From positions 110,114-174,113 of the forward strand of contig JAGIAA010000003.1 of the NCBI GenBank assembly GCA_017745115.1: a DNA stretch of 64,000 bases, read 5' to 3'. Position numbers and translations under genes: made by a program. Of this stretch, positions 1 through 64,000 are shown in pieces. This DNA comes from Sphingobium sp. (GTDB taxonomy: Bacteria > Pseudomonadota > Alphaproteobacteria > Sphingomonadales > Sphingomonadaceae). Each line of letters opens with the position of its first letter. The first letter of the stretch is position 1. Below the pieces are notes generated by a model that was given only the letters and a program-made list of their open reading frames with translations, was not told where the DNA came from and did not search any database.

Positions 1-263
1 GACCTGAGCCGACGATCATGACCGGGGCTCGCATCAGGCGTCTCTTGTTTGCGTACCCGAAAGGGGAACTACAATCCTGCATGGCAAGGTTAGATGACGG
101 CTGGCGAGTTCCACGTCCTTTTTCTTCATATGACGACGCACTTTCTTCGAGTTCGCAACGGGTTCGGCGTAGTCGGGCTGGAGCAAGTCAGATCGCGGCT
201 GTGCAGCCGCCAGCGATTCACAGACGTCGCGTTTGCAAGTGCGCATGCGGCGGTGCGGGTCCA
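1..263. other. Leading stretch without a supported gene
   Basis: The short open frames here, on both strands, have no recognisable motif, no convincing ribosome binding site and an amino-acid composition typical of chance frames in GC-rich DNA. The stretch lies downstream of the MarR gene that ends at 264 on the minus strand. I see nothing else in it. Confidence 0.4.
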
Positions 264-740
264 TCATTCCGAACGATCATGGGCCTCGACGAAGCGCGAG
301 AGCAAACTCACGAACGTCCTGGCCTCCTCGGCATCAAACACCGAGAGTCCACGCTCGTGTGCGGTTTTGCCAAGCGTACGAAGCCGCTCGAGCGCGGCAC
401 GCCCTTCGGCGGTCAGCCCAAGCACGCGTCTCCGCCGGTCTTCCGGGTCGATTACCCGTTCGATCAGCGCACGTTCCTCCAGGTTCTTAACCACCAATCC
501 GGTCGTCGACCTGTCGAGCTTCAACAGTCTCGCGATGCCGATCTGATCGATGGGTTCGCGCGCGCCAAGCACCGTGAGCACGCCGAATTGCGTGGTGGTA
601 ATACCGAGCGCGGCGACTTCCTCCATGAATAGGGCGGAGGATATCTGGTGCGCGCGGCGCAGCAGAAAACCCGGACGACGATAGAGGTCCGCCAGATCCT
701 TTTGCGTGGCTCGTGTGTTCGGTTTGCCCATTCGAGTCAT
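264..740 (-). CDS. MarR-family transcriptional regulator
   Basis: A 158-residue winged-helix regulator. The core reads as a MarR DNA-binding domain: an N-terminal dimerisation helix (RRPGFLLRRAHQISS), then a helix-turn-helix around IARLLKLDRSTTGLVVKNLE and the wing with DPEDRRRRVLGLT. I chose the ATG at 740 (MTRMGKPN) because the ORF upstream of it runs through the putative operator and does not look like protein; 731 is also possible. It is probably the regulator of the aldehyde dehydrogenase/GMC genes read in the same direction. A palindrome about 45 bp upstream (784-797) would allow autoregulation. The ligand is unknown, plausibly an aromatic or aldehyde substrate by analogy with other MarR-controlled catabolic genes. 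Confidence 0.85.
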   Translation of the reverse strand: MTRMGKPNTRATQKDLADLYRRPGFLLRRAHQISSALFMEEVAALGITTTQFGVLTVLGAREPIDQIGIARLLKLDRSTTGLVVKNLEERALIERVIDPEDRRRRVLGLTAEGRAALERLRTLGKTAHERGLSVFDAEEARTFVSLLSRFVEAHDRSE

Positions 741-775
741 GACGCAAAATCTAAGCTCTCCAAGCTGCCGCCGCG

Positions 776-806
776 TGTAATTTGTATGATATCTTACTAA
801 ATTACA
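776..806. promoter_or_regulatory. Palindromic operator upstream of marR
   Basis: Nested inverted repeats are visible: outer arms TGTAATTT (776-783) and AAATTACA (799-806), and an inner near-palindrome GTATGATATCTTAC (784-797). An AT-rich palindrome directly upstream of a MarR gene is the usual autoregulatory operator arrangement. Its reverse strand shares AATTTAGTAAGA with a second site at 7027-7048. Confidence 0.6.
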
Positions 807-911
807 AGCCTCCAATGGAAGGGTGGAACTGCTCGACGGTTACGCCTGGCAGCCTGTCGCCAAAGGGCTTGTCCCGAGGAGCGTACCGGCTCGTGCTGCC
901 GGTTATGCAGC

Positions 912-2423
912 CTAAAGCGAGACCGTTACCGACTTCAGTTCGGTGAAGGCTTCGATCCCGCTACGGCCATTTTCGCGGCCCCATCCCGATTGCTTGAAGC
1001 CGCCCAGCGGCAGCGCCGGATCGACGCCACCCGCGCCACCGTTGATGCGCACGGTTCCTGCCTTGATGCGCTTGGCGAGCTTGAGCGCCGCGGAAATGTC
1101 GCGTGTCCAGATGGCGGAGGACAGCCCGTAGTCGGTGGTGTTGGCCGCAGCTGCGATGCTGTCGATATCGCCATCGCCGAACTTCATCGCGCAGAGCACG
1201 GGACCGAAGATTTCCTCGCGCACCGCCTTCATCTCGGGCGCGGTGCCGGTCAGGACGGTGGGCTGGACGAAATAGCCGCCTTCGCTGGCCAATGCGCGGC
1301 CGCCGGTGCCGATTGTCGCTCCGTCGAGCCGCGCGCTTTCGACATAGCCGAGCACGCGATCCATCTGCTCCTGGCTCACCAGTGGCCCCATCTGCGTGTC
1401 GGGCGCGAGGCCCGAACCCACCTTGAGGGACTGCGCGAAGCCGGAAATCCCCGCGATCACTTCGTCATGCACCGCTTCATGCACGAAAAGCCGCGATCCG
1501 GCCGCGCAGACCTGCCCGGCATTGCCGAAAATGCCCATCGCTGCCGAGGGGATGGCCTTGGCCAGATCCGCGTCGGGGAAGATCACCACCGGCGACTTGC
1601 CGCCCAGTTCAAGCGTCACGCGTTTGAGATTGCCGGTCGAGGCGCGCACGATCGCCTTGCCCACCTGGGTCGATCCGGTGAACGAAACCTTGTCCACCAG
1701 GGGATGGTCGACCAGCGCGGCGCCCGCCGTTTCACCAAAGCCGGTGACGATATTGATCGAGCCTTCGGGAAAACCCGCTTCGGCAATGAGCTCCGCCAGC
1801 ATCACGGTCGAAAGCGGGGTCTGCTCGGCGGGCTTGAGCACCACCGTGCAGCCCGCCGCGAGCGCTGGCGCGATCTTGGCGACGGCCATGACGAAGGGAA
1901 AGTTCCACGGCACGATCGCGCCGACCACACCGACCGGCTCGCGCAAGCTGAAGGCGTGCCATTCGCCGGGCGCCGAGGGTGTTACCGTTTCTCCGGTGAT
2001 CTTGGTCGCCCAGCCCGCATTGTAGCGCAGCTGCTCCGATGCCGCCATCACTGCGCCGAACTTGGCCATCATCAACGGCATGCCGTTATCGAGCGTTTCG
2101 GTCATCGCGATGCGGTCGCCATGCGCCTCGATCAGGTCCGCGAGCCGCGTGAGCAGGCGCGCCCGCTGCGCCGGGGGCAGGGCGGGCCAGCGACCGCTGT
2201 CGAAGGCGCGGCGTGCGGCCCGCACGGCAAGGTCGATGTCTGCGACGTCACCGGACGCTGCCGAGGCAAAGACCTTGCCCGTAGCCGGATCGACGATGTC
2301 GAAAGTCGCGCCCGATGCAGCGGGTTGGAAGGCGCCGTCGATGAACAGCTGGCGGGGCGTTGCGGCAAGATCGGCGCGGAGCGCGTCGAGACCTGACGTA
2401 TCGATGGCGGGGGCGGGGGACAT
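912..2423 (-). CDS. NAD(P)-dependent aldehyde dehydrogenase
   Basis: A full-length (503 aa) aldehyde dehydrogenase superfamily enzyme that oxidises an aldehyde to the acid with NAD(P)+. The cofactor-binding stretch has VPWNFPF near residue 171, the catalytic glutamate lies in LELGGKSP (about E272), and the catalytic cysteine in GQVCAAGS (about C306). The C-terminal half has the usual EEIFGPVL and PLGGFKQSG motifs. It is cytosolic, with no signal peptide. It starts one base from the stop of the upstream GMC oxidoreductase gene, so the two are translationally linked, and the likely pathway is alcohol to aldehyde to acid. The substrate cannot be read from sequence. Confidence 0.93.
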   Translation of the reverse strand: MSPAPAIDTSGLDALRADLAATPRQLFIDGAFQPAASGATFDIVDPATGKVFASAASGDVADIDLAVRAARRAFDSGRWPALPPAQRARLLTRLADLIEAHGDRIAMTETLDNGMPLMMAKFGAVMAASEQLRYNAGWATKITGETVTPSAPGEWHAFSLREPVGVVGAIVPWNFPFVMAVAKIAPALAAGCTVVLKPAEQTPLSTVMLAELIAEAGFPEGSINIVTGFGETAGAALVDHPLVDKVSFTGSTQVGKAIVRASTGNLKRVTLELGGKSPVVIFPDADLAKAIPSAAMGIFGNAGQVCAAGSRLFVHEAVHDEVIAGISGFAQSLKVGSGLAPDTQMGPLVSQEQMDRVLGYVESARLDGATIGTGGRALASEGGYFVQPTVLTGTAPEMKAVREEIFGPVLCAMKFGDGDIDSIAAAANTTDYGLSSAIWTRDISAALKLAKRIKAGTVRINGGAGGVDPALPLGGFKQSGWGRENGRSGIEAFTELKSVTVSL

Positions 2424-4079
2424 CTACGGTTCTCCTGTGCAGGACCGGCTCTCGCCGTCCGGATATTCGGGTGAAAGGGGCGCAAGCCCTCTGATCATAT
2501 CGGACGCCTTTTCGGCGACCATGATGGTGGGCGCATTGGTGTTGCCGCCGGGCACGTCGGGCATGATCGAGGCATCGACCACGCGCAACCCCTCGATCCC
2601 ATGCACACGCAGTTGTGGATCGACCACGCTCATGGTCCGATGTCCCATCGCGCAGGTGCCCACGGGGTGCTGCGTCACCTGCGCGGTCGCGCGGATGTGC
2701 GCGTCGAGCTCATCGTCGCTCTGCAACTGTTCACCTGGAAGCACTTCCTCGCCTGTCAGCCCAGCCTGCGGATCGGTGCGGTAGATGCGCCGCGCGATGC
2801 GGATGCCGTCGCGCGCGGTGCGCAAGTCCTCGGTATCCGAGAAGTTATTGAGGGTGATGCGCGGCGACGCGGCGGGATCGGTCGAGCCGAGTTCCACCCA
2901 CCCCCGGCTGCGGGGGTGGAGCAGGATCACGTCGGCCGTGATGAGGTCGCGCTGGCGCGGTTTCACCAGCGGAAACCAGGTTTCCGCGTCCATGCGGATC
3001 GGGTTGCTCCAGAGCTGGATGTCGGGCCGCGAGAGCTCCTCGCGCGTGCGGATCACGATGTTGCAGCTGTTGAGCTGGCTTGCGAACGCGCCGGTTCCGG
3101 TGAGCTTCCATTGCATGACCCAGCGCACCACGCGGTCAGCGCGCAGTTCGATGAGGAAGCTCACCGGCTTCTTCAGCCCGAAGTGCACCGGAACGCGTGG
3201 ATGTTCCGACAGGTTGCGGCCGACGCCCGGCAGGTCGAGCACCGGCTCGATCCCGCGTTCGCGCAAGTGTTCTGCCGGACCGATCCCCGAAAGCATCAGC
3301 AATTGTGGCGAGTTGTAGGCGCCGCCCGCCAGGATGACCTCGCGCGCCGCGAAGGCCTGCTCCGTCATGCCCTCGCGTCCATATTCCACGCCGATTGCCC
3401 TGCGGCCGTCCAGCAGCACGCGCCGTGCCAGTGCACCCGAGACAACCGTGAGGTTGGGGCGGCGCAGGGCCTCGTCGAGATAGGCGCGCGCAGCGCTGGC
3501 GCGCCGTCCCCCGGGCGTAATCGTCAGCTCGCCGCGCGCGAAGCCCTCCTGTTGCTCGGCGCTAAGATCGTCGGTCGTGGGGAACCCCGCGGCCTCGGCC
3601 GTGGCCATCAGCGGATGGTGCAGCAGCCGCTTGGTCGCCACCGGCACCACATGCAACGGACCGTCGCCGCCGTGCCACGGCCCCGCGCCGCGCCAGTGCG
3701 TTTCCATGCGCTTGAAGTAGGGCAGCACCTCGGCAAAGCTCCAGCCCTCGCAGCCCCCCTGCCGCCAGCCGTCATAGTCGCTGCTGTGCCCGCGCATGTA
3801 GAACATGCCGTTGATCGAGGATGAACCGCCCAGCACGCGTCCGCGCGGCAGCGGGATGCGACGTCCATTGAGGTGCGGCTCAGGCTCGGACATGAATGGC
3901 CAGGTGAAGCGCGGCTGGCGCAATGCGCGCATGAAACCAAGTGGCATATCGAGCAGGAAATGGCGGTGGCTGTTTCCGGATTCGAGCAGCAGGACGCGCG
4001 TCTTCAGGTCCGCGGTGAGGCGGTTGGCGAGCACGCATCCAGCCGATCCGGCGCCAACGATGATATAGTCGAAGCTCAT
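2424..4079 (-). CDS. GMC-family FAD-dependent alcohol oxidoreductase
   Basis: A 551-aa glucose-methanol-choline oxidoreductase. The N-terminus has the FAD dinucleotide-binding motif IIVGAGSAGCVLANRL. GMC signatures follow: RGRVLGGSSSINGMFYMRG and GGAYNSPQLLMLSGIGP. The C-terminus carries the catalytic His in QHPVGTCAMG and the GGNTNAPTIM motif. It should oxidise a primary alcohol to an aldehyde. It is the middle gene of a three-gene set, overlapping the upstream GMC gene by 4 bp and abutting the aldehyde dehydrogenase. The neighbouring GMC protein shares every motif, so the pair is probably an old duplication with diverged substrates. Confidence 0.92.
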   Translation of the reverse strand: MSFDYIIVGAGSAGCVLANRLTADLKTRVLLLESGNSHRHFLLDMPLGFMRALRQPRFTWPFMSEPEPHLNGRRIPLPRGRVLGGSSSINGMFYMRGHSSDYDGWRQGGCEGWSFAEVLPYFKRMETHWRGAGPWHGGDGPLHVVPVATKRLLHHPLMATAEAAGFPTTDDLSAEQQEGFARGELTITPGGRRASAARAYLDEALRRPNLTVVSGALARRVLLDGRRAIGVEYGREGMTEQAFAAREVILAGGAYNSPQLLMLSGIGPAEHLRERGIEPVLDLPGVGRNLSEHPRVPVHFGLKKPVSFLIELRADRVVRWVMQWKLTGTGAFASQLNSCNIVIRTREELSRPDIQLWSNPIRMDAETWFPLVKPRQRDLITADVILLHPRSRGWVELGSTDPAASPRITLNNFSDTEDLRTARDGIRIARRIYRTDPQAGLTGEEVLPGEQLQSDDELDAHIRATAQVTQHPVGTCAMGHRTMSVVDPQLRVHGIEGLRVVDASIMPDVPGGNTNAPTIMVAEKASDMIRGLAPLSPEYPDGESRSCTGEP

Positions 4080-5728
4080 GCTGCACGCGCTTCCGCATCG
4101 GTTGCCAGCGCGCGGCCCAGGATGAGGTCAGCGGCTTTTTCGCCGATCATGATGGCCGGCGCGTTGGTGTTGCCGCCGACGATGGTCGGCATGATCGAGC
4201 AGTCCGCCACGCGCAGGCCTTCCACGCCGTGCACGCGCAGTTCGGCATCGACCACGGCTTCGGCCCCCGTGCCCATTGCGCAGGTGCCGACCGGGTGCAT
4301 CGCGGTGCCGATCGTGCGGCGGACGTAGGCGTCGATCTCCGCATCGGTCTGGACCGACGCATCGGGCGCGACGGCGGCCTTGATTAGCCCGCGCGCCGGT
4401 TCGCTGGCCAGCAGTTCACGGGTGAAGCGGAGAAAACGCCGGAACGTTGCCCGGTCGCCTTCCGTCGCCAGGAGGTTGAGCAGGATTGCGGGCTTTTCGT
4501 GCGGATCGGCGGATTTGAGCGTGACCGTGCCCCGGCTTTCGGGGTGGAGCATGACATTGGAAACGGTAAGGTAATCGCCGCGCCGCCTGCGCCAGCCGGG
4601 AAACCACACGCGTGCATCCATCGCCACGGGGCTGACCAGGATCTGGAGGTCTGGCCGGTCGATCCCCTCGCGCGTGCGGATGAAGCCTTGCGCTCCGACC
4701 GGCAGGCCTGCGAGCGGCCCCTGTCCGAACAGTTGCCAGCGCAGCAAGGAGAGCGCGAAACGGTCCGCGCGCAACTCGCGATCGAAGGTGAACGGCCCAG
4801 ACGCTTCGAACAGCATGCCGACCGACGCATGATCCTGCAGGTTGCGGCCCACGCCCGGCAGGTCCGCAATGGGGGCGATGCCGTGCTCGCGCAGGTGATC
4901 GGCAGGGCCGATGCCCGAGAGCATGAGGAGATGCGGCGCGTTGAAGGTGCCTGCCGAGACGATCACCTCGCGCTCCGCGGCAAAGCGCCGGGTCTGCCCT
5001 TGATGGATCACGTCGATCCCGTGGGCGCGGCCATTCTCGATCACGACGCGCGCCGTGAGGGCACCCGAAAGCACCGTGAGATTGCGGCGCGCCATGGCGG
5101 GGCGCAGCATGCGGGCAGCGGGGCTGGCGCGGCGGCCGCGATGGACCGAAAAGTCCGGCGCGCTCCAGCCTTCATTCTCTGCGCCGTGGAAGTCGTCGAT
5201 ATGCGCGAAACCGAGGCCTTCGGCGGCGGCGACCATCGCGGGATAGACCACTTTGTCGGTCTTGTGACGTGAGACGGTGATCGGCCCGCTATCGCCGTGG
5301 AAGCGGGAGGCCCCGCGCCAGTTGCTTTCGGACTTGCGGAAATAGGGCAGGACATCGTCGAAGCCCCAGCCGCGTGCGCCGGCCTGCGCCCACTGGTCGT
5401 AGTCCTTGGGGTGACCGCGCGAATACATCATGCCGTTGATCGACGAGCAGCCGCCGATCAACTTGCCGCGCGGGGCAGGGATGCGACGGCCGTCCGCATG
5501 CGGTTCGGGCTCGGTCATGTAGCCCCAACCAATCTCCCTGGTCTTCATCGCCTCGAACCAGGCAGCGGGCATGTCCACCACCGGGCGTTTTTCCGAACCG
5601 CCCGCCTCGACCAGCAACACGCGCAGATCGGGGTTCTCGGACAGCCGGGTTGCCAGCACGCAGCCGGTCGATCCAGCGCCCACTACAATATAATCGTAAG
5701 TTGCTTCAGGCTTGAGCGCTTGGGCCAT
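4076..5728 (-). CDS. GMC-family FAD-dependent oxidoreductase (paralogue)
   Basis: A 550-aa choline-dehydrogenase-like flavoprotein. It shows the FAD motif VVGAGSTGCVLATRLS (residues 15-30), signature 1 RGKLIGGCSSINGMMYSRG, signature 2 GTFNAPHLLMLSGIGP, catalytic AMHPVGTCAMG and GGNTNAPAIMIGEKAAD. It is the first gene of the minus-strand set and overlaps the next GMC gene by 4 bp (ATGA). The divergent MarR gene at 5903 starts 174 bp away, so this space probably holds both promoters. The substrate is unknown; alcohols, including polyethylene glycol-type or terpenoid alcohols, are handled by relatives. Confidence 0.92.
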   Translation of the reverse strand: MAQALKPEATYDYIVVGAGSTGCVLATRLSENPDLRVLLVEAGGSEKRPVVDMPAAWFEAMKTREIGWGYMTEPEPHADGRRIPAPRGKLIGGCSSINGMMYSRGHPKDYDQWAQAGARGWGFDDVLPYFRKSESNWRGASRFHGDSGPITVSRHKTDKVVYPAMVAAAEGLGFAHIDDFHGAENEGWSAPDFSVHRGRRASPAARMLRPAMARRNLTVLSGALTARVVIENGRAHGIDVIHQGQTRRFAAEREVIVSAGTFNAPHLLMLSGIGPADHLREHGIAPIADLPGVGRNLQDHASVGMLFEASGPFTFDRELRADRFALSLLRWQLFGQGPLAGLPVGAQGFIRTREGIDRPDLQILVSPVAMDARVWFPGWRRRRGDYLTVSNVMLHPESRGTVTLKSADPHEKPAILLNLLATEGDRATFRRFLRFTRELLASEPARGLIKAAVAPDASVQTDAEIDAYVRRTIGTAMHPVGTCAMGTGAEAVVDAELRVHGVEGLRVADCSIMPTIVGGNTNAPAIMIGEKAADLILGRALATDAEARAA

Positions 5729-5822
5729 TGTTGGTCTCTGCGTCCTCTCGTTCTTATCGCCTTGCCGACCGCGGCGATACGGATGAAACCAGCATCGACC
5801 TAGCCGCAGGTGATCTCATTGA

Positions 5823-5836
5823 CAAATCATGGTTTG
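5823..5836. promoter_or_regulatory. Candidate operator between gmc and marR
   Basis: CAAATCATGGTTTG is a palindrome with one mismatched base pair, located in the divergent promoter region 80 bp upstream of the second MarR gene. Palindromes in this position are typical MarR targets. It does not match the operator type found at 784 and 7032, so it may belong to the other MarR protein. This is inference only. Confidence 0.3.
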
Positions 5837-5902
5837 CCGCCGCACTTTGCCGGACGGAACACGGTCCGCTCGCGCCGGCGAGACCGGCCGCACGGAGGGA
5901 GC

Positions 5903-6412
5903 ATGGACACGGAAGCCGAAGGCACGGCGCAAGAGTTTGGCAAGGAAGTCGATCTTGCCGGATGGAAAATCGATCCGCTCGATTTTCCGACGTTCCGCAT
6001 CGGCCTTCTCGCCAAGATCATGGATCGCGCGACGATCCGCTCGCTCTCTCAGCAGACCAACCTGTCCTATGCGCAGTGGCGCGTGCTGGCGCGGCTGGCG
6101 CTGATGGCGCAGGGCGGCACCGTGAGCGAAGTCGCCTCGCTTGCTTGGGTCGATCGCGCCGAGGTCAGCCGCGCGGTCAGTGCACTCGAGACGCTCGGGC
6201 TGGTTGGGCGCAGGGACAATCCGGCCGATCGGCGTGCATCGATCCTGTCGCTCACCGCCGCGGGCGAACGCGTCTATCGCGATGTGCTGCACAAGCGCAG
6301 GGCCTTCCACGAGCGGCTCTTGGCAGATCTTTCGGCAGAGGAACGAGGCACACTCGACAACTTGCTCGCCCGTATCGGCCAGCGGTTGCTCGGCGATTTC
6401 GGTGATGGCTGA
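5903..6412 (+). CDS. MarR-family transcriptional regulator (second)
   Basis: A 169-aa MarR-type winged-helix protein. The helix-turn-helix region reads VSEVASLAWVDRAEVSRAVSALETLGLV and the wing contains RRDNPADRRASILSLT. The ATG at 5903 is preceded by CGGAGGGAGC, a strong ribosome binding site, which decides the start over the longer frame from 5810. It is divergent from the GMC/aldehyde dehydrogenase set, which it probably controls, and convergent with the DUF3237 gene (20 bp between stops). It is only distantly similar to the MarR protein encoded at 264-740. Confidence 0.88.
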   Translation: MDTEAEGTAQEFGKEVDLAGWKIDPLDFPTFRIGLLAKIMDRATIRSLSQQTNLSYAQWRVLARLALMAQGGTVSEVASLAWVDRAEVSRAVSALETLGLVGRRDNPADRRASILSLTAAGERVYRDVLHKRRAFHERLLADLSAEERGTLDNLLARIGQRLLGDFGDG

Positions 6413-6431
6413 CTTCATCGGGCGCGGCCCT

Positions 6432-6923
6432 TCAGCGCACGGCATAGTAGCGGAACAGCGAATGGTCGGGTTCGTCCGTCTCGGTCAGTTTGGGACGGCG
6501 CTGGCCGATGCCGATGATCACCGTGCGGTTCAGCCATTCATGCCGCCCTTCCGGCGCGCGGAAATAGGGCGTGCAGCGGAAATAGGGAGGCAGGATGGTG
6601 CCGTCCGATCGTTCAAGCTTCCCATGCACATAGCCCAGATTGCGAATGTAGATTAGCGCGCCGTCGTCGGACTCGATCATGTAGTGCGCATTGAGCTCAA
6701 CCACGCCATCGGTCCGGATCACCGGCCAGTCAGCGCCGCTATAATCGACCAGCTTGCCGCTCAGAAGCGGGCCGCTGACCGTGCAACCGTCACCGATCGA
6801 GGTGTAGCCGTGGCTCGGTCCGCCGGAATGGATGGCGCCGGTTTGCCAGCGCCGGTCGAAGTTGATGCGGATGTCGAAGGCATGCTCGAAATTGAGGGCC
6901 AGCGTATCGTCGTTGCTCATCAT
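6432..6923 (-). CDS. DUF3237-family protein
   Basis: A 163-aa soluble protein of the DUF3237 family, a small beta-barrel fold without a firmly assigned reaction. Family features visible are an N-terminal INFDRRWQTGAI segment, GPLLSGKLVDYSGADWP, an acidic DGVVELNAHYMIESDDGALI strand pair, and the C-terminal WLNRTVIIGIGQR. DUF3237 genes often sit beside oxidoreductases in sphingomonad catabolic clusters, as here with GMC and aldehyde dehydrogenase genes. Two adjacent ATG codons (6923, 6920) follow a GGAAGAGGAG ribosome binding site. The operator-like palindrome at 7032 lies about 110 bp upstream, suggesting MarR control. Confidence 0.8.
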   Translation of the reverse strand: MMSNDDTLALNFEHAFDIRINFDRRWQTGAIHSGGPSHGYTSIGDGCTVSGPLLSGKLVDYSGADWPVIRTDGVVELNAHYMIESDDGALIYIRNLGYVHGKLERSDGTILPPYFRCTPYFRAPEGRHEWLNRTVIIGIGQRRPKLTETDEPDHSLFRYYAVR

Positions 6924-7026
6924 CTCCTCTTCCCGTCGCTATGGACATTTTTGTCGTCGACAACAGCTTGCCAGCCATCTTGCGCGGCCTTCACTGCTGT
7001 GAGCCGTGCGCTGAATCGCCTTTACA

Positions 7027-7048
7027 ATTTAGTAAGACGTATTACAAT
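7027..7048. promoter_or_regulatory. Palindromic operator upstream of DUF3237 gene
   Basis: The core GTAAGACGTATTAC (7032-7045) is a palindrome with GTAA/TTAC half-sites. Its left flank AATTTAGTAAGA is identical to the reverse strand of the operator at 776-806. Two matching palindromes about 6.2 kb apart, one in front of a MarR gene and one in front of DUF3237, suggest one MarR regulon covering this block. Confidence 0.55.
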
Positions 7049-7156
7049 GATTAGTCAATCAATGGACTCCGGTCCTCGCACTCCACGGCAGACGTTCAGC
7101 AGATGAGTGAATGGCGCCGTTTGGAGACTCTGCAAGTCCTAAGCAGATGTCGCAAG

Positions 7157-7298
7157 AAACCGGTCTTCTATTCAGCCGCATCTGATCCGGACTAATCGAT
7201 AAGGCGACGCCACCGCTTGGCAAATCGATCCATCCGTTGCAGACTTATGTCTAAATATAAAAGCGGGACTCACAGTCCCAACGGAGGGGATCAACGTC
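7157..7298 (+). repeat. Duplicated leader, copy 1
   Basis: Segments such as AAACCGGTCTTCTATTC, CCGCTTGGCAAATCG, CCGTTGCA and ACGGAGGGGATCAA recur in the same order upstream of the second CEMIP-like gene (10217-10364). The tandem duplication therefore included promoter and leader, with small insertions since. The GGAGGGG near 7283 is the ribosome binding site. Confidence 0.7.
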
Positions 7299-9983
7299 AT
7301 GCGCATGCGCTCGCGCCTGTTTCCATTGTCTTTGCTGCTTCCGGCGTCCTTGCTGCTTGGCGTATGTGCGCCGGCGAGCGCGCAGGAGGATCATTCCAGG
7401 ATGAGCATGCCGGCCCAGGCACCGGCCGGGCCGATGAAGCAAGGGCGCTGGTCCGATCCCAAGTCCTGGCCCGATGGCAAGGTGCCGGGTGCGGGTGACG
7501 CCGTTACCATCGCGCGCGACCAGAGCGTCATCCTCGACGTCAGTCCGCCGGCGCTGCGCAGCCTCACCATCAACGGCAAGCTCAGCTTTGCGAACGATCG
7601 CGACATCAGCCTCACGACCGAGTGGATTTATGTCCCCGGCGGCGAGCTGGAGATCGGCAGCGAGGCCAAGCCCTATGCACGCAATGCCGTCATTACCCTG
7701 ACCGACGCTGTCCCCAACGAAGACATCAACACCATGGGCGACCGTGGCATCATGATGTTGGGCGGCACGTTGAGCCTTCACGGCGACCGCACCTCGAACA
7801 CGTGGACCAAGCTTGCAAAGACGGCAAAGGCCGGCAGCGCCACGATCAACGTCCTGAATGCGGCCGGCTGGCGCAAGGGCGATGTCATCGTCTTGGCCTC
7901 GACCGACTTCGATCCTCGTCAGGCCGAAGAGCGTACCGTCACCGCGGTCAGCGGCAACACGCTCACGCTCGACAAGCCTTTAGCCTACATGCACTTCGGC
8001 GAGATCACTTTCGGCGTGGACGAGCGCGGCGAGGTCGCCATGCTCAGCCGCAACATCAAGATCCAGGCTTCGGAGGATGCGGCGAAGAGCTATTTCGGTG
8101 GCCATGTCATGGCGATGGCCGGCTCCAAAATGTATGTCGAGGGCGTCGAGCTCAACCGCATGGGCCAGAACATGCATCTCGCCCGCTATCCGATCCATTG
8201 GCACGTGCTGGGCGAAGGCAAAGGACAGTATATCAAAAACGCCTCGATCCACGACACCTACAATCGCTGCGTGACGGTGCACGGCACCAATGACCTGCGC
8301 ATTGAGAACAATGTGACCTACAATATCGTCGGTCACTGCTTCTTCCTCGAAGATGGCATCGAGCACGGCAACCAGTTCGTGCACAACCTGGCCATCCAGG
8401 TGAAATGCCACCCGACTAAGCCCTGCGCGCCGACCAATCTCGCCGCAAATGGAGAGAATAGTTACACGTACGAGCAGCGTATGACCTTCAGGCTGGCCAG
8501 CTTTTCCGGCAAGGACACCCTGCTGCCTTCGGACAACACCGTGGCGGCTTATTGGATCACCAATCCGGACAATGTCTTCATCGACAACGTGGCAGCGGGT
8601 TCCGACGAGAATGGCTTCTGGTGGTCGCTGCCGGAACATCCGCAAGGCGCGTTCCTGGGCACGGACACAGCGAAGACCATCTGGCCGCGTCGCATGAAGC
8701 TCGCGGAATTCAGGGGTAACGTGGCCCACTCCAACTTCGACGGGTTCATGCTGGACCGGAACATCAATGCGGATAACACCTTCGGGTTGGCCGGCCCCTC
8801 GCACATGCCCAAGGAGAATCCGGCAGACAACAACAGCCCAAGCGTGGATTCGCTCCTTGAGGATCTCACCGCCTACAAGAACCGCAATGGCGGCGTCTGG
8901 GGTCGCGGCGAGCGGCACATCTACAGGAATCTGAAGACGGCGGACAATGCCATTGGCTTCACGCATTCATCCGGCTCGTTCGGCGCCGATACATTCACGT
9001 CACTGGTGGTTGATTCGCTGTTCGTGGGCGAAACCAAGAACATCGGCAACCCCGTCACTCCGGAAGAAAAGGCTTACGGCCGCAGTCTGCCGAAACGCCT
9101 GATTCCCGATTTCCCGATCCGCGGCTATGAGTATTACGATTACCGTGTTGATGTGGCGAACACGACATTCCAGAATTTCCAGGACAACAAACAGCGCGGA
9201 TCAGGAGCGCTGTCTTGGCTGTTGTTCACGAGTTCCGGGGTGACGACCGAAAACACCATCAAGGGTGCGAAATACGTCAATGCCAAGCCCGTGTATTTCC
9301 CGAAGATCGAGCCCAGGTTCGACAATGACAACAGGGGTGGTTCGGCCTACCGAACCCTGGCGATCCACGACCTGGATGGCTCGACGACCGGCATCCCCAA
9401 TTCCTATGTCCTGCTCAACGATGGCGAAAACGACAGCGTCGCCACGGACAATAGCTGCAAGATCCAACCGACATGGAACGCCTCTGTGTGCACGGGTGAT
9501 GTCGGGCGCCTGTATCTCCGCGGCGCTGCCCCTGCCGCGCCTCCCCGAGCCGGTGGTGCAGGCGCTGGTATAAACCCTGGCGCGGGTCCGGCGCAGCAGA
9601 TTGCGGCTGCTGCTGCATCGCCTGCGAGAGGTCCCGCCGAGCAGCCCGTCACTCTGGCTCGCAATGGCAAGGATTTCAAAATCACGGGCAACCAGAGCAC
9701 TGTGCGTGCCGGCACCGAGATTCAGGTGAAAACCGAAAGACGGGAAGTCTCCCTCAGCCTGAGTGAAATGAACAAAGACTCATGGGTACTGTTTGAACTG
9801 CCGGGTTTCGCCAACGCAGCCTCCGGGGTGAAGCAAGATAGCATGGATGCCTTGCGCAAGGCGAGCCAGACCTCATATTTCAGGGACAAGGACGCCCTCT
9901 GGGTCAAGCTGGTCGTCCCGCAGGATCCGGTCATGCCGATTCGTCCGACGGTTATGCAAGCCAGCATAAGTGTCAGCCGATAA
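7299..9983 (+). CDS. Exported G8-domain/beta-helix protein, CEMIP/TMEM2-like (copy 1)
   Basis: An 894-aa secreted protein. A signal peptide ends near residue 28 (ASAQ). A short His/Met segment (EDHSRMSM) leads into a G8-type domain (WSDPKSWPDGKVPGAGD, then NGKLSFANDRDISL), followed by a right-handed beta-helix. The core is strikingly like animal CEMIP/TMEM2: RCVTVHGTN (about 323), GHCFFLEDGIEHGN (about 345), TLLPSDNTV, AHSNFDGF, YKNRNGGVW, FPIRGYEYYD (about 604) and IHDLDGS (about 689). Known relatives bind or depolymerise hyaluronan, so a glycan-cleaving or glycan-binding exoprotein is likely. The ATG follows a GGAGGGG ribosome binding site. Activity cannot be proven from sequence. Confidence 0.85.
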   Translation: MRMRSRLFPLSLLLPASLLLGVCAPASAQEDHSRMSMPAQAPAGPMKQGRWSDPKSWPDGKVPGAGDAVTIARDQSVILDVSPPALRSLTINGKLSFANDRDISLTTEWIYVPGGELEIGSEAKPYARNAVITLTDAVPNEDINTMGDRGIMMLGGTLSLHGDRTSNTWTKLAKTAKAGSATINVLNAAGWRKGDVIVLASTDFDPRQAEERTVTAVSGNTLTLDKPLAYMHFGEITFGVDERGEVAMLSRNIKIQASEDAAKSYFGGHVMAMAGSKMYVEGVELNRMGQNMHLARYPIHWHVLGEGKGQYIKNASIHDTYNRCVTVHGTNDLRIENNVTYNIVGHCFFLEDGIEHGNQFVHNLAIQVKCHPTKPCAPTNLAANGENSYTYEQRMTFRLASFSGKDTLLPSDNTVAAYWITNPDNVFIDNVAAGSDENGFWWSLPEHPQGAFLGTDTAKTIWPRRMKLAEFRGNVAHSNFDGFMLDRNINADNTFGLAGPSHMPKENPADNNSPSVDSLLEDLTAYKNRNGGVWGRGERHIYRNLKTADNAIGFTHSSGSFGADTFTSLVVDSLFVGETKNIGNPVTPEEKAYGRSLPKRLIPDFPIRGYEYYDYRVDVANTTFQNFQDNKQRGSGALSWLLFTSSGVTTENTIKGAKYVNAKPVYFPKIEPRFDNDNRGGSAYRTLAIHDLDGSTTGIPNSYVLLNDGENDSVATDNSCKIQPTWNASVCTGDVGRLYLRGAAPAAPPRAGGAGAGINPGAGPAQQIAAAAASPARGPAEQPVTLARNGKDFKITGNQSTVRAGTEIQVKTERREVSLSLSEMNKDSWVLFELPGFANAASGVKQDSMDALRKASQTSYFRDKDALWVKLVVPQDPVMPIRPTVMQASISVSR

Positions 9984-10364
9984 GTAACGAAGCCAACGCC
10001 CACGCCCGCAACGCGACGGCGACCACCGGAGCCGGTGCTGCGCGGGTGCGAGGAGCCGCTTCCCGGCAAGCTTCAGGCCATGAGCAATTGCCATCTGGCC
10101 ACCGGCTGACCGGCGGGCCTTGTAGATCGCTCTGTCAATAAGAGGGCGTGCGAGGTTGAAGTGATTGGGGACGTGAGCACCTTAAGAGCGGCCATTTCCA
10201 TAATCTGAAGTGCTCGATGAAACCGGTCTTCTGTTCGGCCGCATGGGGACGACAACTTCTTTCGCCTTTTGCTGCCCGACCGCTTGGCAAATCGTCTCAG
10301 CCGTTGCAAAATCAATCGTCAGAAGATGCGGGACACAAAGTCTCGACGGAGGGGATCAAACGCC
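9984..10364. other. Spacer between CEMIP-like genes, with leader copy 2
   Basis: This 381-bp gap lies between the tandem genes. The second half (10217-10364) repeats the copy-1 leader: AAACCGGTCTTCTGTTC, CCGCTTGGCAAATCG, CCGTTGCA, GACGGAGGGGATCAA. The first half (9984-10200) has no counterpart upstream of copy 1 and no convincing gene. It could be debris from the duplication or an old insertion. Confidence 0.55.
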
Positions 10365-13085
10365 ATGCGCATGCCGTCGCGCCGATTTCTTGTTTCGTTG
10401 CTGATTCCTGTGGGCGTCATGCTGGGCGTAGCAGCTCAGGCGAACGCCCAAGACTCGCACGACCATATGAACATGTCCGCACCGGCGCCGGCCGTGACGG
10501 TGAAGCAGACGCGTTGGTCCGATCCCGCTTCCTGGCCGGCCGGCAAACTACCTAAAGCTGGCGATGCGGTCACGATCGGCCGGGACAAGAACATCCTTCT
10601 CGATGTCGCGCCGCCCGCGCTGCGCAGCCTCACCATCAACGGCAAGCTCAGCTTCGCCGACGATCGTGACCTTAGTCTGACCACCGAGTGGATCTACCTC
10701 GCCGGGGGGGAACTCGACATCGGTAGCGAGGCCAAGCCTTACACGCGCAAGGCGACCATCACGCTCACCGACACTGTCCCCAATGAAGACATCAATACCA
10801 TGGGCGACCGCGGCATCATGATGCTGGGCGGCACGTTGAGCCTTCACGGTGATCGCACTAACACCTGGACCAAGCTGGCGAAGACCGCCAAGGCGGGCAG
10901 CAGCACCATCGCTGTTCTCAATGCCGCGGGCTGGCGCAAGGGCGACGTGATCGTCCTGCCTTCGACCGACTTCAATCCCCGCCAGGCCGAAGAGCGTACC
11001 ATATCCGCGATCAGCGGCAACACGCTCACGCTCGACAAGCCGCTGCGGTACATGCACTTCGGCGAGATCACCTTCGGGGTCGACGAGCGCGGCGAAGTCG
11101 GGCTGCTCAGCCGCAACATCAAGATCCAGGCGTCCGACGATGCCGCCAAAACCTATTTCGGCGGCCACGTCATGGCCATGGCCGGGTCCAGAATGTTCAT
11201 CGACAGCGTTGAGCTGAATCGCATGGGCCAGCACATGCACCTGGCGCGCTATCCGATCCACTGGCACGTGCTGGGCGAGGGCAAAGGCCAATACATCAAG
11301 AATGCCTCGATCCACGACACGTACAACCGCTGCGTGACGGTGCACGGCACCAATGACCTGCGCATCGAGAACAACGTGACCTACAACACGGTCGGCCACT
11401 GCTTCTTCATGGAAGACGGCATCGAGCACGGCAACGCGTTCGTCAAAAACCTGGCCATCCAGACCAAATGTCATCCGACATTGGAATGCGTGCCTACCAA
11501 CCTCGCCGCCAACGGGGAGAAAGACCCCGAATATGCGGCCAAATATCCAGACCGTGCGGCCTTCACCAAAGCCAGCTTCCACAGCGGGAATACCCTGCTG
11601 CCTTCGGACAACACGGTGTCGTCCTTCTGGATCACCAACCCGGACAATAGCTACATAGACAATGTGGCGGCCGGTTCCGATGAGACCGGTTTCTGGCTGT
11701 CGCTACCGGAACACCCTCAAGGTGCGTTCAAGGATTCGGACGTCAGCAAGACCATCTGGCCGCGCCGTACGCCGCTGCGCGCATTCCGAGGCAATGTGGC
11801 CCATTCCAACTTCGACGGGTTCATGTTCGACCGGAACATCTACGAAGATAACACCTTCGGTCTGGCTACCATCCCCTTCCTCCCGTTGGCCAATCCTGCT
11901 GATCTCGATAGCCAAGTGGTCGAGACGCACTTCGAGAACCTGACCAGCTACAAGAACCGCAATGGCGGCCTCTGGAGCCGAGGCGACCTCCTCATATTCA
12001 GCAACGCGAAATTCGCCGACAATGCCATTGGCATGACGTCGTCCGCCGGCGACATCGGCAGCGAACGGTTTAAAGCACGACTGGTCGATGCGCTGATCGT
12101 GGGCGAAACCGCCAACACGGGCAATCCCACAACGCCGGAGGAAGTCGCATACGGCCGCAGCCTGCCCAAGACCCGTATCCCCGACTTCCCGATCCGCGGC
12201 TACGAATATTACGACTACCGCGATGACGTGGTGAACACGACATTCGTGAATTTCCAGGACAACGACCGGCGCAAGACGGGCGCGCTGTCCTTCCTGATGT
12301 TCACGAGCGCGGGCCTCAGTACCGGAAGCACCATCAGCGGCGCGAAATTCGTCAACGCCAAGCCGGTCTATTTCCCGAAGTACGATGCCCGGTTCGATAA
12401 TGATAACCGCGGCGGCAACGCATATCGGACCCTATCGATCCATGACCTGGATGGTTCGGTGACCGGCATCCCCGATTCCCACATCATGCTCAACGACGGC
12501 GAGAACGACAGCGTCGTCACCGACGCCAGCTGTGAAATCCATCCCACCTGGAACGCTTCTGTGTGCAGGGGTGATGTCGGACGCCTGAATCTCTCGGACG
12601 CTAGGGGAGAACTTCCCGCCACAGTCGATCTGGAATCCCGCACCGCCCGGTTCGCCTTGCTCTCCTCGCTCGGTCCAAACGCTCCGGACACGCCGCTTGC
12701 CAAGGCCCAGCGTGCCGCCCTGTTCTCGCGCCGTCCTCCGCAGGCGCCCATCGCGCTCGTTCGCAATGGAAAGGAATTCAAGATCAGCGGCGACCAGAGC
12801 ACCGTGCGTGCTGGCACCGAGATCAAGGTCAAAACCGAAAGACCGCAAGTCACTCTCAGCTTGGCCGAAATGGACAAGGGCTCATGGGTCATTTTCGAAC
12901 TGCCGGGTTTCACCAAGGCGGCTTCCGGAACGGAACAGCGCAGCATGGACGCATTGCGCAAGGCGAGCGAGACTTCCTATTTCAGGGAAGGGGATGCCCT
13001 CTGGGTCAAACTGGTGGCCGCCGCTCCGGTCAGGCCGGTCATTCGTCCAACGGATCTGCAAGCCAGTATAGCGGTCAGCAGATAA
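10365..13085 (+). CDS. Exported G8-domain/beta-helix protein, CEMIP/TMEM2-like (copy 2)
   Basis: A 906-aa paralogue of the preceding gene. The start at 10365 (MRMPSRRF) is chosen over an upstream in-frame ATG because GGAGGGG lies 10 bp before it and a clean signal peptide follows (cleavage near ANAQ). The mature N-terminus is again His/Met-rich (DSHDHMNM). The G8 domain, beta-helix motifs (RCVTVHGTN, GHCFFMEDGIEHGN, SYKNRNGG, FPIRGYEYYD, IHDLDGS) and C-terminal domain (STVRAGTEIKVKTE) match copy 1 closely. The linker before the C-terminal domain (roughly residues 745-800) is unrelated to the glycine/alanine-rich linker of copy 1. It probably acts on the same or a related extracellular glycan. 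Confidence 0.85.
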   Translation: MRMPSRRFLVSLLIPVGVMLGVAAQANAQDSHDHMNMSAPAPAVTVKQTRWSDPASWPAGKLPKAGDAVTIGRDKNILLDVAPPALRSLTINGKLSFADDRDLSLTTEWIYLAGGELDIGSEAKPYTRKATITLTDTVPNEDINTMGDRGIMMLGGTLSLHGDRTNTWTKLAKTAKAGSSTIAVLNAAGWRKGDVIVLPSTDFNPRQAEERTISAISGNTLTLDKPLRYMHFGEITFGVDERGEVGLLSRNIKIQASDDAAKTYFGGHVMAMAGSRMFIDSVELNRMGQHMHLARYPIHWHVLGEGKGQYIKNASIHDTYNRCVTVHGTNDLRIENNVTYNTVGHCFFMEDGIEHGNAFVKNLAIQTKCHPTLECVPTNLAANGEKDPEYAAKYPDRAAFTKASFHSGNTLLPSDNTVSSFWITNPDNSYIDNVAAGSDETGFWLSLPEHPQGAFKDSDVSKTIWPRRTPLRAFRGNVAHSNFDGFMFDRNIYEDNTFGLATIPFLPLANPADLDSQVVETHFENLTSYKNRNGGLWSRGDLLIFSNAKFADNAIGMTSSAGDIGSERFKARLVDALIVGETANTGNPTTPEEVAYGRSLPKTRIPDFPIRGYEYYDYRDDVVNTTFVNFQDNDRRKTGALSFLMFTSAGLSTGSTISGAKFVNAKPVYFPKYDARFDNDNRGGNAYRTLSIHDLDGSVTGIPDSHIMLNDGENDSVVTDASCEIHPTWNASVCRGDVGRLNLSDARGELPATVDLESRTARFALLSSLGPNAPDTPLAKAQRAALFSRRPPQAPIALVRNGKEFKISGDQSTVRAGTEIKVKTERPQVTLSLAEMDKGSWVIFELPGFTKAASGTEQRSMDALRKASETSYFREGDALWVKLVAAAPVRPVIRPTDLQASIAVSR

Positions 13086-13168
13086 GGGCCGAAACCAACC
13101 GCCAATGCGGCGTTTTCAGGCATTTTTTCTGTGTGCGCTCATCGACTTTGTCGACAAGGTCAAAAGAC

Positions 13169-13244
<76 letters not shown>

Positions 13245-13311
13245 GCGCCAGCGGGGCCGCGTACGGCGTATGGCGCCATATCGGCGCTCGCCTCGGTGGG
13301 TCAAGCGCTGA

Positions 13312-14394
13312 TCAGGCCGGCGGCAGAAGACCACCGGTCCGGCGTACCGCCGCCGACCACGCCATCACTGCGTCCGCGGCGCTGTCGGTCAGTGCGATGA
13401 AGACGCGCCTCCCGTCCGCCGGGTCGTCAATGCGCGAGAAGACGCCGCGATCGGTCAGCTGGCGAATCCAGCGCAGAGCCGTCGTCGGCGGCACGGCAGC
13501 AGCGATGCAGAGGCTCGAGACGGAGACGCGCTGCCCTGCCAGACGTGCCGCCATAAGGTCGAGGATCATGTCCCATGCCGGGTCCGCGAACAGGTCTGCG
13601 GGGAGGAATTGCTCACGGAGCCGGCGTGCCCGTAGCAGCGCCTTGATCTCGCCCTGCGTCAACAACGCATTGGCGGAGCAAGTATCGCTCCGGGGCGGCA
13701 GCTGTTCTGCTGTTTGATCGGCCGATGTCATCCCCATGCCATAGGGGGCGGGCGGCTCGGCAGCCGGCATGGCATGCCCATGGGCTTCGCCGGGCTGCGC
13801 CAGACGTTCCACCATCGTCGCCAAACGGCGAACTTCCTCGCTTAATTGCTCGATGCGGCCAATCTCGCTTTCTCGTCCGCTGTCGTGCAGCTGCGGATCG
13901 CAACGCCGCCTCTCTGCCTGCAGCGCTGCCTTAAGCAGGAGGTTGGCAACATCGTTGCTGCTCGGCTCGCACAGGAACTCGCTGGCCGGGCCGTCGAACT
14001 GGCTCAGGGCACAATCCAGTCCGGCCAAGTCTGCAATGACGGCAATGTGCGCGTCCGGAAGGCCATGTCTCATGGCCAGGGCACGCGCATTTTCCGGGTC
14101 AAGATGGGCATCGCGAAGGTCGACGACGATGAGATCGACTGCGATGGTGACTGCGAGCCGCTGCGCAGCATGGCACGGTTCGATCATACCGAGGCTGCGA
14201 AAGCCGGCGCGCACCGCCCAGCCGTTCAATTCCGAGGCACGCGCCTCCGACGCGACGACGAGCAGCGTCGGGCGGTCATCGCGTTCAATGACAGGCAGCG
14301 GATTTTCCACCGCTTCCCTGATGGGAGTCAGCGTGAGCCCCGGGTCCCAGTCCGTGTCCTGCCTGCCGCTCGCTATCCCGCCGGTCAATGTCAT
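13312..14394 (-). CDS. Pseudo-receiver / winged-helix (MarR-like) regulator
   Basis: A 360-aa two-domain protein. Residues about 40-155 resemble a response-regulator receiver (TLLVVAS, then VDLIVVDLRDA). The N-terminal acidic pair is missing and the usual FLxKP lysine motif is replaced by EFLCEP, so phosphorylation is doubtful. A linker follows with a short coiled coil (SEIGRIEQLSEEVRRLATM). The C-terminus is a MarR-type winged helix (VSVSSLCIAAAVPPTTALRW, then RIDDPADGRRVFIALT). The IS1595-family element is inserted only 36 bp (to its target duplication) upstream of the ATG and has separated this gene from its original upstream DNA. Its target genes are unknown. Confidence 0.75.
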   Translation of the reverse strand: MTLTGGIASGRQDTDWDPGLTLTPIREAVENPLPVIERDDRPTLLVVASEARASELNGWAVRAGFRSLGMIEPCHAAQRLAVTIAVDLIVVDLRDAHLDPENARALAMRHGLPDAHIAVIADLAGLDCALSQFDGPASEFLCEPSSNDVANLLLKAALQAERRRCDPQLHDSGRESEIGRIEQLSEEVRRLATMVERLAQPGEAHGHAMPAAEPPAPYGMGMTSADQTAEQLPPRSDTCSANALLTQGEIKALLRARRLREQFLPADLFADPAWDMILDLMAARLAGQRVSVSSLCIAAAVPPTTALRWIRQLTDRGVFSRIDDPADGRRVFIALTDSAADAVMAWSAAVRRTGGLLPPA

Positions 14395-14429
14395 GATTCT
14401 GGCCCCTTCGTACTTCCTTTGTTCTCAAT

Positions 14430-14437
14430 ATGCGCGA
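14430..14437. repeat. 8-bp target-site duplication (left)
   Basis: ATGCGCGA directly flanks the left end of the insertion element and is repeated exactly at 17212-17219. An 8-bp duplication is the expected length for IS1595-family transposition. Confidence 0.95.
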
Positions 14438-14463
14438 GGCGTTATTATACTTGACGTACCCAA
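14438..14463 (+). repeat. Left terminal inverted repeat
   Basis: It begins GGCGTTATTATACTTGACG and ends ACCCAA. It pairs with 17186-17211, differing at 2 of 26 positions. It contains TTGACG, the -35 box of the transposase promoter. Read outward on the minus strand it contains a perfect TATAAT. Confidence 0.95.
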
Positions 14464-14479
14464 CGGGATGATCTAGACA
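14451..14479 (+). promoter_or_regulatory. Transposase promoter overlapping the left repeat
   Basis: TTGACG (14451-14456) and TAGACA (14474-14479) are spaced by exactly 17 bp. They are followed by the AAGGAG ribosome binding site at 14487-14492 and the ATG at 14501. This fits a sigma-70 type promoter with its -35 box inside the terminal repeat. Confidence 0.6.
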
Positions 14480-14500
14480 GAATCCCAAGGAGTTACGCCA

Positions 14501-15415
14501 ATGTCTGCCCTTTCTGCCCCGCACTTCCACAACGAAGAAGCCGCCTACGCTTATGTCGAGGCTCGCATCTGGCCGAATGGCCCGATCTGCCCGCATTGTG
14601 GCGGCGTGGAGCGTATCGGCAAGCTGGCTGGCAAAAGCACCCGCGTTGGCGCTTACAAGTGCTACCAGTGCCGCAAGCCCTTCACCGTGAAGATCGGCAC
14701 CATCTTCGAGAGCAGCCATGTTGCAATGCATCTGTGGCTTCAGGCCATGTACCTGATCGCGGGCAGCAAGAAGGGCATTTCGAGCAATCAGCTTCACCGC
14801 ATCCTTGGCGTCACCCTCAAGACCGCTTGGTTCATGTCGCACCGCATCCGTGAGGCCATGCGTGACGACGCTGGCCCGCTTGGTGGTCTTGGCTCGATTG
14901 TCGAAGCGGATGAGACTTTCATCGGTCGCGAGCCCGGCAAGGAAGTTGCCGCCGCCTATCACCACAAGATGAAGGTGGTTTCGCTGGTCGAGCGTGGCAC
15001 TGGCCGCGCCAAGTCGTTCGTGGTCGATGCGGTGAGCGCCGATGTGGTCGCTCCTATCGTCTTCGAGAACGTATATCAGGAAACCCGCCTGATGACCGAT
15101 GAGCATGTCATCTATCGCTTCATCGGTCGCCACTACCGCGACCACCAGCATGTTGCTCACAGCGCTGGCGAGTACGTCCGTGGCAAGGTCCACACCAACA
15201 CCATCGAGGGCTACTTCTCGATCTTCAAGCGCGGCATGAAGGGCGTCTACCAGTTCTGCGCCAAGAAGCATCTGCACCGCTATCTGGCCGAGTTCGATTT
15301 CCGCTATTCGAACCGCATCGCCCTTGGGTACAATGACAGCGACCGGGCAGACATTCTGCTCCGTGGTATCGTGGGCAAGCGGCTCACCTATCAACAAACT
15401 GGTGCACGGGTCTGA
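14501..15415 (+). CDS. IS1595-family transposase
   Basis: A 304-aa transposase that catalyses movement of the surrounding element. The N-terminal zinc ribbon has CPHCGG (about residue 28) and a second pair in YKCYQC. The helical IS1595 region follows (FESSHVAMHLWLQAMYLIA, then GISSNQLHRILGVTLKTAW). The catalytic core shows EADETFIG for the first acidic residue and the C-terminal NTIEGYFSIFKRGMKG block characteristic of the family. Full length with no frameshift, so it is probably active. The stop codon overlaps the ATG of the next small ORF (TGATG). Confidence 0.95.
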   Translation: MSALSAPHFHNEEAAYAYVEARIWPNGPICPHCGGVERIGKLAGKSTRVGAYKCYQCRKPFTVKIGTIFESSHVAMHLWLQAMYLIAGSKKGISSNQLHRILGVTLKTAWFMSHRIREAMRDDAGPLGGLGSIVEADETFIGREPGKEVAAAYHHKMKVVSLVERGTGRAKSFVVDAVSADVVAPIVFENVYQETRLMTDEHVIYRFIGRHYRDHQHVAHSAGEYVRGKVHTNTIEGYFSIFKRGMKGVYQFCAKKHLHRYLAEFDFRYSNRIALGYNDSDRADILLRGIVGKRLTYQQTGARV

Positions 15416-15576
15416 TGCCAAAGTCGAAAAAGAAGGACAGTCCGAAACAGCAGCGGGAGCGGTTCGAAAAGGCCGTCGAAGAGCTGTCGAGCGCTGGCGA
15501 ACTCGACCCCATAGAGGCGGCCGCGGCACTCGACGATATGGTGAAAAGGACGAAGGGCAAAGTTTCAAGCGACTAG
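15415..15576 (+). CDS. Small basic/acidic ORF coupled to transposase
   Basis: A 53-codon ORF starting within the transposase stop (TGATG at 15413-15417), which suggests translational coupling. The N-terminus is lysine-rich (MPKSKKKDSPKQQ), followed by a predicted helix (RERFEKAVEELSSAGE) and an acidic/alanine helix (DPIEAAAALDDMVKRTK). It is too short for confident family assignment. Small SPKEQ..RF-type proteins occur beside some transposase genes, so an accessory role is plausible. Its last 12 bp overlap, convergently, the end of the DUF262-HNH gene. Confidence 0.65.
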   Translation: MPKSKKKDSPKQQRERFEKAVEELSSAGELDPIEAAAALDDMVKRTKGKVSSD

Positions 15577-17133
15577 CCCTTCGTCCTTATCGCGATTGCT
15601 ATTGCACACGGGGTGCACCCATCGACCATTTTTCGCGGCAGAAGAGCCGCCATTACGCTTAGTTTCGATGTGGTCGAGTACCTTGCCGTTCGGATGCAAC
15701 AGTCCGCCGCAAAGAGGGCATTTTTCTACATGAGACAAATCGCTGAGCGTGATCACCGTCTTTGTACGAGTTGCAAATTTACCGCCGGCACTGCCGAGAT
15801 TATTCAGTTCATCGGCTTCCGTTTCATCCCCCACCAAACGCTTATATTTTTCACCGAGCGACCGCCAAACCGCCCCTGTATCAGCGGATTCTTCGACGGC
15901 GCTCAACACATCATCAAACAGCTTAAGCATCTTATTACGTGTCCGCCCGCCTGTTCCCAAAAGGTGGGTTGGTGGCTTCATGATAACGGGATGCGCCATG
16001 ATGAGTGCTTCAAAACGCCCGCGTGCCTTACGAAAGCGGGGAAGCGCATTGCGCCTATCTAACTCGCGGAACCATGCGATCATATTTAATAGGGCTGCGG
16101 GCTGAAAAACGCCGGACGAATAGAAATACAGTGCCGGGTGGAGGCCAAATGAGCACCAGTCTGTTGATAGAATGCGCCCGACCTCTGCGCGTACGCGCTT
16201 CAAATAACGAATTGTATCTTCGCCCGTTTCGTCGTCGGGAAGAGTGTCACGGGTACTGTCGCCGCGGCTCGTGGAATCGGGAACCTTAAGTCCCGTAGAA
16301 AGGGCAACCAGGTCAAACGCTAGACGCACCGCTCCCATGCCATAATCCGCCCCCGCAAGCGGCAACTCCACTGTCTTCGATGGCGAGTTCAAACGAGGCT
16401 CGAAAAGGAGCGTGTGGATCTCACCGCCCAATTCCGGAACTTTTTCCCTCGCTTCGTCCGACCTGAAGTGCTGCCAATATTCGTGGCCAGCACCGCCACG
16501 CGGGATTGCACGTGTAGCCACTGAAAGAGCCGACCTTGGGGAACGGATAATCCTAACTTCCAAGTTGTCGATTTGCGTGCCTGCCTGATTGATGCGGATA
16601 AACGCTTCACCAGCCTGCTTAGGTGTCTTTCCTTTGATCCACTGCGCGTCTAACCCCTTCATTCGAATAAGAGGCAAGCGGGCGCTAAAATCAGCCCACG
16701 TTCCCGGCCCCTCCTTTATCAGCCGCTGCGTTTCTTGATGCATTGCGAGTTGATGTGGCGGTATGCCTTCTTTGAATTGCTTGCGAGATAGCTCGCCCGC
16801 GCCATAATCGTCGCGTACCCATGCGATGAGCGCGCTTAGTCGGTGCGCGCCATCGATCACAAAGATGTGTGGTCCGTTCTGCCAAAGAACCAATGACGGG
16901 ATGATGTCCTGCTCGGCGAAGGTCGTAATTAGCGAAAGCACTTGATCAGGTTTCCAGTTCGAAGTTTCGCGCTGGAAGTCCGGCTTTCGCAGCTGGTCGA
17001 AAATGATAGACGGCTCAAGATCAGAGATGCGTATTGTGCGCTCATCAACTTCAACGGGCGGGTATCCGCCAAGCAAATCGGCTCGCCCGATAAGTGCATC
17101 GAGATTCACGACATTTCGTTCGTTTCGGGCCAT
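15565..17133 (-). CDS. DUF262-HNH nuclease (transposon passenger)
   Basis: A 522-aa protein. The N-terminus is a DUF262 (ParB/Srx-like) domain with FQRETSNWKPDQVLSLI and the signature DGAHR (residues 94-98, a variant of DGQQR). The C-terminus is an HNH nuclease with a zinc knuckle CPLCGG (from 472), the catalytic LDHIETKRNGG (D487-H488) and HPVCNSNRD. DUF262 plus HNH-type domains are the architecture of GmrSD-like type IV restriction and other anti-phage proteins. That role is inferred here. ATG 17133 is preferred to 17166 because GGGGAGG lies 7 bp upstream. The gene lies entirely within the IS1595 element. Confidence 0.85.
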   Translation of the reverse strand: MARNERNVVNLDALIGRADLLGGYPPVEVDERTIRISDLEPSIIFDQLRKPDFQRETSNWKPDQVLSLITTFAEQDIIPSLVLWQNGPHIFVIDGAHRLSALIAWVRDDYGAGELSRKQFKEGIPPHQLAMHQETQRLIKEGPGTWADFSARLPLIRMKGLDAQWIKGKTPKQAGEAFIRINQAGTQIDNLEVRIIRSPRSALSVATRAIPRGGAGHEYWQHFRSDEAREKVPELGGEIHTLLFEPRLNSPSKTVELPLAGADYGMGAVRLAFDLVALSTGLKVPDSTSRGDSTRDTLPDDETGEDTIRYLKRVRAEVGRILSTDWCSFGLHPALYFYSSGVFQPAALLNMIAWFRELDRRNALPRFRKARGRFEALIMAHPVIMKPPTHLLGTGGRTRNKMLKLFDDVLSAVEESADTGAVWRSLGEKYKRLVGDETEADELNNLGSAGGKFATRTKTVITLSDLSHVEKCPLCGGLLHPNGKVLDHIETKRNGGSSAAKNGRWVHPVCNSNRDKDEGLVA

Positions 17134-17185
17134 GATATTTCCTCCCCAATCACCGAAGATGCTCATTTAGCACCCCCAATCGCGC

Positions 17186-17211
17186 TTGGGTACGGCAAAT
17201 ATAATAACGCC
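17186..17211 (-). repeat. Right terminal inverted repeat
   Basis: The reverse complement begins GGCGTTATTATATTTGCCG, matching the left repeat at 24 of 26 positions. Read outward on the plus strand it carries TATAAT facing the aconitase gene, but no convincing -35 box at 16-18 bp. Confidence 0.95.
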
Positions 17212-17219
17212 ATGCGCGA
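17212..17219. repeat. 8-bp target-site duplication (right)
   Basis: ATGCGCGA, an exact copy of 14430-14437, directly follows the right terminal repeat. Confidence 0.95.
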
Positions 17220-17514
17220 ATCGGAGACCGATTTGAACTATTTTTGTCCACTTCGGCGGGAGTGTGCATGCGAGCCAGCTATGAGGCCGGGAATTTGCTC
17301 CATTGCGGATGGAAATGATCGATAAGTTCCACCGCATCGCTCCTGATTTGCAAAGCAGCAAAGGCGAGGGTGCGCACCGTTGACAGCCCGAAGCCATGCG
17401 TTATGCGCAAAATCGGACCATGCTGGTGCAGCTGCGAAAAGAGATCCGCGCCCCTGGCGCCGCTTTTCGCGATCGGGCGCGAAAAGCCGCACATGATTTT
17501 GGGAGAATGACAAG
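17220..17514. other. Region upstream of acnA
   Basis: This stretch of about 295 bp lies between the insertion and aconitase. Before insertion it was continuous with the promoter region of the regulator at 13312, so it was a divergent intergenic region. A 71-codon minus-strand frame (17279-17494) exists but has no ribosome binding site or recognisable motif. The acnA promoter must lie here; I cannot place its boxes with confidence. Confidence 0.4.
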
Positions 17515-20193
<2,679 letters not shown>

Positions 20194-20236
20194 GAGAGCC
20201 GGCTGATCAAGCCCTCCTTTCAGCTCACAAAACACC

Positions 20237-20288
20237 GTCGTCCTGTTCGACGAGCCATGCGTCTCGCTCGAACAGGACGACCGGTTTT
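20237..20288 (+). terminator. Rho-independent terminator after acnA
   Basis: A perfect 14-bp stem, GTCGTCCTGTTCGA (20237-20250) with TCGAACAGGACGAC (20268-20281), is followed by CGG and TTTTT (20284-20288). It lies between convergent genes and ends aconitase transcription. The reverse direction lacks a clear T-run. Confidence 0.85.
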
Positions 20289-20312
20289 TGTTAGAGGGCT
20301 GCTGCCCGCTTC

Positions 20313-21134
20313 CTAGGCCTTCGGCTTCCTGAACCGCAGCGTCATCCGGTCGCTCTCGCCGATCGCACGATATTGCTCGCCGCCGCGCAGGCCCGGAAGC
20401 AGCGTCCAGACGCCGCCTGGATAATCGGCCTTGTCCTTCGGATTGGCGTTCACTTCAGAGGCGCCCTCGAAGACGAAACCGGCCTGCTCGGCGAGCTTCC
20501 TGATTGTCGAGACCTTCATGTAGCCACTGCTCTTCTCACGGTCGATGTCGGCGCTCTCTGGAAGCCGGTGATCCTCGATGCCAAGCACGCCGCCGGGCTT
20601 GAGCATGGCGTACATCTGCCGGAACGCTTCTTCTGCGTATGGGACGTTCTGGCGCTTGTAGCCCATCTGCCAGTTATGGACGTTGCGGAAGGTGAGGACG
20701 GCGTCGGCCGTCCCAGCGGGCACGACAGGATCGCTCGCCGCAATCGCCGGGAAGGCCGCGAGCTTGATGCTGCCATAAAGCGCCGGGTCTTTCGTCTGGA
20801 GCGCCTGCATGCCGCGCAGGTCATTGGGCCAGAAGTCGACAGCATAGAGCGTGCCCTTGCCCTTGAGATAGGGCGCGAGAATCTCGGTGTACCAGCCCGG
20901 TCCCGGCCAGACCTCGACGACCGTGTCGGTCGGCTTGACGCCGAAGAAGGCGAGGGTCTCGGCGGGATGCCGATACTGATCGCGCGCGACGTTGTTGGGG
21001 CTCCGCGTGGGCGCCGCCACCGCAGCCGTGAGGGCCGGGTTTTCGGCAGCGGGCGCCTGCAGGGGCGAGGCAATGATGCCGCCCGCCAGAAGCAACGCGG
21101 CAACGAGTGTCAAACGGGGTCGAACATAAGCCAT
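20313..21134 (-). CDS. Exported class I SAM-dependent methyltransferase-like protein
   Basis: A 273-aa protein with a clear signal peptide (VAALLLAGGIIASPLQAPAAE) followed by a Rossmann methyltransferase fold. Motif I is degenerate, VVEVWPGPGWYTEILAPYL, and later strands read AVDFWPND, AVLTFRNVHNWQ and LKPGGVLGIEDHRLP. Similar exported proteins occur in proteobacteria. A periplasmic location is puzzling because S-adenosylmethionine is cytosolic, so it may have lost or changed its chemistry. It stands alone on the minus strand, downstream of cpaF and convergent with acnA. Confidence 0.75.
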   Translation of the reverse strand: MAYVRPRLTLVAALLLAGGIIASPLQAPAAENPALTAAVAAPTRSPNNVARDQYRHPAETLAFFGVKPTDTVVEVWPGPGWYTEILAPYLKGKGTLYAVDFWPNDLRGMQALQTKDPALYGSIKLAAFPAIAASDPVVPAGTADAVLTFRNVHNWQMGYKRQNVPYAEEAFRQMYAMLKPGGVLGIEDHRLPESADIDREKSSGYMKVSTIRKLAEQAGFVFEGASEVNANPKDKADYPGGVWTLLPGLRGGEQYRAIGESDRMTLRFRKPKA

Positions 21135-21274
21135 GGCAGCATCTCCCCTTGTCCTTTGGATGTGGGGAGAAAATGACCCAAGAGCCGCCGGGGAGCAAGC
21201 GGCTGCACGGCAGGCCGCGGGAAAATCATGGATGTGAGAACTAACGCCCGTTGCCTTTCAGGCTGGGCGGTCGG

Positions 21275-22855
21275 TTAGAGGCAGGCCTCGAGCAGCGGCT
21301 GATCGAAGCCGAAGCTGCGGGCCTTCTCAAGCGTATAGGGGCGCAGGCCCGACGAGCGATATTCGCCGATGATCTTTCCGTCGGCGTCCTCGCTCAGATA
21401 TTCGAACTTGAACAGCTCCTGGGTGACGATCACGTCGCCTTCCATGCCGATCACTTCGGTGACGTTGGTCACGCGACGCGAGCCGTCGCGAAGGCGCTTG
21501 ATCTGGACGATGAGATCGACCGAGTCCGCGATCTGCTTCGAGATGGCTTCCTTCGGGATCTTGATGTCGCCCATCAGGATCATGTTCTCCATACGGCCCA
21601 GGCACTCGCGCGGCGAGTTGGCGTGGAGCGTACACATGGAGCCATCGTGGCCTGTGTTCATGGCCGCGAGCAGATCGAAGCACTCGGCGCCACGAATTTC
21701 GCCCAGGATGATGCGGTCAGGACGCATACGCAGGGCGTTCTTCACGAGGTCGCCGATCGTGATGGCGCCCTGGCCTTCGAGGTTAGCCGGCCGGGTTTCG
21801 AGCGGCAGCCAGTGCGGCTGTTGCAGACGAAGTTCGGCCGCGTCTTCGATGGTCAGCACACGCTCGCCCGGGTCGATCATCTTGGAGAGGGCATTGAGCA
21901 TCGTCGTCTTGCCCGAACCGGTACCGCCCGAGATGACGACGTTGAAACGGCAAGCGCCCGCAATCTTGAGGGCGGTGCACATCTTCTGGCTCATCGCGCC
22001 CCATTGGGCGAGCATGTCCAGCGTGATCGGCTTGGCCGAGAATTTACGAATCGAGATCGCGGTGCCACGGAGCGAGAGCGGCGGCACGATCACGTTCACA
22101 CGTGAGCCGTCGGGCAGGCGGGCGTCGGCGAGTGGTGTGGTCTGGTCGACGCGGCGGCCGACCTGGTTCACGATGCGCTGCGCGATCTGGAAGAGATGCT
22201 CCTCGTCGCGGAAATGAATGGGCGCGATCGTGAGCTTGCCCTTCTTTTCCACATAGGTCTGCTCGGGACCGTTGACCATGATATCGCTGATATCCGGGTC
22301 GGCCAGAAGCTCTTCGAGCGGTCCGAAGCCGAGCAGTTCGTCGACAAGCACCTTCTCGAGTGCAAATTGTTCGCGGCGGTTCAGCGTGAGCTTGAGCTCG
22401 GCCAGAACCTCCATGATGATCGGCCGGAATTCCTCTGCCAGCTCATCCTTGCTGAGCGTTGCGGCGGCTTCCGGATCGACGCGCTCAAGCAGGCGCGGCA
22501 GCACCTGCTCCTTGATCTTGTGGACGCTGGCCTCGAAGCCTTGGGTCTGCTCGCCGCCGCCATGCTCGGCGTTCATGCGGTCCTGCAGGCGCTGCATGGC
22601 CTCCGCATTGGCGCCGGCATTGGACGTCGAGGGCGGTGCCGGTGCTACCGACGGCCCGGGGCCGGTCACGGCTTCGGGCGTCACGGGCGGGAACTGGCTG
22701 GCGTTGGAGAGTTGCTGGGGATCGGCAGGCGCGGCAGCCGCTTCAGACTGGGCGCTCTGTCCCGGCGTTGTCGAGCCGAACGGGGCATGCATCGGGCGCG
22801 CTACGCCGAAGGAAGCCTTGCCTCCAGGTCCGCTTTTTCGTCCAAATGCACTCAT
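21275..22855 (-). CDS. cpaF: CpaF/TadA-type secretion ATPase
   Basis: A 526-aa ATPase of the type II/IV secretion family that powers Tad/Flp pilus assembly. A proline/glutamine/alanine-rich N-terminus of about 100 residues precedes the N-domain and the RecA-like core. Visible motifs are Walker A GGTGSGKTTMLNAL, RTIEDAAELRLQQPHW-type Asp box and LRMRPDRIILGEIRGAE (Walker B/His region). The genes that usually accompany it (cpaE, tadB, tadC) are absent on both sides, so it is an orphan or the cluster end lies elsewhere. Upstream it shares a 23-bp motif with the next gene's promoter (22925-22947), possibly a cell-cycle-type control site. Confidence 0.9.
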   Translation of the reverse strand: MSAFGRKSGPGGKASFGVARPMHAPFGSTTPGQSAQSEAAAAPADPQQLSNASQFPPVTPEAVTGPGPSVAPAPPSTSNAGANAEAMQRLQDRMNAEHGGGEQTQGFEASVHKIKEQVLPRLLERVDPEAAATLSKDELAEEFRPIIMEVLAELKLTLNRREQFALEKVLVDELLGFGPLEELLADPDISDIMVNGPEQTYVEKKGKLTIAPIHFRDEEHLFQIAQRIVNQVGRRVDQTTPLADARLPDGSRVNVIVPPLSLRGTAISIRKFSAKPITLDMLAQWGAMSQKMCTALKIAGACRFNVVISGGTGSGKTTMLNALSKMIDPGERVLTIEDAAELRLQQPHWLPLETRPANLEGQGAITIGDLVKNALRMRPDRIILGEIRGAECFDLLAAMNTGHDGSMCTLHANSPRECLGRMENMILMGDIKIPKEAISKQIADSVDLIVQIKRLRDGSRRVTNVTEVIGMEGDVIVTQELFKFEYLSEDADGKIIGEYRSSGLRPYTLEKARSFGFDQPLLEACL

Positions 22856-22924
22856 AATTCGTTCCGGCCCCAGCGCTGCCTGATGCGGACGCTCTTCCCG
22901 TCCAACGCGCAGGATACGGGCGCA

Positions 22925-22947
22925 AGCTTTGATAAATTGCTAACCAA
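22925..22947 (-). promoter_or_regulatory. Repeated promoter element upstream of cpaF
   Basis: A 23-bp sequence, AGCTTTGATAAATTGCTAAC followed by CAA, recurs with one change at 23691-23713, 67 to 70 bp upstream of the respective minus-strand start codons. On the coding strand it reads TTAG-N7-TCAA, a degenerate form of the CtrA motif TTAA-N7-TTAA. Confidence 0.5.
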
Positions 22948-22994
22948 GCGGAGAAAGGCTGTTTTTCTGAAAGGTGTTTTTGGGCGTAGACCAG

Positions 22995-23624
22995 TCACTT
23001 CGCGTCGTTCGGCGAACCGTCTGGCTTGGCGAGATTCACGAAGCGCGGGTCGGTGTGCATGATCCGCGACACCATGCGAGCGAAGCGCAGGAAGCGGGCG
23101 CCCTGAGGCGAAACGATGGCCCGCCCATCGCGCAGCTCGATATTGCCGGACTTCAGTTGCTCGTCATAGCGGCGGCCGATCTGGTCCATGCCGACGACAT
23201 AATCGTCGATGAAGAGCTGGCGCGCGTCGGCTTGCGACAGGCCGCGCGGGCCGGCCGCCTCCATGCGTGCGAGCAGGAAGACGGAGATCGAGCGGTCGAG
23301 CGTCACCGGGATCACGGTCAGAAAGCAGAGATTGAAAGCGAGCGACATGCTGGTCGCGGCGAGGATCAGCGTCCAGTCCAGCGAGCGCCACCAGCGGTGT
23401 GCCAGCACGCCGCTTGCGCCCGCCAGAATAGCGCCGGCTACGAAAGCCAGCTCTATACCGCGATAGAAGAGAATCGTCTGACCGCCGAACAACGGTGTCA
23501 GGAACAGCGCGCAATAGATCGCGAGGCCAAGAACCACCGACCCGCCGAGATAGGCGAGAGTCAGGATCAGCTTCTTCCATTGTGAAGCTGCTGCAGCTTT
23601 TTGCCCGCCTTGAATCGCGTTCAT
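22995..23624 (-). CDS. Small polytopic membrane protein, unknown
   Basis: A 209-aa protein I do not recognise. It shows hydrophobic segments at about residues 20-45 (LILTLAYLGGSVVLGLAIYCAL), 50-72 (GIELAFVAGAILAGASGVLA) and 82-105 (WTLILAATSMSLAFNLCFLTVI), followed by a soluble C-terminal half with QADARQLFIDDYVVGMDQIGRR. It lies between cpaF and the polytopic protein gene at 23832 and carries the same upstream 23-bp element as cpaF, suggesting co-regulation with it. An envelope or pilus-related role is only an inference. Confidence 0.7.
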   Translation of the reverse strand: MNAIQGGQKAAAASQWKKLILTLAYLGGSVVLGLAIYCALFLTPLFGGQTILFYRGIELAFVAGAILAGASGVLAHRWWRSLDWTLILAATSMSLAFNLCFLTVIPVTLDRSISVFLLARMEAAGPRGLSQADARQLFIDDYVVGMDQIGRRYDEQLKSGNIELRDGRAIVSPQGARFLRFARMVSRIMHTDPRFVNLAKPDGSPNDAK

Positions 23625-23690
23625 GAGTTCAGTCCGGTCCCTCGACCTCGGCTCGATGGCCGATCGGTCACGCGCGCACCATGACGAGGG

Positions 23691-23713
23691 AGCTTTGACA
23701 AATTGCTAACCAA
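23691..23713 (-). promoter_or_regulatory. Repeated promoter element upstream of membrane protein gene
   Basis: A second copy of the element at 22925-22947, 22 of 23 bases identical (AGCTTTGACAAATTGCTAAC, then CAA). It is positioned 67 bp upstream of the ATG at 23624. On the coding strand it again gives TTAG-N7-TCAA. Confidence 0.5.
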
Positions 23714-23779
23714 ATTAGGTTGCGGTTACGCGGCGCTTTCGATTGTTCCTTGGCACAGGCAAAAAGGGCCAAGCGCTTC

Positions 23780-23799
23780 TTAACCACGGCATCGTAGAC
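23780..23799 (+). promoter_or_regulatory. TTAACCACGG promoter element
   Basis: TTAACCACGGCATCGTAGAC lies 52 bp before the start at 23832. A similar TTAACCACGGGCTGGTAGC lies 50 bp before the start at 25647. The shared TTAACCACGG and GTAG, at the same distance from two neighbouring plus-strand genes, suggest a common promoter or activator half-site. Confidence 0.45.
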
Positions 23800-23831
23800 A
23801 CGCGGATGCGAATCCGGGAGACGCTCGACCA

Positions 23832-25565
23832 ATGGACCCTTCAGATGCGCCATCGACGGTGACCCGGCGGAGACTGCTCGGCGTCAACGGGTGGCTGGCC
23901 ATTGTGCTGCTTGTTCCCTTCATCTGGGCGGCGACGATGCGAGGCGATGCCTTCCCGCTCTATCTGTTCCAGACGCAGGACATGCCCGTCATCGGCGGTC
24001 TCATTGCTCTGCTGCTGCTGACCGATCGCTGGTCGCCACGCTGGAGGCTGCCGTTCGCGCGACCCACCGTCTGGCATGTACTGGCGGGCGGCATCGCGAT
24101 GGCGCTGCTGCTCTGGGGGGGCTGCTACGCGCTACTCGGCAATTATCCGCTCTCGCGCGATGAGCATATGGTCGTGTTCGACATGGGCGTTTTCGCCCAT
24201 GGCCATCTCGCCGAGCCGATGGCGGCGCAATGGCGCCCGTTCGCCGTCGATCTCGTGCCGGCCTTTCTGTTGCAGGAGAACATGCCGGCGGGGCTCGTCT
24301 CCGACTATCTGCCAGGCAATTCGGCGCTCCGCCTGCTCTTTTCCTTTGTCGCCGATCCGGCGCTGATGAATCCGCTGCTTGTCCTGTGTGGCGGGCTGGC
24401 GTTGCTCGATATTGCCCGGCGCCTGTTTGGAGACGATCCGCGGGCAATCTGGGTCGCGTTGCTCACCTACGCCTTGTCCGCGCAGGTCGCCGTCAATGCC
24501 ATGCTTCCTTATGCTATGACGGCGCATATGGCGCTAAACCTGCTGTGGCTCGCGGCTTTCCTGCGCGGCCGCTGGTGGCATGTCGCGGCGATCCTCTTCG
24601 GCCTGATTGCGACTGGCCTTCATCAGATCGTCTTTCATCCCTTGTTCGTTGCGCCCTTCCTGTTGTGGCGCCTGCGCGAGGGCCATTGGCGGCTGGTTTT
24701 GGCCTACAGCGCGGCCTATGCGGCGATCTGCGGCTGGTGGATCACCTATCCGATGCTGGCGTCGATGCAGGCAGGGGCCGGCACCCTCGGCGGCGCACCG
24801 CACAGCTTCTTTGCCGATCGCGTCCTGCCGTTGCTGCTCGATCGCGATCCGATGACGCTGCCCCTGATGACGCTCAATCTGCTGCGGTTCGTGGCATGGC
24901 AAAATCTGGCGTTGCTGCCGCTTGTCGCCTTCGCCGCGCCGCTCGCGCTCAACACGCGCAGTATCGTTGCGCCGATGTTCTGGGGCGCGCTGGGCGCTAC
25001 CCTCTTCTTCGGCTTCATCCTGCCTTATCAGGGTCATGGCTGGGGATATCGCTATCTCCACCCTTATCTCGGCAGCATCGTGCTGCTCGCGGCCTTTGGC
25101 TATCGCCGGCTGGCCGCCATGAAAGGCCGGGCGGCTGACGCCATGGTCGTCCTGCTTAGCGCCGCCACGCTCTTCGGGTCGATGCCTTATCTCATCGATC
25201 GCACGCGCGCCTTCTTCTCGCCGCATCGTGCGCTAGAGCAATTCATCGCGCATCAGCAGGGCGATTTCGTGCTGGTAGATACCGAGCGCATGGTGCAAAC
25301 GACCGACGGTTCATGGGCGCGAGAGGCCGTCGATCAGGTCCGCAACCTGCCCGACTTGTCGAATCGGCCCTTGCGTTTCTCCAGCCGTGCCATGTCCCAG
25401 GCGAGGCTCGCGGAACTCTGCCGCCGCGGCACCGTCACGCCGATCACGCGCGCCGACATGCGGCGCATTGGATTTGCGTCCAATGCCGCGCCGGCACCCC
25501 GTTTCGACGCCATGATCGAGACGACGCGCCGCGCTCGTCCGCATTGTTTCCGCGGGGCGGATTGA
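23832..25565 (+). CDS. Polytopic membrane protein, GT-C glycosyltransferase-like
   Basis: A 577-aa integral membrane protein with about ten or more hydrophobic segments. After the second segment it has LLGNYPLSRDEHMVVFD, resembling the acidic DE motif in the first loop of GT-C (PMT/ArnT-like) glycosyltransferases, which use lipid-linked sugars. Aromatic-rich loops (HQIVFHPLFVAPFLLWRL, YQGHGWGYRYLHPYLG) support a carbohydrate-handling enzyme. A soluble C-terminal domain of about 130 residues follows. It is next to a 2OG-Fe(II) oxygenase and opposite GT2/GtrA genes, i.e. a surface-glycan cluster. The substrate is unknown. Confidence 0.6.
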   Translation: MDPSDAPSTVTRRRLLGVNGWLAIVLLVPFIWAATMRGDAFPLYLFQTQDMPVIGGLIALLLLTDRWSPRWRLPFARPTVWHVLAGGIAMALLLWGGCYALLGNYPLSRDEHMVVFDMGVFAHGHLAEPMAAQWRPFAVDLVPAFLLQENMPAGLVSDYLPGNSALRLLFSFVADPALMNPLLVLCGGLALLDIARRLFGDDPRAIWVALLTYALSAQVAVNAMLPYAMTAHMALNLLWLAAFLRGRWWHVAAILFGLIATGLHQIVFHPLFVAPFLLWRLREGHWRLVLAYSAAYAAICGWWITYPMLASMQAGAGTLGGAPHSFFADRVLPLLLDRDPMTLPLMTLNLLRFVAWQNLALLPLVAFAAPLALNTRSIVAPMFWGALGATLFFGFILPYQGHGWGYRYLHPYLGSIVLLAAFGYRRLAAMKGRAADAMVVLLSAATLFGSMPYLIDRTRAFFSPHRALEQFIAHQQGDFVLVDTERMVQTTDGSWAREAVDQVRNLPDLSNRPLRFSSRAMSQARLAELCRRGTVTPITRADMRRIGFASNAAPAPRFDAMIETTRRARPHCFRGAD

Positions 25566-25596
25566 GTTGCGACCGACACGCCTTCGCAAGACCTTG

Positions 25597-25615
25597 TTAA
25601 CCACGGGCTGGTAGC
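25597..25615 (+). promoter_or_regulatory. TTAACCACGG promoter element (second)
   Basis: TTAACCACGGGCTGGTAGC lies 50 bp before the TTG start at 25647, matching the element at 23780-23799 in core sequence and spacing. Confidence 0.45.
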
Positions 25616-25646
25616 GCTTTTCGCAGGACCAGTACGGGGTGCGTAG

Positions 25647-26465
25647 TTGACTGACCGCAAAGCCATTGCCGACCTGATCGTCGCTCGGCTCGAGCCGCAG
25701 ATCGACGCGATCATCGCTGACTATCGGACGCCCGGTCAAATTCCCTCCTGCCAGATCGCCGACCTGCTGCCGATTGAGCTGGCGGAAGCGATCCACGCGC
25801 GTTTTCCGACCTCGGACCGCATGATCCTCAAGCGGTCGATCAAGGAAAACAAGCATATCGCCGCGCAGATGGACGCCTATAACCCGCTGCTTGAGGAGGC
25901 CGTCTATGCCTTCCAAGATCCGCGCGTTGTCGCGTTGATCGGTCGAATTACAGGCCTCATCACGCTGGAGCCCGACGTCGATCTGTATGCGGGCGGCATC
26001 AGCGCCATGTCGAAGGGCGCCTATCTGCGCCCGCATCTTGATAATTCGCACGACAAACGCCGCGAGCGCTATCGTGTGCTCAATCTTCTCTATTATGTGA
26101 CACCGGGGTGGCTGGCCGACTTTGGCGGCTCACTGCAGCTCTGGGACGATGGGCCGCGTGGCAAGCCGCGCACCTTCCCGAGCCTGTTCAACAGCCTCGT
26201 CATCATGCTCACCAACAAGGCTTCATGGCATTCGGTCAACGAGGTGCGTCACGACGGCCGGCGCTGCTGCGTCTCCAACTATTATTTCTCGCGCACGTCG
26301 CCCGAGGAGACCGATTATTTCCACGCAACGTCCTTCCGCGGCGAGCCGGGCCAAGTCTCGGCTGATCTTGTGATGCGCGCCGACAATGCCCTGCGTACCG
26401 CGGCGCTCAAGGTGCTCGGCGACAAGGTCTGGACAAATCCGCACGTCTATCGGCGGGAGGGCTGA
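25647..26465 (+). CDS. 2-oxoglutarate/Fe(II)-dependent oxygenase
   Basis: A 272-aa double-stranded beta-helix oxygenase. The iron ligands are readable: HxD in RPHLDNSHD (H130, D132) and the distal histidine in SWHSVNEV (H195), with the 2-oxoglutarate arginine in GRRCCVSNYYF (about R206). Family members of this type hydroxylate sugars, lipids or proteins of the cell surface. The frame opens after an in-frame TAG at 25644, so the TTG at 25647 is the first possible start. It lies 3' of the GT-C-like gene and ends 10 bp from the convergent GtrA gene, suggesting glycan modification. Confidence 0.85.
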   Translation: MTDRKAIADLIVARLEPQIDAIIADYRTPGQIPSCQIADLLPIELAEAIHARFPTSDRMILKRSIKENKHIAAQMDAYNPLLEEAVYAFQDPRVVALIGRITGLITLEPDVDLYAGGISAMSKGAYLRPHLDNSHDKRRERYRVLNLLYYVTPGWLADFGGSLQLWDDGPRGKPRTFPSLFNSLVIMLTNKASWHSVNEVRHDGRRCCVSNYYFSRTSPEETDYFHATSFRGEPGQVSADLVMRADNALRTAALKVLGDKVWTNPHVYRREG

Positions 26466-26474
26466 GGCGCCGTC

Positions 26475-26894
26475 TCAGTCGCGCAGCGTTGCGGCGGGGA
26501 CCGGTCTATCCGCTGTGGGGAAGACAAAGCGCGCGAGCGAGGTGTAGCTGAACAATGTCGTCGTCACGAGCGTCAGCACGAAGGCTGGCGTGAGGGATAG
26601 ATGGCCGACCTCGACTAGCAGCACCAGCACAACAGTCGCCAGCACATATTGCAGCATGTAGGTCGCAACGAACGCAGTGAATTCTCTGGTCTTGGCCTGC
26701 TCCGTCCGTCCGAAGGTGAAGCGCCGGTTGATGACGAAATTGACGCTGACGCAAAGGATCCAGGCCAGCGTGTTGGCGATCACATAGTGAAGCCCGAGCG
26801 CGGTGAGGCCCATGAGCAGGCCATAATTGACGAGCGTCACCAGCCCGCCGACGAGGCAGAAACGGATAAGCCTTGCGCCATGCTCGAGCATCAC
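26475..26894 (-). CDS. GtrA-family membrane protein
   Basis: A 139-aa, four-helix membrane protein of the GtrA family. The family start LIRFCLVGGLVTLVNYGLL and the loop NFVINRRFTFGRTE are typical. GtrA proteins are thought to flip undecaprenyl- or polyprenyl-phosphate-linked sugars for O-antigen or teichoic-type modification. It overlaps the upstream GT2 gene by 4 bp (ATGA) and is the third gene of a minus-strand operon with two glycosyltransferases, consistent with that role. Confidence 0.88.
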   Translation of the reverse strand: MMLEHGARLIRFCLVGGLVTLVNYGLLMGLTALGLHYVIANTLAWILCVSVNFVINRRFTFGRTEQAKTREFTAFVATYMLQYVLATVVLVLLVEVGHLSLTPAFVLTLVTTTLFSYTSLARFVFPTADRPVPAATLRD

Positions 26895-27835
26895 AGGGTC
26901 CCCGAAACGCGTGCGCGCAGGCGCGGCAGGACGCGGTCAGCAATGCGCGATTCGTGCGCATAGCGCCAGGCGTTGACGGGTCCCAGGCGCAGGAAGCGCG
27001 ACACTGTCGGCCAGATCCATCGGTTTTGCCCCGCCGCGCCACGCGCCAGCAAGCAGTTGATGTCGACCGATGCGAGTGCCCGCGCGCGAAGGCGTCGATC
27101 GTCCTTGATGCCAAAGGCCTCGCCATGGCGTTCGAGCACGATCTCAAGTTGCTTGCGCAGAGAGGCCTCGTCGCGGCTGCCGGTCATAGTCAGCGAATTG
27201 CCATGAATGCGAAAGCCGGTCGTGGCCTGCGGCCGGATGACGATGTTTCCGCGCCCCGCGAGCTTGAGGTAGAGATCCCAGTCGGCCGTGAACCAGAGAC
27301 TGGCGTCCAAGCCACCCACGGCCAGCCAGTCTTCGCGACGAAACGCGGGCGAAGGAATGGCGAGAACATTTTGGACGATGAGACGCTGGCCGAAGGACTG
27401 CCCCGAGTAGACGCCGGGCGCCAAGGGTAGAGCCCAAGGGCTGACGTCTCGTCCGCTGGCATCGATGAATCGCGAGGCGGCGATACTCATGACGGCGTCA
27501 GGATGCGCAGTCATCGCGGCGCGCAAAGCCTGGACATGGCCGGGTAGCCAGAGATCGTCCTGGTGTAGCATCGCGACATGAGATGCGTGCGCGTCGGCAA
27601 CGGCGCGGTTGGTCTTGTCCGGCCAACCGCTCACGTTCGGCATATGGACATAACGGATGTCGAGCAGCCCTTTATGCGCAGCGACGATGTCGCGGCAGGC
27701 AGTATCGGCGCTACTGTCGTAGATCAGGAATTCAACACCATCGGGCTTTTCGGCGGCGACGCTGGCAAGAGTGGCAGGCAGGTAATGCGCGCCCCCATGC
27801 ACGGGCATGACGACGGAAAGCCAAGGCGTGGCCAT
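26891..27835 (-). CDS. Family 2 glycosyltransferase
   Basis: A 314-aa GT-A-fold glycosyltransferase. The N-terminus WLSVVMPVHGGAHYLPATLAS is the GT2 nucleotide-binding strand. EFLIYDSSAD and MLHQDDLWLPGHVQAL supply the acidic metal-binding region (QDD), and WFTADWDLYLKLA is the acceptor/catalytic ED-like segment. There are no membrane helices, so it is cytosolic and probably transfers a sugar to a lipid-linked or surface glycan. It lies 5 bp downstream of the second GT2 gene and overlaps the gtrA-like gene by 4 bp. Confidence 0.88.
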   Translation of the reverse strand: MATPWLSVVMPVHGGAHYLPATLASVAAEKPDGVEFLIYDSSADTACRDIVAAHKGLLDIRYVHMPNVSGWPDKTNRAVADAHASHVAMLHQDDLWLPGHVQALRAAMTAHPDAVMSIAASRFIDASGRDVSPWALPLAPGVYSGQSFGQRLIVQNVLAIPSPAFRREDWLAVGGLDASLWFTADWDLYLKLAGRGNIVIRPQATTGFRIHGNSLTMTGSRDEASLRKQLEIVLERHGEAFGIKDDRRLRARALASVDINCLLARGAAGQNRWIWPTVSRFLRLGPVNAWRYAHESRIADRVLPRLRARVSGTL

Positions 27836-27840
27836 GGCGT

Positions 27841-29112
27841 TCAGCGTCCGGTCGTGGCCGGGAAAAGCTGGTCGACACGCTCGCCGGCTGAACGATCGGC
27901 GCGGCTGGCGGTTGCGGCCAGGAACTGGGCTTCATGGCCACCGAGGATGGCAAGGAAGAAGCCGCCCATGACGGTCTGGATGCCGACCGTCAGCAGAAGC
28001 GTGCCGAGGATGGGCAGGAAGATGCTGTCGGCCATGCCATAGTTGCGGGCCACCCACTGAATATAGACAAGGGTCAGCACTCCGGCGCCGGCGGCGATGC
28101 CGGTGAGGCCGCCGATCAGGGCGTTCTCCAGCGTTGCGACGCGCGCAACCGCGCGCGAGACGCGGCCGGGTTCTCGATAACCGGAATGCAACGCATAGAC
28201 CTGCCCCGCACAGGTGAGGATCATCGCGAGATGACCGATCGTGAACGAGGCGGAGCCGATGATTGTCCAGTAGTCGCCGACCGACGGGAAGCTGCCGGGC
28301 ATGAAATATTGCATCGCTGCCTTGGCGAGCACGATCACGCCGAACAGCACGGCCGCTATGGCGGGCAGGCCGAACAGCCAGTTCGGCGCCAGCATCAGCA
28401 GATAGCGCAGGTGCCGCCAGCCGTCGCGCCAGGGGCGCAGATGCGGCGCACGGTCGCGCAGGTCGGGGAGAAGCTTGGCCGGCACCTGGCTGATCGGCAG
28501 CTTTAGCAACGCTGCCTTGATCACCATTTCGCTCGCGAATTCCATGCCCGTGCCGGAGAGGCGCAGGCGCTGGAAGCTTTCCTTGCGGATCGCGCGCAAG
28601 CCGCAATGCGCATCGTTGATGCCTGAGCGGAAGAATAGGTTGAGCATGCCGGTCAGCAGCGGATTGCCGACGTGGCGGTTCTTCCAAGGCATGGCGCCGG
28701 GTGTGATGCCGCCGTCGAAGCGTGAGCCCATGCAGAGCGCCGAGCCCTCGGCGAGCTTGCCGATCATCGCGACACCGTCATTAAAGTCATAGCTGCCGTC
28801 GGCGTCGCCCATCAGGATGAAGCGTCCCCGTGCGGCATGGCAGCCTGCGATCAGCGCTGCGCCATAGCCGCGCACGGGCACGGGCTCCACGCGCGCGCCA
28901 AGGGACAAGGCCAGGGCCTGGCTGCCGTCCGTCGAACCATTGTCGGAGACGAGGATTTCACCGCTGAAGCCATATTCCGCCTCGATACGGCGCAGAGCGG
29001 CATGCGCATTGGTCAAGCAATGCGGCAGCGCCTGAATCTCGTTGAGACAAGGCAGGAGGATCGTCACGTCGACGGAAGCGACGGAAAACTGCGCCCGATC
29101 CGGCTCGTACAT
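27841..29112 (-). CDS. Polyprenyl-phosphate glycosyltransferase (GT2, membrane-anchored)
   Basis: A 423-aa GT2 enzyme of the dolichol-phosphate-mannose synthase type. The catalytic domain has ILLPCLNEIQALPHCL, ILVSDNGSTDGSQALA, and the metal site GDADGSYDF. Four hydrophobic segments follow in the C-terminal 200 residues (for example NWLFGLPAIAAVLFGVIVLA and GLTGIAAGAGVLTLVYI). It should charge polyprenyl phosphate with a sugar that the GtrA protein then flips. First gene of the three-gene operon. Confidence 0.88.
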   Translation of the reverse strand: MYEPDRAQFSVASVDVTILLPCLNEIQALPHCLTNAHAALRRIEAEYGFSGEILVSDNGSTDGSQALALSLGARVEPVPVRGYGAALIAGCHAARGRFILMGDADGSYDFNDGVAMIGKLAEGSALCMGSRFDGGITPGAMPWKNRHVGNPLLTGMLNLFFRSGINDAHCGLRAIRKESFQRLRLSGTGMEFASEMVIKAALLKLPISQVPAKLLPDLRDRAPHLRPWRDGWRHLRYLLMLAPNWLFGLPAIAAVLFGVIVLAKAAMQYFMPGSFPSVGDYWTIIGSASFTIGHLAMILTCAGQVYALHSGYREPGRVSRAVARVATLENALIGGLTGIAAGAGVLTLVYIQWVARNYGMADSIFLPILGTLLLTVGIQTVMGGFFLAILGGHEAQFLAATASRADRSAGERVDQLFPATTGR

Positions 29113-29200
29113 GAAAAGGTCTTCCCCGATGGCGTGTGGGGAAAGGCCTAGATGGATTTGGTAAACAACTGGTTTTCGGCCGCGCCTAAAAGCCTGTTTC

Positions 29201-29746
29201 CTAGCGCGTCTTGCGCATGATCGTCACCGAGGTGACGCCTTCATCGTCTTTCAGGCTGACCGTTGCGGTGAGGGTCGTCACGCGCGTCTGCGACATGGTG
29301 TATTGCAGCCTGCGTTCGCCTTTGCTGCCGCCACTGGGTGCTTTCTCTGCGCGCCACTGGCCGCCGGACTGGTTAAAATAGTCAAGATAGGCCTTCTCGA
29401 TCGGCGCGACGACCGCAGCCGCTGTCACGAGCAGGCAATGACCCTTGTCATAGCCGGCATCCCACACCTCGCCCTGGTCGGAGGGCGATTTGATATATTC
29501 CGCTTCGCCCATCGAGGTCGATTTAGTCGAAGACAAGAAGTCAGGCGCATTGCGCTGGTATTGGAAGCCCAGCCCTTCGAGCTGCTTGGCGTTCTGGTTG
29601 TTGATTGCGAGCGTGCCCAGCGAATGTTCGACACACTGCTTCAGAGCCAGATTCGCGGCTTTGTCCGTTGGCAGCGGCGCGCCTGCTGCGAGCGCTGGTG
29701 ATGACGATACGGCGATAACAAGCGTGGCGAATGCGAGCGCCTTCAT
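29201..29746 (-). CDS. Exported protein of unknown function
   Basis: A 181-aa protein with a signal peptide (MKALAFATLVIAVSSSPALAA). The mature part has two cysteines (LKQCVEHSLG and KGHCLLVTAA) that could form a disulphide. I do not recognise a family. A GGGGAGG ribosome binding site precedes the ATG. A small perfect hairpin CACGGATTTTTCCGTG (29767-29782) lies just upstream and could be in the leader or end atpC transcription. It sits between the glycosyltransferase operon and the ATP synthase operon, all on the minus strand. Confidence 0.7.
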   Translation of the reverse strand: MKALAFATLVIAVSSSPALAAGAPLPTDKAANLALKQCVEHSLGTLAINNQNAKQLEGLGFQYQRNAPDFLSSTKSTSMGEAEYIKSPSDQGEVWDAGYDKGHCLLVTAAAVVAPIEKAYLDYFNQSGGQWRAEKAPSGGSKGERRLQYTMSQTRVTTLTATVSLKDDEGVTSVTIMRKTR

Positions 29747-29871
29747 GTGCTCCTCCCCTGTGACTTCACGGATTTTTCCGTGTGCCGGGGATGGTGCGCT
29801 TTCGACCGTAGCGCGTCAATCCTGAAGGGAAGGGGAGCGGCATTCCGAGACGCCGCGCCGGGCGAAGTTCG

Positions 29872-30126
29872 TTACTCCGCCTTTTCGGCGAGGACCGTGA
29901 GGCCGCTCTCGGAAACTTCCGCGAAGCCGCCTTCGACGCGGATGACGCGCGGCGTGGCGCCGTCGCGGTCATAGACCTTGAGTTCGCCGTCCTTGACCGT
30001 CGACATGAAGGGCGCGTGACCTTGCAGCACGCCGAATTCGCCTTCCGTGCCGGGCACGACAACCATGTAGACCTCTTCGGAGAGGACGAGGCGTTCCGGA
30101 GTCACGAGTTCGAAATGCAGTGCCAT
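29872..30126 (-). CDS. atpC: ATP synthase F1 subunit epsilon
   Basis: An 84-aa epsilon subunit, consisting only of the N-terminal beta-sandwich ([35 protein letters not shown] split over strands 1-4). The C-terminal helical hairpin found in longer bacterial epsilons (about 135 aa) is absent. Short epsilons are usual in several alphaproteobacteria, where the zeta protein takes over inhibition. It couples the central stalk of F1 to the c-ring. Last gene of the atpHAGDC operon, separated from atpD by a REP-like inverted repeat. Confidence 0.93.
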
Positions 30127-30142
30127 ATCTATCTTCCTTGCT

Positions 30143-30236
30143 CCCTCTCCGCTTCAGGGGAGAGGGCTGGGGAGAGGGGCGATCGACACGCCCGCAACTC
30201 CCCTCTCCCTAACCCTCTCCCCTGAAGGGGAGAGGG
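30143..30236. repeat. REP-like inverted repeat between atpD and atpC
   Basis: Two arms of 37 bp (30143-30179 and 30200-30236), each itself a CCCTCTCC..GGGGAGAGGG hairpin, face each other across a 20-bp centre. The arms differ at a few positions. Paired GC-rich hairpins like this are typical intergenic REP/BIME elements and could shield the 3' end of the atpD message. Confidence 0.75.
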
Positions 30237-30244
30237 AATTCAGG

Positions 30245-31726
<1,482 letters not shown>

Positions 31727-31873
31727 TCAGTGCCGGCATTTGCCCGTCTGGCTGTCCCACTGGCCACTGCCATCGAGACACCGGTCTATTTCCGTCCACC
31801 GGGCGCCTTTCGCCCAGATGCCGAAGCCGATCAGAAGGATAAGCCCTACAAGGACGATCCTCCGCTTCGTCAA
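31727..31873 (-). CDS. 48-aa membrane microprotein between atpG and atpD
   Basis: This ORF starts with TTG directly after the atpG stop (TAA TTG), with GGAGG ending 8 bp upstream inside the atpG 3' end. The product has a charged start (MTKRR), one hydrophobic helix (IVLVGLILLIGFGIWA, about residues 6-21) and a soluble tail with two cysteines in a CLDGSGQWDSQTGKC pattern. The tail resembles the CLDxGGxW...C ending of small sphingomonad membrane proteins of unknown role. Its place inside the F1 operon suggests co-expression with ATP synthase. A GCCGGC..GCCGGC hairpin spans its stop codon. Confidence 0.75.
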   Translation of the reverse strand: MTKRRIVLVGLILLIGFGIWAKGARWTEIDRCLDGSGQWDSQTGKCRH

Positions 31874-32746
31874 TTACAGCGCCTCCGCGCCCGCGATGAT
31901 TTCCACCAGCTCGGTGGTGATCGCGGCCTGGCGGCTGCGGTTATACTCGATGGTCAGCCGCTTGATGAGGTCGCCCGCATTGCGCGTCGCATTGTCCATC
32001 GCGGTCATCGAAGCGCCCTGCTCGGACGCCATGTTCTCGAGCAGCGCCTTGAAGAGCTGGATGGTGATATTGCGCGGCAGCAGGTCGGCGAGGATCGATT
32101 CCTCGTCCGGCTCATATTCGACCGCGCCGCCCGATGAGGCGGGCGCATCGGCCGGGATCTTGACCGGGATGATCTGCTGCTCGGTCGGAATCTGCGCGAG
32201 CGCCGACTTGAACGCCGAGTAGAAGAGGTGGGCCACGTCGAACTCGCCGGCGAAGAAGCGCGCGGAGACATCCTCGGCGATCGCATGCGCTTCATCGAAG
32301 CCCGGCGTACGGACATTGGTCGTGTCATATTCGCCGACGATCTTGCCCGGGAAGGTGCGCGCGATCACCGCGCGGCCCTTGCGGCCGACCAGGTAGAACT
32401 TCACGGTCTTGCCCGCCGCGATCAGCTCGCGCGCCTTGACGATGGCCGCCTTGACGATGTTCGCATTGAACGCGCCGGAGAGGCCCTTGTCGCCATTGGC
32501 GACGAGCAGCAGGTGGACGTCGTCCTTGCCGGTGCCGGCGAGCAGGCGAGGGGCGTTGCCGCCGGTCACCTTGCTGGCGAGGCTCGCCACGACGCCTTCC
32601 AGACGCTGCGCATAGGGGCGCGCGGCCTCCGCTGCCGCCTGCGCCTTGCGGAGCTTGGCAGCGGCGACCATCTGCTTGGCCTTCGTGATCTTCTGGGTCG
32701 ATTTGACCGAGGCGATCCGGCCCTTGAGTTCCTTCAAGGATGCCAT
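31874..32746 (-). CDS. atpG: ATP synthase F1 subunit gamma
   Basis: A 290-aa central stalk subunit that rotates within the alpha3beta3 ring. The N-terminal helix [20 protein letters not shown] and the C-terminal helix with [18 protein letters not shown] are the conserved rotor coiled-coil segments. [15 protein letters not shown] marks the Rossmann-like middle domain. It lies 15 bp downstream of atpA. Its 3' end contains the ribosome binding site for the following microprotein ORF. Confidence 0.97.
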
Positions 32747-32761
32747 TGCGGCGTCAGCTCC

Positions 32762-34371
<1,610 letters not shown>

Positions 34372-34382
34372 GACAAATCAAA

Positions 34383-34955
34383 CTAGCCCTTCATTGCCTG
34401 GGCGAGCGAATTCAAACGGGTACGGAGCGAGCCATCGATCATTTGGCTGCCCATCTTGACGACGAGGCCGCCCATGATGGCGGGATCGACATTGAGGTCG
34501 AGCGCCATGTCGCGGCCGGTACGGCTCTTCAGTTGCTTGGTGAGCGCAGTGACCTGCGTCTTGCTGAGCGGGAAGGCCGAGGTGACTTCCGCGCGCGTTT
34601 CGCCCTTATGGGCAGAGAGCAGGGTCTCGTACGCGCGGATGACATTATGAAGCTGGGAGAGGCGGCGATTGTGCGCCAACACGCCAAGCGTCTTGGCGGT
34701 GAGCTCGTCGAGCTTCAGCGAAACCGCGACGGCGGCGATGGCTTTTGCTGCGGCTTCGCGTCCGACCAGCGGGCTCTGGGTCAGCGCCTTCAGTTCGGCC
34801 GATTCGGCGATCGCCTTCTTCAGCGTCGCAAGGCTGGCCCCCACCGAATCGAGCGCCTTGCTCTCACGGGCCAGCTCAAAGAGCGCCAGTGCATAGCGCC
34901 CCGCAAGGCTAGCCTGAATACCGCCGGAATTCTCCACGCGCGTCTTGCCCCTCAT
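34383..34955 (-). CDS. atpH: ATP synthase F1 subunit delta
   Basis: A 190-aa peripheral-stalk subunit (OSCP type) linking F1 to the membrane sector. The N-terminal six-helix domain starts with GGIQASLAGRYALALFELA. The C-terminal domain has ETRAEVTSAFPLSKTQ and the family signature DPAIMGGLVVKMGSQMIDGS. ATG 34955 (MRGKTRVENS) is chosen because the long upstream extension is not protein-like. First gene of atpHAGDC; the F0 genes are not in this window, as is usual for alphaproteobacteria. Confidence 0.95.
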   Translation of the reverse strand: MRGKTRVENSGGIQASLAGRYALALFELARESKALDSVGASLATLKKAIAESAELKALTQSPLVGREAAAKAIAAVAVSLKLDELTAKTLGVLAHNRRLSQLHNVIRAYETLLSAHKGETRAEVTSAFPLSKTQVTALTKQLKSRTGRDMALDLNVDPAIMGGLVVKMGSQMIDGSLRTRLNSLAQAMKG

Positions 34956-35339
34956 CGTAACTGAATATGCGCCGAAAGAGGGGGCAACGGCACCGCGGCC
35001 CCCTGACACGCGGGGGCGGTTAGCAGGGGCAGCGACGGGATGCAAGCCGCGAGGACGCAGTTGCGGTAAGCCGTCAAGACATCGAGCCGTGCCGATGGCC
35101 CGCTCCAATCTCCGCGCGCGCGTAAGACGGCAATAGGGGCAACGAAAATCGGCGCGCCATTCTTTCCTTCTATTATAGGAATTTGGATTGTTACAGTAAT
35201 GAGTCAGTTTTATGACAATGAATTTCAAGGATTTTCTTGCGACGCAACATGATTTGGCAAGGATTGATCGCCTAGAGGGGCCTCGTTTGGGGGTGCGTCG
35301 ACCTGTCTCGACGCGTTATCATTGGGACGATCGGGTTAC
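34956..35339. other. Divergent promoter region, atp operon / chemoreceptor
   Basis: This 384-bp space lies between atpH (minus) and the chemoreceptor gene (plus). It is GC-rich near atpH and has an AT-rich island at about 35158-35262, the likely promoter core. No conserved small protein is visible; a 97-codon frame starting at 35212 runs into the chemoreceptor out of frame and is not supported. Confidence 0.5.
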
Positions 35340-37085
35340 ATGTCCTTTTCTCGCTTCTGGTCGCAGGTCGCCCGGTCGCGTCTGGCTGCGCGCTGGCATG
35401 CGTCGATCGCCAGCCAGCTCGGGCTGGTGCTCGCCGGGGCAGGCGCCATGCTGCTCCTGCTCATCGTGGCGCAGATGGCGACGCTGGCTTTCGACCGCGC
35501 CATGACCGGGCGCCTCGTCGATCAGCGTATCGCGCCGATGAGTCAACTGCAGGTCATTGCCTCGGGCTATCAGTCGAGCTGGGCCATCGCCGATAAGGTG
35601 CGCACTGGCAATATGGGCGCGAGCGGGGGCGCTGCCGCCATCGCCAGCATCCGCGTGCAGCTTTCGATGGACTGGCATGAACTGGGCGACATGGCGCCAG
35701 ACGTTGCCGCGCAATTTGCTGCGGAGCGCGACGGCGCCGATGCCGCGCTCGCGAATCTCTCGAACATCCTCGTCGCGGACGATCATGACCGCCTCGACTT
35801 CTTTCTGTCCGGACAGCTCTACGCCAGCGTCGATCCGCTGATCGCGCATCTCGGCAATGCAGTGGCGTCGCTCCGCACCACCGCCTCGCAGGATCGAATC
35901 GCGCTGCGCCGGGTCAACCTCTTTGCTCAGATCATGCTCGTGCTCGCCTCTCTGGTGGCCTGTGTTGCGGGTTATGCGCTTTATAGACTCAGCCGTCGGC
36001 GGCTCATCCAGCCGCTGGTGGCGCTTGCCGATCACCTGAAAGCTGCCAACGCCGGCAATGCCGCTGCCGTGGTGCCGGAATGCGATCGGCGCGACGAGAT
36101 TGGGGCCATCGCGCAGGCGCTTCATCAGACCGCCCAGCTGGAGGCCGAAGCGCGCCGCGCGAGCGCCGGCAAGCTGGAGGTGGAGGCGGCACTGCTCCGG
36201 CATGAGCAGGAGAAGGCAACGGCGATTCGCGAGCGCGCGGAACGGCTCGATGCGATTTTCACGCAGTTCGACCGCGTGCTCTCCCGTCTCGTCGACGGCC
36301 TGGCCAGCGCCGCCTCGACCATGCGCGAAATGGCGACGACCCTTGCTGCCTCATCGACCCAGTCGCGCGACCGCGCGGATCAGGTCGCCCAGAGCGTCAC
36401 GGCGGTGGGGCACAAGGTCGGCGCCGCGCAGCGCGACAGCGTCAGCCTGCTCGGCATGGTTGCCGATTTGCGCAGCAGTGCGGCCACCACCCGCGCGCAC
36501 AGCCGCGAAGTGATCGCGCAGTCGACACGCAATGGCGACCGCGCGCGCCATCTGAACGAACTGGTCCGCGGCATCGGCAGTGCGCTCGATCTCATCAGCG
36601 GCATCGCTCGCCAGACCAACCTGCTGGCGGTCAACGCCAAAATCGAGGCGCATCGCGCCGGCCAGGCCGGGCTTGGCTTTGCCGTCGTCGCGCGCGAGGT
36701 GAAGGCGCTCGCGCTCGATTCGGGCGACGCGGCAGCGCGGATCGGCGAGCAGCTTCACGAGATCAATCGCACGGCCGATGAGGTGATGCGGAGCGTCGTC
36801 CTGGTCGAGGAACTGGCGAGCGGAGTGGGTGCCCAGGCCGATGCCTTCGAAGGCCTTGCCGGCGCGCAGGAGCAAGCCAGTCAGCGCATGGTCGCCTCGA
36901 TGACCGACACGCGCAGCGACATGGGCCATATCACGACGGCCGCGCGCGAAGCCCATTCGGGATCGGGCGAACTCGTCGATGCAGCGCGTTGCCTGCTCGA
37001 TACCGCCGACACGATCGCCCGGCAGGCCGAGCAATTGAACCGCGAGTTCGGTGCCTTGCGCGCCGGCGTCCGTCGCGCGACCTAA
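35340..37085 (+). CDS. Methyl-accepting chemotaxis-type receptor
   Basis: A 581-aa transmembrane signal transducer. One membrane helix ([20 protein letters not shown], about 26-45), a periplasmic four-helix-type sensor (about 46-195), a second helix ([20 protein letters not shown]), a HAMP domain, and a coiled-coil signalling domain follow in order. The hairpin tip reads [22 protein letters not shown], recognisably the MCP tip but with K and H where most have A, so coupling to CheA/CheW may be altered. No che or flagellar genes are nearby. The start is ATG 35340; TTG 35322 is the alternative. Confidence 0.88.
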
Positions 37086-37105
37086 AGGTCTTGTCCCAAT
37101 AGAAA

Positions 37106-37173
37106 CGTCATTTCCGCGAAAGCGAAACCAGACACCAGCGCGTCGCCGGGTTCCCGCTTTAGCGGGAATGACG
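37106..37173. repeat. REP-like hairpin between convergent genes
   Basis: Arms CGTCATTTCCGCGAAAGCGAAA (37106-37127 core) and TTCCCGCTTTAGCGGGAATGACG (37151-37173) are inverted copies with a few mismatches. It lies between the stops of the chemoreceptor and the protease genes, where it may act as a bidirectional transcription or mRNA end. The CGTCATTCCCGC motif is a common dispersed element in sphingomonads. Confidence 0.7.
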
Positions 37174-37199
37174 GATGACTTCGGGCTGATGATTTTTGC

Positions 37200-38795
37200 T
37201 TATTGCTCGTCCTTGGCGGGCGGTCCCATCGGCGCCTTGCCGGGACCGCAATGATAGACCAGCCGTTCATTGGGCTGGGGCGGCAACAGCGTCGCGATCT
37301 GGCCTTGCAGCTGCGAGAGTTCGGCCAGCCGCTGGGGATCCGCGGTGCAGCCCGACCATTTGACCGATCCTCGGATCATCCGCGCCTGTTCCGCGACATC
37401 GGTGCCGACGAGATATTTGTCAGAGCGATAAAGGCCTGACGCCGGGTCGAAGCGCCGCATCGAGATCGAGGCTTCGGATGCCGGGACCACCACGCGCCGC
37501 CAGCCGCCGCTGTCCTGCACCAGCTGGGTCTGGCCGTTGATGCAGCCCTGCCCGTCCCAGTGGAAGGGCACGTCGCTGGTATCGGAAACAGTCACGCGCG
37601 ACAGGCTCATGTCGATGCGGCAGACATTGTCGCCGACCAGTGTCGCGCCCTCGGCCGCGGCGACATTGCCTTCCGCTCCGTTGGAGGCGTTGGCGGCATT
37701 GTCGGGTTCGGGTTCGCTGCTGATGCTGTCGAAGCCGGGGCGGAGCAGGAAGACGAGAATGGCGGAAAGCGCGAGCACGCCTGTCACCGCGCCAAGCAGC
37801 TTGGTCTTCTCGCCCTTGCGCTGGGCGCTCATGAAGGTGAACGTGCCCGCGACGGCCGCCGCGGCCAGCAGCAAGGCGGCGAGCGCCATCATGTTCTCGC
37901 GCCGAGCGATCACGGTCTGCTGGGCTTCCTCGCGCGCGGTCAGCGCCTTTTCGCGCGCCTGCAGGTCTTCCTGGCTGGCGCGGGCGGCCGCCTGACTTCT
38001 GAGCTGTTCCTCGGCGGCGCGCTGCGCGGCGTCGATCTCGGCGAGCGAACGGCACGGCTCGACCGAGCGCTGCGGCTGCACGCCCGCCTGGCGCAGGAAG
38101 TTAGCGATCTCGCGATCGGAGACCGCGAAATAATAGCCCGCGTCGTCGTTGCCGTCGGAGATGGTGCTGAAGCTATTGACGCCGAGCACGCGGCCGCATT
38201 CGTCGACCAGCGGCCCGCCGCTGTTGCCGGAGGCAAGCTGGGCGGTGTGCAGGATCGTGTCGAACTGCTTGGACTGACGGCCGCCCGACACCGTGCCGTT
38301 CGTGCGGATGGGGCTCATCGGGTGGATGATGTCCTGCAGGTTCATGCCCTGGGCGCGGTCGACCGATCCGGGATAGCCGATCGCAGTCACCTGCTGGCTG
38401 TCCTGCGGCGTGCCGGAAAAGAACGTCGCAACCGGCAGGTTGGCGCTCTGGTCGTAGGAGATCAGCGCGAGGTCGTTGCCGGGCGAATAGGCGATGACCC
38501 TGCCGCCATAGCTCTTCTTACCCTCGGGCGGGATGATGCCGATGACGATATTGGGCTCGGTGCGCGTGACTTCGACGACATGGGCATTGGTGAGAACCTT
38601 GCCCGGCGCGACCACGACGCCGCTGCCATGGCCGACGAAATAGGCGCTGTCGCCATCGGTCGCAACGAGTGCGACACGCACTACGCTGCGCGAGGCGGCG
38701 GTGATGTCCTGCGTGTCCGCGCGAGCCATCATCGGCATGGCAATGACTGCGATCAGGGCGAGGAAACGAAGGGCGACGCGGCGATATGAGCTCAT
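37200..38795 (-). CDS. Exported trypsin-like serine protease with membrane segments
   Basis: A 531-aa protein. After a signal peptide (FLALIAVIAMPMMARA) comes an S1C/trypsin-like domain with a readable catalytic triad: H72 in LTNAHVVE, D108 in GNDLALIS, S192 in ASGNSGGPLVD. A coiled coil of about 60 residues (AAQRAAEEQLRSQAAARASQ onward) leads to two membrane helices (about 305-350), then a C-terminal domain of about 175 residues with cysteines but no family I recognise. No PDZ domain is seen, unlike DegP. ATG 38795 is preferred to 38807 because GAGGA lies 6 bp upstream. Confidence 0.82.
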   Translation of the reverse strand: MSSYRRVALRFLALIAVIAMPMMARADTQDITAASRSVVRVALVATDGDSAYFVGHGSGVVVAPGKVLTNAHVVEVTRTEPNIVIGIIPPEGKKSYGGRVIAYSPGNDLALISYDQSANLPVATFFSGTPQDSQQVTAIGYPGSVDRAQGMNLQDIIHPMSPIRTNGTVSGGRQSKQFDTILHTAQLASGNSGGPLVDECGRVLGVNSFSTISDGNDDAGYYFAVSDREIANFLRQAGVQPQRSVEPCRSLAEIDAAQRAAEEQLRSQAAARASQEDLQAREKALTAREEAQQTVIARRENMMALAALLLAAAAVAGTFTFMSAQRKGEKTKLLGAVTGVLALSAILVFLLRPGFDSISSEPEPDNAANASNGAEGNVAAAEGATLVGDNVCRIDMSLSRVTVSDTSDVPFHWDGQGCINGQTQLVQDSGGWRRVVVPASEASISMRRFDPASGLYRSDKYLVGTDVAEQARMIRGSVKWSGCTADPQRLAELSQLQGQIATLLPPQPNERLVYHCGPGKAPMGPPAKDEQ

Positions 38796-38925
38796 GCGCG
38801 TCCTCATAGAGCCTCTGCCGCGCCCGGGGAAGAGCGTGCCAGTTTTGATCGCAAGGTGCGGGAAGCGGTGGGAGCCGTTCAGGTCTAGCAGGAGGTCATC
38901 ACACCGGATGCAAGGATCGACGCTC

Positions 38926-39393
38926 ATGACTTACCGCATTTCAGGATTGCCGATGGCCGATTTCGCGCCGCTCTTCTCGCTCGACGACGAGGCGCTTGCG
39001 GCGCGCAATGCGGTTCGGGTGCATGCCTCCTCCAGCCGGGGCTACCCTTGCCGGGTCAGCCTCGTCGACGCCGAGGAGGGCGACGAGCTCATCCTGCTCA
39101 ATCACGTAACGCATGACGTCGCGACGCCCTATCGTACCAGCTACGCCATCTATGTGCGTGCGGTCGCGGAGGACGCGCTCGACTATGTCGACGAGACGCC
39201 ACCAGTCTTCGCGGGCCGCCCGCTCAGCCTGCGCGGCTTTAATGAGGCAGGCATGCTGCGCGATGCCCGGCTGGCCGCCGCCGGCGAAGCGGATGGCGCC
39301 ATCCGTGCCCTGTTCGAACGCGACGATGTCGCCTACATCCATGCCCATAATGCCGCGCATGGCTGCTTTGCCGCGCGGATCGATCGGAACTGA
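38926..39393 (+). CDS. DUF1203-family protein
   Basis: A 155-aa soluble protein of the DUF1203 family. Family features are the start YRISGLPMADFAPLFSLDD, the conserved GYPCRVSLVDAEEGDELILL and the C-terminal DDVAYIHAHNAAHGCFAARI. The reaction is unknown. ATG 38926 is chosen because the upstream frame overlaps the divergent protease. The ada gene starts one base after its stop, so the two are co-transcribed, and a link to alkylation stress is possible. Confidence 0.82.
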   Translation: MTYRISGLPMADFAPLFSLDDEALAARNAVRVHASSSRGYPCRVSLVDAEEGDELILLNHVTHDVATPYRTSYAIYVRAVAEDALDYVDETPPVFAGRPLSLRGFNEAGMLRDARLAAAGEADGAIRALFERDDVAYIHAHNAAHGCFAARIDRN

Positions 39394-39394
39394 C

Positions 39395-40480
39395 ATGCTG
39401 ACCGACACGCTGCCCCCCATCGACGAAGCAACGGCGCTCGCCGCCTTCGAAGCGCGCGACAAGGCCATGGACGGCCGCTTCGTGATCGCGGTCAAGACGA
39501 CCGGCATCTATTGCAAACCGAGCTGCCCGGCGCGGCGCCCACGACGCGAGAATTTCGATATTCTCGCAAGCGGCGCGGAGGCGCGCGCGCAGGGCTATCG
39601 CGCCTGCATGCGTTGCAAGCCGGACGATATCGGCCGCGACAAGGAGGCGATCGCACGGGCCGTGGCGCTGATCGAGACGAGCGAGGCAGCCCCGACGCTG
39701 GACCAGCTCGCCGACGCGGTCGGCTACACGCCGCATCATTTTCAGCGCCTCTTCACGCGTGCTGTTGGCGTCTCGCCCGCCGCTTATGCCCGGGCCCTTC
39801 GCGCCGGCCGGCTGGAGGACGCACTCGATCAGGAAGGACGGATCACCGATGCAATCTACGATGCAGGCTATGAGGCGCCGAGCCGCGCCTATGCCGATGC
39901 GGCGGGACGGTTGGGCATGAGCCCCTCGGCCTGGCGCAAGGGCGGGGCGGGCAAGACCATCCGCTATGCCGTCGTCGACAGTTCGCTCGGCGCGCTGCTC
40001 GTTGCGGCGACCGACAAGGGTCTGTGCCGGATCAGCTTCGATGAGGGCGAGGCGGATCTCCGGGCCCGTTTCCCGCAGGCGCGCATCGTGGAGGGCGATG
40101 CCGGTTTTGCCGCCCTGGTCAGCGAGGTCGTGGCGCTGGTCGACGATCCCTCGCGCGCGGCGGATCTCCCTGTCGATGTCGCGGGCACGGCTTTCCAGCA
40201 GGCGGTGTGGGCAGCGCTGCGCGCCATTCCCGCGGGCGAGACGCGGACCTACAGCCAGGTCGCCGCCGCCGTCGGCCGCCCTGCGGCTGTCCGTGCGGCC
40301 GGCACGGCTTGTGGAGACAACAGCCTCGCCATTCTCATCCCCTGCCACCGCGTGCTGCGCACCGACGGCTCGCTTGGCGGCTATGCCTATGGGCTTGAAC
40401 GGAAGGAACGGCTGCTCGAAAAGGAGCGCGTTTCGGGGGGAGGCGCGTACCATGGCGAGCGGGGTCGAAGGGCAGGCTAA
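39395..40480 (+). CDS. ada: Ada: alkylation-response regulator and O6-methylguanine-DNA methyltransferase
   Basis: A 361-aa, three-domain protein. The N-terminal Ada zinc domain has the four cysteines C40, C44, C71 and C74 (GIYCKPSCPARR, ACMRCKPDD); methylation of one activates transcription. An AraC-type helix-turn-helix follows (LDQLADAVGYTPHHFQRLF). The C-terminal methyltransferase has the acceptor cysteine C317 in IPCHRV, and RTYSQVAAAVGRP. It repairs O6-alkylguanine and methylphosphotriesters. It probably activates its own operon. It overlaps the CPBP protease gene by 29 bp. Confidence 0.96.
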   Translation: MLTDTLPPIDEATALAAFEARDKAMDGRFVIAVKTTGIYCKPSCPARRPRRENFDILASGAEARAQGYRACMRCKPDDIGRDKEAIARAVALIETSEAAPTLDQLADAVGYTPHHFQRLFTRAVGVSPAAYARALRAGRLEDALDQEGRITDAIYDAGYEAPSRAYADAAGRLGMSPSAWRKGGAGKTIRYAVVDSSLGALLVAATDKGLCRISFDEGEADLRARFPQARIVEGDAGFAALVSEVVALVDDPSRAADLPVDVAGTAFQQAVWAALRAIPAGETRTYSQVAAAVGRPAAVRAAGTACGDNSLAILIPCHRVLRTDGSLGGYAYGLERKERLLEKERVSGGGAYHGERGRRAG

Positions 40481-41342
40481 GCCCGCGGGATTGCTGCGGC
40501 GGATCGTCGCCTTTCCATTGTCGCTCATCCTGATCGGCGCGGTGATGGTGTTGCTCGCCGCCAGCATCGTGAGCGGCGTCGTGCGGCGCGCCCACCTTCC
40601 CGCCAACAGCCCGGCCAGTGCGCTGGGCGCCCTGCTCGTCATCGCCACGGCTGTCCTGGCCTACAAGGCGTTCAAGCGCTGGGTCGAGCGCGAGCCGGAT
40701 CGCGAAATGTCGATCGGCGGCATTGCCGTCGAGCTGCCTGCGGGCTTGCTGGCCGGTTTCCTGTTGTTCAACATCATGGCCGGCATCGTGTCCTTGCTGC
40801 ACGGCTTGTCTGTGACCGGAGTGAGCGGCGGCATGGGCCAGCTCTGGACTGTGCTCGGCATGGCGATGGTCAGCGGCGTGACCGAAGAGATCGTGTTCCG
40901 TGGCCTCATGCTGCGCCAGATGGAGGCGTGGCTCGGCACCTGGTGGGCGCTGGCGATCACCTCCGCAATTTTCGGCTTCGGCCACCTCTTCAATCCCGGC
41001 GCGACGCTCTTCGCCGGCTTCGCGATCATGGTGGAGGCGGGCATCCTGCTCGGCGCCTGCTATCTCTACACCCGCCGGCTCTGGCTGCCGATCGGCCTGC
41101 ACGCGGCATGGAATTTCACACAGGGCTGGGTGTTCAGTGCGCCTGTCTCAGGTGGCAAGGCGCCGGAGGGCCTGTTGATCACCACCCGCTCCGGGCCGGA
41201 TTGGCTGACCGGCGGCGCCTTCGGCCTCGAGGCGTCGGCCGTCGCGATGATCGTTGCGACGCTCGCCGGCCTTTTCATGCTTTGGCTTGCGATCCGGCGC
41301 GGACGGATCATTCCGCCTGCCTGGCGGCGCACGGACATTTAA
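40452..41342 (+). CDS. CPBP-family intramembrane metalloprotease
   Basis: A 296-aa membrane protein with about seven hydrophobic segments. It carries the CPBP/ABI (Rce1-like) motifs: EEIVFRG (E145, E146, R150), FGFGH (H178) and HAAWN (H217, N221). Bacterial members are putative intramembrane endopeptidases or scaffolds; substrates are seldom known. ATG 40452 has a GGGGGGAGG ribosome binding site and lies inside the 3' end of ada in another frame, so it is translated from the ada message. Confidence 0.88.
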   Translation: MASGVEGQAKPAGLLRRIVAFPLSLILIGAVMVLLAASIVSGVVRRAHLPANSPASALGALLVIATAVLAYKAFKRWVEREPDREMSIGGIAVELPAGLLAGFLLFNIMAGIVSLLHGLSVTGVSGGMGQLWTVLGMAMVSGVTEEIVFRGLMLRQMEAWLGTWWALAITSAIFGFGHLFNPGATLFAGFAIMVEAGILLGACYLYTRRLWLPIGLHAAWNFTQGWVFSAPVSGGKAPEGLLITTRSGPDWLTGGAFGLEASAVAMIVATLAGLFMLWLAIRRGRIIPPAWRRTDI

Positions 41343-41557
41343 ACGGACGAAAACCGTCATTTCAAGACAAGATCAAGTAACGATTCCCTAACGGTAACTA
41401 GACTGCGACTCGGAAATGGATAGTGTCCGATAGTCCACAGTCGCACTCGGAAACCGTCAAGTTGGGGCAACGGCTCGCCGCAACTGAACCTCAGATCAAC
41501 GTGCGACTCAGAGTGCCTCAGGAACGTTGGCCGTGTTTCAGCGGTTTAATGCTCGCT

Positions 41558-42565
41558 ATGACGAAACATCTTCATCCCAGCCGCCCTGCCATCGCCGCGA
41601 TTGCTGCGGTTTTGGTTCTTGCAACCGCGCCTGCGGGCGCTCAACCCGCGCCGGACGTTCCCTCCGATCCGGTCGTCACCCAACCTGAAACCGCCCCGCC
41701 GGCCGCCGAGCCGACGCCGGCACCAGAGGCGGCCGCGCCGGCTGCGCCCGCCCCGGTGCAGATCGCGCCGCAGTCCGAGGTTGTCCAGGCCGTCCCGGCC
41801 GCCCAGCCTGAAACCGTTGCGCCTGCTTCCGCTCCGATCCGCGCTCGCACTGAGCCTGTGCGACAGGCCGCAACAACGTCTGCGGCCGCGCCGTCACCCC
41901 GCAGCGAAGTTCTGAGCGGTCCGGTTGCCGCGCCCGCTGTGGCGCCGGACGCACAGCCGGCCACCGATCTCGCCCAGGCCACGCCTGCCGTACAACCTGC
42001 CGCCACGAACGATCCCGACGTGACGAACGCCGCTTGGTGGGCGTTGGGTGGCGGAACATTGCTATTCGTCGGGGGCCTTGGGGCTCTGGCCTTGAGCCGG
42101 AGCCGGAAGCGGCCCGAGTCGGTGCGCGCCGCTCACACCAAGAATCGCGCACCGGCAGCTGCGCGCTCAACTGAGCCCGTGACTGTTCAGCCTGCCGTAG
42201 CGGCGGAAGCTGCGATTGCCGTTCCCGAGCCGATCATTGCCCCAGCTGCAAAGACCCCGGCCCGTGCCGCCAAGGCCACCAGGTCGCATTGGCCGGAGCT
42301 TGAAGAAATGGTCGCCGAGGCGCCGAGCCCCGAGAACCCCTTCCTCACGCGCAGCAAGCGCATGCGTCGCGCCAAATATCTGCTCGAGCATGGCGAGCCG
42401 CAGCCGATAACTCAGCCGGCAGCCAAGCAGGCCGCTAAGGAGGTCAAGCAGGAAGAAAAGCCGAAGGCCGCCGCAGCGAAGGTTGTCAACGGCAAGTCGG
42501 GCGCGACCTACAGCTTCGGCGGCAAGGCCAAGCCCCGCACGAATTGGAAGCCCGCTACAACCTGA
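41558..42565 (+). CDS. Proline/alanine-rich membrane-anchored exported protein
   Basis: A 335-aa protein of unknown family. A signal peptide (AIAAIAAVLVLATAPAGAQ) is followed by about 120 residues rich in Pro, Ala and Glu, a single membrane helix (WALGGGTLLFVGGLGALALS), and a basic cytoplasmic tail containing ENPFLTRSKRMRRAKYLLEHGE. The low-complexity part suggests a periplasm-spanning linker. The start (MTKHLHPSRP) is chosen for the signal peptide; a longer frame from 41423 is possible. It is followed by a strong terminator. Confidence 0.65.
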   Translation: MTKHLHPSRPAIAAIAAVLVLATAPAGAQPAPDVPSDPVVTQPETAPPAAEPTPAPEAAAPAAPAPVQIAPQSEVVQAVPAAQPETVAPASAPIRARTEPVRQAATTSAAAPSPRSEVLSGPVAAPAVAPDAQPATDLAQATPAVQPAATNDPDVTNAAWWALGGGTLLFVGGLGALALSRSRKRPESVRAAHTKNRAPAAARSTEPVTVQPAVAAEAAIAVPEPIIAPAAKTPARAAKATRSHWPELEEMVAEAPSPENPFLTRSKRMRRAKYLLEHGEPQPITQPAAKQAAKEVKQEEKPKAAAAKVVNGKSGATYSFGGKAKPRTNWKPATT

Positions 42566-42591
42566 GGAGCCGGTTCGGGCCGCTCCAGAAA

Positions 42592-42648
42592 GGTGCCAGT
42601 CGTTCACCCTCCCTCCCACAGCCCCTGTGGACGACTGGCACCCTTTTT
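42592..42648. terminator. Rho-independent terminator between convergent genes
   Basis: A perfect 12-bp stem GGTGCCAGTCGT (42592-42603) with ACGACTGGCACC (42631-42642) is followed by C and TTTTT (42644-42648). It ends transcription of the plus-strand gene and lies just before the priA stop codon. An inner CCACAG/CTGTGG pair extends the structure. Confidence 0.85.
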
Positions 42649-42649
42649 C

Positions 42650-44818
42650 TCACACAAAGCTGTAGGGATCGACGTCGACGCTCACGCGCGTGCTGGCCCT
42701 CCAGTCGATCCGGTTCAGCCAATCCCGGATGATCGCCTGCAATTCCGTGCCGCGCCGCGCATGGATGAGCAGGCGATGCCGGTGTCTGCCGCGCAGGACT
42801 GAGAGTGGCGCCGGTGCCGGGCCATAGACGTCGAAGCCCTCCTGCCGGGGTGCCGCCGCGCCGATCCGCTTGGCCGTTTCCTGCGCGAGATAGGCGTCCT
42901 CATCGCTGATGATGATCGCGGCAAAGCGGCCGAAGGGCGGGGCGTTGGCGGCTTTCCGGCTTGCCGTCTCGGCCGCATAGAACGCCTCGCCGTCCCCCGC
43001 GAGCAGCGCGCGGATGACCGGTGCGTCGGCGGCGCGGGTCTGGATGAACACCTGCCCCGGCTTCTCCCCGCGTCCCGCACGCCCCGACACCTGCACGATC
43101 TGCTGATAGGTCCGTTCGGCGGCGCGCAGGTCGCCGCCGTCGAGGCCCAGGTCGGCGTCGATTACGCCTACCAGCGTCAGTTCGGGGAAATGATAGCCCT
43201 TGGTGACGAGCTGCGTGCCGATCACGATGTCGATCGCCTTCTCGGCCATGCCCTGCACGAACGCGGCCGCCCGCGCGGGGGACCAGAGCGTGTCGGATGT
43301 GACGATGGCGGTGCGGGCCTGCGGGAAGAGCAGCTTCACTTCGTCGGCGATGCGCTCCACGCCAGGGCCGCACGCGACCAGCGCATCGGGCTGCTTGCAT
43401 TCGGGGCAGGCCTCCGGCGTCGGTACCTCATGTCCGCAATGATGGCAGGCGAGCCGCCGCGTGAGGCGGTGTTCGACCATCCAGGCCGTGCAATTCGGGC
43501 ACTGGAAACGATGCCCGCAATGACGGCAGAGCGTCAGCGGCGCGTAGCCGCGGCGATTGAGGAACAGCAGCGATTGCTCGCCGCGATCGAGCGTCTCGCG
43601 CATCGCCTTGACCAGCATGGGCGCGATCCAGTGCCCGCGATCGGGCGGATCCTGCGTCAGGTCGACGCCGATGATTTCGGGCAGTTCGGCCCCGCCATAG
43701 CGCGCGGGCAGCTTGATCTCTTCATAGCGTCCCAGCTCGACCTGGTGCCGCGTCTCGATGGCGGGTGTCGCAGAGGCCAGCACGACCGGGCACTTCTCGA
43801 ACAGCCCGCGCATCACCGCCACGTCGCGGGCGTGGTAGCGCACGCCCTCTTCCTGCTTGAAGCTGGTCTCATGGGCTTCGTCGACGATGATGAGCCCGAG
43901 CTTTGGATAAGGCAGCAGCAATGCCGACCGCGCACCGACTACGACGCGCGCCGTCCCCTGCGAAATCGCCCGCCATGCCCGCCGTCGTTCCGACGAGCGC
44001 AGCCCCGAATGCCAGGCGACCGGCGCACAGCCGAAATGCGCCTCGAAGCGTTGCAGGAACGCCTCCGTCAGCGCGATCTCGGGCAACAGAACCAGCACTT
44101 GCCGGTCTTGCCGGATCGCCTCTTCAATGGCTTCGAAATAGACCTCGGTCTTGCCCGATCCCGTCACCCCGTCCAGCAGGATCGGCTGGAAGTCGTGGGC
44201 GGCGACTGCTTCGCGCAGCCGCGCCGCCGCCGCCGCCTGCTCGGGCGTCAGTTGAAGATGCGCATGGTCCGGGTCGGGTTCTGGAAAGCCGCTATCGGTC
44301 GAGACTTCGACGGCCTCGAACACGCCCTGCTTGATGAGGCCGCGAATGACGGCATCGGAAACGCCGCCCAGCTCCGCCAGCTCGCGCACCAGGCCCTGGC
44401 GCTCGCCGATCTTCTCGATGGCGGTTGCGCGCTGCTCGGTAACGCGCGTCGGAAGCAGGCCCGTCGGCCGATATTCGATGACGGTCTTCTCGCCTTCGAG
44501 CGCCGACATCGACGCCAGCGCCATGCGCAGCACCGCGGCGGGATGGGCCATGTAATAATCAGCGGTCCATTCGATCAGCCGCAGCAGCGGCGAGGGCAGG
44601 GGGGGCGCGTCAATCAGCCCGAGCAGCGGCCGCAGCCTATTGTCGCCCACCGGCTCGGTCTCGGGGAAGCTGCTCTCGTCCCAGACGACCCCGAGGATCG
44701 GACGCGGCCCGAGCGGCGCGACGACGATCTGCCCCGGCACGACCTCCATGCCGTGCGGCACGCGATAGTCGAGGGGGCCGAGCGCTGTGTTGAGGATGAG
44801 GACGCGCGCGCGGGACAT
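42650..44818 (-). CDS. priA: Primosomal protein N' (replication restart helicase)
   Basis: A 722-aa 3'-5' superfamily 2 helicase that restarts stalled replication forks. Walker A is LLDGVTGSGKTEVYFEAIE, the DEAH-type box reads IIVDEAHETSFKQ, and a zinc-binding insert has CRHCGHRFQCPNCTAWM and CHHCGHEVPTPEACPEC. The C-terminal helicase motifs include GTQLVTKGYHFPELTLVGV and QVSGRAGRGEKPG. Length and order are normal. It is monocistronic on the minus strand. Confidence 0.97.
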   Translation of the reverse strand: MSRARVLILNTALGPLDYRVPHGMEVVPGQIVVAPLGPRPILGVVWDESSFPETEPVGDNRLRPLLGLIDAPPLPSPLLRLIEWTADYYMAHPAAVLRMALASMSALEGEKTVIEYRPTGLLPTRVTEQRATAIEKIGERQGLVRELAELGGVSDAVIRGLIKQGVFEAVEVSTDSGFPEPDPDHAHLQLTPEQAAAAARLREAVAAHDFQPILLDGVTGSGKTEVYFEAIEEAIRQDRQVLVLLPEIALTEAFLQRFEAHFGCAPVAWHSGLRSSERRRAWRAISQGTARVVVGARSALLLPYPKLGLIIVDEAHETSFKQEEGVRYHARDVAVMRGLFEKCPVVLASATPAIETRHQVELGRYEEIKLPARYGGAELPEIIGVDLTQDPPDRGHWIAPMLVKAMRETLDRGEQSLLFLNRRGYAPLTLCRHCGHRFQCPNCTAWMVEHRLTRRLACHHCGHEVPTPEACPECKQPDALVACGPGVERIADEVKLLFPQARTAIVTSDTLWSPARAAAFVQGMAEKAIDIVIGTQLVTKGYHFPELTLVGVIDADLGLDGGDLRAAERTYQQIVQVSGRAGRGEKPGQVFIQTRAADAPVIRALLAGDGEAFYAAETASRKAANAPPFGRFAAIIISDEDAYLAQETAKRIGAAAPRQEGFDVYGPAPAPLSVLRGRHRHRLLIHARRGTELQAIIRDWLNRIDWRASTRVSVDVDPYSFV

Positions 44819-44863
44819 GAGCCACGCCTTAGCGGGGTGGAGCGACTTTCGCCAAGCCGCCGT

Positions 44864-45463
44864 TCAGTTCAGCAGGCCGCCTCTTTGCGCAAGAAGGAGC
44901 GCGGCGCCGAAGTTCGCAACATGCAGCTTCTTGATGATGCTCGCCCTGTGCATTTCGACGGTCCGCACGCTCAGGTCGAGCGCGAAGGCCACTTCCTTGC
45001 TTGGCGCGCCGGTCGCGGAAGCGCCCAGCACATCCAGCTCCCTCCGCGACAACTCGCGCAGGGCGTTTGCATTCTGCAGCGCGCGCCGTTCCGCCTGCTG
45101 CACGACGAGCTGGCTCTGCGCGCGATTGATAGCCTGAAATATTTCGTGGCTGCGAAACGGCTTGCGGAGAAAGTCGAGCGCGCCGCTCCGCATCGCGGTC
45201 ACCGCTTCCGGCACATCTCCAAATCCGGTCACGACCACGACGGCGTGCGGGCTATCCCGCTCTGCCAGCTTGGCCTGCAAGGCCAACCCGTCCATGTCCG
45301 GGAGACAGAGGTCCAGGATCGCGCAGCCGGCGGTCAGGTCGGTTGCGACCGAAAGAAAGGCTTGTGCTTTGGAGAAGCTCTGGACGTCGTGGCCCATCTC
45401 CTCGAGGAGGGCCTGCAGCGTCACCCGGACGCCTGGGTCGTCGTCAACGACATAGATGTTCAC
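44864..45463 (-). CDS. FixJ-type response regulator
   Basis: A 199-aa two-domain regulator. The receiver has the acidic pair in VVDDDPGV (D7-D9), phospho-acceptor D51 in ILDLCLPDMDG, and the lysine in FLRKPF (K101). The C-terminal LuxR-type helix-turn-helix reads LSRRELDVLGASATGAPSKE, then VRTVEMHRASIIKKLHV. No sensor kinase is adjacent, so it is an orphan whose partner is elsewhere. Relatives respond to oxygen or light, but its input cannot be read here. Confidence 0.92.
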   Translation of the reverse strand: MNIYVVDDDPGVRVTLQALLEEMGHDVQSFSKAQAFLSVATDLTAGCAILDLCLPDMDGLALQAKLAERDSPHAVVVVTGFGDVPEAVTAMRSGALDFLRKPFRSHEIFQAINRAQSQLVVQQAERRALQNANALRELSRRELDVLGASATGAPSKEVAFALDLSVRTVEMHRASIIKKLHVANFGAALLLAQRGGLLN

Positions 45464-45571
45464 GCCAAACTCCTCTGCCAGGGTCTAGGTAAACGTGACT
45501 TTTACTTTGCCTATTCGGTATTCCAATCCAATCTATGAGTGGGATACTGTCAGCGTAAAATAAAAAATCCG

Positions 45572-46258
45572 TTAATCTCCATGTAATTCAGTTATTTCGT
45601 CGAGCCAAAGTGGGCTGACGGCGAAATTGTCGGCAATGTCTTCCGCGCTCGACATGGGCAGAGGGCGATTGAACATGATTCCGAGCTGCAGTTCATTGCG
45701 CCAACGGACATATCCGCCCATGGGCCGCAGCATTTCGCTCTGAAGCATGATCGCGCCGGTCGGATTGCACGGCGTGTCGGTGCGGACCAGCGCGCCGCCG
45801 ACCGAAATGTTGAGGATCGTTCCGGGGACTTTCTTGTCGCCCCAGGCAATTTGCGACCGGATCTGGACCTGGACCCTTTCGGATCGATGCACCTCGGCAC
45901 GGAAGCTGTCGACGGGAGAACCGAATGTCTCGGGTCCGACAGGGTTCAGGAACTTGAGGTTCAGACTCATGTCGGTGAATGACCGCACGGTCACGGAGAC
46001 TGCCTTGCCCCCGATCTGCCGCAAAAGGCCGAGCTGGCCGATGAACGTGTCATGCTTTCCCACGAACTCGGAGAGATAGACACACGCATTTCTGGCGCTG
46101 AGTTCGACGACGGTACAGTTGATGAGATGGCCGCCGATTTCCAGCATGGCTGAAATGCAGACGGTCTCTCGGTGCCCGAGGTCTGGCTCGGGTATGGACG
46201 TCAAATGGGCGGATGCCAGCCACGAACGGGGTGCGACGGCTTTGACGAAATCAAGCAT
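45572..46258 (-). CDS. PilZ-domain protein
   Basis: A 228-aa protein with two PilZ-like beta-barrels. The C-terminal one has the c-di-GMP-binding pattern: HRSERVQVQIR (RxxxR-type arginines), then ILNISVGGALV (NxSxxG). The N-terminal one (TVVELSARNACVYL) is degenerate. It probably senses c-di-GMP and controls motility or exopolysaccharide. Upstream is a 322-bp region with a striking nested hairpin. Confidence 0.8.
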   Translation of the reverse strand: MLDFVKAVAPRSWLASAHLTSIPEPDLGHRETVCISAMLEIGGHLINCTVVELSARNACVYLSEFVGKHDTFIGQLGLLRQIGGKAVSVTVRSFTDMSLNLKFLNPVGPETFGSPVDSFRAEVHRSERVQVQIRSQIAWGDKKVPGTILNISVGGALVRTDTPCNPTGAIMLQSEMLRPMGGYVRWRNELQLGIMFNRPLPMSSAEDIADNFAVSPLWLDEITELHGD

Positions 46259-46580
46259 GACAGAATCCTCCTCTGCCCGCCGAAGATGTGATCGAGATTT
46301 CCGTGTCTTCGCGTCTGGTCGCGCTTTGCGGCGCCCAGCTTGTTGCGACTCCGAAGGACTCTGGTTCTTGTGTCATGATCACACGGTTGATGAGCGGGTG
46401 ACACACTGTGGCCAGAGCGACGTTTCCGCTATTTAAAACCGTAATACAGTAGTTTAACTGGTATCTCGCTCACATGCCGTGGAACTACGAGTCTATTGTC
46501 GTAGGATTACGGCATGTGGAAGGCTGGGGCGTTTCGGGCCGCCGATGTATCCGCCGCGCCCGGCTTTCACGCTTGCAATG
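46259..46580. other. Intergenic region upstream of the PilZ gene
   Basis: A 322-bp gap between two minus-strand genes. It has an AT-richer promoter-like block (46425-46465) with an imperfect palindrome CAGTAGTTTAACTG, and the nested stem-loop at 46472-46517. No coding frame is convincing. Confidence 0.45.
46472..46517. other. Nested 46-nt stem-loop
   Basis: Outer stem ACATGCCGT (46472-46480) with ACGGCATGT (46509-46517), and inner stem CTACGA (46485-46490) with TCGTAG (46499-46504), closing an 8-base loop. All 15 pairs are perfect. There is no T-run on either side, so it is not an obvious terminator. It may be a processed RNA end for the lipoprotein gene at 46581, or a protein-binding site. 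Confidence 0.5.
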
Positions 46581-47786
46581 TCACTTTCCGAAGCCCCTCG
46601 GCGCGGCATCGACGACGCTGATGCTGCCGGCGTCAACCTGCTGGATTTCGAGCGCCCGTTCCGCCAGGCCACTGCCGCCGAAGCGAAAGGCGCCGTCGAT
46701 GCCGGCAAAGCCGTCCGGATCGGTGAGGCGTGCCATCGGGAAGTCGCTGCCTGGCTTCCAATCCTGCGAAATGCGGACGGTCAGCAGCACTGAATCATAG
46801 CCGAGCGATGCCAGCCGATAGGGCGTGGTGCCATAGCTGGTGCGATATTTGCTCGCGAGCGTGCGATAGAGTCCGTCCGAAACGCTGGCGAACCAGGCGC
46901 CGCGCAGCGCCGTGCTGGCCGAGATGCTGTTGTCTGTGTTCCACAGCTCGGTGCCGAGCAGCTTTGCATTGGCGCCCGACTCGCTGCTTCTTACCTGCGG
47001 CGCCACCTGCACCGCGATGCGGCCGATGTCGGCGATGAGCAGCGCGTCATAGCTCGATCGCGTCGAGAGCCGCTTCACCGCTGCGCTGACCGAGGCCGCC
47101 GATCGGTCGAATGTCTCCATGCCGACCGGTGTTCCGCCCGCCGATTTGACTGCCGCGAGGAAGGCGGCGCCGGCGCGCTCGCCATAGACGCCCTTGGGCA
47201 CCAACGCCGCGAAGTTCTTGGCGCCGCGGCCGCGTGCGTAGCTGACCACGCGATCGATCGACTGGCTCGGCGCATAGCCGAGCAGGAAGACCCCATTGCC
47301 GGCGACGCTGGCGTCGTTGGAATAGCTGACCACCGGTACCTTCGCGGCGCGCGCGATCGGTGCGACGGCTTTGACCTCGTCACCGGTGAGCGGTCCGAGG
47401 ATCAGCTTGTTGCCCTCTGTTATTGCCTGGCGTGCGGCAGCGGCAGCGTCCTTGCCGGTATCATATGTGGTGACGCGCAGCCGCTCGGTCTTGGTGTCGA
47501 GCAGCGCCATGGTCGTCGCATTGGCGATGGATTGGCCGACCGCCGCATTGGGGCCGGTCAACGGCACGAGCAGCGCAATGCGATGGCGCTCCGAGTCGGT
47601 CGGCAGCGCTGTATTCGGCGGCGGGGTGACCGGCTTGACCGGCGGCGGTGGGGGCGGCGCCTGTGTTTTCGGCACCATGGTCTGGCAGCCGGCGAGCAGG
47701 ATCGCGCCGAACAGCGCAAGCATCTGCCGCAACCGGCGTGTCGGCAACTCGAAGCTCACTTGCCCCGCAAGGCTTCTCTCTGCCAT
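46581..47786 (-). CDS. LpoA-like penicillin-binding protein activator (lipoprotein)
   Basis: A 401-aa lipoprotein. The lipobox ILLAGCQ (C34) anchors it to a membrane. A proline-rich linker follows (PPPPPPVKPVTPP), then a periplasmic-binding-protein fold (IALLVPLTGPNAAVGQSIAN, then KLILGPLTGDEVKAVAPIA) as in LpoA/YraM and branched-chain amino-acid receptors. The adjacent rsmI and yraN genes match the conserved lpoA-rsmI-yraN neighbourhood, supporting a role in peptidoglycan synthesis. ATG 47786 has GAGG 7 bp upstream. Its start region overlaps that of the divergent rsmI. Confidence 0.85.
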   Translation of the reverse strand: MAERSLAGQVSFELPTRRLRQMLALFGAILLAGCQTMVPKTQAPPPPPPVKPVTPPPNTALPTDSERHRIALLVPLTGPNAAVGQSIANATTMALLDTKTERLRVTTYDTGKDAAAAARQAITEGNKLILGPLTGDEVKAVAPIARAAKVPVVSYSNDASVAGNGVFLLGYAPSQSIDRVVSYARGRGAKNFAALVPKGVYGERAGAAFLAAVKSAGGTPVGMETFDRSAASVSAAVKRLSTRSSYDALLIADIGRIAVQVAPQVRSSESGANAKLLGTELWNTDNSISASTALRGAWFASVSDGLYRTLASKYRTSYGTTPYRLASLGYDSVLLTVRISQDWKPGSDFPMARLTDPDGFAGIDGAFRFGGSGLAERALEIQQVDAGSISVVDAAPRGFGK

Positions 47787-47796
47787 GGCACACCTC

Positions 47797-48648
47797 ATGT
47801 CCGCATCACTCGCGCCTGGTCTTTATATCGTTGCAGGCCCGATCGGCAACTTGTCCGATCTATCGCCGCGCGCGGCGCAAGTCCTGCGCGATGCCGATCT
47901 TGTGGCCGTGGAAGACACACGGGTGAGCGCGAAACTCCTCCGCCACGCCGGCTCTGAGGCGCCGATGTTGCCCTATCATGACCATAGTGACGAGAAGGTC
48001 CGCACACGGCTCATCGAACGCATGACGGGCGAAGCGGTTGCCTTGCTCTCCGACGCCGGCACACCGCTCATTTCCGATCCGGGTTACAAGCTGGTCCGCG
48101 ATGCGCAGGCTGCGGGGCGGTATGTCACCACCATCCCCGGCCCGTGTGCGGCCATCGCTGCGATCACATTGTCCGGGCTGCCGAGTGACCGCTTCCTGTT
48201 CATGGGGTTCCTGCCCGCGAAGGCCAAGGCACGGACCGACACGCTCGCCGAGGTCGTCGCGCTTCGCGCCAGCCTTGTCTTCTACGAGAGCGGCCCACGC
48301 TGTGCTGACTCGCTTGCCGCCATGGCCGATATGCTCGGCGATCGGCCCGCTGCCTTGTGCCGCGAGATCAGCAAGCTCCACGAGACGACGCTGACCGGCA
48401 CGCTATCCGAGCTCTCGATCATCTGCGCCCAGAAGGAGCCCAAGGGCGAGATCGTCATCGTCGTCGGTCCGCCCGGCGAGGCGCCGCCGGCAGGTGAGGA
48501 CGAAGTCGAGGCGGCGCTGGTCGAGGCCCTGACGCGTCTCAGTGCCTCGCAGGCTGCCAGCGCAGTGGCGCGCTCGCTCGGCGCTGATCGCAAGGCGCTT
48601 TATGCTCGCGCCATGGAATTGAAGGGCCAAGGGAAGGGCGGGGCTTGA
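47797..48648 (+). CDS. rsmI: 16S rRNA (cytidine(1402)-2'-O)-methyltransferase
   Basis: A 283-aa tetrapyrrole-methylase-fold enzyme that 2'-O-methylates C1402 of 16S rRNA. N-terminal GLYIVAGPIGNLSDLSPRA, VAVEDTR and the conserved ALLSDAGTPLISDPGYKLV are diagnostic. The start may be ATG 47797 or ATG 47785; the latter overlaps the divergent lipoprotein start codon in CCATGG. Its stop overlaps the TTG start of yraN (TTGA). Confidence 0.95.
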   Translation: MSASLAPGLYIVAGPIGNLSDLSPRAAQVLRDADLVAVEDTRVSAKLLRHAGSEAPMLPYHDHSDEKVRTRLIERMTGEAVALLSDAGTPLISDPGYKLVRDAQAAGRYVTTIPGPCAAIAAITLSGLPSDRFLFMGFLPAKAKARTDTLAEVVALRASLVFYESGPRCADSLAAMADMLGDRPAALCREISKLHETTLTGTLSELSIICAQKEPKGEIVIVVGPPGEAPPAGEDEVEAALVEALTRLSASQAASAVARSLGADRKALYARAMELKGQGKGGA

Positions 48649-49016
48649 AGCGTCCGGCAGCCCCGTCACGCCTTGCCGCCGAAAAGCGCGGGCGGCAGGG
48701 CGAGCGGCTCGCCGGCTGGTGGCTCCGTCTCAAGGGCTGGTCCATCGTTGCCCGACGGGTCCGCACGCCGGTAGGCGAAATCGACATGATTGCGCGGCGT
48801 GGATCGATGGTCGCGTTCGTCGAGGTGAAATCGCGCAAGACGGGGCAGGCGCTCGATGAATCGATCGACGAACGCCGCCTGGCCCGTGTCGCGGCCGCCG
48901 CGGAAAGCCTCGCCTTCCAATATCTGAAACCGGGCGACGATATGCGTATCGACGTCATCCTCCTTGCGCCGGGCCGCGCGCCTCGCCATCTGGAGAATGT
49001 CTGGCACGGGGGCTGA
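48645..49016 (+). CDS. yraN: YraN/UPF0102 family endonuclease-like protein
   Basis: A 123-aa protein with a restriction-endonuclease-like fold: GRQGERLAGWWL, the acidic GEIDMIARR, and FVEVKSRKTG supply the D..ExK active-site pattern. Cellular role unknown, possibly linked to Holliday junctions or DNA processing. TTG start at 48645 overlaps the rsmI stop, so translation is coupled. The gene order lpoA-rsmI-yraN is widely conserved. Confidence 0.9.
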   Translation: MKRPAAPSRLAAEKRGRQGERLAGWWLRLKGWSIVARRVRTPVGEIDMIARRGSMVAFVEVKSRKTGQALDESIDERRLARVAAAAESLAFQYLKPGDDMRIDVILLAPGRAPRHLENVWHGG

Positions 49017-49044
49017 CTCCCGGCGCAGGGAGGAAATGCTCAAC

Positions 49045-50007
49045 ATGCCGCTTAACGTCGCGCTCCAGATGGACCCGATGGAATCGCTCAATATTGCCGG
49101 CGATTCGACCTTTCACATCATGCTGGCGGGGGAGGCGCGCGGGCACAGACTCTATCATTACCGCACCAACGATCTGACCTGGCGTGACGGCCGGCTGAAG
49201 GCGAAAGCGCGCGAAGTCCGGATGCTCCAGCGCGTGGCCGGAGATCATTTCCAATATGGCGAGACCGTCACGGTCGATCTGGGCTCCGATATCGACGTCG
49301 TCTGGATGCGGCAGGATCCGCCGTTCGATCTCAACTACATCACCGCCACACACCTGCTCGAGCGCATCGAGGGCGAGACGCTGGTCGTCAACAATCCCGG
49401 CTCGGTGCGCAATGCGCCGGAGAAGCTGTTCGTGCTCGATTATGCGCGCTTCATGCCGCCCACGATGATCACGCGCAGCCTCGCCGAAACGCGCGACTTT
49501 CTCGCCGAGCATGGCGAGATCGTCGTGAAGCCGATCTATGGCAATGCCGGCTCGGCTGTGTTCCACATCGGCCCTGACGGCCGCAATCTCGCCGCGCTGG
49601 TCGAGTTGTTCGGCGAGATGTGGGTGGAGAGCTTCATGGTCCAGGCCTTCCTCAAGGACGTCTCGAAGGGCGACAAGCGCATCGTTCTCGTCGACGGCGA
49701 AGTGGCCGGCGCGATCAACCGCATTCCCGGTAAGGGCGAGATCCGCTCGAACCTCGCCGCCGGCGGTTCGGCCGCCAAGACCGAACTCACGCCGGAGGAG
49801 CAGGAGATCTGCGCTGCGCTCGGCCCCGAGCTCAAAGCGCGCGGGCTCTTGTTCGTGGGGATCGACGTGATCGGCGGCAAGTGGCTCACCGAGATCAACG
49901 TGACCTCGCCGACGGGAATCGTCGCGATCGATGCTTTCAACGGCACCGATACGGGCGGTCTGATCTGGGATGCGGTCGAGCGGAAGCTGGCCGCGCGCGC
50001 AGCCTAG
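49045..50007 (+). CDS. gshB: Glutathione synthetase
   Basis: A 320-aa ATP-grasp enzyme joining gamma-glutamylcysteine and glycine. N-terminal LNVALQMDPMESLNI is typical. FQYGETVTVDLGSDIDVVWM, NPGSVRNAPEKLF, VVKPIYGNAGSAVFHI and the C-terminal GIDVIGGKWLTEINVTSPTG are conserved. ATG 49045 is preferred to 49036 because GGAGG at 49029-49033 is well spaced for it. Fourth-from-last element of a rsmI-yraN-gshB run on the plus strand. Confidence 0.96.
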   Translation: MPLNVALQMDPMESLNIAGDSTFHIMLAGEARGHRLYHYRTNDLTWRDGRLKAKAREVRMLQRVAGDHFQYGETVTVDLGSDIDVVWMRQDPPFDLNYITATHLLERIEGETLVVNNPGSVRNAPEKLFVLDYARFMPPTMITRSLAETRDFLAEHGEIVVKPIYGNAGSAVFHIGPDGRNLAALVELFGEMWVESFMVQAFLKDVSKGDKRIVLVDGEVAGAINRIPGKGEIRSNLAAGGSAAKTELTPEEQEICAALGPELKARGLLFVGIDVIGGKWLTEINVTSPTGIVAIDAFNGTDTGGLIWDAVERKLAARAA

Positions 50008-50027
50008 CCTCTACGCGGGATTATCGT

Positions 50028-50324
50028 TCAATAGCCCAAGCCGGGCGTATTGACGCCTTGACCGACCTGGCCCGGAGCGAACCTCGCCTGGTTCCGGTTG
50101 AGGTCGTTTATGCTCTTGTTGGTTTTCTCGGCCATTTCGGCCCATTCCGCCTGGGTCATGCACACGCGGTTGACGCGAGTCAGGGAGCCAGTGACCTTCT
50201 CGCTTTTGCAAACCTTTTTGTTCGGATCAGGCTGAGCGTCGGTATCCTTGTCTTTGGCATGAGCGGCTGGCGTGACGGTCGCCATGGCCAGGATCATCGC
50301 TACCAGAAGCCGGTTCTTCGACAT
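50028..50324 (-). CDS. Small exported protein, sphingomonad family
   Basis: A 98-aa protein with a signal peptide (LLVAMILAMATVTPAAHA). The mature part has two cysteines in KKVCKSEKVTGSLTRVNRVC followed by MTQAEWAEMAEKT. This C..TGS..RVC.T..EW pattern recurs in small sphingomonad secreted proteins; the function is unknown. ATG 50324 is preceded by GGGAGGG. Convergent with gshB, 20 bp between stops. Confidence 0.75.
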   Translation of the reverse strand: MSKNRLLVAMILAMATVTPAAHAKDKDTDAQPDPNKKVCKSEKVTGSLTRVNRVCMTQAEWAEMAEKTNKSINDLNRNQARFAPGQVGQGVNTPGLGY

Positions 50325-50445
50325 GCTTCCCTCCCGTTGTCGCGCTCTGGACTCAGTTGCCGCCAAGTTCGAGCGCTCTTAACGGTTGAATAGCAGTCCC
50401 TTTTCACTGAATGCAAGGCGAACGGTACCGCTACCTTCCGCGAGT

Positions 50446-51348
50446 TCAGCCGCCCGACCGGGGATGCGCACTGCGGTAGACGTCGAGCAGGTGTGCCGCA
50501 TCGACCTGCGTATAGATCTGCGTCGAGGAAAGACTGGCATGGCCGAGCAGTTCCTGCAGGCTGCGCAGGTCCGCGCCGCGTCCGAGCAGATGCGTCGCGA
50601 AGCTGTGGCGCAGCGCATGCGGGGTGGTTCGTTCGTGCAAGCCCAACCTGCCGCGCGCGCCCTGGACGGCGCGCCGGATCAAGGCCGGGGAGAGCGCTCC
50701 CCCGCGAGCGCCGCGGAAGAGCGGCTCGCCTTTATCAGCCGGGTAGGGGCATTCAGCGAGATAGGCCTCGATCGCCTCTTTGACCTGCGGCAGCAGCGGG
50801 ACCATCCGCGTCTTGCCGCGCTTACCGATGACGCGAATGCGGTCGGTCAGAGGCAGGAGGTCGCCCGTCAGGCCCAGCGCCTCGCTGATCCGCAGCCCTG
50901 CGCCATAGAGCAGCAGCAGCACCGCCCAATCGCGCGCGCCGATCCAGCCGTTGCGCGCGCTTTCCGATATGTCCTGCGCCAGCGCGACGGCCTCGTCCGG
51001 ACTGATCGGCCGCGGCACCCCCGGCTTGACGCGCGGCCCCCTGATCGCCGGAACCGCGGCGTCTTCGCCGCCCGCGAACTTGAGGAACCCGCGCAGCGCC
51101 GAAAGCTCGCGTGAAGCCGATGCATTGCCGATCCCATCCGCGCGCCGGGCGGCGAGATAGGCGCGCAGATCTCCTGTCGTCAGCTTCGCCAGGCCGGCAC
51201 GATCCGGCGTACGTCCGTCCATCTCTTCCATCCAGTCGAGCAACCGCTCGGCCGTTGCTACATAAGCGCGGACGGTATGCGCCGAGGCGCGTTTCTCGAG
51301 CGCGAGATGGTCGCGCCAGCCTGCAATCAGGGCGCTAACGTCGGTCAA
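50446..51348 (-). CDS. xerC: Tyrosine recombinase XerC
   Basis: A 300-aa site-specific recombinase that resolves chromosome dimers at dif with XerD. The catalytic residues are visible: R in YGAGLRISEALGL, K in GKTRMVPLLP, HxxR in TPHALRHSFATHLL, H in LGHASLSSTQIYT and the following nucleophilic tyrosine. The N-terminal SAM-like domain starts LIAGWRDHLALEKRASAHTV. The start is TTG 51348, overlapping the Nudix stop (TTGA). The much longer open frame upstream runs through the Nudix gene out of frame and is rejected. Confidence 0.94.
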   Translation of the reverse strand: MTDVSALIAGWRDHLALEKRASAHTVRAYVATAERLLDWMEEMDGRTPDRAGLAKLTTGDLRAYLAARRADGIGNASASRELSALRGFLKFAGGEDAAVPAIRGPRVKPGVPRPISPDEAVALAQDISESARNGWIGARDWAVLLLLYGAGLRISEALGLTGDLLPLTDRIRVIGKRGKTRMVPLLPQVKEAIEAYLAECPYPADKGEPLFRGARGGALSPALIRRAVQGARGRLGLHERTTPHALRHSFATHLLGRGADLRSLQELLGHASLSSTQIYTQVDAAHLLDVYRSAHPRSGG

Positions 51349-51797
51349 TCCGCTCTCTCGCGAAGCACCCGGCGCCACAGCGGAATCAGGTCCTTGGGAA
51401 ACCAGATCTCGCCATGTGCCTGCAGCTCTTGCGGCGTCCACCAGCGATGCGACTGCATGACCTTCCGTTCGAGCGCTGTGTGTCCGCCGGTGTCGATGTC
51501 GCCATGCGGTACCCGGATCGCGAAATAACGTTCCTCCGCATCGACCTCGACGCCCTCGACCGTGGTGAAGCTGACATGCTTCACATCGATGCACGGGCCG
51601 GGATCGAGATCGTGGCCGGTTTCTTCGAAAAGCTCGCGGCGCGCCGCTTTCTCAAAGCTTTCCCCCGGATCGAGCGCGCCGCCGGGCGTGCACCAGAAGG
51701 GCGGGCGGTCGTCCGGCGTGAACCGGAAAAGCAGTAATCGCCCCTCGCCATCAGTCACCAGCAGCCGCGCCGCCGGGCGCTCGGGCCGCGCGCTCAT
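51345..51797 (-). CDS. Nudix hydrolase
   Basis: A 150-aa hydrolase with an intact Nudix box: GALDPGESFEKAARRELFEE followed by TGHDL. It should cleave a nucleoside diphosphate linked to another group; the substrate is unknown. It overlaps the upstream ankyrin gene by 4 bp (ATGA) and the downstream xerC by 4 bp, so the three form one operon. Confidence 0.93.
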   Translation of the reverse strand: MSARPERPAARLLVTDGEGRLLLFRFTPDDRPPFWCTPGGALDPGESFEKAARRELFEETGHDLDPGPCIDVKHVSFTTVEGVEVDAEERYFAIRVPHGDIDTGGHTALERKVMQSHRWWTPQELQAHGEIWFPKDLIPLWRRVLRERAD

Positions 51798-52255
51798 GAC
51801 TTGAAGTTGCCCTGATAACCGGCGGTGCGGTAAAGCGCCTGTATGGCAGGCCGCTCATCCGCCCAGCATGGCGGCGCTCGTCCGGCTTTGTTCACATGCG
51901 TCGCCGACGCGCCGGCCGCCAGCAGATCGGCGACGATCCCCGGTTCATATAGCCCTTGGCTGGCGTTGCGTGTTGCCGCCCATAGCGGACTGTTGCCGTG
52001 GCGGTCGACGGCGTTCGCGTCCGCGCCGGCGGCGATCAGCGCCTGCGCAACCTCGCGATGACCATATTCGCATGCCACATGCAGCACCGAAAAGCCCTTC
52101 GTGTCGGTGTTCTGGACGTCCTCGCCGTCCGCGATCGATCGAGCGACCCCGACCAGATCGCCCTCCATGGCCCGATACCAGATCGGTAGGCGGCCCATTC
52201 CATCGGCAATGGGATTGTCGTTGGGGGCGGCTGAAGATTTCCGGCGGAAAAACAC
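51794..52255 (-). CDS. Ankyrin-repeat protein
   Basis: A 153-aa cytosolic protein with three to four ankyrin repeats, for example KGFSVLHVACEYGHREVAQA and DRHGNSPLWAATRNA. Repeats of this type mediate protein binding. No signal peptide. It overlaps the Nudix gene by 4 bp and starts 3 bp after the BolA stop. Confidence 0.88.
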   Translation of the reverse strand: MFFRRKSSAAPNDNPIADGMGRLPIWYRAMEGDLVGVARSIADGEDVQNTDTKGFSVLHVACEYGHREVAQALIAAGADANAVDRHGNSPLWAATRNASQGLYEPGIVADLLAAGASATHVNKAGRAPPCWADERPAIQALYRTAGYQGNFKS

Positions 52256-52258
52256 TGC

Positions 52259-52540
52259 CTATTCCCCCGGGGCCGTGGCCTTGATCGCCAGCGCGTGCAC
52301 CTTCTCGACGAGCAGGTCGGCAAGGGCATGGTTCACCAGCCGTTGCCGCGCGACGCGATTCTGTCCGGCAAACGCCTGCGCCACGATCTCGACCGTGAAG
52401 TGGCTCTCGCCGGACCCGTCGTCGCCCATATGGCCGCGATGTTTGGCGCTGTCGTTGATGACAGCAAGGCTCTCGGGCCGCAGTGCAAGTGTCAGCCTTT
52501 GTTCGATTTCACGTCCTACCGGACCTAGCGAAGCATTCAT
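52259..52540 (-). CDS. BolA-family protein
   Basis: A 93-aa BolA protein. The conserved HRGHMGDDGSGESHFTVEIV and the signature FAGQNRVARQRLVNHAL are present. BolA proteins pair with monothiol glutaredoxins in iron-sulphur or stress signalling. ATG 52540 (MNASLGPVG) or the adjacent 52543 is the start. It is divergent from the J-domain gene with 53 bp between. Confidence 0.93.
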   Translation of the reverse strand: MNASLGPVGREIEQRLTLALRPESLAVINDSAKHRGHMGDDGSGESHFTVEIVAQAFAGQNRVARQRLVNHALADLLVEKVHALAIKATAPGE

Positions 52541-52593
52541 CATTGCCCATATATAGGGGCTTTGCGCTTCGGCGTCAGGAGGAACTGAGAGCT

Positions 52594-53214
52594 TTGGCAC
52601 GATCGGGCGCCAGCGACGGAGAACCGCGCCGTCATTCCCGTTTCCACGGCCGCGTGGAGGGGAAGCAGCATGCCTGTGCGCATCCCGGCTGCCCCAATCC
52701 GGGCGAGTTCCGTGCGCCGCCGGAGAGCATGCGCGGTGCCGAGGGGCCGCCCCAGTGGCGCTGGTTCTGTCTCGAGCACATTCGCGAGTTCAATCAGGGC
52801 TATAATTTCTTCCGCGGCATGACCCCGGAGGAGATCGACGAGGCACAGCGCCCCTATTCGGGTTGGGGCACCGAGACCCGTGCTTTCTCCACCAATGCCG
52901 CGAGCGGCACGCCGCCGCCACGCTGGGCCGATTTCGACGATCCCCTCGATGCCATCGGCGCGCGCTTCAAGGCGCGGATGGCCGAGCAGGCGGAGCGCCC
53001 TGATGGAAAGCCTCTGTCCGGCGCCGATCGTACGGCACTCAAGACGCTTGGCCTATCGCATGATGCCGACCGCAAGGCACTACGCTCGCGCTATACCGAG
53101 CTCGTCCGCCGCTTCCATCCCGATCATAATGGCGGCGACCGGGCGCACGAGAAAGCCTTGCAGGACGTGATCGCTGCCTATACGCACCTGCGCAAGGCGC
53201 CGGCCTTCGCCTAA
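52594..53214 (+). CDS. J-domain protein with N-terminal cysteine/histidine motif
   Basis: A 206-aa protein. The N-terminal region has CAHPGCPNPGEFRAP and RWFCLEHIREFNQGYNF, a probable zinc-binding arrangement. The C-terminal 60 residues are a J-domain with the HPD tripeptide in RRFHPDHNGGD, which would stimulate an Hsp70. TTG 52594 is preceded by AGGAGG 11 bp upstream; no ATG fits. The order J-domain, cobS, cobT is conserved in alphaproteobacteria, suggesting help in folding or assembly of CobST. Confidence 0.88.
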   Translation: MARSGASDGEPRRHSRFHGRVEGKQHACAHPGCPNPGEFRAPPESMRGAEGPPQWRWFCLEHIREFNQGYNFFRGMTPEEIDEAQRPYSGWGTETRAFSTNAASGTPPPRWADFDDPLDAIGARFKARMAEQAERPDGKPLSGADRTALKTLGLSHDADRKALRSRYTELVRRFHPDHNGGDRAHEKALQDVIAAYTHLRKAPAFA

Positions 53215-53328
53215 GGCGAGGCGGAACCTAAATCCGAACCGTTCGTGCTTGTCTGAGCACGTCCTTTTTCTTCAGGAGAAGCGCGCCCCTTCCGGCACTG
53301 CCCGAATGGACGAACAATAGGCCCGATC

Positions 53329-54333
53329 ATGACCGACATACCCAACGCACAGCCCGACATGCGCAGCGAAGTGCTGCTGGACGCACCCGACAGGAAGGTC
53401 AGTGCGCGCGAGCTTTTCGGCGTGGATACGGACATGGAAATTCCGGCCTTCTCGGAGGCCGACGAGCGCGTGCCCGACCTGGATCCCGCCTATGTGTTCG
53501 ATCCGGACACGACGCTCGCCATCCTCGCCGGCTTCGCGCACAATCGCCGCGTCATGGTGCAGGGCTATCACGGCACCGGTAAGTCGACCCATATCGAGCA
53601 GGTCGCGGCGCGCCTCAACTGGCCGTGCATCCGCATCAATCTCGATGCCCATATCAGCCGTATCGATCTGGTCGGCCGCGACGCCATCGTCCTCAAGGAC
53701 GGGCAGCAGGTCACCGAGTTCAAGGAAGGCCTGCTTCCGTGGGCGCTGCAGCGTCCGGTCGCTTTGGTATTCGACGAATATGATGCCGGCCGCCCGGACG
53801 TCATGTTCGTGATCCAGCGCGTGCTGGAAGCCGACGGCAAGATGACGCTGCTCGACCAGAACCGCGTGCTGCGGCCGAGTCCCTGGTTCCGCCTGTTCTC
53901 GACTGCCAATACGGTCGGCCTCGGCGATACGACCGGGCTCTATCATGGCACGCAGCAGATCAACCAGGGCCAGATGGACCGCTGGAATCTGGTCGTGACG
54001 CTCAACTATCTGCCTGCCGCCACGGAAGCCCAGATCGTCCTGGCCAAGTCCGGCGAATATGACCATGAAGGCGGCCGTGACGAGGTCAACAAGATGATCC
54101 GCGTCGCCGAACTGACGCGCCAAGGCTTCATTAACGGCGACATCTCGACCGTCATGAGCCCGCGGACCGTCATCAGTTGGGCGCAGAACGCGCTCATCTT
54201 CGGCGATGTCGGCTTCGCCTTCCGCCTCAGCTTCATCAACAAGTGCGATGAAGCAGAGCGGGCACTGGTCGCCGAATATTATCAGCGCGTGTTCGGCAAG
54301 GACCTGCCTGAAAGCGTCGTCGGCAAGGGCTGA
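53329..54333 (+). CDS. cobS: Cobaltochelatase-type AAA+ ATPase CobS
   Basis: A 334-aa MoxR-type AAA+ ATPase. Walker A is [14 protein letters not shown] and Walker [12 protein letters not shown]; the sensor region reads [16 protein letters not shown]. In cobalamin-making bacteria CobS with CobT drives cobalt insertion by CobN. No cobN or other cobalamin gene is in this window, and CobST pairs can act with other partners. It lies 4 bp upstream of the osmC-like gene. Confidence 0.93.
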
Positions 54334-54337
54334 TCGC

Positions 54338-54751
54338 ATGATCGTCGTCGAACGGATCACTACGGACGGCACCGTCCACCGGATTACCATCCGCTCGCAC
54401 GAGCTGATCGCCGACATGTCGCTGGCAGAAGGCGGCGCAGACATCGGGCCGACGCCGCACGATCTCTACGATGCGGCGCTCGGTGCTTGCAAGGCGATGA
54501 CCATGGTCTGGTACGCCAAGCGCAACGGCATTGCGCTTGAGAATGTCCAGGTCGGCGTGCAGCGCGATGCGAGCGAAGAGCGCGACGGCGTCTACAGGCT
54601 GACAACCCGAGTCTCAATCGATGGGGACATGAGCGAAGCCCAGCGCGCGAAACTCATCGAGGTTGCTGGCAAGTGCCCTGTTCACAAGCTGATGACGCAG
54701 GTCCGCACCGAGATCGAGACGATCGCCGTCGAGGCGTCCCCGGAATCGTGA
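54338..54751 (+). CDS. OsmC-family protein
   Basis: A 137-aa OsmC/Ohr-fold protein. Only the C-terminal cysteine of the peroxidase pair is clear (GKCPVHKLM), and the first lies in LGACKAMTMVWYAK, matching the CxxM.. and CPVHK pattern of the YhfA-like branch. It probably reduces organic hydroperoxides. It starts 4 bp after the cobS stop, so it is in the same transcript. Confidence 0.88.
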   Translation: MIVVERITTDGTVHRITIRSHELIADMSLAEGGADIGPTPHDLYDAALGACKAMTMVWYAKRNGIALENVQVGVQRDASEERDGVYRLTTRVSIDGDMSEAQRAKLIEVAGKCPVHKLMTQVRTEIETIAVEASPES

Positions 54752-54806
54752 AGGACGGCCTGCTTGCGCCGGCCGCCCTTCGAATTTTTTGCGGTGCAGG
54801 CCGCGA

Positions 54807-55292
54807 TCAGCCGAAGTTGATGACCACCGGGCGGTTGCGCATCGCATAGCCGATCACGCCGAAGCCGAAGATCATCATCGCCCAGGTGGCCGGTTCCGGC
54901 ACGGGAAGGATCGGCGCCTCGGCCTGGAGAGTGTAATTCTGCGGCGGCACGCTGCTGCTCTGGTTGCCGAAATAGCTGCCGACACCGGAGAAGGTGAAGC
55001 GATACCGGTCCCAGGGGCTGCTGCTGCTCTGGTTGCCGGTGCCGGCCCAGGCATTGACCGTCGCCATGTTGACGTTCTGCACGCCGCTGACGCCGGTGAA
55101 CAGCGTCTGGCAGCTGCCGTTCTGGCAGATGCTGAACTCCATGTTGTTCGCCGAGAAGGTCGAATTGTTGTTCAGCTGATCGATGATGCTGCTGATGGAC
55201 GAAAGCTGCACCGAGGCTTGCGCCGGGGTTACGCCGATCAGCGCGCCCGCCACGAGGGCAGGCACAAGCAGTCCTTTGCGAATCATCGCCAA
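54807..55292 (-). CDS. PEPxxWA-CTERM exported protein
   Basis: A 161-aa protein with a signal peptide (LLVPALVAGALIGVTPAQA) and a C-terminal sorting signal VPEPATWAMMIFGFGVIGYA followed by a basic tail. Such signals direct processing by an exosortase and export to the surface or exopolysaccharide. The middle is rich in Asn, Ser and Gln with one cysteine pair (ICQNGSCQ). It is transcribed against cobS/cobT. Upstream palindromes are listed separately. Confidence 0.87.
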   Translation of the reverse strand: MAMIRKGLLVPALVAGALIGVTPAQASVQLSSISSIIDQLNNNSTFSANNMEFSICQNGSCQTLFTGVSGVQNVNMATVNAWAGTGNQSSSSPWDRYRFTFSGVGSYFGNQSSSVPPQNYTLQAEAPILPVPEPATWAMMIFGFGVIGYAMRNRPVVINFG

Positions 55293-55327
55293 ACGTCCTC
55301 AATCTTTTGGCGATGGGAACGCACCGC

Positions 55328-55356
55328 CTACGTAGTCCCCAATTGCGAATTAGGGG
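55328..55356. promoter_or_regulatory. Palindromes upstream of the PEP-CTERM gene
   Basis: The perfect palindrome CTACGTAG (55328-55335) is followed at once by an inverted repeat CCCCAATT-GCG-AATTAGGGG (55337-55356). They lie 36-64 bp upstream of the start codon. CTACGTAG-type palindromes are common binding sites of NarL/LuxR-type regulators; this assignment is an inference. Confidence 0.45.
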
Positions 55357-55579
55357 CAGGCGCAGCGTAATGGAACGGCCTTAACCACTAATTACCGCTG
55401 GGAAATTCGCCTGTCTCTTTCGGGGACACGCTGCATCGCAGACGTTAACGGCGCCATAGCCATGCGGCCCGCAGCCGCTCGGACGGAGCCGGAATCATGC
55501 CTTGTGGGCGTGGATGGCCGGATGCCGCAGGCCTCAGGCGCTTGACAGGTCCGGTCTGCTGGCCCAGCCCATTTTCGTC

Positions 55580-57403
55580 ATGACCGACCGTTCTCCTCTC
55601 GACCGATTCAAGGATGTGCTGAGCGGCGCCTCGCGCGCCGTCGCCCATGATTCCGAGGTTGAGCTGGGCTTTACGGCCGATGCGCCGCACCTGGCGGGCA
55701 AGCAGATCAAGGTGCCCGCGCCCCAGCGGACCTTGCCGGCCGACCAGGTCGCGCTCGCCCGCGGCTTCGCCGACAGCTTCTCGCTCAAGCTGCGCCACCA
55801 TAATGCAAAGCTCCATGCGGCCCGTGCGCCGATGGAGCCGGCCGCCCGCGCCGTCTACGATGCGGTCGAGATGGTCCGCTACGAGGCGCTCGGCTCGAAA
55901 AACTATTCGGGCATGCGCGCGAATCTCGCTGCCGCGCTCGATATGCGGACCGGCGCCGATCCTATCACGCGCGCCCAAACCGCCGCCGAGGTGCCTATCC
56001 AGGGTGCGGTCGCGCTGCTGCTGCGCGAAAAGCTGACCGGCGAGAAGCCGCCCGCGGCAGCGGCAAAGGCGCTCGATTTCATGCGCGAGTGGATTGACGA
56101 CAAGGCGCACGAGGATTTCGAGGCGCTGGAATATTTGCTCGACGATCAGCAGGGCTTCCAGGAGCGCGTTATGACCATGCTCGAGCATCTCGAGCTGGTC
56201 CGCGCCGATGTTCCGCCCGAGCTGCCGGAGCAGGAGCCGGAGGATGAGGATTCCCAGTCGGAGAGCGACAAGGACCAGGAGCAGGACGAAAGCCAGGACG
56301 ACGAGGACCAGTCCCGGGCGGAGACGCGCGGAGAGGATCAGGGCGAGCCGACAGAGGAAACCGCCGACGACCGCTACGAGGACGACGACACCGACAGGGA
56401 GAGCGATGGCGACGATGGCGACGACGAGGGCGTCGTGCCGGTGCGCCCGAACCGTCCCTTCTCTGACCTGCCACCGGACTTCAACTATCACCCCTATACG
56501 ACTAAGTTCGACGAGGTCGTGACGCCGCTGGAGCTGTGCGAGGTCGACGAATTGGCGCGCCTGCGCGGCTTTCTTGACCAGCAGCTCGCGCCCTTCCAGA
56601 GCGCGGTCTCCAAGCTCGCCCATCGCCTGCAGCGCCGCCTGCTCGCCCAGCAGAACCGCAGTTGGGATTTCGACCAGGAGGAAGGCCTGCTCGACGCCGC
56701 GCGCCTCGCCCGCATCGTCGTCGATTCAACCCATTCGCTCAGCTACAAGGTCGAGCGCGACACTGAGTTCAAGGACACGGTCGTCACCTTGCTCATCGAC
56801 AATTCGGGTTCCATGCGCGGCCGCCCGATCGGTATCGCCGCGATCAGCGCCGACATCATGGCGCGCACGCTGGAGCGCTGCGGCGTCAAGACCGAGATTC
56901 TCGGCTTCACCACCCGTGCCTGGAAGGGCGGGCAGAGCCGCGAGGAATGGCTTGCCGCCGGTCGTCCCCCCAAGCCCGGCCGCCTCAACGACCTGCGCCA
57001 CATCGTCTACAAGAAGGCCGACGAGCCCTGGCGACGCGCCAAGGTCAATCTCGGCCTGATGATGCGCGAGGGGCTGCTCAAGGAGAATATCGACGGCGAG
57101 GCGCTGCTCTGGGCGCATGGACGCCTGCTCGCCCGCCCCGAAGAGCGCCGCATCCTCATGGTCATCTCGGACGGCGCCCCGGTCGACGATTCTACACTGT
57201 CGGTCAACAATGGCACCTATCTCGAACGCCACTTGCGCCAGGTCATCGCCTGGATCGAGAACCGTTCGCCGGTCGAGCTCGTCGCCATCGGCATCGGCCA
57301 CGACGTGACCCGCTACTACAAGCGCGCCGTCACCATCATGGACGCCGAGCAGCTCGGCGGCACGATGGTCGAGCAGCTCGCCAGCCTGTTCGACAAGAAT
57401 TGA
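55580..57403 (+). CDS. cobT: Cobaltochelatase-type VWA protein CobT
   Basis: A 607-aa partner of CobS. The N-terminal domain is helical. The middle (about residues 215-300) is extremely acidic, with runs such as [20 protein letters not shown]. The C-terminal VWA domain has the metal-site motif [14 protein letters not shown] and [13 protein letters not shown]. The acidic stretch is typical of CobT. It is separated from cobS by osmC and the opposing PEP-CTERM gene. The start is ATG 55580; upstream in-frame residues do not look conserved. Confidence 0.93.
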
Positions 57404-57495
57404 GGGACGGACATGGAACAGTGCCAGTCCGTCCAGGAGGCGGACCGGCGCCTCAGCAATGTGACAAGCGCATACCCGATGCTTGCCTCACCTCA

Positions 57496-57615
57496 CTCCG
57501 TTCGTCCTGAGCTTGTCGAAGGACGTTCCCTTTTCTTGAGGGGGAAGGAGAAGGAAGAGAGCGTTCTTCGACATTGGCAAGAGTCACGCGCCTCTTGCCA
57601 ACAGGACGAACGGAG
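57496..57615. repeat. Inverted-repeat element after cobT
   Basis: Perfect 14-bp arms CTCCGTTCGTCCTG (57496-57509) and CAGGACGAACGGAG (57602-57615) flank about 92 bp. Within the left arm, CGTCCTGAGCTTGTCGAAGGACG (57503-57525) is itself a hairpin, a dispersed element common in sphingomonads. It could be a small non-autonomous mobile element or two paired REP units. Confidence 0.6.
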
Positions 57616-57636
57616 TTTTGCTGGCGCGGGTGCGCA

Positions 57637-58536
57637 ATGACACTCCTCTGGATCCCCGTGACGATCGTCGCCGGCAGCGCGCAGGTGCTGCGCAATGGCA
57701 TGCAGGCGAAGCTCACGCGCCAGATCGGCACGCTCGGCGCGACGCAGGTGCGCTTCATCTATGGCCTACCGTTCGCCATCCTCTTCTGGCTGGTCGCCTG
57801 GACGCTGATCGGCGGGCCGATGCCGCGCTTCACCCAGGCCGCCACCGGCTACGCCTTGCTCGGCGCCGTAACCCAGATCGCCGCCACGGCGCTCATGCTC
57901 GTCGCCATGACCCAGCGGGCCTTCGGCGTCGCTTATGCCTATATCAAGACGGAGCCTGTACTCGTCGCTCTGTTCGGCGTGCTGCTGCTCGGCGACCATC
58001 TGACCGCCCTGGCCTGGCTTGGCATCGTCATCGCCACGGCGGGCATCCTCGTCGTCTCGGTCGATCCGCGCGCCTGGCGCCAACTCTTCACCGAGTGGCA
58101 GCCCATGGCGGTCGGCATCGGCTCGGGCGCCTTCTTCGGCCTCGCATCGGTCGCCTTCCGCGGCGCGATCGTCGCGATGGACGGCGGCGGCGCGTTCATG
58201 CGCGCGCTCACCGTCATGGTCGTGGTGCTCATCATCCAGAGCCTCATGCTCGGCACCTGGCTGCTCCTCAAGGATCGCCGCGCCTTCACCGGCTCCCTGC
58301 GCATCTGGCGTGAGAGTCTCGTCGCGGGCTTCATGGGCGCGCTGGCGACCGCCTGCTGGAACACCGCGCTGTCGCTCACCGCCGCCGCCAATGTCCGCAC
58401 GCTCGGCCTCGTCGAGATGCCGATCGCCGGCTGGTTCAATCACCGGGTTAGCGGCACGCCGCTTTCGCCCCGCGAATGGGCGGGCACGCTCATCGTCATG
58501 GCGGGCATCGGCCTGCTGATGACGCAGGCGATTTAG
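57637..58536 (+). CDS. DMT-superfamily (EamA-type) transporter
   Basis: A 299-aa integral membrane protein with about ten hydrophobic segments in two EamA-like halves: ATQVRFIYGLPFAILFWLVA in the first, and GLVEMPIAGWFNHRVSG with PREWAGTLIVMAGIGLL in the second. YAYIKTEPVLVALFGVLLLG matches the conserved end of an EamA repeat. It probably exports metabolites or amino acids. It lies 233 bp after cobT, across a repeat element. Confidence 0.88.
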   Translation: MTLLWIPVTIVAGSAQVLRNGMQAKLTRQIGTLGATQVRFIYGLPFAILFWLVAWTLIGGPMPRFTQAATGYALLGAVTQIAATALMLVAMTQRAFGVAYAYIKTEPVLVALFGVLLLGDHLTALAWLGIVIATAGILVVSVDPRAWRQLFTEWQPMAVGIGSGAFFGLASVAFRGAIVAMDGGGAFMRALTVMVVVLIIQSLMLGTWLLLKDRRAFTGSLRIWRESLVAGFMGALATACWNTALSLTAAANVRTLGLVEMPIAGWFNHRVSGTPLSPREWAGTLIVMAGIGLLMTQAI

Positions 58537-58609
58537 CCGCGGACCATCTCGGTGAGAAACGCCGTCACCCGGATCAGGTCGGCGCCTAAACCCTTAAAGC
58601 AAGGAACCA

Positions 58610-58723
58610 AGCCGTTCCCCGGCGCAGGCCGGGGCCCAGTCTCGACGCAAAGCGTCGAATGCGTGCTATCGCATGCGCGTGCCCGCTTTCGGCCTGGGCC
58701 CCGGCCTGCGCCGGGGAACGGCT
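58610..58723. repeat. Perfect 30-bp inverted repeat
   Basis: Arms at 58610-58639 and 58694-58723 are exact reverse complements over 30 bp (AGCCGTTCCCCGGCGCAGGC start). The 54-bp centre contains smaller inverted pairs (GACGCAAAGCGTC, GCATGCG). The perfect match in a spacer between convergent genes suggests a recently acquired or gene-converted REP/MITE element. It may also stop transcription from either side. Confidence 0.8.
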
Positions 58724-58787
58724 ATCTGTTCGAACGGGATAAATGCGGATAAAATCCGGGGTGACGAGTTCTAACGGTCCTTAAGCA

Positions 58788-59492
58788 TCAGGTCGAGGGC
58801 TGCGCCTTGTAGAGCGCGGGATACATCGACTTGAGCCCGTTGAGCTTCGGCATGTCCCAGGCCTTGATGTAGCCCTGGTTCGGATTCAGCTCGAGGAAGT
58901 TCTGGTGATAGTCCTCGGCCTTCTGGAAGCGGCCGACGCTTTCCAGCTTCGTGACGATCGGGTCGTCCCACAGCTTCGCCTTGGAGAGCTGTGCCAGATA
59001 GGCCTTGGCCACCTTCGTCTGGATGGGATTCTGCGGGAACAGGGCGTTGCGATATTGCGTGCCGTGGTCCGGTCCCTGATAGTTGAGCTGGGTCGGATTG
59101 GTGATCACCGAGAAGAAGATGCGCAGCAGCGTGCCGTAGCTCACCTGCTGCGGATTGTAGACGACCTTGACGGCTTCGGCATAGCCGGTCTGTCCGCTGC
59201 CGACTTCCTCATAGTTCACCGTCAGCTTGGCCGGGCCGCCGGCATAGCCGGATTCGGCGGAGACCACGCCTTTCACATGGCTGAAGACGCCCTCGACGCC
59301 CCAGAAGCAGCCACCCGCGAAATAGGCTGTCGCGCGGGTTCCTGTCTCCTTGTCGTCGACAGCAGCGGCGGGTGCATTCTTGAGGGGCTCTGCCGCATCG
59401 GCGGCTGCAAAGCCGACCAGTCCGGTGGTCGCGATGAGCGCGAGCGGGGCGGCCAGGGCAATGATCCGTGATTTGACAGATAGACCGAACAT
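58788..59492 (-). CDS. msrA: Exported peptide methionine sulfoxide reductase MsrA
   Basis: A 234-aa enzyme that reduces methionine-S-sulfoxide in proteins. An N-terminal hydrophobic segment (IIALAAPLALIATTGLVGFAA) looks like a signal peptide, so it acts in the periplasm. The active site GGCFWGVEG is intact. YAGGPAKLTVNYEEVGSGQT and DHGTQYRNALF are conserved. ATG 59492 is chosen for the signal peptide with GAGGG upstream. No msrB is adjacent. Confidence 0.93.
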   Translation of the reverse strand: MFGLSVKSRIIALAAPLALIATTGLVGFAAADAAEPLKNAPAAAVDDKETGTRATAYFAGGCFWGVEGVFSHVKGVVSAESGYAGGPAKLTVNYEEVGSGQTGYAEAVKVVYNPQQVSYGTLLRIFFSVITNPTQLNYQGPDHGTQYRNALFPQNPIQTKVAKAYLAQLSKAKLWDDPIVTKLESVGRFQKAEDYHQNFLELNPNQGYIKAWDMPKLNGLKSMYPALYKAQPST

Positions 59493-59585
59493 GGGACCCT
59501 CGTCTCTTCTCTCGTGAGCCTTAGATGACTTTGTCCAGCAAATCTGGGCCTTTTGCGGCAAAGGTCAAGAGCGCACTGGATTTGC

Positions 59586-60263
59586 CTAGCCGTGTAACCG
59601 TCTCGCGGTGACCCCGAGATGAACGGCCACGTCATCATAGCTGGCGAGGACCGTCTCGACTCCTTCGGCGGCAAGCGCGTCGGCCAGTTCGGGGCGGGCG
59701 TGGCTTCCCGCGGTGAGGCCGATGACCCTGGCCCCCGACGCCACGGCTGCGCGCGCGCCGATCGGCGAATCCTCGATGATCACGGCCTCGGACGGATGGA
59801 CGCCGAGCTGCGCGGCGGCGTGGAGATAGATGTCGGGATGCGGCTTGCCGCGCGTCACATGCTCCCGGCCGCTATAGACGTGGGCGCCGAAGCGCGCCTC
59901 CAGCGCGAAGCTGGCGAGATGGCGGCGGATATAGTCGGTGTAGCTCGATGAGCCGATCGCGATCGGCAGGTGCGCCACCGTGTCGAGGAAGCTCCTCACG
60001 CCCCGCACCGGCTCGATCGGCTCGGCGAAGATCCGGTCCACATGCCGCTGTACTCGTTCGGCCATGTCCTGCGGCAGACGCTCGCCCCAATGATCCGCCA
60101 TGAGGTGCAATACTTCTGCGCGAACGAGGCCCACATAGAGATTGGTCGCATCCTCAACGCTCGTGTGAAGCCCTGCCTCGCAGAGCGCGGCGCTGAACGC
60201 GTTCGCCGAGCCGATCTCGCTGTCGGCGATCACGCCGTCGAAATCGAAGATGATGGCTTTCAC
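59586..60263 (-). CDS. HAD-superfamily hydrolase (phosphoglycolate/beta-PGM-like)
   Basis: A 225-aa phosphatase or phosphomutase of HAD subfamily IA. Motif I is FDFDGVIADSE, motif II lies in IAIGSSSYTDY, motif III GKPHPDIYL, and motif IV VIIEDSPIGARAAVASG. The substrate is unknown. It overlaps the upstream yggS-type gene by 4 bp, so the two are co-translated. Confidence 0.93.
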   Translation of the reverse strand: MKAIIFDFDGVIADSEIGSANAFSAALCEAGLHTSVEDATNLYVGLVRAEVLHLMADHWGERLPQDMAERVQRHVDRIFAEPIEPVRGVRSFLDTVAHLPIAIGSSSYTDYIRRHLASFALEARFGAHVYSGREHVTRGKPHPDIYLHAAAQLGVHPSEAVIIEDSPIGARAAVASGARVIGLTAGSHARPELADALAAEGVETVLASYDDVAVHLGVTARRLHG

Positions 60264-60943
60264 GCGCGTCCGCCGAACAGGGCGGTGCCGACGCGCACAT
60301 GCGTCGCGCCCAGCATGATCGCGGTCTCATAGTCGCCGGACATGCCCATGGACCGTCCGTCGAGGCCATGGTCGCGCGCCATTTTGTCGAGCAGCGCGAA
60401 ATAGGGCGCAGGTTCAACATCGAGCGGCGGCACACACATCAAACCGACGACCGGCAGGTCGGCGGCGCGCGCTTCCGCCAGCAAAGCAGGGAGCTCGGCA
60501 ATCGGGCAGCCGCCCTTCTGGGCCTCGACGCCGATATTGACCTGGATGAAGCAGTCCGGACGCTTGCCCGCCTTGTCCATCGCCTTGCCGAGCGCCGAGA
60601 CGAGGGAGGGCCGGTCCACCGAATGGATCGCATCGAACAAGGCCACCGCCTCGTCCGCCTTGTTGGACTGGAGCTGGCCGACGAGGTGCAGGCCAATGCC
60701 CGGATGTGCCTCCCGCAGTGCCGGCCATTTGCCCTGCGCTTCCTGCACGCGGTTCTCGCCGAACAACGTCTGCCCGGCGGCGATCAGCGGTCGGATCGCG
60801 TCGCACTCGTGCGTCTTCGAGATGGCGATCAGCTGCACCGACCCCGCCGCGCGGCGCGCGACCTTCTCGGCATGCGCTATGCCCTCACGCACGGCCGACA
60901 GGCGCTCTGCCGCCGCAATCATCTCGTCGCTATCCCGGTTCAT
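60260..60943 (-). CDS. YggS-family PLP homeostasis protein
   Basis: A 227-aa alanine-racemase-fold protein that binds pyridoxal phosphate. The PLP lysine lies in VQLIAISKTHECDAI, and GENRVQEAQGKWPAL, HLVGQLQSNKADEAVALF and GMSGDYETAIMLGATHVRVG are hallmarks. It balances PLP and amino-acid pools. ATG 60943 is taken because the frame further upstream overlaps the divergent thiE-like gene, 22 bp away. Confidence 0.95.
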   Translation of the reverse strand: MNRDSDEMIAAAERLSAVREGIAHAEKVARRAAGSVQLIAISKTHECDAIRPLIAAGQTLFGENRVQEAQGKWPALREAHPGIGLHLVGQLQSNKADEAVALFDAIHSVDRPSLVSALGKAMDKAGKRPDCFIQVNIGVEAQKGGCPIAELPALLAEARAADLPVVGLMCVPPLDVEPAPYFALLDKMARDHGLDGRSMGMSGDYETAIMLGATHVRVGTALFGGRA

Positions 60944-60965
60944 CGGCGCCGCTATAAGAGGCGCC

Positions 60966-61550
60966 ATGCGGCAAGGCCAAGGCAAATCATGGAAGACAGT
61001 GCCGGGCATATGGCTGATGACGGACGAGCGTGTCGGCGATGCCGATCTGCTGCGCGCCATTGCGCGTCTGCCGCGAGGAAGCGCTGTCGTCTTCCGTCAT
61101 TACAGCTTGCCCGAGGCCGAACGCTGGGTGTTGTTCGATCGTGTGAAGAAGGCGGCGCGCAGGCGGCAACAGCTGGTTCTGCTGGCTGGCGACGCAAGCC
61201 AGGCGCGTAGCTGGGGCGCTGATGGCCATCACGGCCGCTCCCGTCAGTCCTTTTCACACCCAGACTGGCTGCACAGCGCGCCTGCCCACGATCATCGCGA
61301 ATTGGTCACCGCACAGCGGGCCGGTGCGAACGTGCTTCTTATCTCCCCGCTCTTCGCCACCCGCTCGCACCCCGGCGCGCCCCCGCTGGGTCGCGCGCGC
61401 TTCGCTGCGTTGGCGCGGGAGGCGGTCGTGCCGGTTATGGCGCTCGGCGGGGTAAAGAAACGGCATGCCAGGCTCGTCAGCGCGCTCGGTGCATCGGGCT
61501 ATGGCGCCATCGATGGACTGACAGGGCGTTCCACCGAAACGTCACGCTGA
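60966..61550 (+). CDS. Thiamine phosphate synthase-like protein
   Basis: A 194-aa TIM-barrel protein of the ThiE/TenI type. It starts with VPGIWLMTDERVGDADLL and ends with NVLLISPLFATRSHPGAPPL and VPVMALGGVKKRHARLV, matching the phosphate-binding end of ThiE. It is shorter than usual (about 215) and lacks a clear QxR.KD motif near the start, so it may be a TenI-like regulator or a variant enzyme. It overlaps a repeat at its 3' end. Confidence 0.75.
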   Translation: MRQGQGKSWKTVPGIWLMTDERVGDADLLRAIARLPRGSAVVFRHYSLPEAERWVLFDRVKKAARRRQQLVLLAGDASQARSWGADGHHGRSRQSFSHPDWLHSAPAHDHRELVTAQRAGANVLLISPLFATRSHPGAPPLGRARFAALAREAVVPVMALGGVKKRHARLVSALGASGYGAIDGLTGRSTETSR

Positions 61551-61626
61551 ACTCGTTTCAGCATCCATTGTGCGGCCTGTCGCGGAGGCAGCGTTTCATG
61601 GATCCTGAAACAAGTTCAGGATGACG
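61540..61626. repeat. Paired REP-like hairpins
   Basis: Left arm CGTCACGCTGAACTCGTTTC.. (61540-61568) and right arm ..GAAACAAGTTCAGGATGACG (61598-61626) are 29-bp inverted copies with about four differences. The right one contains ATCCTGAAAC-AA-GTTCAGGAT. This is the well-known sphingomonad dispersed repeat. It overlaps the stop codon of the thiE-like gene. Confidence 0.8.
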
Positions 61627-61667
61627 AGATTTTTGACCTGCCCAGGTTGAGCTTCGGCTGAAGAAGA

Positions 61668-62426
61668 TCAGAACTTGAACTTGGTGCCGACGTAGACGGC
61701 CTGGCTGTCCTTCGCCTGGTCGGTCAGGGTGGAGCTCAAGCGGTTGTCCGGGCCCTTGTAGCGCACGCCTGCCTGCACGGCGAGGTTGCGCGTGACCGAG
61801 ACCGATCCGTTCACGTCAACGCTGTAGGTCTTTTCCTGGCCAAGCGTCTGCGGCGTCTCGTTGGTCGGCGCCGTCATCGTCTGGTCGCGCGCCTCGAGCT
61901 GGATATTGGCGGAGAAGCGGTCCGGATTGGCCTTCGGCAGCTTGAAGTTGCTGCCCGGCATCTGCAGCGAATCGACGAGTGGGCTCAGCTCCTTCGCTTT
62001 CCCTGGCACCAAGCCGTCGTCGATGAAATGTTCGAGGCCCTTGCTTTTGCCCAGGCTGTAGGCGACGGGCGCGACGCCGATGTTGCTGGCGGGCTGCGCG
62101 CGCTTCGCGAGAATGCTGTCGTCGCTCGTCGCGCGCACCAGCACCGTGAGCGCACGCTCGCCGGCCATCGTGCCGCTGGCAGGCGTGAAGCGGAAGCCGC
62201 GCGACTTCATCGATTCACGGGCAGCGTCCGCATAGGCTTTGGCAAGGTCCTGGTCGCGGGTCACCGGCGTGAACGAGCCGATGCTGCCGAGCATCTTGAG
62301 CGAAACCTTGGTGGTCTGGAATGTTGGCGCGCCGCGGATGACGGCACTGATCGCAGGCGACAGGGCAATCGCGATGCCTGCGCATCCCGCTCCGATCGCC
62401 ATTGCTTTGACCGCCCAAAAACGCAC
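61668..62426 (-). CDS. Exported protein with C-terminal beta-barrel-like repeats
   Basis: A 252-aa protein I cannot place in a family. The N-terminus is a signal-anchor (AMAIGAGCAGIAIALSPAISAVIRG). The C-terminal 70 residues alternate polar and hydrophobic (TYSVDVNGSVSVTRNLAVQA) and end in YVGTKFKF, with the terminal Phe typical of outer-membrane beta-barrel strands. It could be a small outer-membrane protein. It is monocistronic. Confidence 0.6.
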   Translation of the reverse strand: MRFWAVKAMAIGAGCAGIAIALSPAISAVIRGAPTFQTTKVSLKMLGSIGSFTPVTRDQDLAKAYADAARESMKSRGFRFTPASGTMAGERALTVLVRATSDDSILAKRAQPASNIGVAPVAYSLGKSKGLEHFIDDGLVPGKAKELSPLVDSLQMPGSNFKLPKANPDRFSANIQLEARDQTMTAPTNETPQTLGQEKTYSVDVNGSVSVTRNLAVQAGVRYKGPDNRLSSTLTDQAKDSQAVYVGTKFKF

Positions 62427-62654
62427 TATTGCCTCCGACTCCCAGCGGAGTCCGACTCATAAACCGTGACCATCTTCTAGCATGTGCAAAATGGACGAGC
62501 CAGCATTTGGCTCCCTTTTTCAATACGCGTGGCCGATTTTCCACAGTCCCGGTGGCGCGCAAACTGCGGCTTGTGCGGCAGCCGGTGCGCCTTATAGAGG
62601 CTGTTTCACAGGGAACGCACCCGGGCGCCCCGGGCATAGTTTGGATTGGACGTC

Positions 62655-63110
62655 ATGGTTCGCATTCGCTCCCCTCGTTTCACGGTCGCGATGGCCGCTA
62701 TCGCCGCCTGCGGCCTGCTTGCCGGATGCGCCAAGAACAAGGTGCGTGCCGCGCCCGACGTCGCTGCCTCGCGCATCACTCAGATCGGCGTGAACAGCTA
62801 TCTCTGGCGTTCGTCGCTCGACACGTTGTCCTTCATGCCGATGCTTCAGGTCGACAGCGAGGGCGGCGTCATCCTCACGGACTGGTTCATCAATCCCAAG
62901 TCGCCCGGCGAGCGGATGAAGCTCACGGTCACGATCCTCGACCAGGATCTGCGCGCCGACGCGCTGCGCGTCGCCGCGAGCCGCCAGGTTCAGCAGGCCG
63001 GCCAGTGGGTCGATGCGCCCGTCGAGGCTGCGACGACACAGAAGCTCGAGGATCTCATCCTCACCCACGCGCGCGACCTTCGCCGCCGCGAACTCAGCGC
63101 CAAGGGCTGA
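62655..63110 (+). CDS. DUF3576 lipoprotein
   Basis: A 151-aa lipoprotein of the DUF3576 family. The lipobox LLAGCAKN places the lipidated cysteine at C25. The conserved body includes ITQIGVNSYLWRSSLDTLSF and DWFINPKSPGERMKLTV. DUF3576 genes sit directly upstream of leuS and lptE in sphingomonads, suggesting an outer-membrane assembly role. ATG 62655 is chosen; TTG 62646 is the alternative. A 36-bp piece of this gene (62717-62752) recurs at the window end. Confidence 0.88.
   Translation: MVRIRSPRFTVAMAAIAACGLLAGCAKNKVRAAPDVAASRITQIGVNSYLWRSSLDTLSFMPMLQVDSEGGVILTDWFINPKSPGERMKLTVTILDQDLRADALRVAASRQVQQAGQWVDAPVEAATTQKLEDLILTHARDLRRRELSAKG
62717..62752 (+). repeat. Source copy of a 36-bp direct repeat
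   Basis: These 36 bases around the DUF3576 lipobox are identical to the last 36 bases of the window (63965-64000), where leuS sequence should continue. The direct orientation and 1248-bp offset would fit a tandem duplication unit. Confidence 0.9.
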
Positions 63111-63163
63111 TTCAACCGTAGAGATTTCGCCGCCCCGGCGCGGCCGGAGAGACGAGACCTAAC

Positions 63164-64000
63164 GTGAGCGCCAACACGACCGAGCGACGCTTTAACCCCG
63201 CATTGGCAGACGGGCGCTGGCAGGCGGCATGGGACGCGGCTGAGAGCTTCAAGGCCGGCAAGCGCCCCGGTGCGCCCAAATCATATGTACTGGAGATGTT
63301 CCCCTATCCGTCGGGGCGCATCCACATGGGTCATGTCCGCAACTATTCGATGGGCGACGTGCTCGCCCGCTTCCGCCGCATGCAGGGCCATGACGTGCTC
63401 CATCCGATGGGTTGGGATGCGTTCGGCATGCCGGCCGAGAATGCCGCGATGGAGAAGAAGGTCCATCCCGGCGGCTGGACCCGCGCCAATATCGCGGCGA
63501 TGAAGGCGCAGCTGAAGCGCCTCGGCTTCGCGCTCGACTGGTCGCGCGAGCTCGCCACCTGCGAGCCGGATTATTACGGCCAGGAGCAGGCGCTGTTCCT
63601 CGATCTTTATGCCGCCGGCCTCGTCTACCGCAAGGAAAGTGCGGTCAACTGGGATCCGGTCGACATGACCGTGCTCGCCAATGAGCAAGTCATCGACGGG
63701 CGCGGCTGGCGCTCGGGCGCGCTGGTCGAGAAGCGCAAGCTCAGCCAGTGGTTCCTCAAGATCACCGACTTCGCCGACGATCTGCTCGCCGGGCTCGACG
63801 GCCTCGAGAGCTGGCCGGAGAAGGTCCGCGTCATGCAGGAGAACTGGATTGGCAAGAGCGTCGGCCTGCAATTCTCCTTCAAGCTGGACGCGCCGGTCGG
63901 CGACATCGACAGCCTGGAGGTCTTCTCCACGCGTCCGGATACGATCTTCGGCGCGAGCTTCGCGGCTTGCCGGATGCGCCAAGAACAAGGTGCGTGCCGC
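63164..64000 (+). CDS. leuS: Leucyl-tRNA synthetase, 5' part (interrupted near window end)
   Basis: Class I aminoacyl-tRNA synthetase charging tRNA-Leu. GTG start at 63164. The HIGH-type motif is HMGH (residues 54-57) in [20 protein letters not shown], and [29 protein letters not shown] and the start of the editing domain [11 protein letters not shown] are present. After about 63964 the sequence stops being leuS and becomes an exact copy of part of the DUF3576 gene, read in a different frame. So the authentic part covers about 267 residues. The window does not show whether a full copy follows. Confidence 0.9.
63965..64000 (+). repeat. 36-bp direct repeat of DUF3576 gene inside leuS
   Basis: Positions 63965-64000 are identical to 62717-62752. 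Before the junction the DNA is leuS (..GCGAGCTTCGCG), and afterwards it is DUF3576 lipobox coding sequence. Only a few bases of shared sequence (GCT) are at the join. This marks either a 1248-bp tandem duplication or an assembly join. Confidence 0.9.

Follow-up and report, generated by a model that had tools for sequence, protein, structure and literature searches.

Passenger-bearing elements of the IS1595 family of insertion sequences are known as transporter IS (tIS), according to the part of PMC11891212 that describes Siguier et al. 2009, and the same paper names ISNha5, one of its members, as having transcription-regulator passengers. Cargo is also carried by Tn7-like transposons, 96% of which have it, with an enrichment for defence against mobile genetic elements (extract of PMC8649781). 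As to the passenger considered here, its closest described counterparts are GmrSD and BrxU, which, in extracts of PMC4619093 and PMC8565348, consist of an N-terminal DUF262 domain of ParB/Srx fold, a helical middle and a C-terminal HNH domain. Phage resistance by BrxU requires Q101 and R102 of a DGQQR motif and D474/H475 of a DHIYP motif (PMC8565348, same extract).

A preliminary description of the DNA studied here had stated that some IS1595 members bear passengers, and tIS are indeed on record. The element that we analyse resembles the tIS, as portrayed in that excerpt, in its IS1595 transposase, its inverted ends, its 8-bp duplications and in a passenger that does not directly serve transposition. 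It differs from them in that the passenger is a DUF262-HNH nuclease, in that its relatives could be delimited only with cargo, which is swapped, and in that its siblings carry genes matching demonstrated anti-phage systems. We consider it fairly probable that this is a cargo-bearing IS1595 tIS whose passenger works like a restriction nuclease of the GmrSD/BrxU type and protects the host.

Results

In the window, by which we mean the whole 64-kb stretch of DNA that was analysed, positions 14438-17211 form an IS1595-family element of 2774 bp. Its left terminal inverted repeat (26 bp, GGCGTTATTATACTTGACGTACCCAA, 14438-14463, forward strand) has a TTGACG box at 14451-14456; the right one (26 bp, GGCGTTATTATATTTGCCGTACCCAA as the reverse complement, 17186-17211, reverse strand) does not keep the TTGAC box, and the two ends are identical at 24 of 26 bp. 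When up to three mismatches are allowed, the 24-base end motif has two sites in the window, which are the element ends, and none in 100 shuffles. The target duplication ATGCGCGA occurs in exactly matching copies at 14430-14437 and 17212-17219, and its length of 8 bp is a trait of the IS1595 family. The 26-bp repeats and the exact duplication of the preliminary description are thus both borne out. The element was inserted between an HTH gene and an aconitase gene, which in two relatives (L280 and L281) are no more than about 410 bp apart, leaving the site empty there; the N-terminal part of the aconitase is 81-82% identical to those of L280 and L281 (family of Sphingobium cyanobacteriorum genome G001), which makes a sphingomonad host likely.

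The transposase (14501-15415, forward strand, 304 aa) has a zinc ribbon and a DDE domain (PF12760, PF12762, NF033547) and had been called intact, in agreement with which it exceeds the curated cut-offs of NF033547 (E 7e-54, 182.9 bits against 75) and of PF12762 (E 2e-31, 109.3 bits against 27). Its stop codon overlaps, in the form TGATG, the start of an ORF of 53 aa (15415-15576, forward strand). The cargo gene (15565-17133, reverse strand) is convergent with the transposase gene, as noted earlier; the partner that its 3' end overlaps, however, is the 53-aa ORF, which had been overlooked. A scan gave 4 promoter sites against 1.8 expected and 3 terminators against 3.5 expected, with no trustworthy site of either kind at the start of the cargo gene.

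The cargo gene encodes 522 aa, or 533 aa from the ATG at 17166, and homologues P0003, P0005 and P0010 have an N-terminal extension like the one from that ATG. The protein matches PF03235 (GmrSD_N; E 1.7e-11, 45.0 bits, cut-off 33.2) and, under the Pfam cut-off of 21.4, PF01844 (HNH; 16.3 bits). Its DUF262 / ParB-Srx-like domain covers residues 48-193 (16555-16992, reverse strand), with DGAHR at residues 94-98, and its HNH nuclease domain covers residues 472-514 (15592-15720, reverse strand), with putative zinc ligands in the arrangement CxxC...HxxC. In the alignment of 51 homologues, the putative metal or zinc residues H488, C472 and C475 are kept in all 51 rows, H507 and C510 in 50 and D487 in 46; DG(A/S)HR is present in all 51 (A96 in 50 and S in one, H97 and R98 in every row). 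Of the 522-aa DUF262-HNH protein put forward at first, then, the DUF262 part stands, with PF03235 above its cut-off; the HNH match stays below its own but has its putative metal and zinc residues conserved, and a 533-aa start is possible.

The protein had also been grouped with the DUF262-HNH builders of GmrSD-type enzymes. PF03235 agrees with this; however, the C-terminal domain PF07510 (DUF1524) is not among the passenger's Pfam matches at E<=1, and DGQQR occurs in 0 of 51 rows, DG(A/S)HR taking its place. Also unlike GmrSD and BrxU, the passenger has an HNH domain with CxxC/HxxC and gave 0 matches in a PDB sequence search. If residues are paired by motif order with those named in the BrxU extract, R98 and D487/H488 fall at the positions of R102 and D474/H475, and H97 falls at that of Q101, with histidine replacing glutamine. 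With DUF1524 and DGQQR absent, the passenger may work like a type IV enzyme without being filed as one. In the structure model (pLDDT 87.1) a ParB/Srx-type domain at 30-185 is followed by a helical middle and, at 466-522, by an HNH-like end, which may correspond to the order of parts described for GmrSD and BrxU; the top Foldseek row is BrxU, itself of GmrSD type, as a weak match. The match between SspE, which acts together with DNA phosphorothioation, and the passenger is confined to residues 30-187. No PADLOC defence model matched the passenger over its full length; partial, weak matches were to NsnA (6.9e-8), PD-T4-2_A (9.7e-4) and PDC-M55C (1e-3). We file the passenger as GmrSD-like, not as GmrSD, and the element as an IS1595-family tIS; the passenger is probably a cutter of phage DNA.

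Related transposases were present in 66 of 298 genomes in one family (E<=1e-60), in 79 of 296 in a second and in 17 of 295 in a third (E<=1e-55). Five first-family places, in G017, G073, G112, G153 and G304, lie outside the fetched set, which holds 61 regions for the second family's 126 places and 19 of the 20 third-family places, the 20th being L047. From 172 distinct transposases (87 + 85), and with one spurious call (L202) removed, 134 elements were delimited, 1.5-4.6 kb in total length and 105 of them with exact 8-bp duplications; with the right-hand side reversed as a control, 6 of 134 passed the end rule and none had a duplication. The duplications vary between elements, and thus no fixed target site is apparent. 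None of the 134 is bare: the space behind the transposase is 519 bp or more, and the longest ORF in it has a median of about 270 aa; since ORF calling was mechanical (the longest non-overlapping stretches from stop to stop), some of the small cargo ORFs will be false. The branch is mainly alphaproteobacterial, and its delimited members were found only with cargo. A plasmid search for similar element DNA gave 41 records, each of which covered less than 80% of the element, and in phages 2 unannotated records had an IS1595 transposase, at 34-36% identity.

How the cargo changes is seen in four blastn pairs with siblings L026, L197, L198 and L106, in which the left 1.1 kb or so is 76-82% identical, the last 25-27 bp are 88-96% identical and nothing between these two parts matches. 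At the level of sequence, a fixed module of about 1.1 kb unites the left end, the transposase and the 53-aa ORF, the shared right end comprises about 25 bp, and the cassette between module and right end, here a single DUF262-HNH gene, is replaceable. We rejected the idea that the passenger is needed for transposition, as siblings hold unrelated cargo in its place; such cargo in the sibling slot is also what makes the element, by its sequence, a transporter IS. The preliminary description had suggested looking for the same ends with the same or a swapped passenger, and the 134 elements, with cargo unrelated between close siblings, provide just that. It had also named, as counting against its account, gene-less elements and the gene without the ends at the same locus; both exist, but not at one locus, and gene-less elements together with a gene away from the ends point to cargo swapping rather than speaking against cargo status. 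That two unrelated insertions were by chance taken as one unit is hardly credible: layout, ends and duplications repeat in other genera, the site is empty in two relatives, and nothing was found in favour of this explanation, which is already contradicted.

The small ORF abuts the 3' end of the cargo gene, as it might if the two formed an addiction module in which the nuclease becomes toxic upon loss of the element and the 53-aa protein is the antidote. We regard this as very improbable. The 53-aa family accompanies the left module in siblings of differing cargo and is undetected in several DUF262 carriers (L004, L007, L001 and L182). Because of the homologues next to other cargo we assign the ORF to the transposition module, and its candidacy as an antitoxin or cargo partner was dropped, the family tracking that module across differing cargo.

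A passenger scan, with the 51 aligned homologues as query, kept the best 80 of 275 relatives. In nine of these 80 (L001, L004, L006, L007, L025, L026, L034, L041 and L047) an IS1595 transposase lies 3' of the passenger and convergent with it, and in a tenth locus, the chitinophagal L035, it points in the same direction; two of these transposases are broken, by a split across two frames in L001 and by an in-frame stop codon in L034. Of these 10 loci, 8 yielded an accepted end pair, the exceptions being L025, where an earlier scan gave a 40-bp end pair without duplication, and L034; exact 8-bp duplications flank 6 of the 8, and neither L004 nor L001 has one. Altogether DUF262-HNH is the cargo in 11 of the 134 elements, 9 of the 11 found via the passenger; among the 125 elements not found in this way it occurs in two (L182 and L200), six of the 125 (L190-L194 and L196) being from genomes picked for holding DUF262-HNH.

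The DUF262 label, mapped on a tree of 85 transposases with 12 DUF262 carriers (L025 and L034 included, L200 left out), changes 9 times, at least 8 of the changes being forced by well-supported branches. The label is nevertheless more clustered than chance (shuffle mean 11.4; 12 of 500 shuffles as low), and a single clade (100/100) unites L001, L004, L025 and L034, which indicates some co-inheritance too. A quick tree of the passengers likewise gives 9 changes of the IS label. Transposase and cargo identities among ten alphaproteobacterial carriers are uncorrelated (Spearman -0.05, 45 pairs); the window's transposase and cargo are 73% and 43% identical to those of L026, and 56% and 57% identical to those of L182. 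One capture followed by co-inheritance only was discarded on account of the scattered carriers and uncorrelated identities. The trees and identities support repeated capture of DUF262-HNH in IS1595 lineages, and the lone gene on a simple IS, as first described, recurs in several of these lineages, in a slot that can be swapped.

Of the fetched homologue loci, 70 of 80 have no IS1595 transposase, and homologues occur in many phyla, on one thaumarchaeal contig and on viral contigs. The possibility that decayed IS1595 copies sit beside the non-IS homologues was set aside when tblastn found 0 transposase remnants in 22 loci, 10 of them of the alphaproteobacterial clade. These numbers bear on a nuclease that serves the element itself, by cutting element-free sites or rival mobile DNA and so favouring its own retention, much as TnpB-type nucleases favour the retention of their transposons. 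A nuclease-like gene that lies within an IS and converges with the transposase gene in 10 of the 11 DUF262-HNH elements would suit such a role, which we judge unlikely given the homologues living apart from IS1595, the lack of an apparent fixed site among the differing duplications, and the other cargo in L199, L197, L170, L198 and L106, whose transposases are 68-75% identical to that of the window.

The surroundings of the non-IS homologues have an immune flavour. On a conjugative B. glumae plasmid the homologue adjoins a DncV-like CD-NTase, a ThiF and a JAB-type gene (CBASS by gene content), another is found in inovirus Pf8, and in the P2-like phage KL3 the homologue gp44 has the portal gene close by, together with an EcoRII RM system and Vsr. 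The portal-gene region of P2-like phages is a defence hotspot in the extract of PMC9519451, and gp44 fits that setting; the hotspot is a phage locus, whereas the window's gene rides a transposon. Further, 132 neighbours of the 70 non-IS loci, counted without a taxon-matched control, include matches to type I specificity, ZorD, DpdE and DruM models (E<=1e-5). Two other plasmid copies have no defence gene nearby, which, like the spread of the family across bacterial phyla and to a thaumarchaeal contig, would be expected of a conserved, non-immune nuclease of DNA metabolism or stress that is mobile by happenstance; a third plasmid copy lies in an unannotated record. The family's patchy occurrence, its recurrent link with mobile elements and the CBASS-type and EcoRII RM neighbours make this a rather doubtful account.

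For the remaining cargo, ORFs were pooled for batch scans (sets A2-A5, not homology alignments): cargo sets A2 (80 of 138 ORFs; it omits DUF262 ORFs, short second ORFs and most of the ORFs from loci whose ends were not called, such loci contributing 6 of the 80) and A4 (81 of 95), and flank set A3 (119 of 121, two L159 ORFs in a neighbouring element being dropped). The element of L185 (duplication TAAGAATG) matches both PD-lambda-5 genes (3e-178 and 2e-116). The second element of L189 (ACTAAGAG) has a BstA match (9e-116) and a DUF3800-like gene that clusters with PDC-M04A matches, and clustering adds a BstA-like gene in L188, making two BstA members among the matches listed. PD-lambda-5 protects E. 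coli and BstA is a demonstrated abortive-infection protein (extracts of PMC9519451 and PMC8585504, respectively). L174 matches candidate model PDC-S46 at 5e-255 and L137 matches PDC-S13 at 1e-111. Among the matches listed, DUF3800 appears in 10 of 80 (A2) and 8 of 81 (A4) cargo ORFs, and PIN, DNA methyltransferase, RelA/SpoT, AAA, SocA/Panacea, Mrr and Schlafen-like domains are found as well. The commonest cargo is an unnamed family of about 200 aa (29 of 134 elements), and many cargo ORFs tested singly have no PADLOC match (13 of 20 proteins with 0 families). Flanking ORFs (119) have, among the matches listed, mostly housekeeping and some phage domains, and they too include methyltransferase, DinG and PDC-S14 matches.

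Nine sibling loci, among them L177 without called ends, have a leucine-like tRNA with a UUA (ochre-reading) anticodon; its link with early transposase stops may be a mere junction effect of a shared cassette.

Discussion

An anti-phage role of the passenger is plausible by context, given the PD-lambda-5 and BstA cargo of siblings, the CBASS-type and phage RM neighbours of homologues and the predicted fold, which is weakly BrxU-like. How could such a unit operate as a cargo-bearing tIS with a GmrSD/BrxU-type passenger? The transposase would move the unit via its ends, leaving 8-bp duplications; the N-terminal ParB/Srx-fold NTPase would sense foreign or modified DNA and give the HNH domain at the C-terminus licence to cleave it; and a host keeping the element would gain protection, so that the element would persist.

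With other cargo in the same slot, some of it matching phage-defence genes, the group has the look of a vehicle into which small immune genes can be swapped. Taken further, the alphaproteobacterial branch could be an obligate cargo vehicle that swaps whole immune or conflict cassettes (DUF262-HNH, DUF3800, PIN pairs, PD-lambda-5, BstA, methyltransferases and the ochre-reading tRNA) by means of its module of about 1.1 kb and its right end of about 25 bp, a proposal that we think could go either way. Like the Tn7-like transposons of the extract cited above, the delimited branch consists of cargo-carrying mobile elements, but it has one transposase and measures 1.5-4.6 kb overall. The core machinery of Tn7-like transposons is larger.

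What is known, then, are passenger-bearing IS1595 elements; what appears new, within the literature searched, are DUF262-HNH, PD-lambda-5 and BstA as their cargo. No title or abstract among the matches listed deals with IS1595 elements carrying any of the three, subscription literature and ISfinder lying outside this scope, and no literature joining BstA and IS1595 was found.

Defence genes are usually found through their clustering in islands or prophage hotspots. An element of 2-4 kb offers a sharply bounded alternative route, since its ends mark exactly what moves and the content of the slot is therefore cargo. Such an element further illustrates how a nuclease encoded by one gene could spread with neither plasmid nor phage, and the same vehicle with different cargo provides clean pairs for testing the value of the cargo to the host. 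If the branch is indeed an obligate cargo vehicle, its members would be among the smallest mobile carriers of defence, and its unnamed cargo families, the commonest of which is in 29 of 134 elements, would be candidate defence genes.

Results and discussion

Our analysis of the sibling IS1595 loci indicates that nine of them carry a tRNA with a long variable arm and the anticodon UUA, which by its features we take to be leucine-like. Eight lie in delimited elements (fetched locus, then positions within it: L126:3172-3259, L137:4982-5068, L144:8732-8819, L148:8555-8640, L192:3455-3540, L245:3989-4072, L262:3790-3877 and L264:5934-6020), while at L177:4166-4254 the element ends were not called. 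All nine score 47-65 bits against the Rfam tRNA model. In 7/9 loci the tRNA is followed by an ORF of ~110-130 aa, judged by eye to be coiled-coil plus winged-helix-like. A tRNA pattern search across 298 genomes of one family matched five, all within these IS1595 tRNA loci; in another family 2/296 genomes matched, one inside a delimited element and the other at a locus (L320) with no IS1595 transposase within ~1.5 kb on each side.

The most frequent cargo is an unnamed protein family of ~200 aa, found in 29 elements (e.g. L153:8756-9319 and L233:3195-3836) and in every one oriented as the transposase. In a 4427-bp chitinophagal (Bacteroidota) IS1595 element (L035:4876-9302) flanked by the duplication CAATTCCA, the DUF262-HNH gene points the same way as the transposase and is accompanied by two further ORFs; this is a separate association. 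At L079:4914-8588, a thaumarchaeal DUF262-HNH gene sits between perfect 20-bp inverted repeats, and a search of the locus for an IS1595 transposase found none; this is perhaps a different transposon type.

At the left end a TTGAC box, possibly the transposase -35, is kept in 87/134 delimited elements, and the right end often lacks it (35/134). The ends of the window's element (box 14451-14456; right end 17186-17211) show one mismatch inside the box and one adjoining it. Two loci, L159 and L189, hold IS1595 elements in adjoining pairs; both L159 elements have the identical 8-bp duplication AAGAGGCG, as if one had inserted at the border of the other.

In all eight tRNA-bearing elements measured, the transposase stops 1-2 codons past KRLTY, at UAA or UAG. 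Tails past this motif are longer without the tRNA (two codons or fewer in 5/142; Mann-Whitney p 5e-6, rows related), and stop type alone, compared between tRNA-bearing and other elements, gives a Fisher p of 0.05, again with related rows. Because the rows are related, a shared cassette may account for the early stop through an effect at its junction. As for the tRNA itself, since its anticodon is UUA, we predict from sequence that it would read UAA stops.
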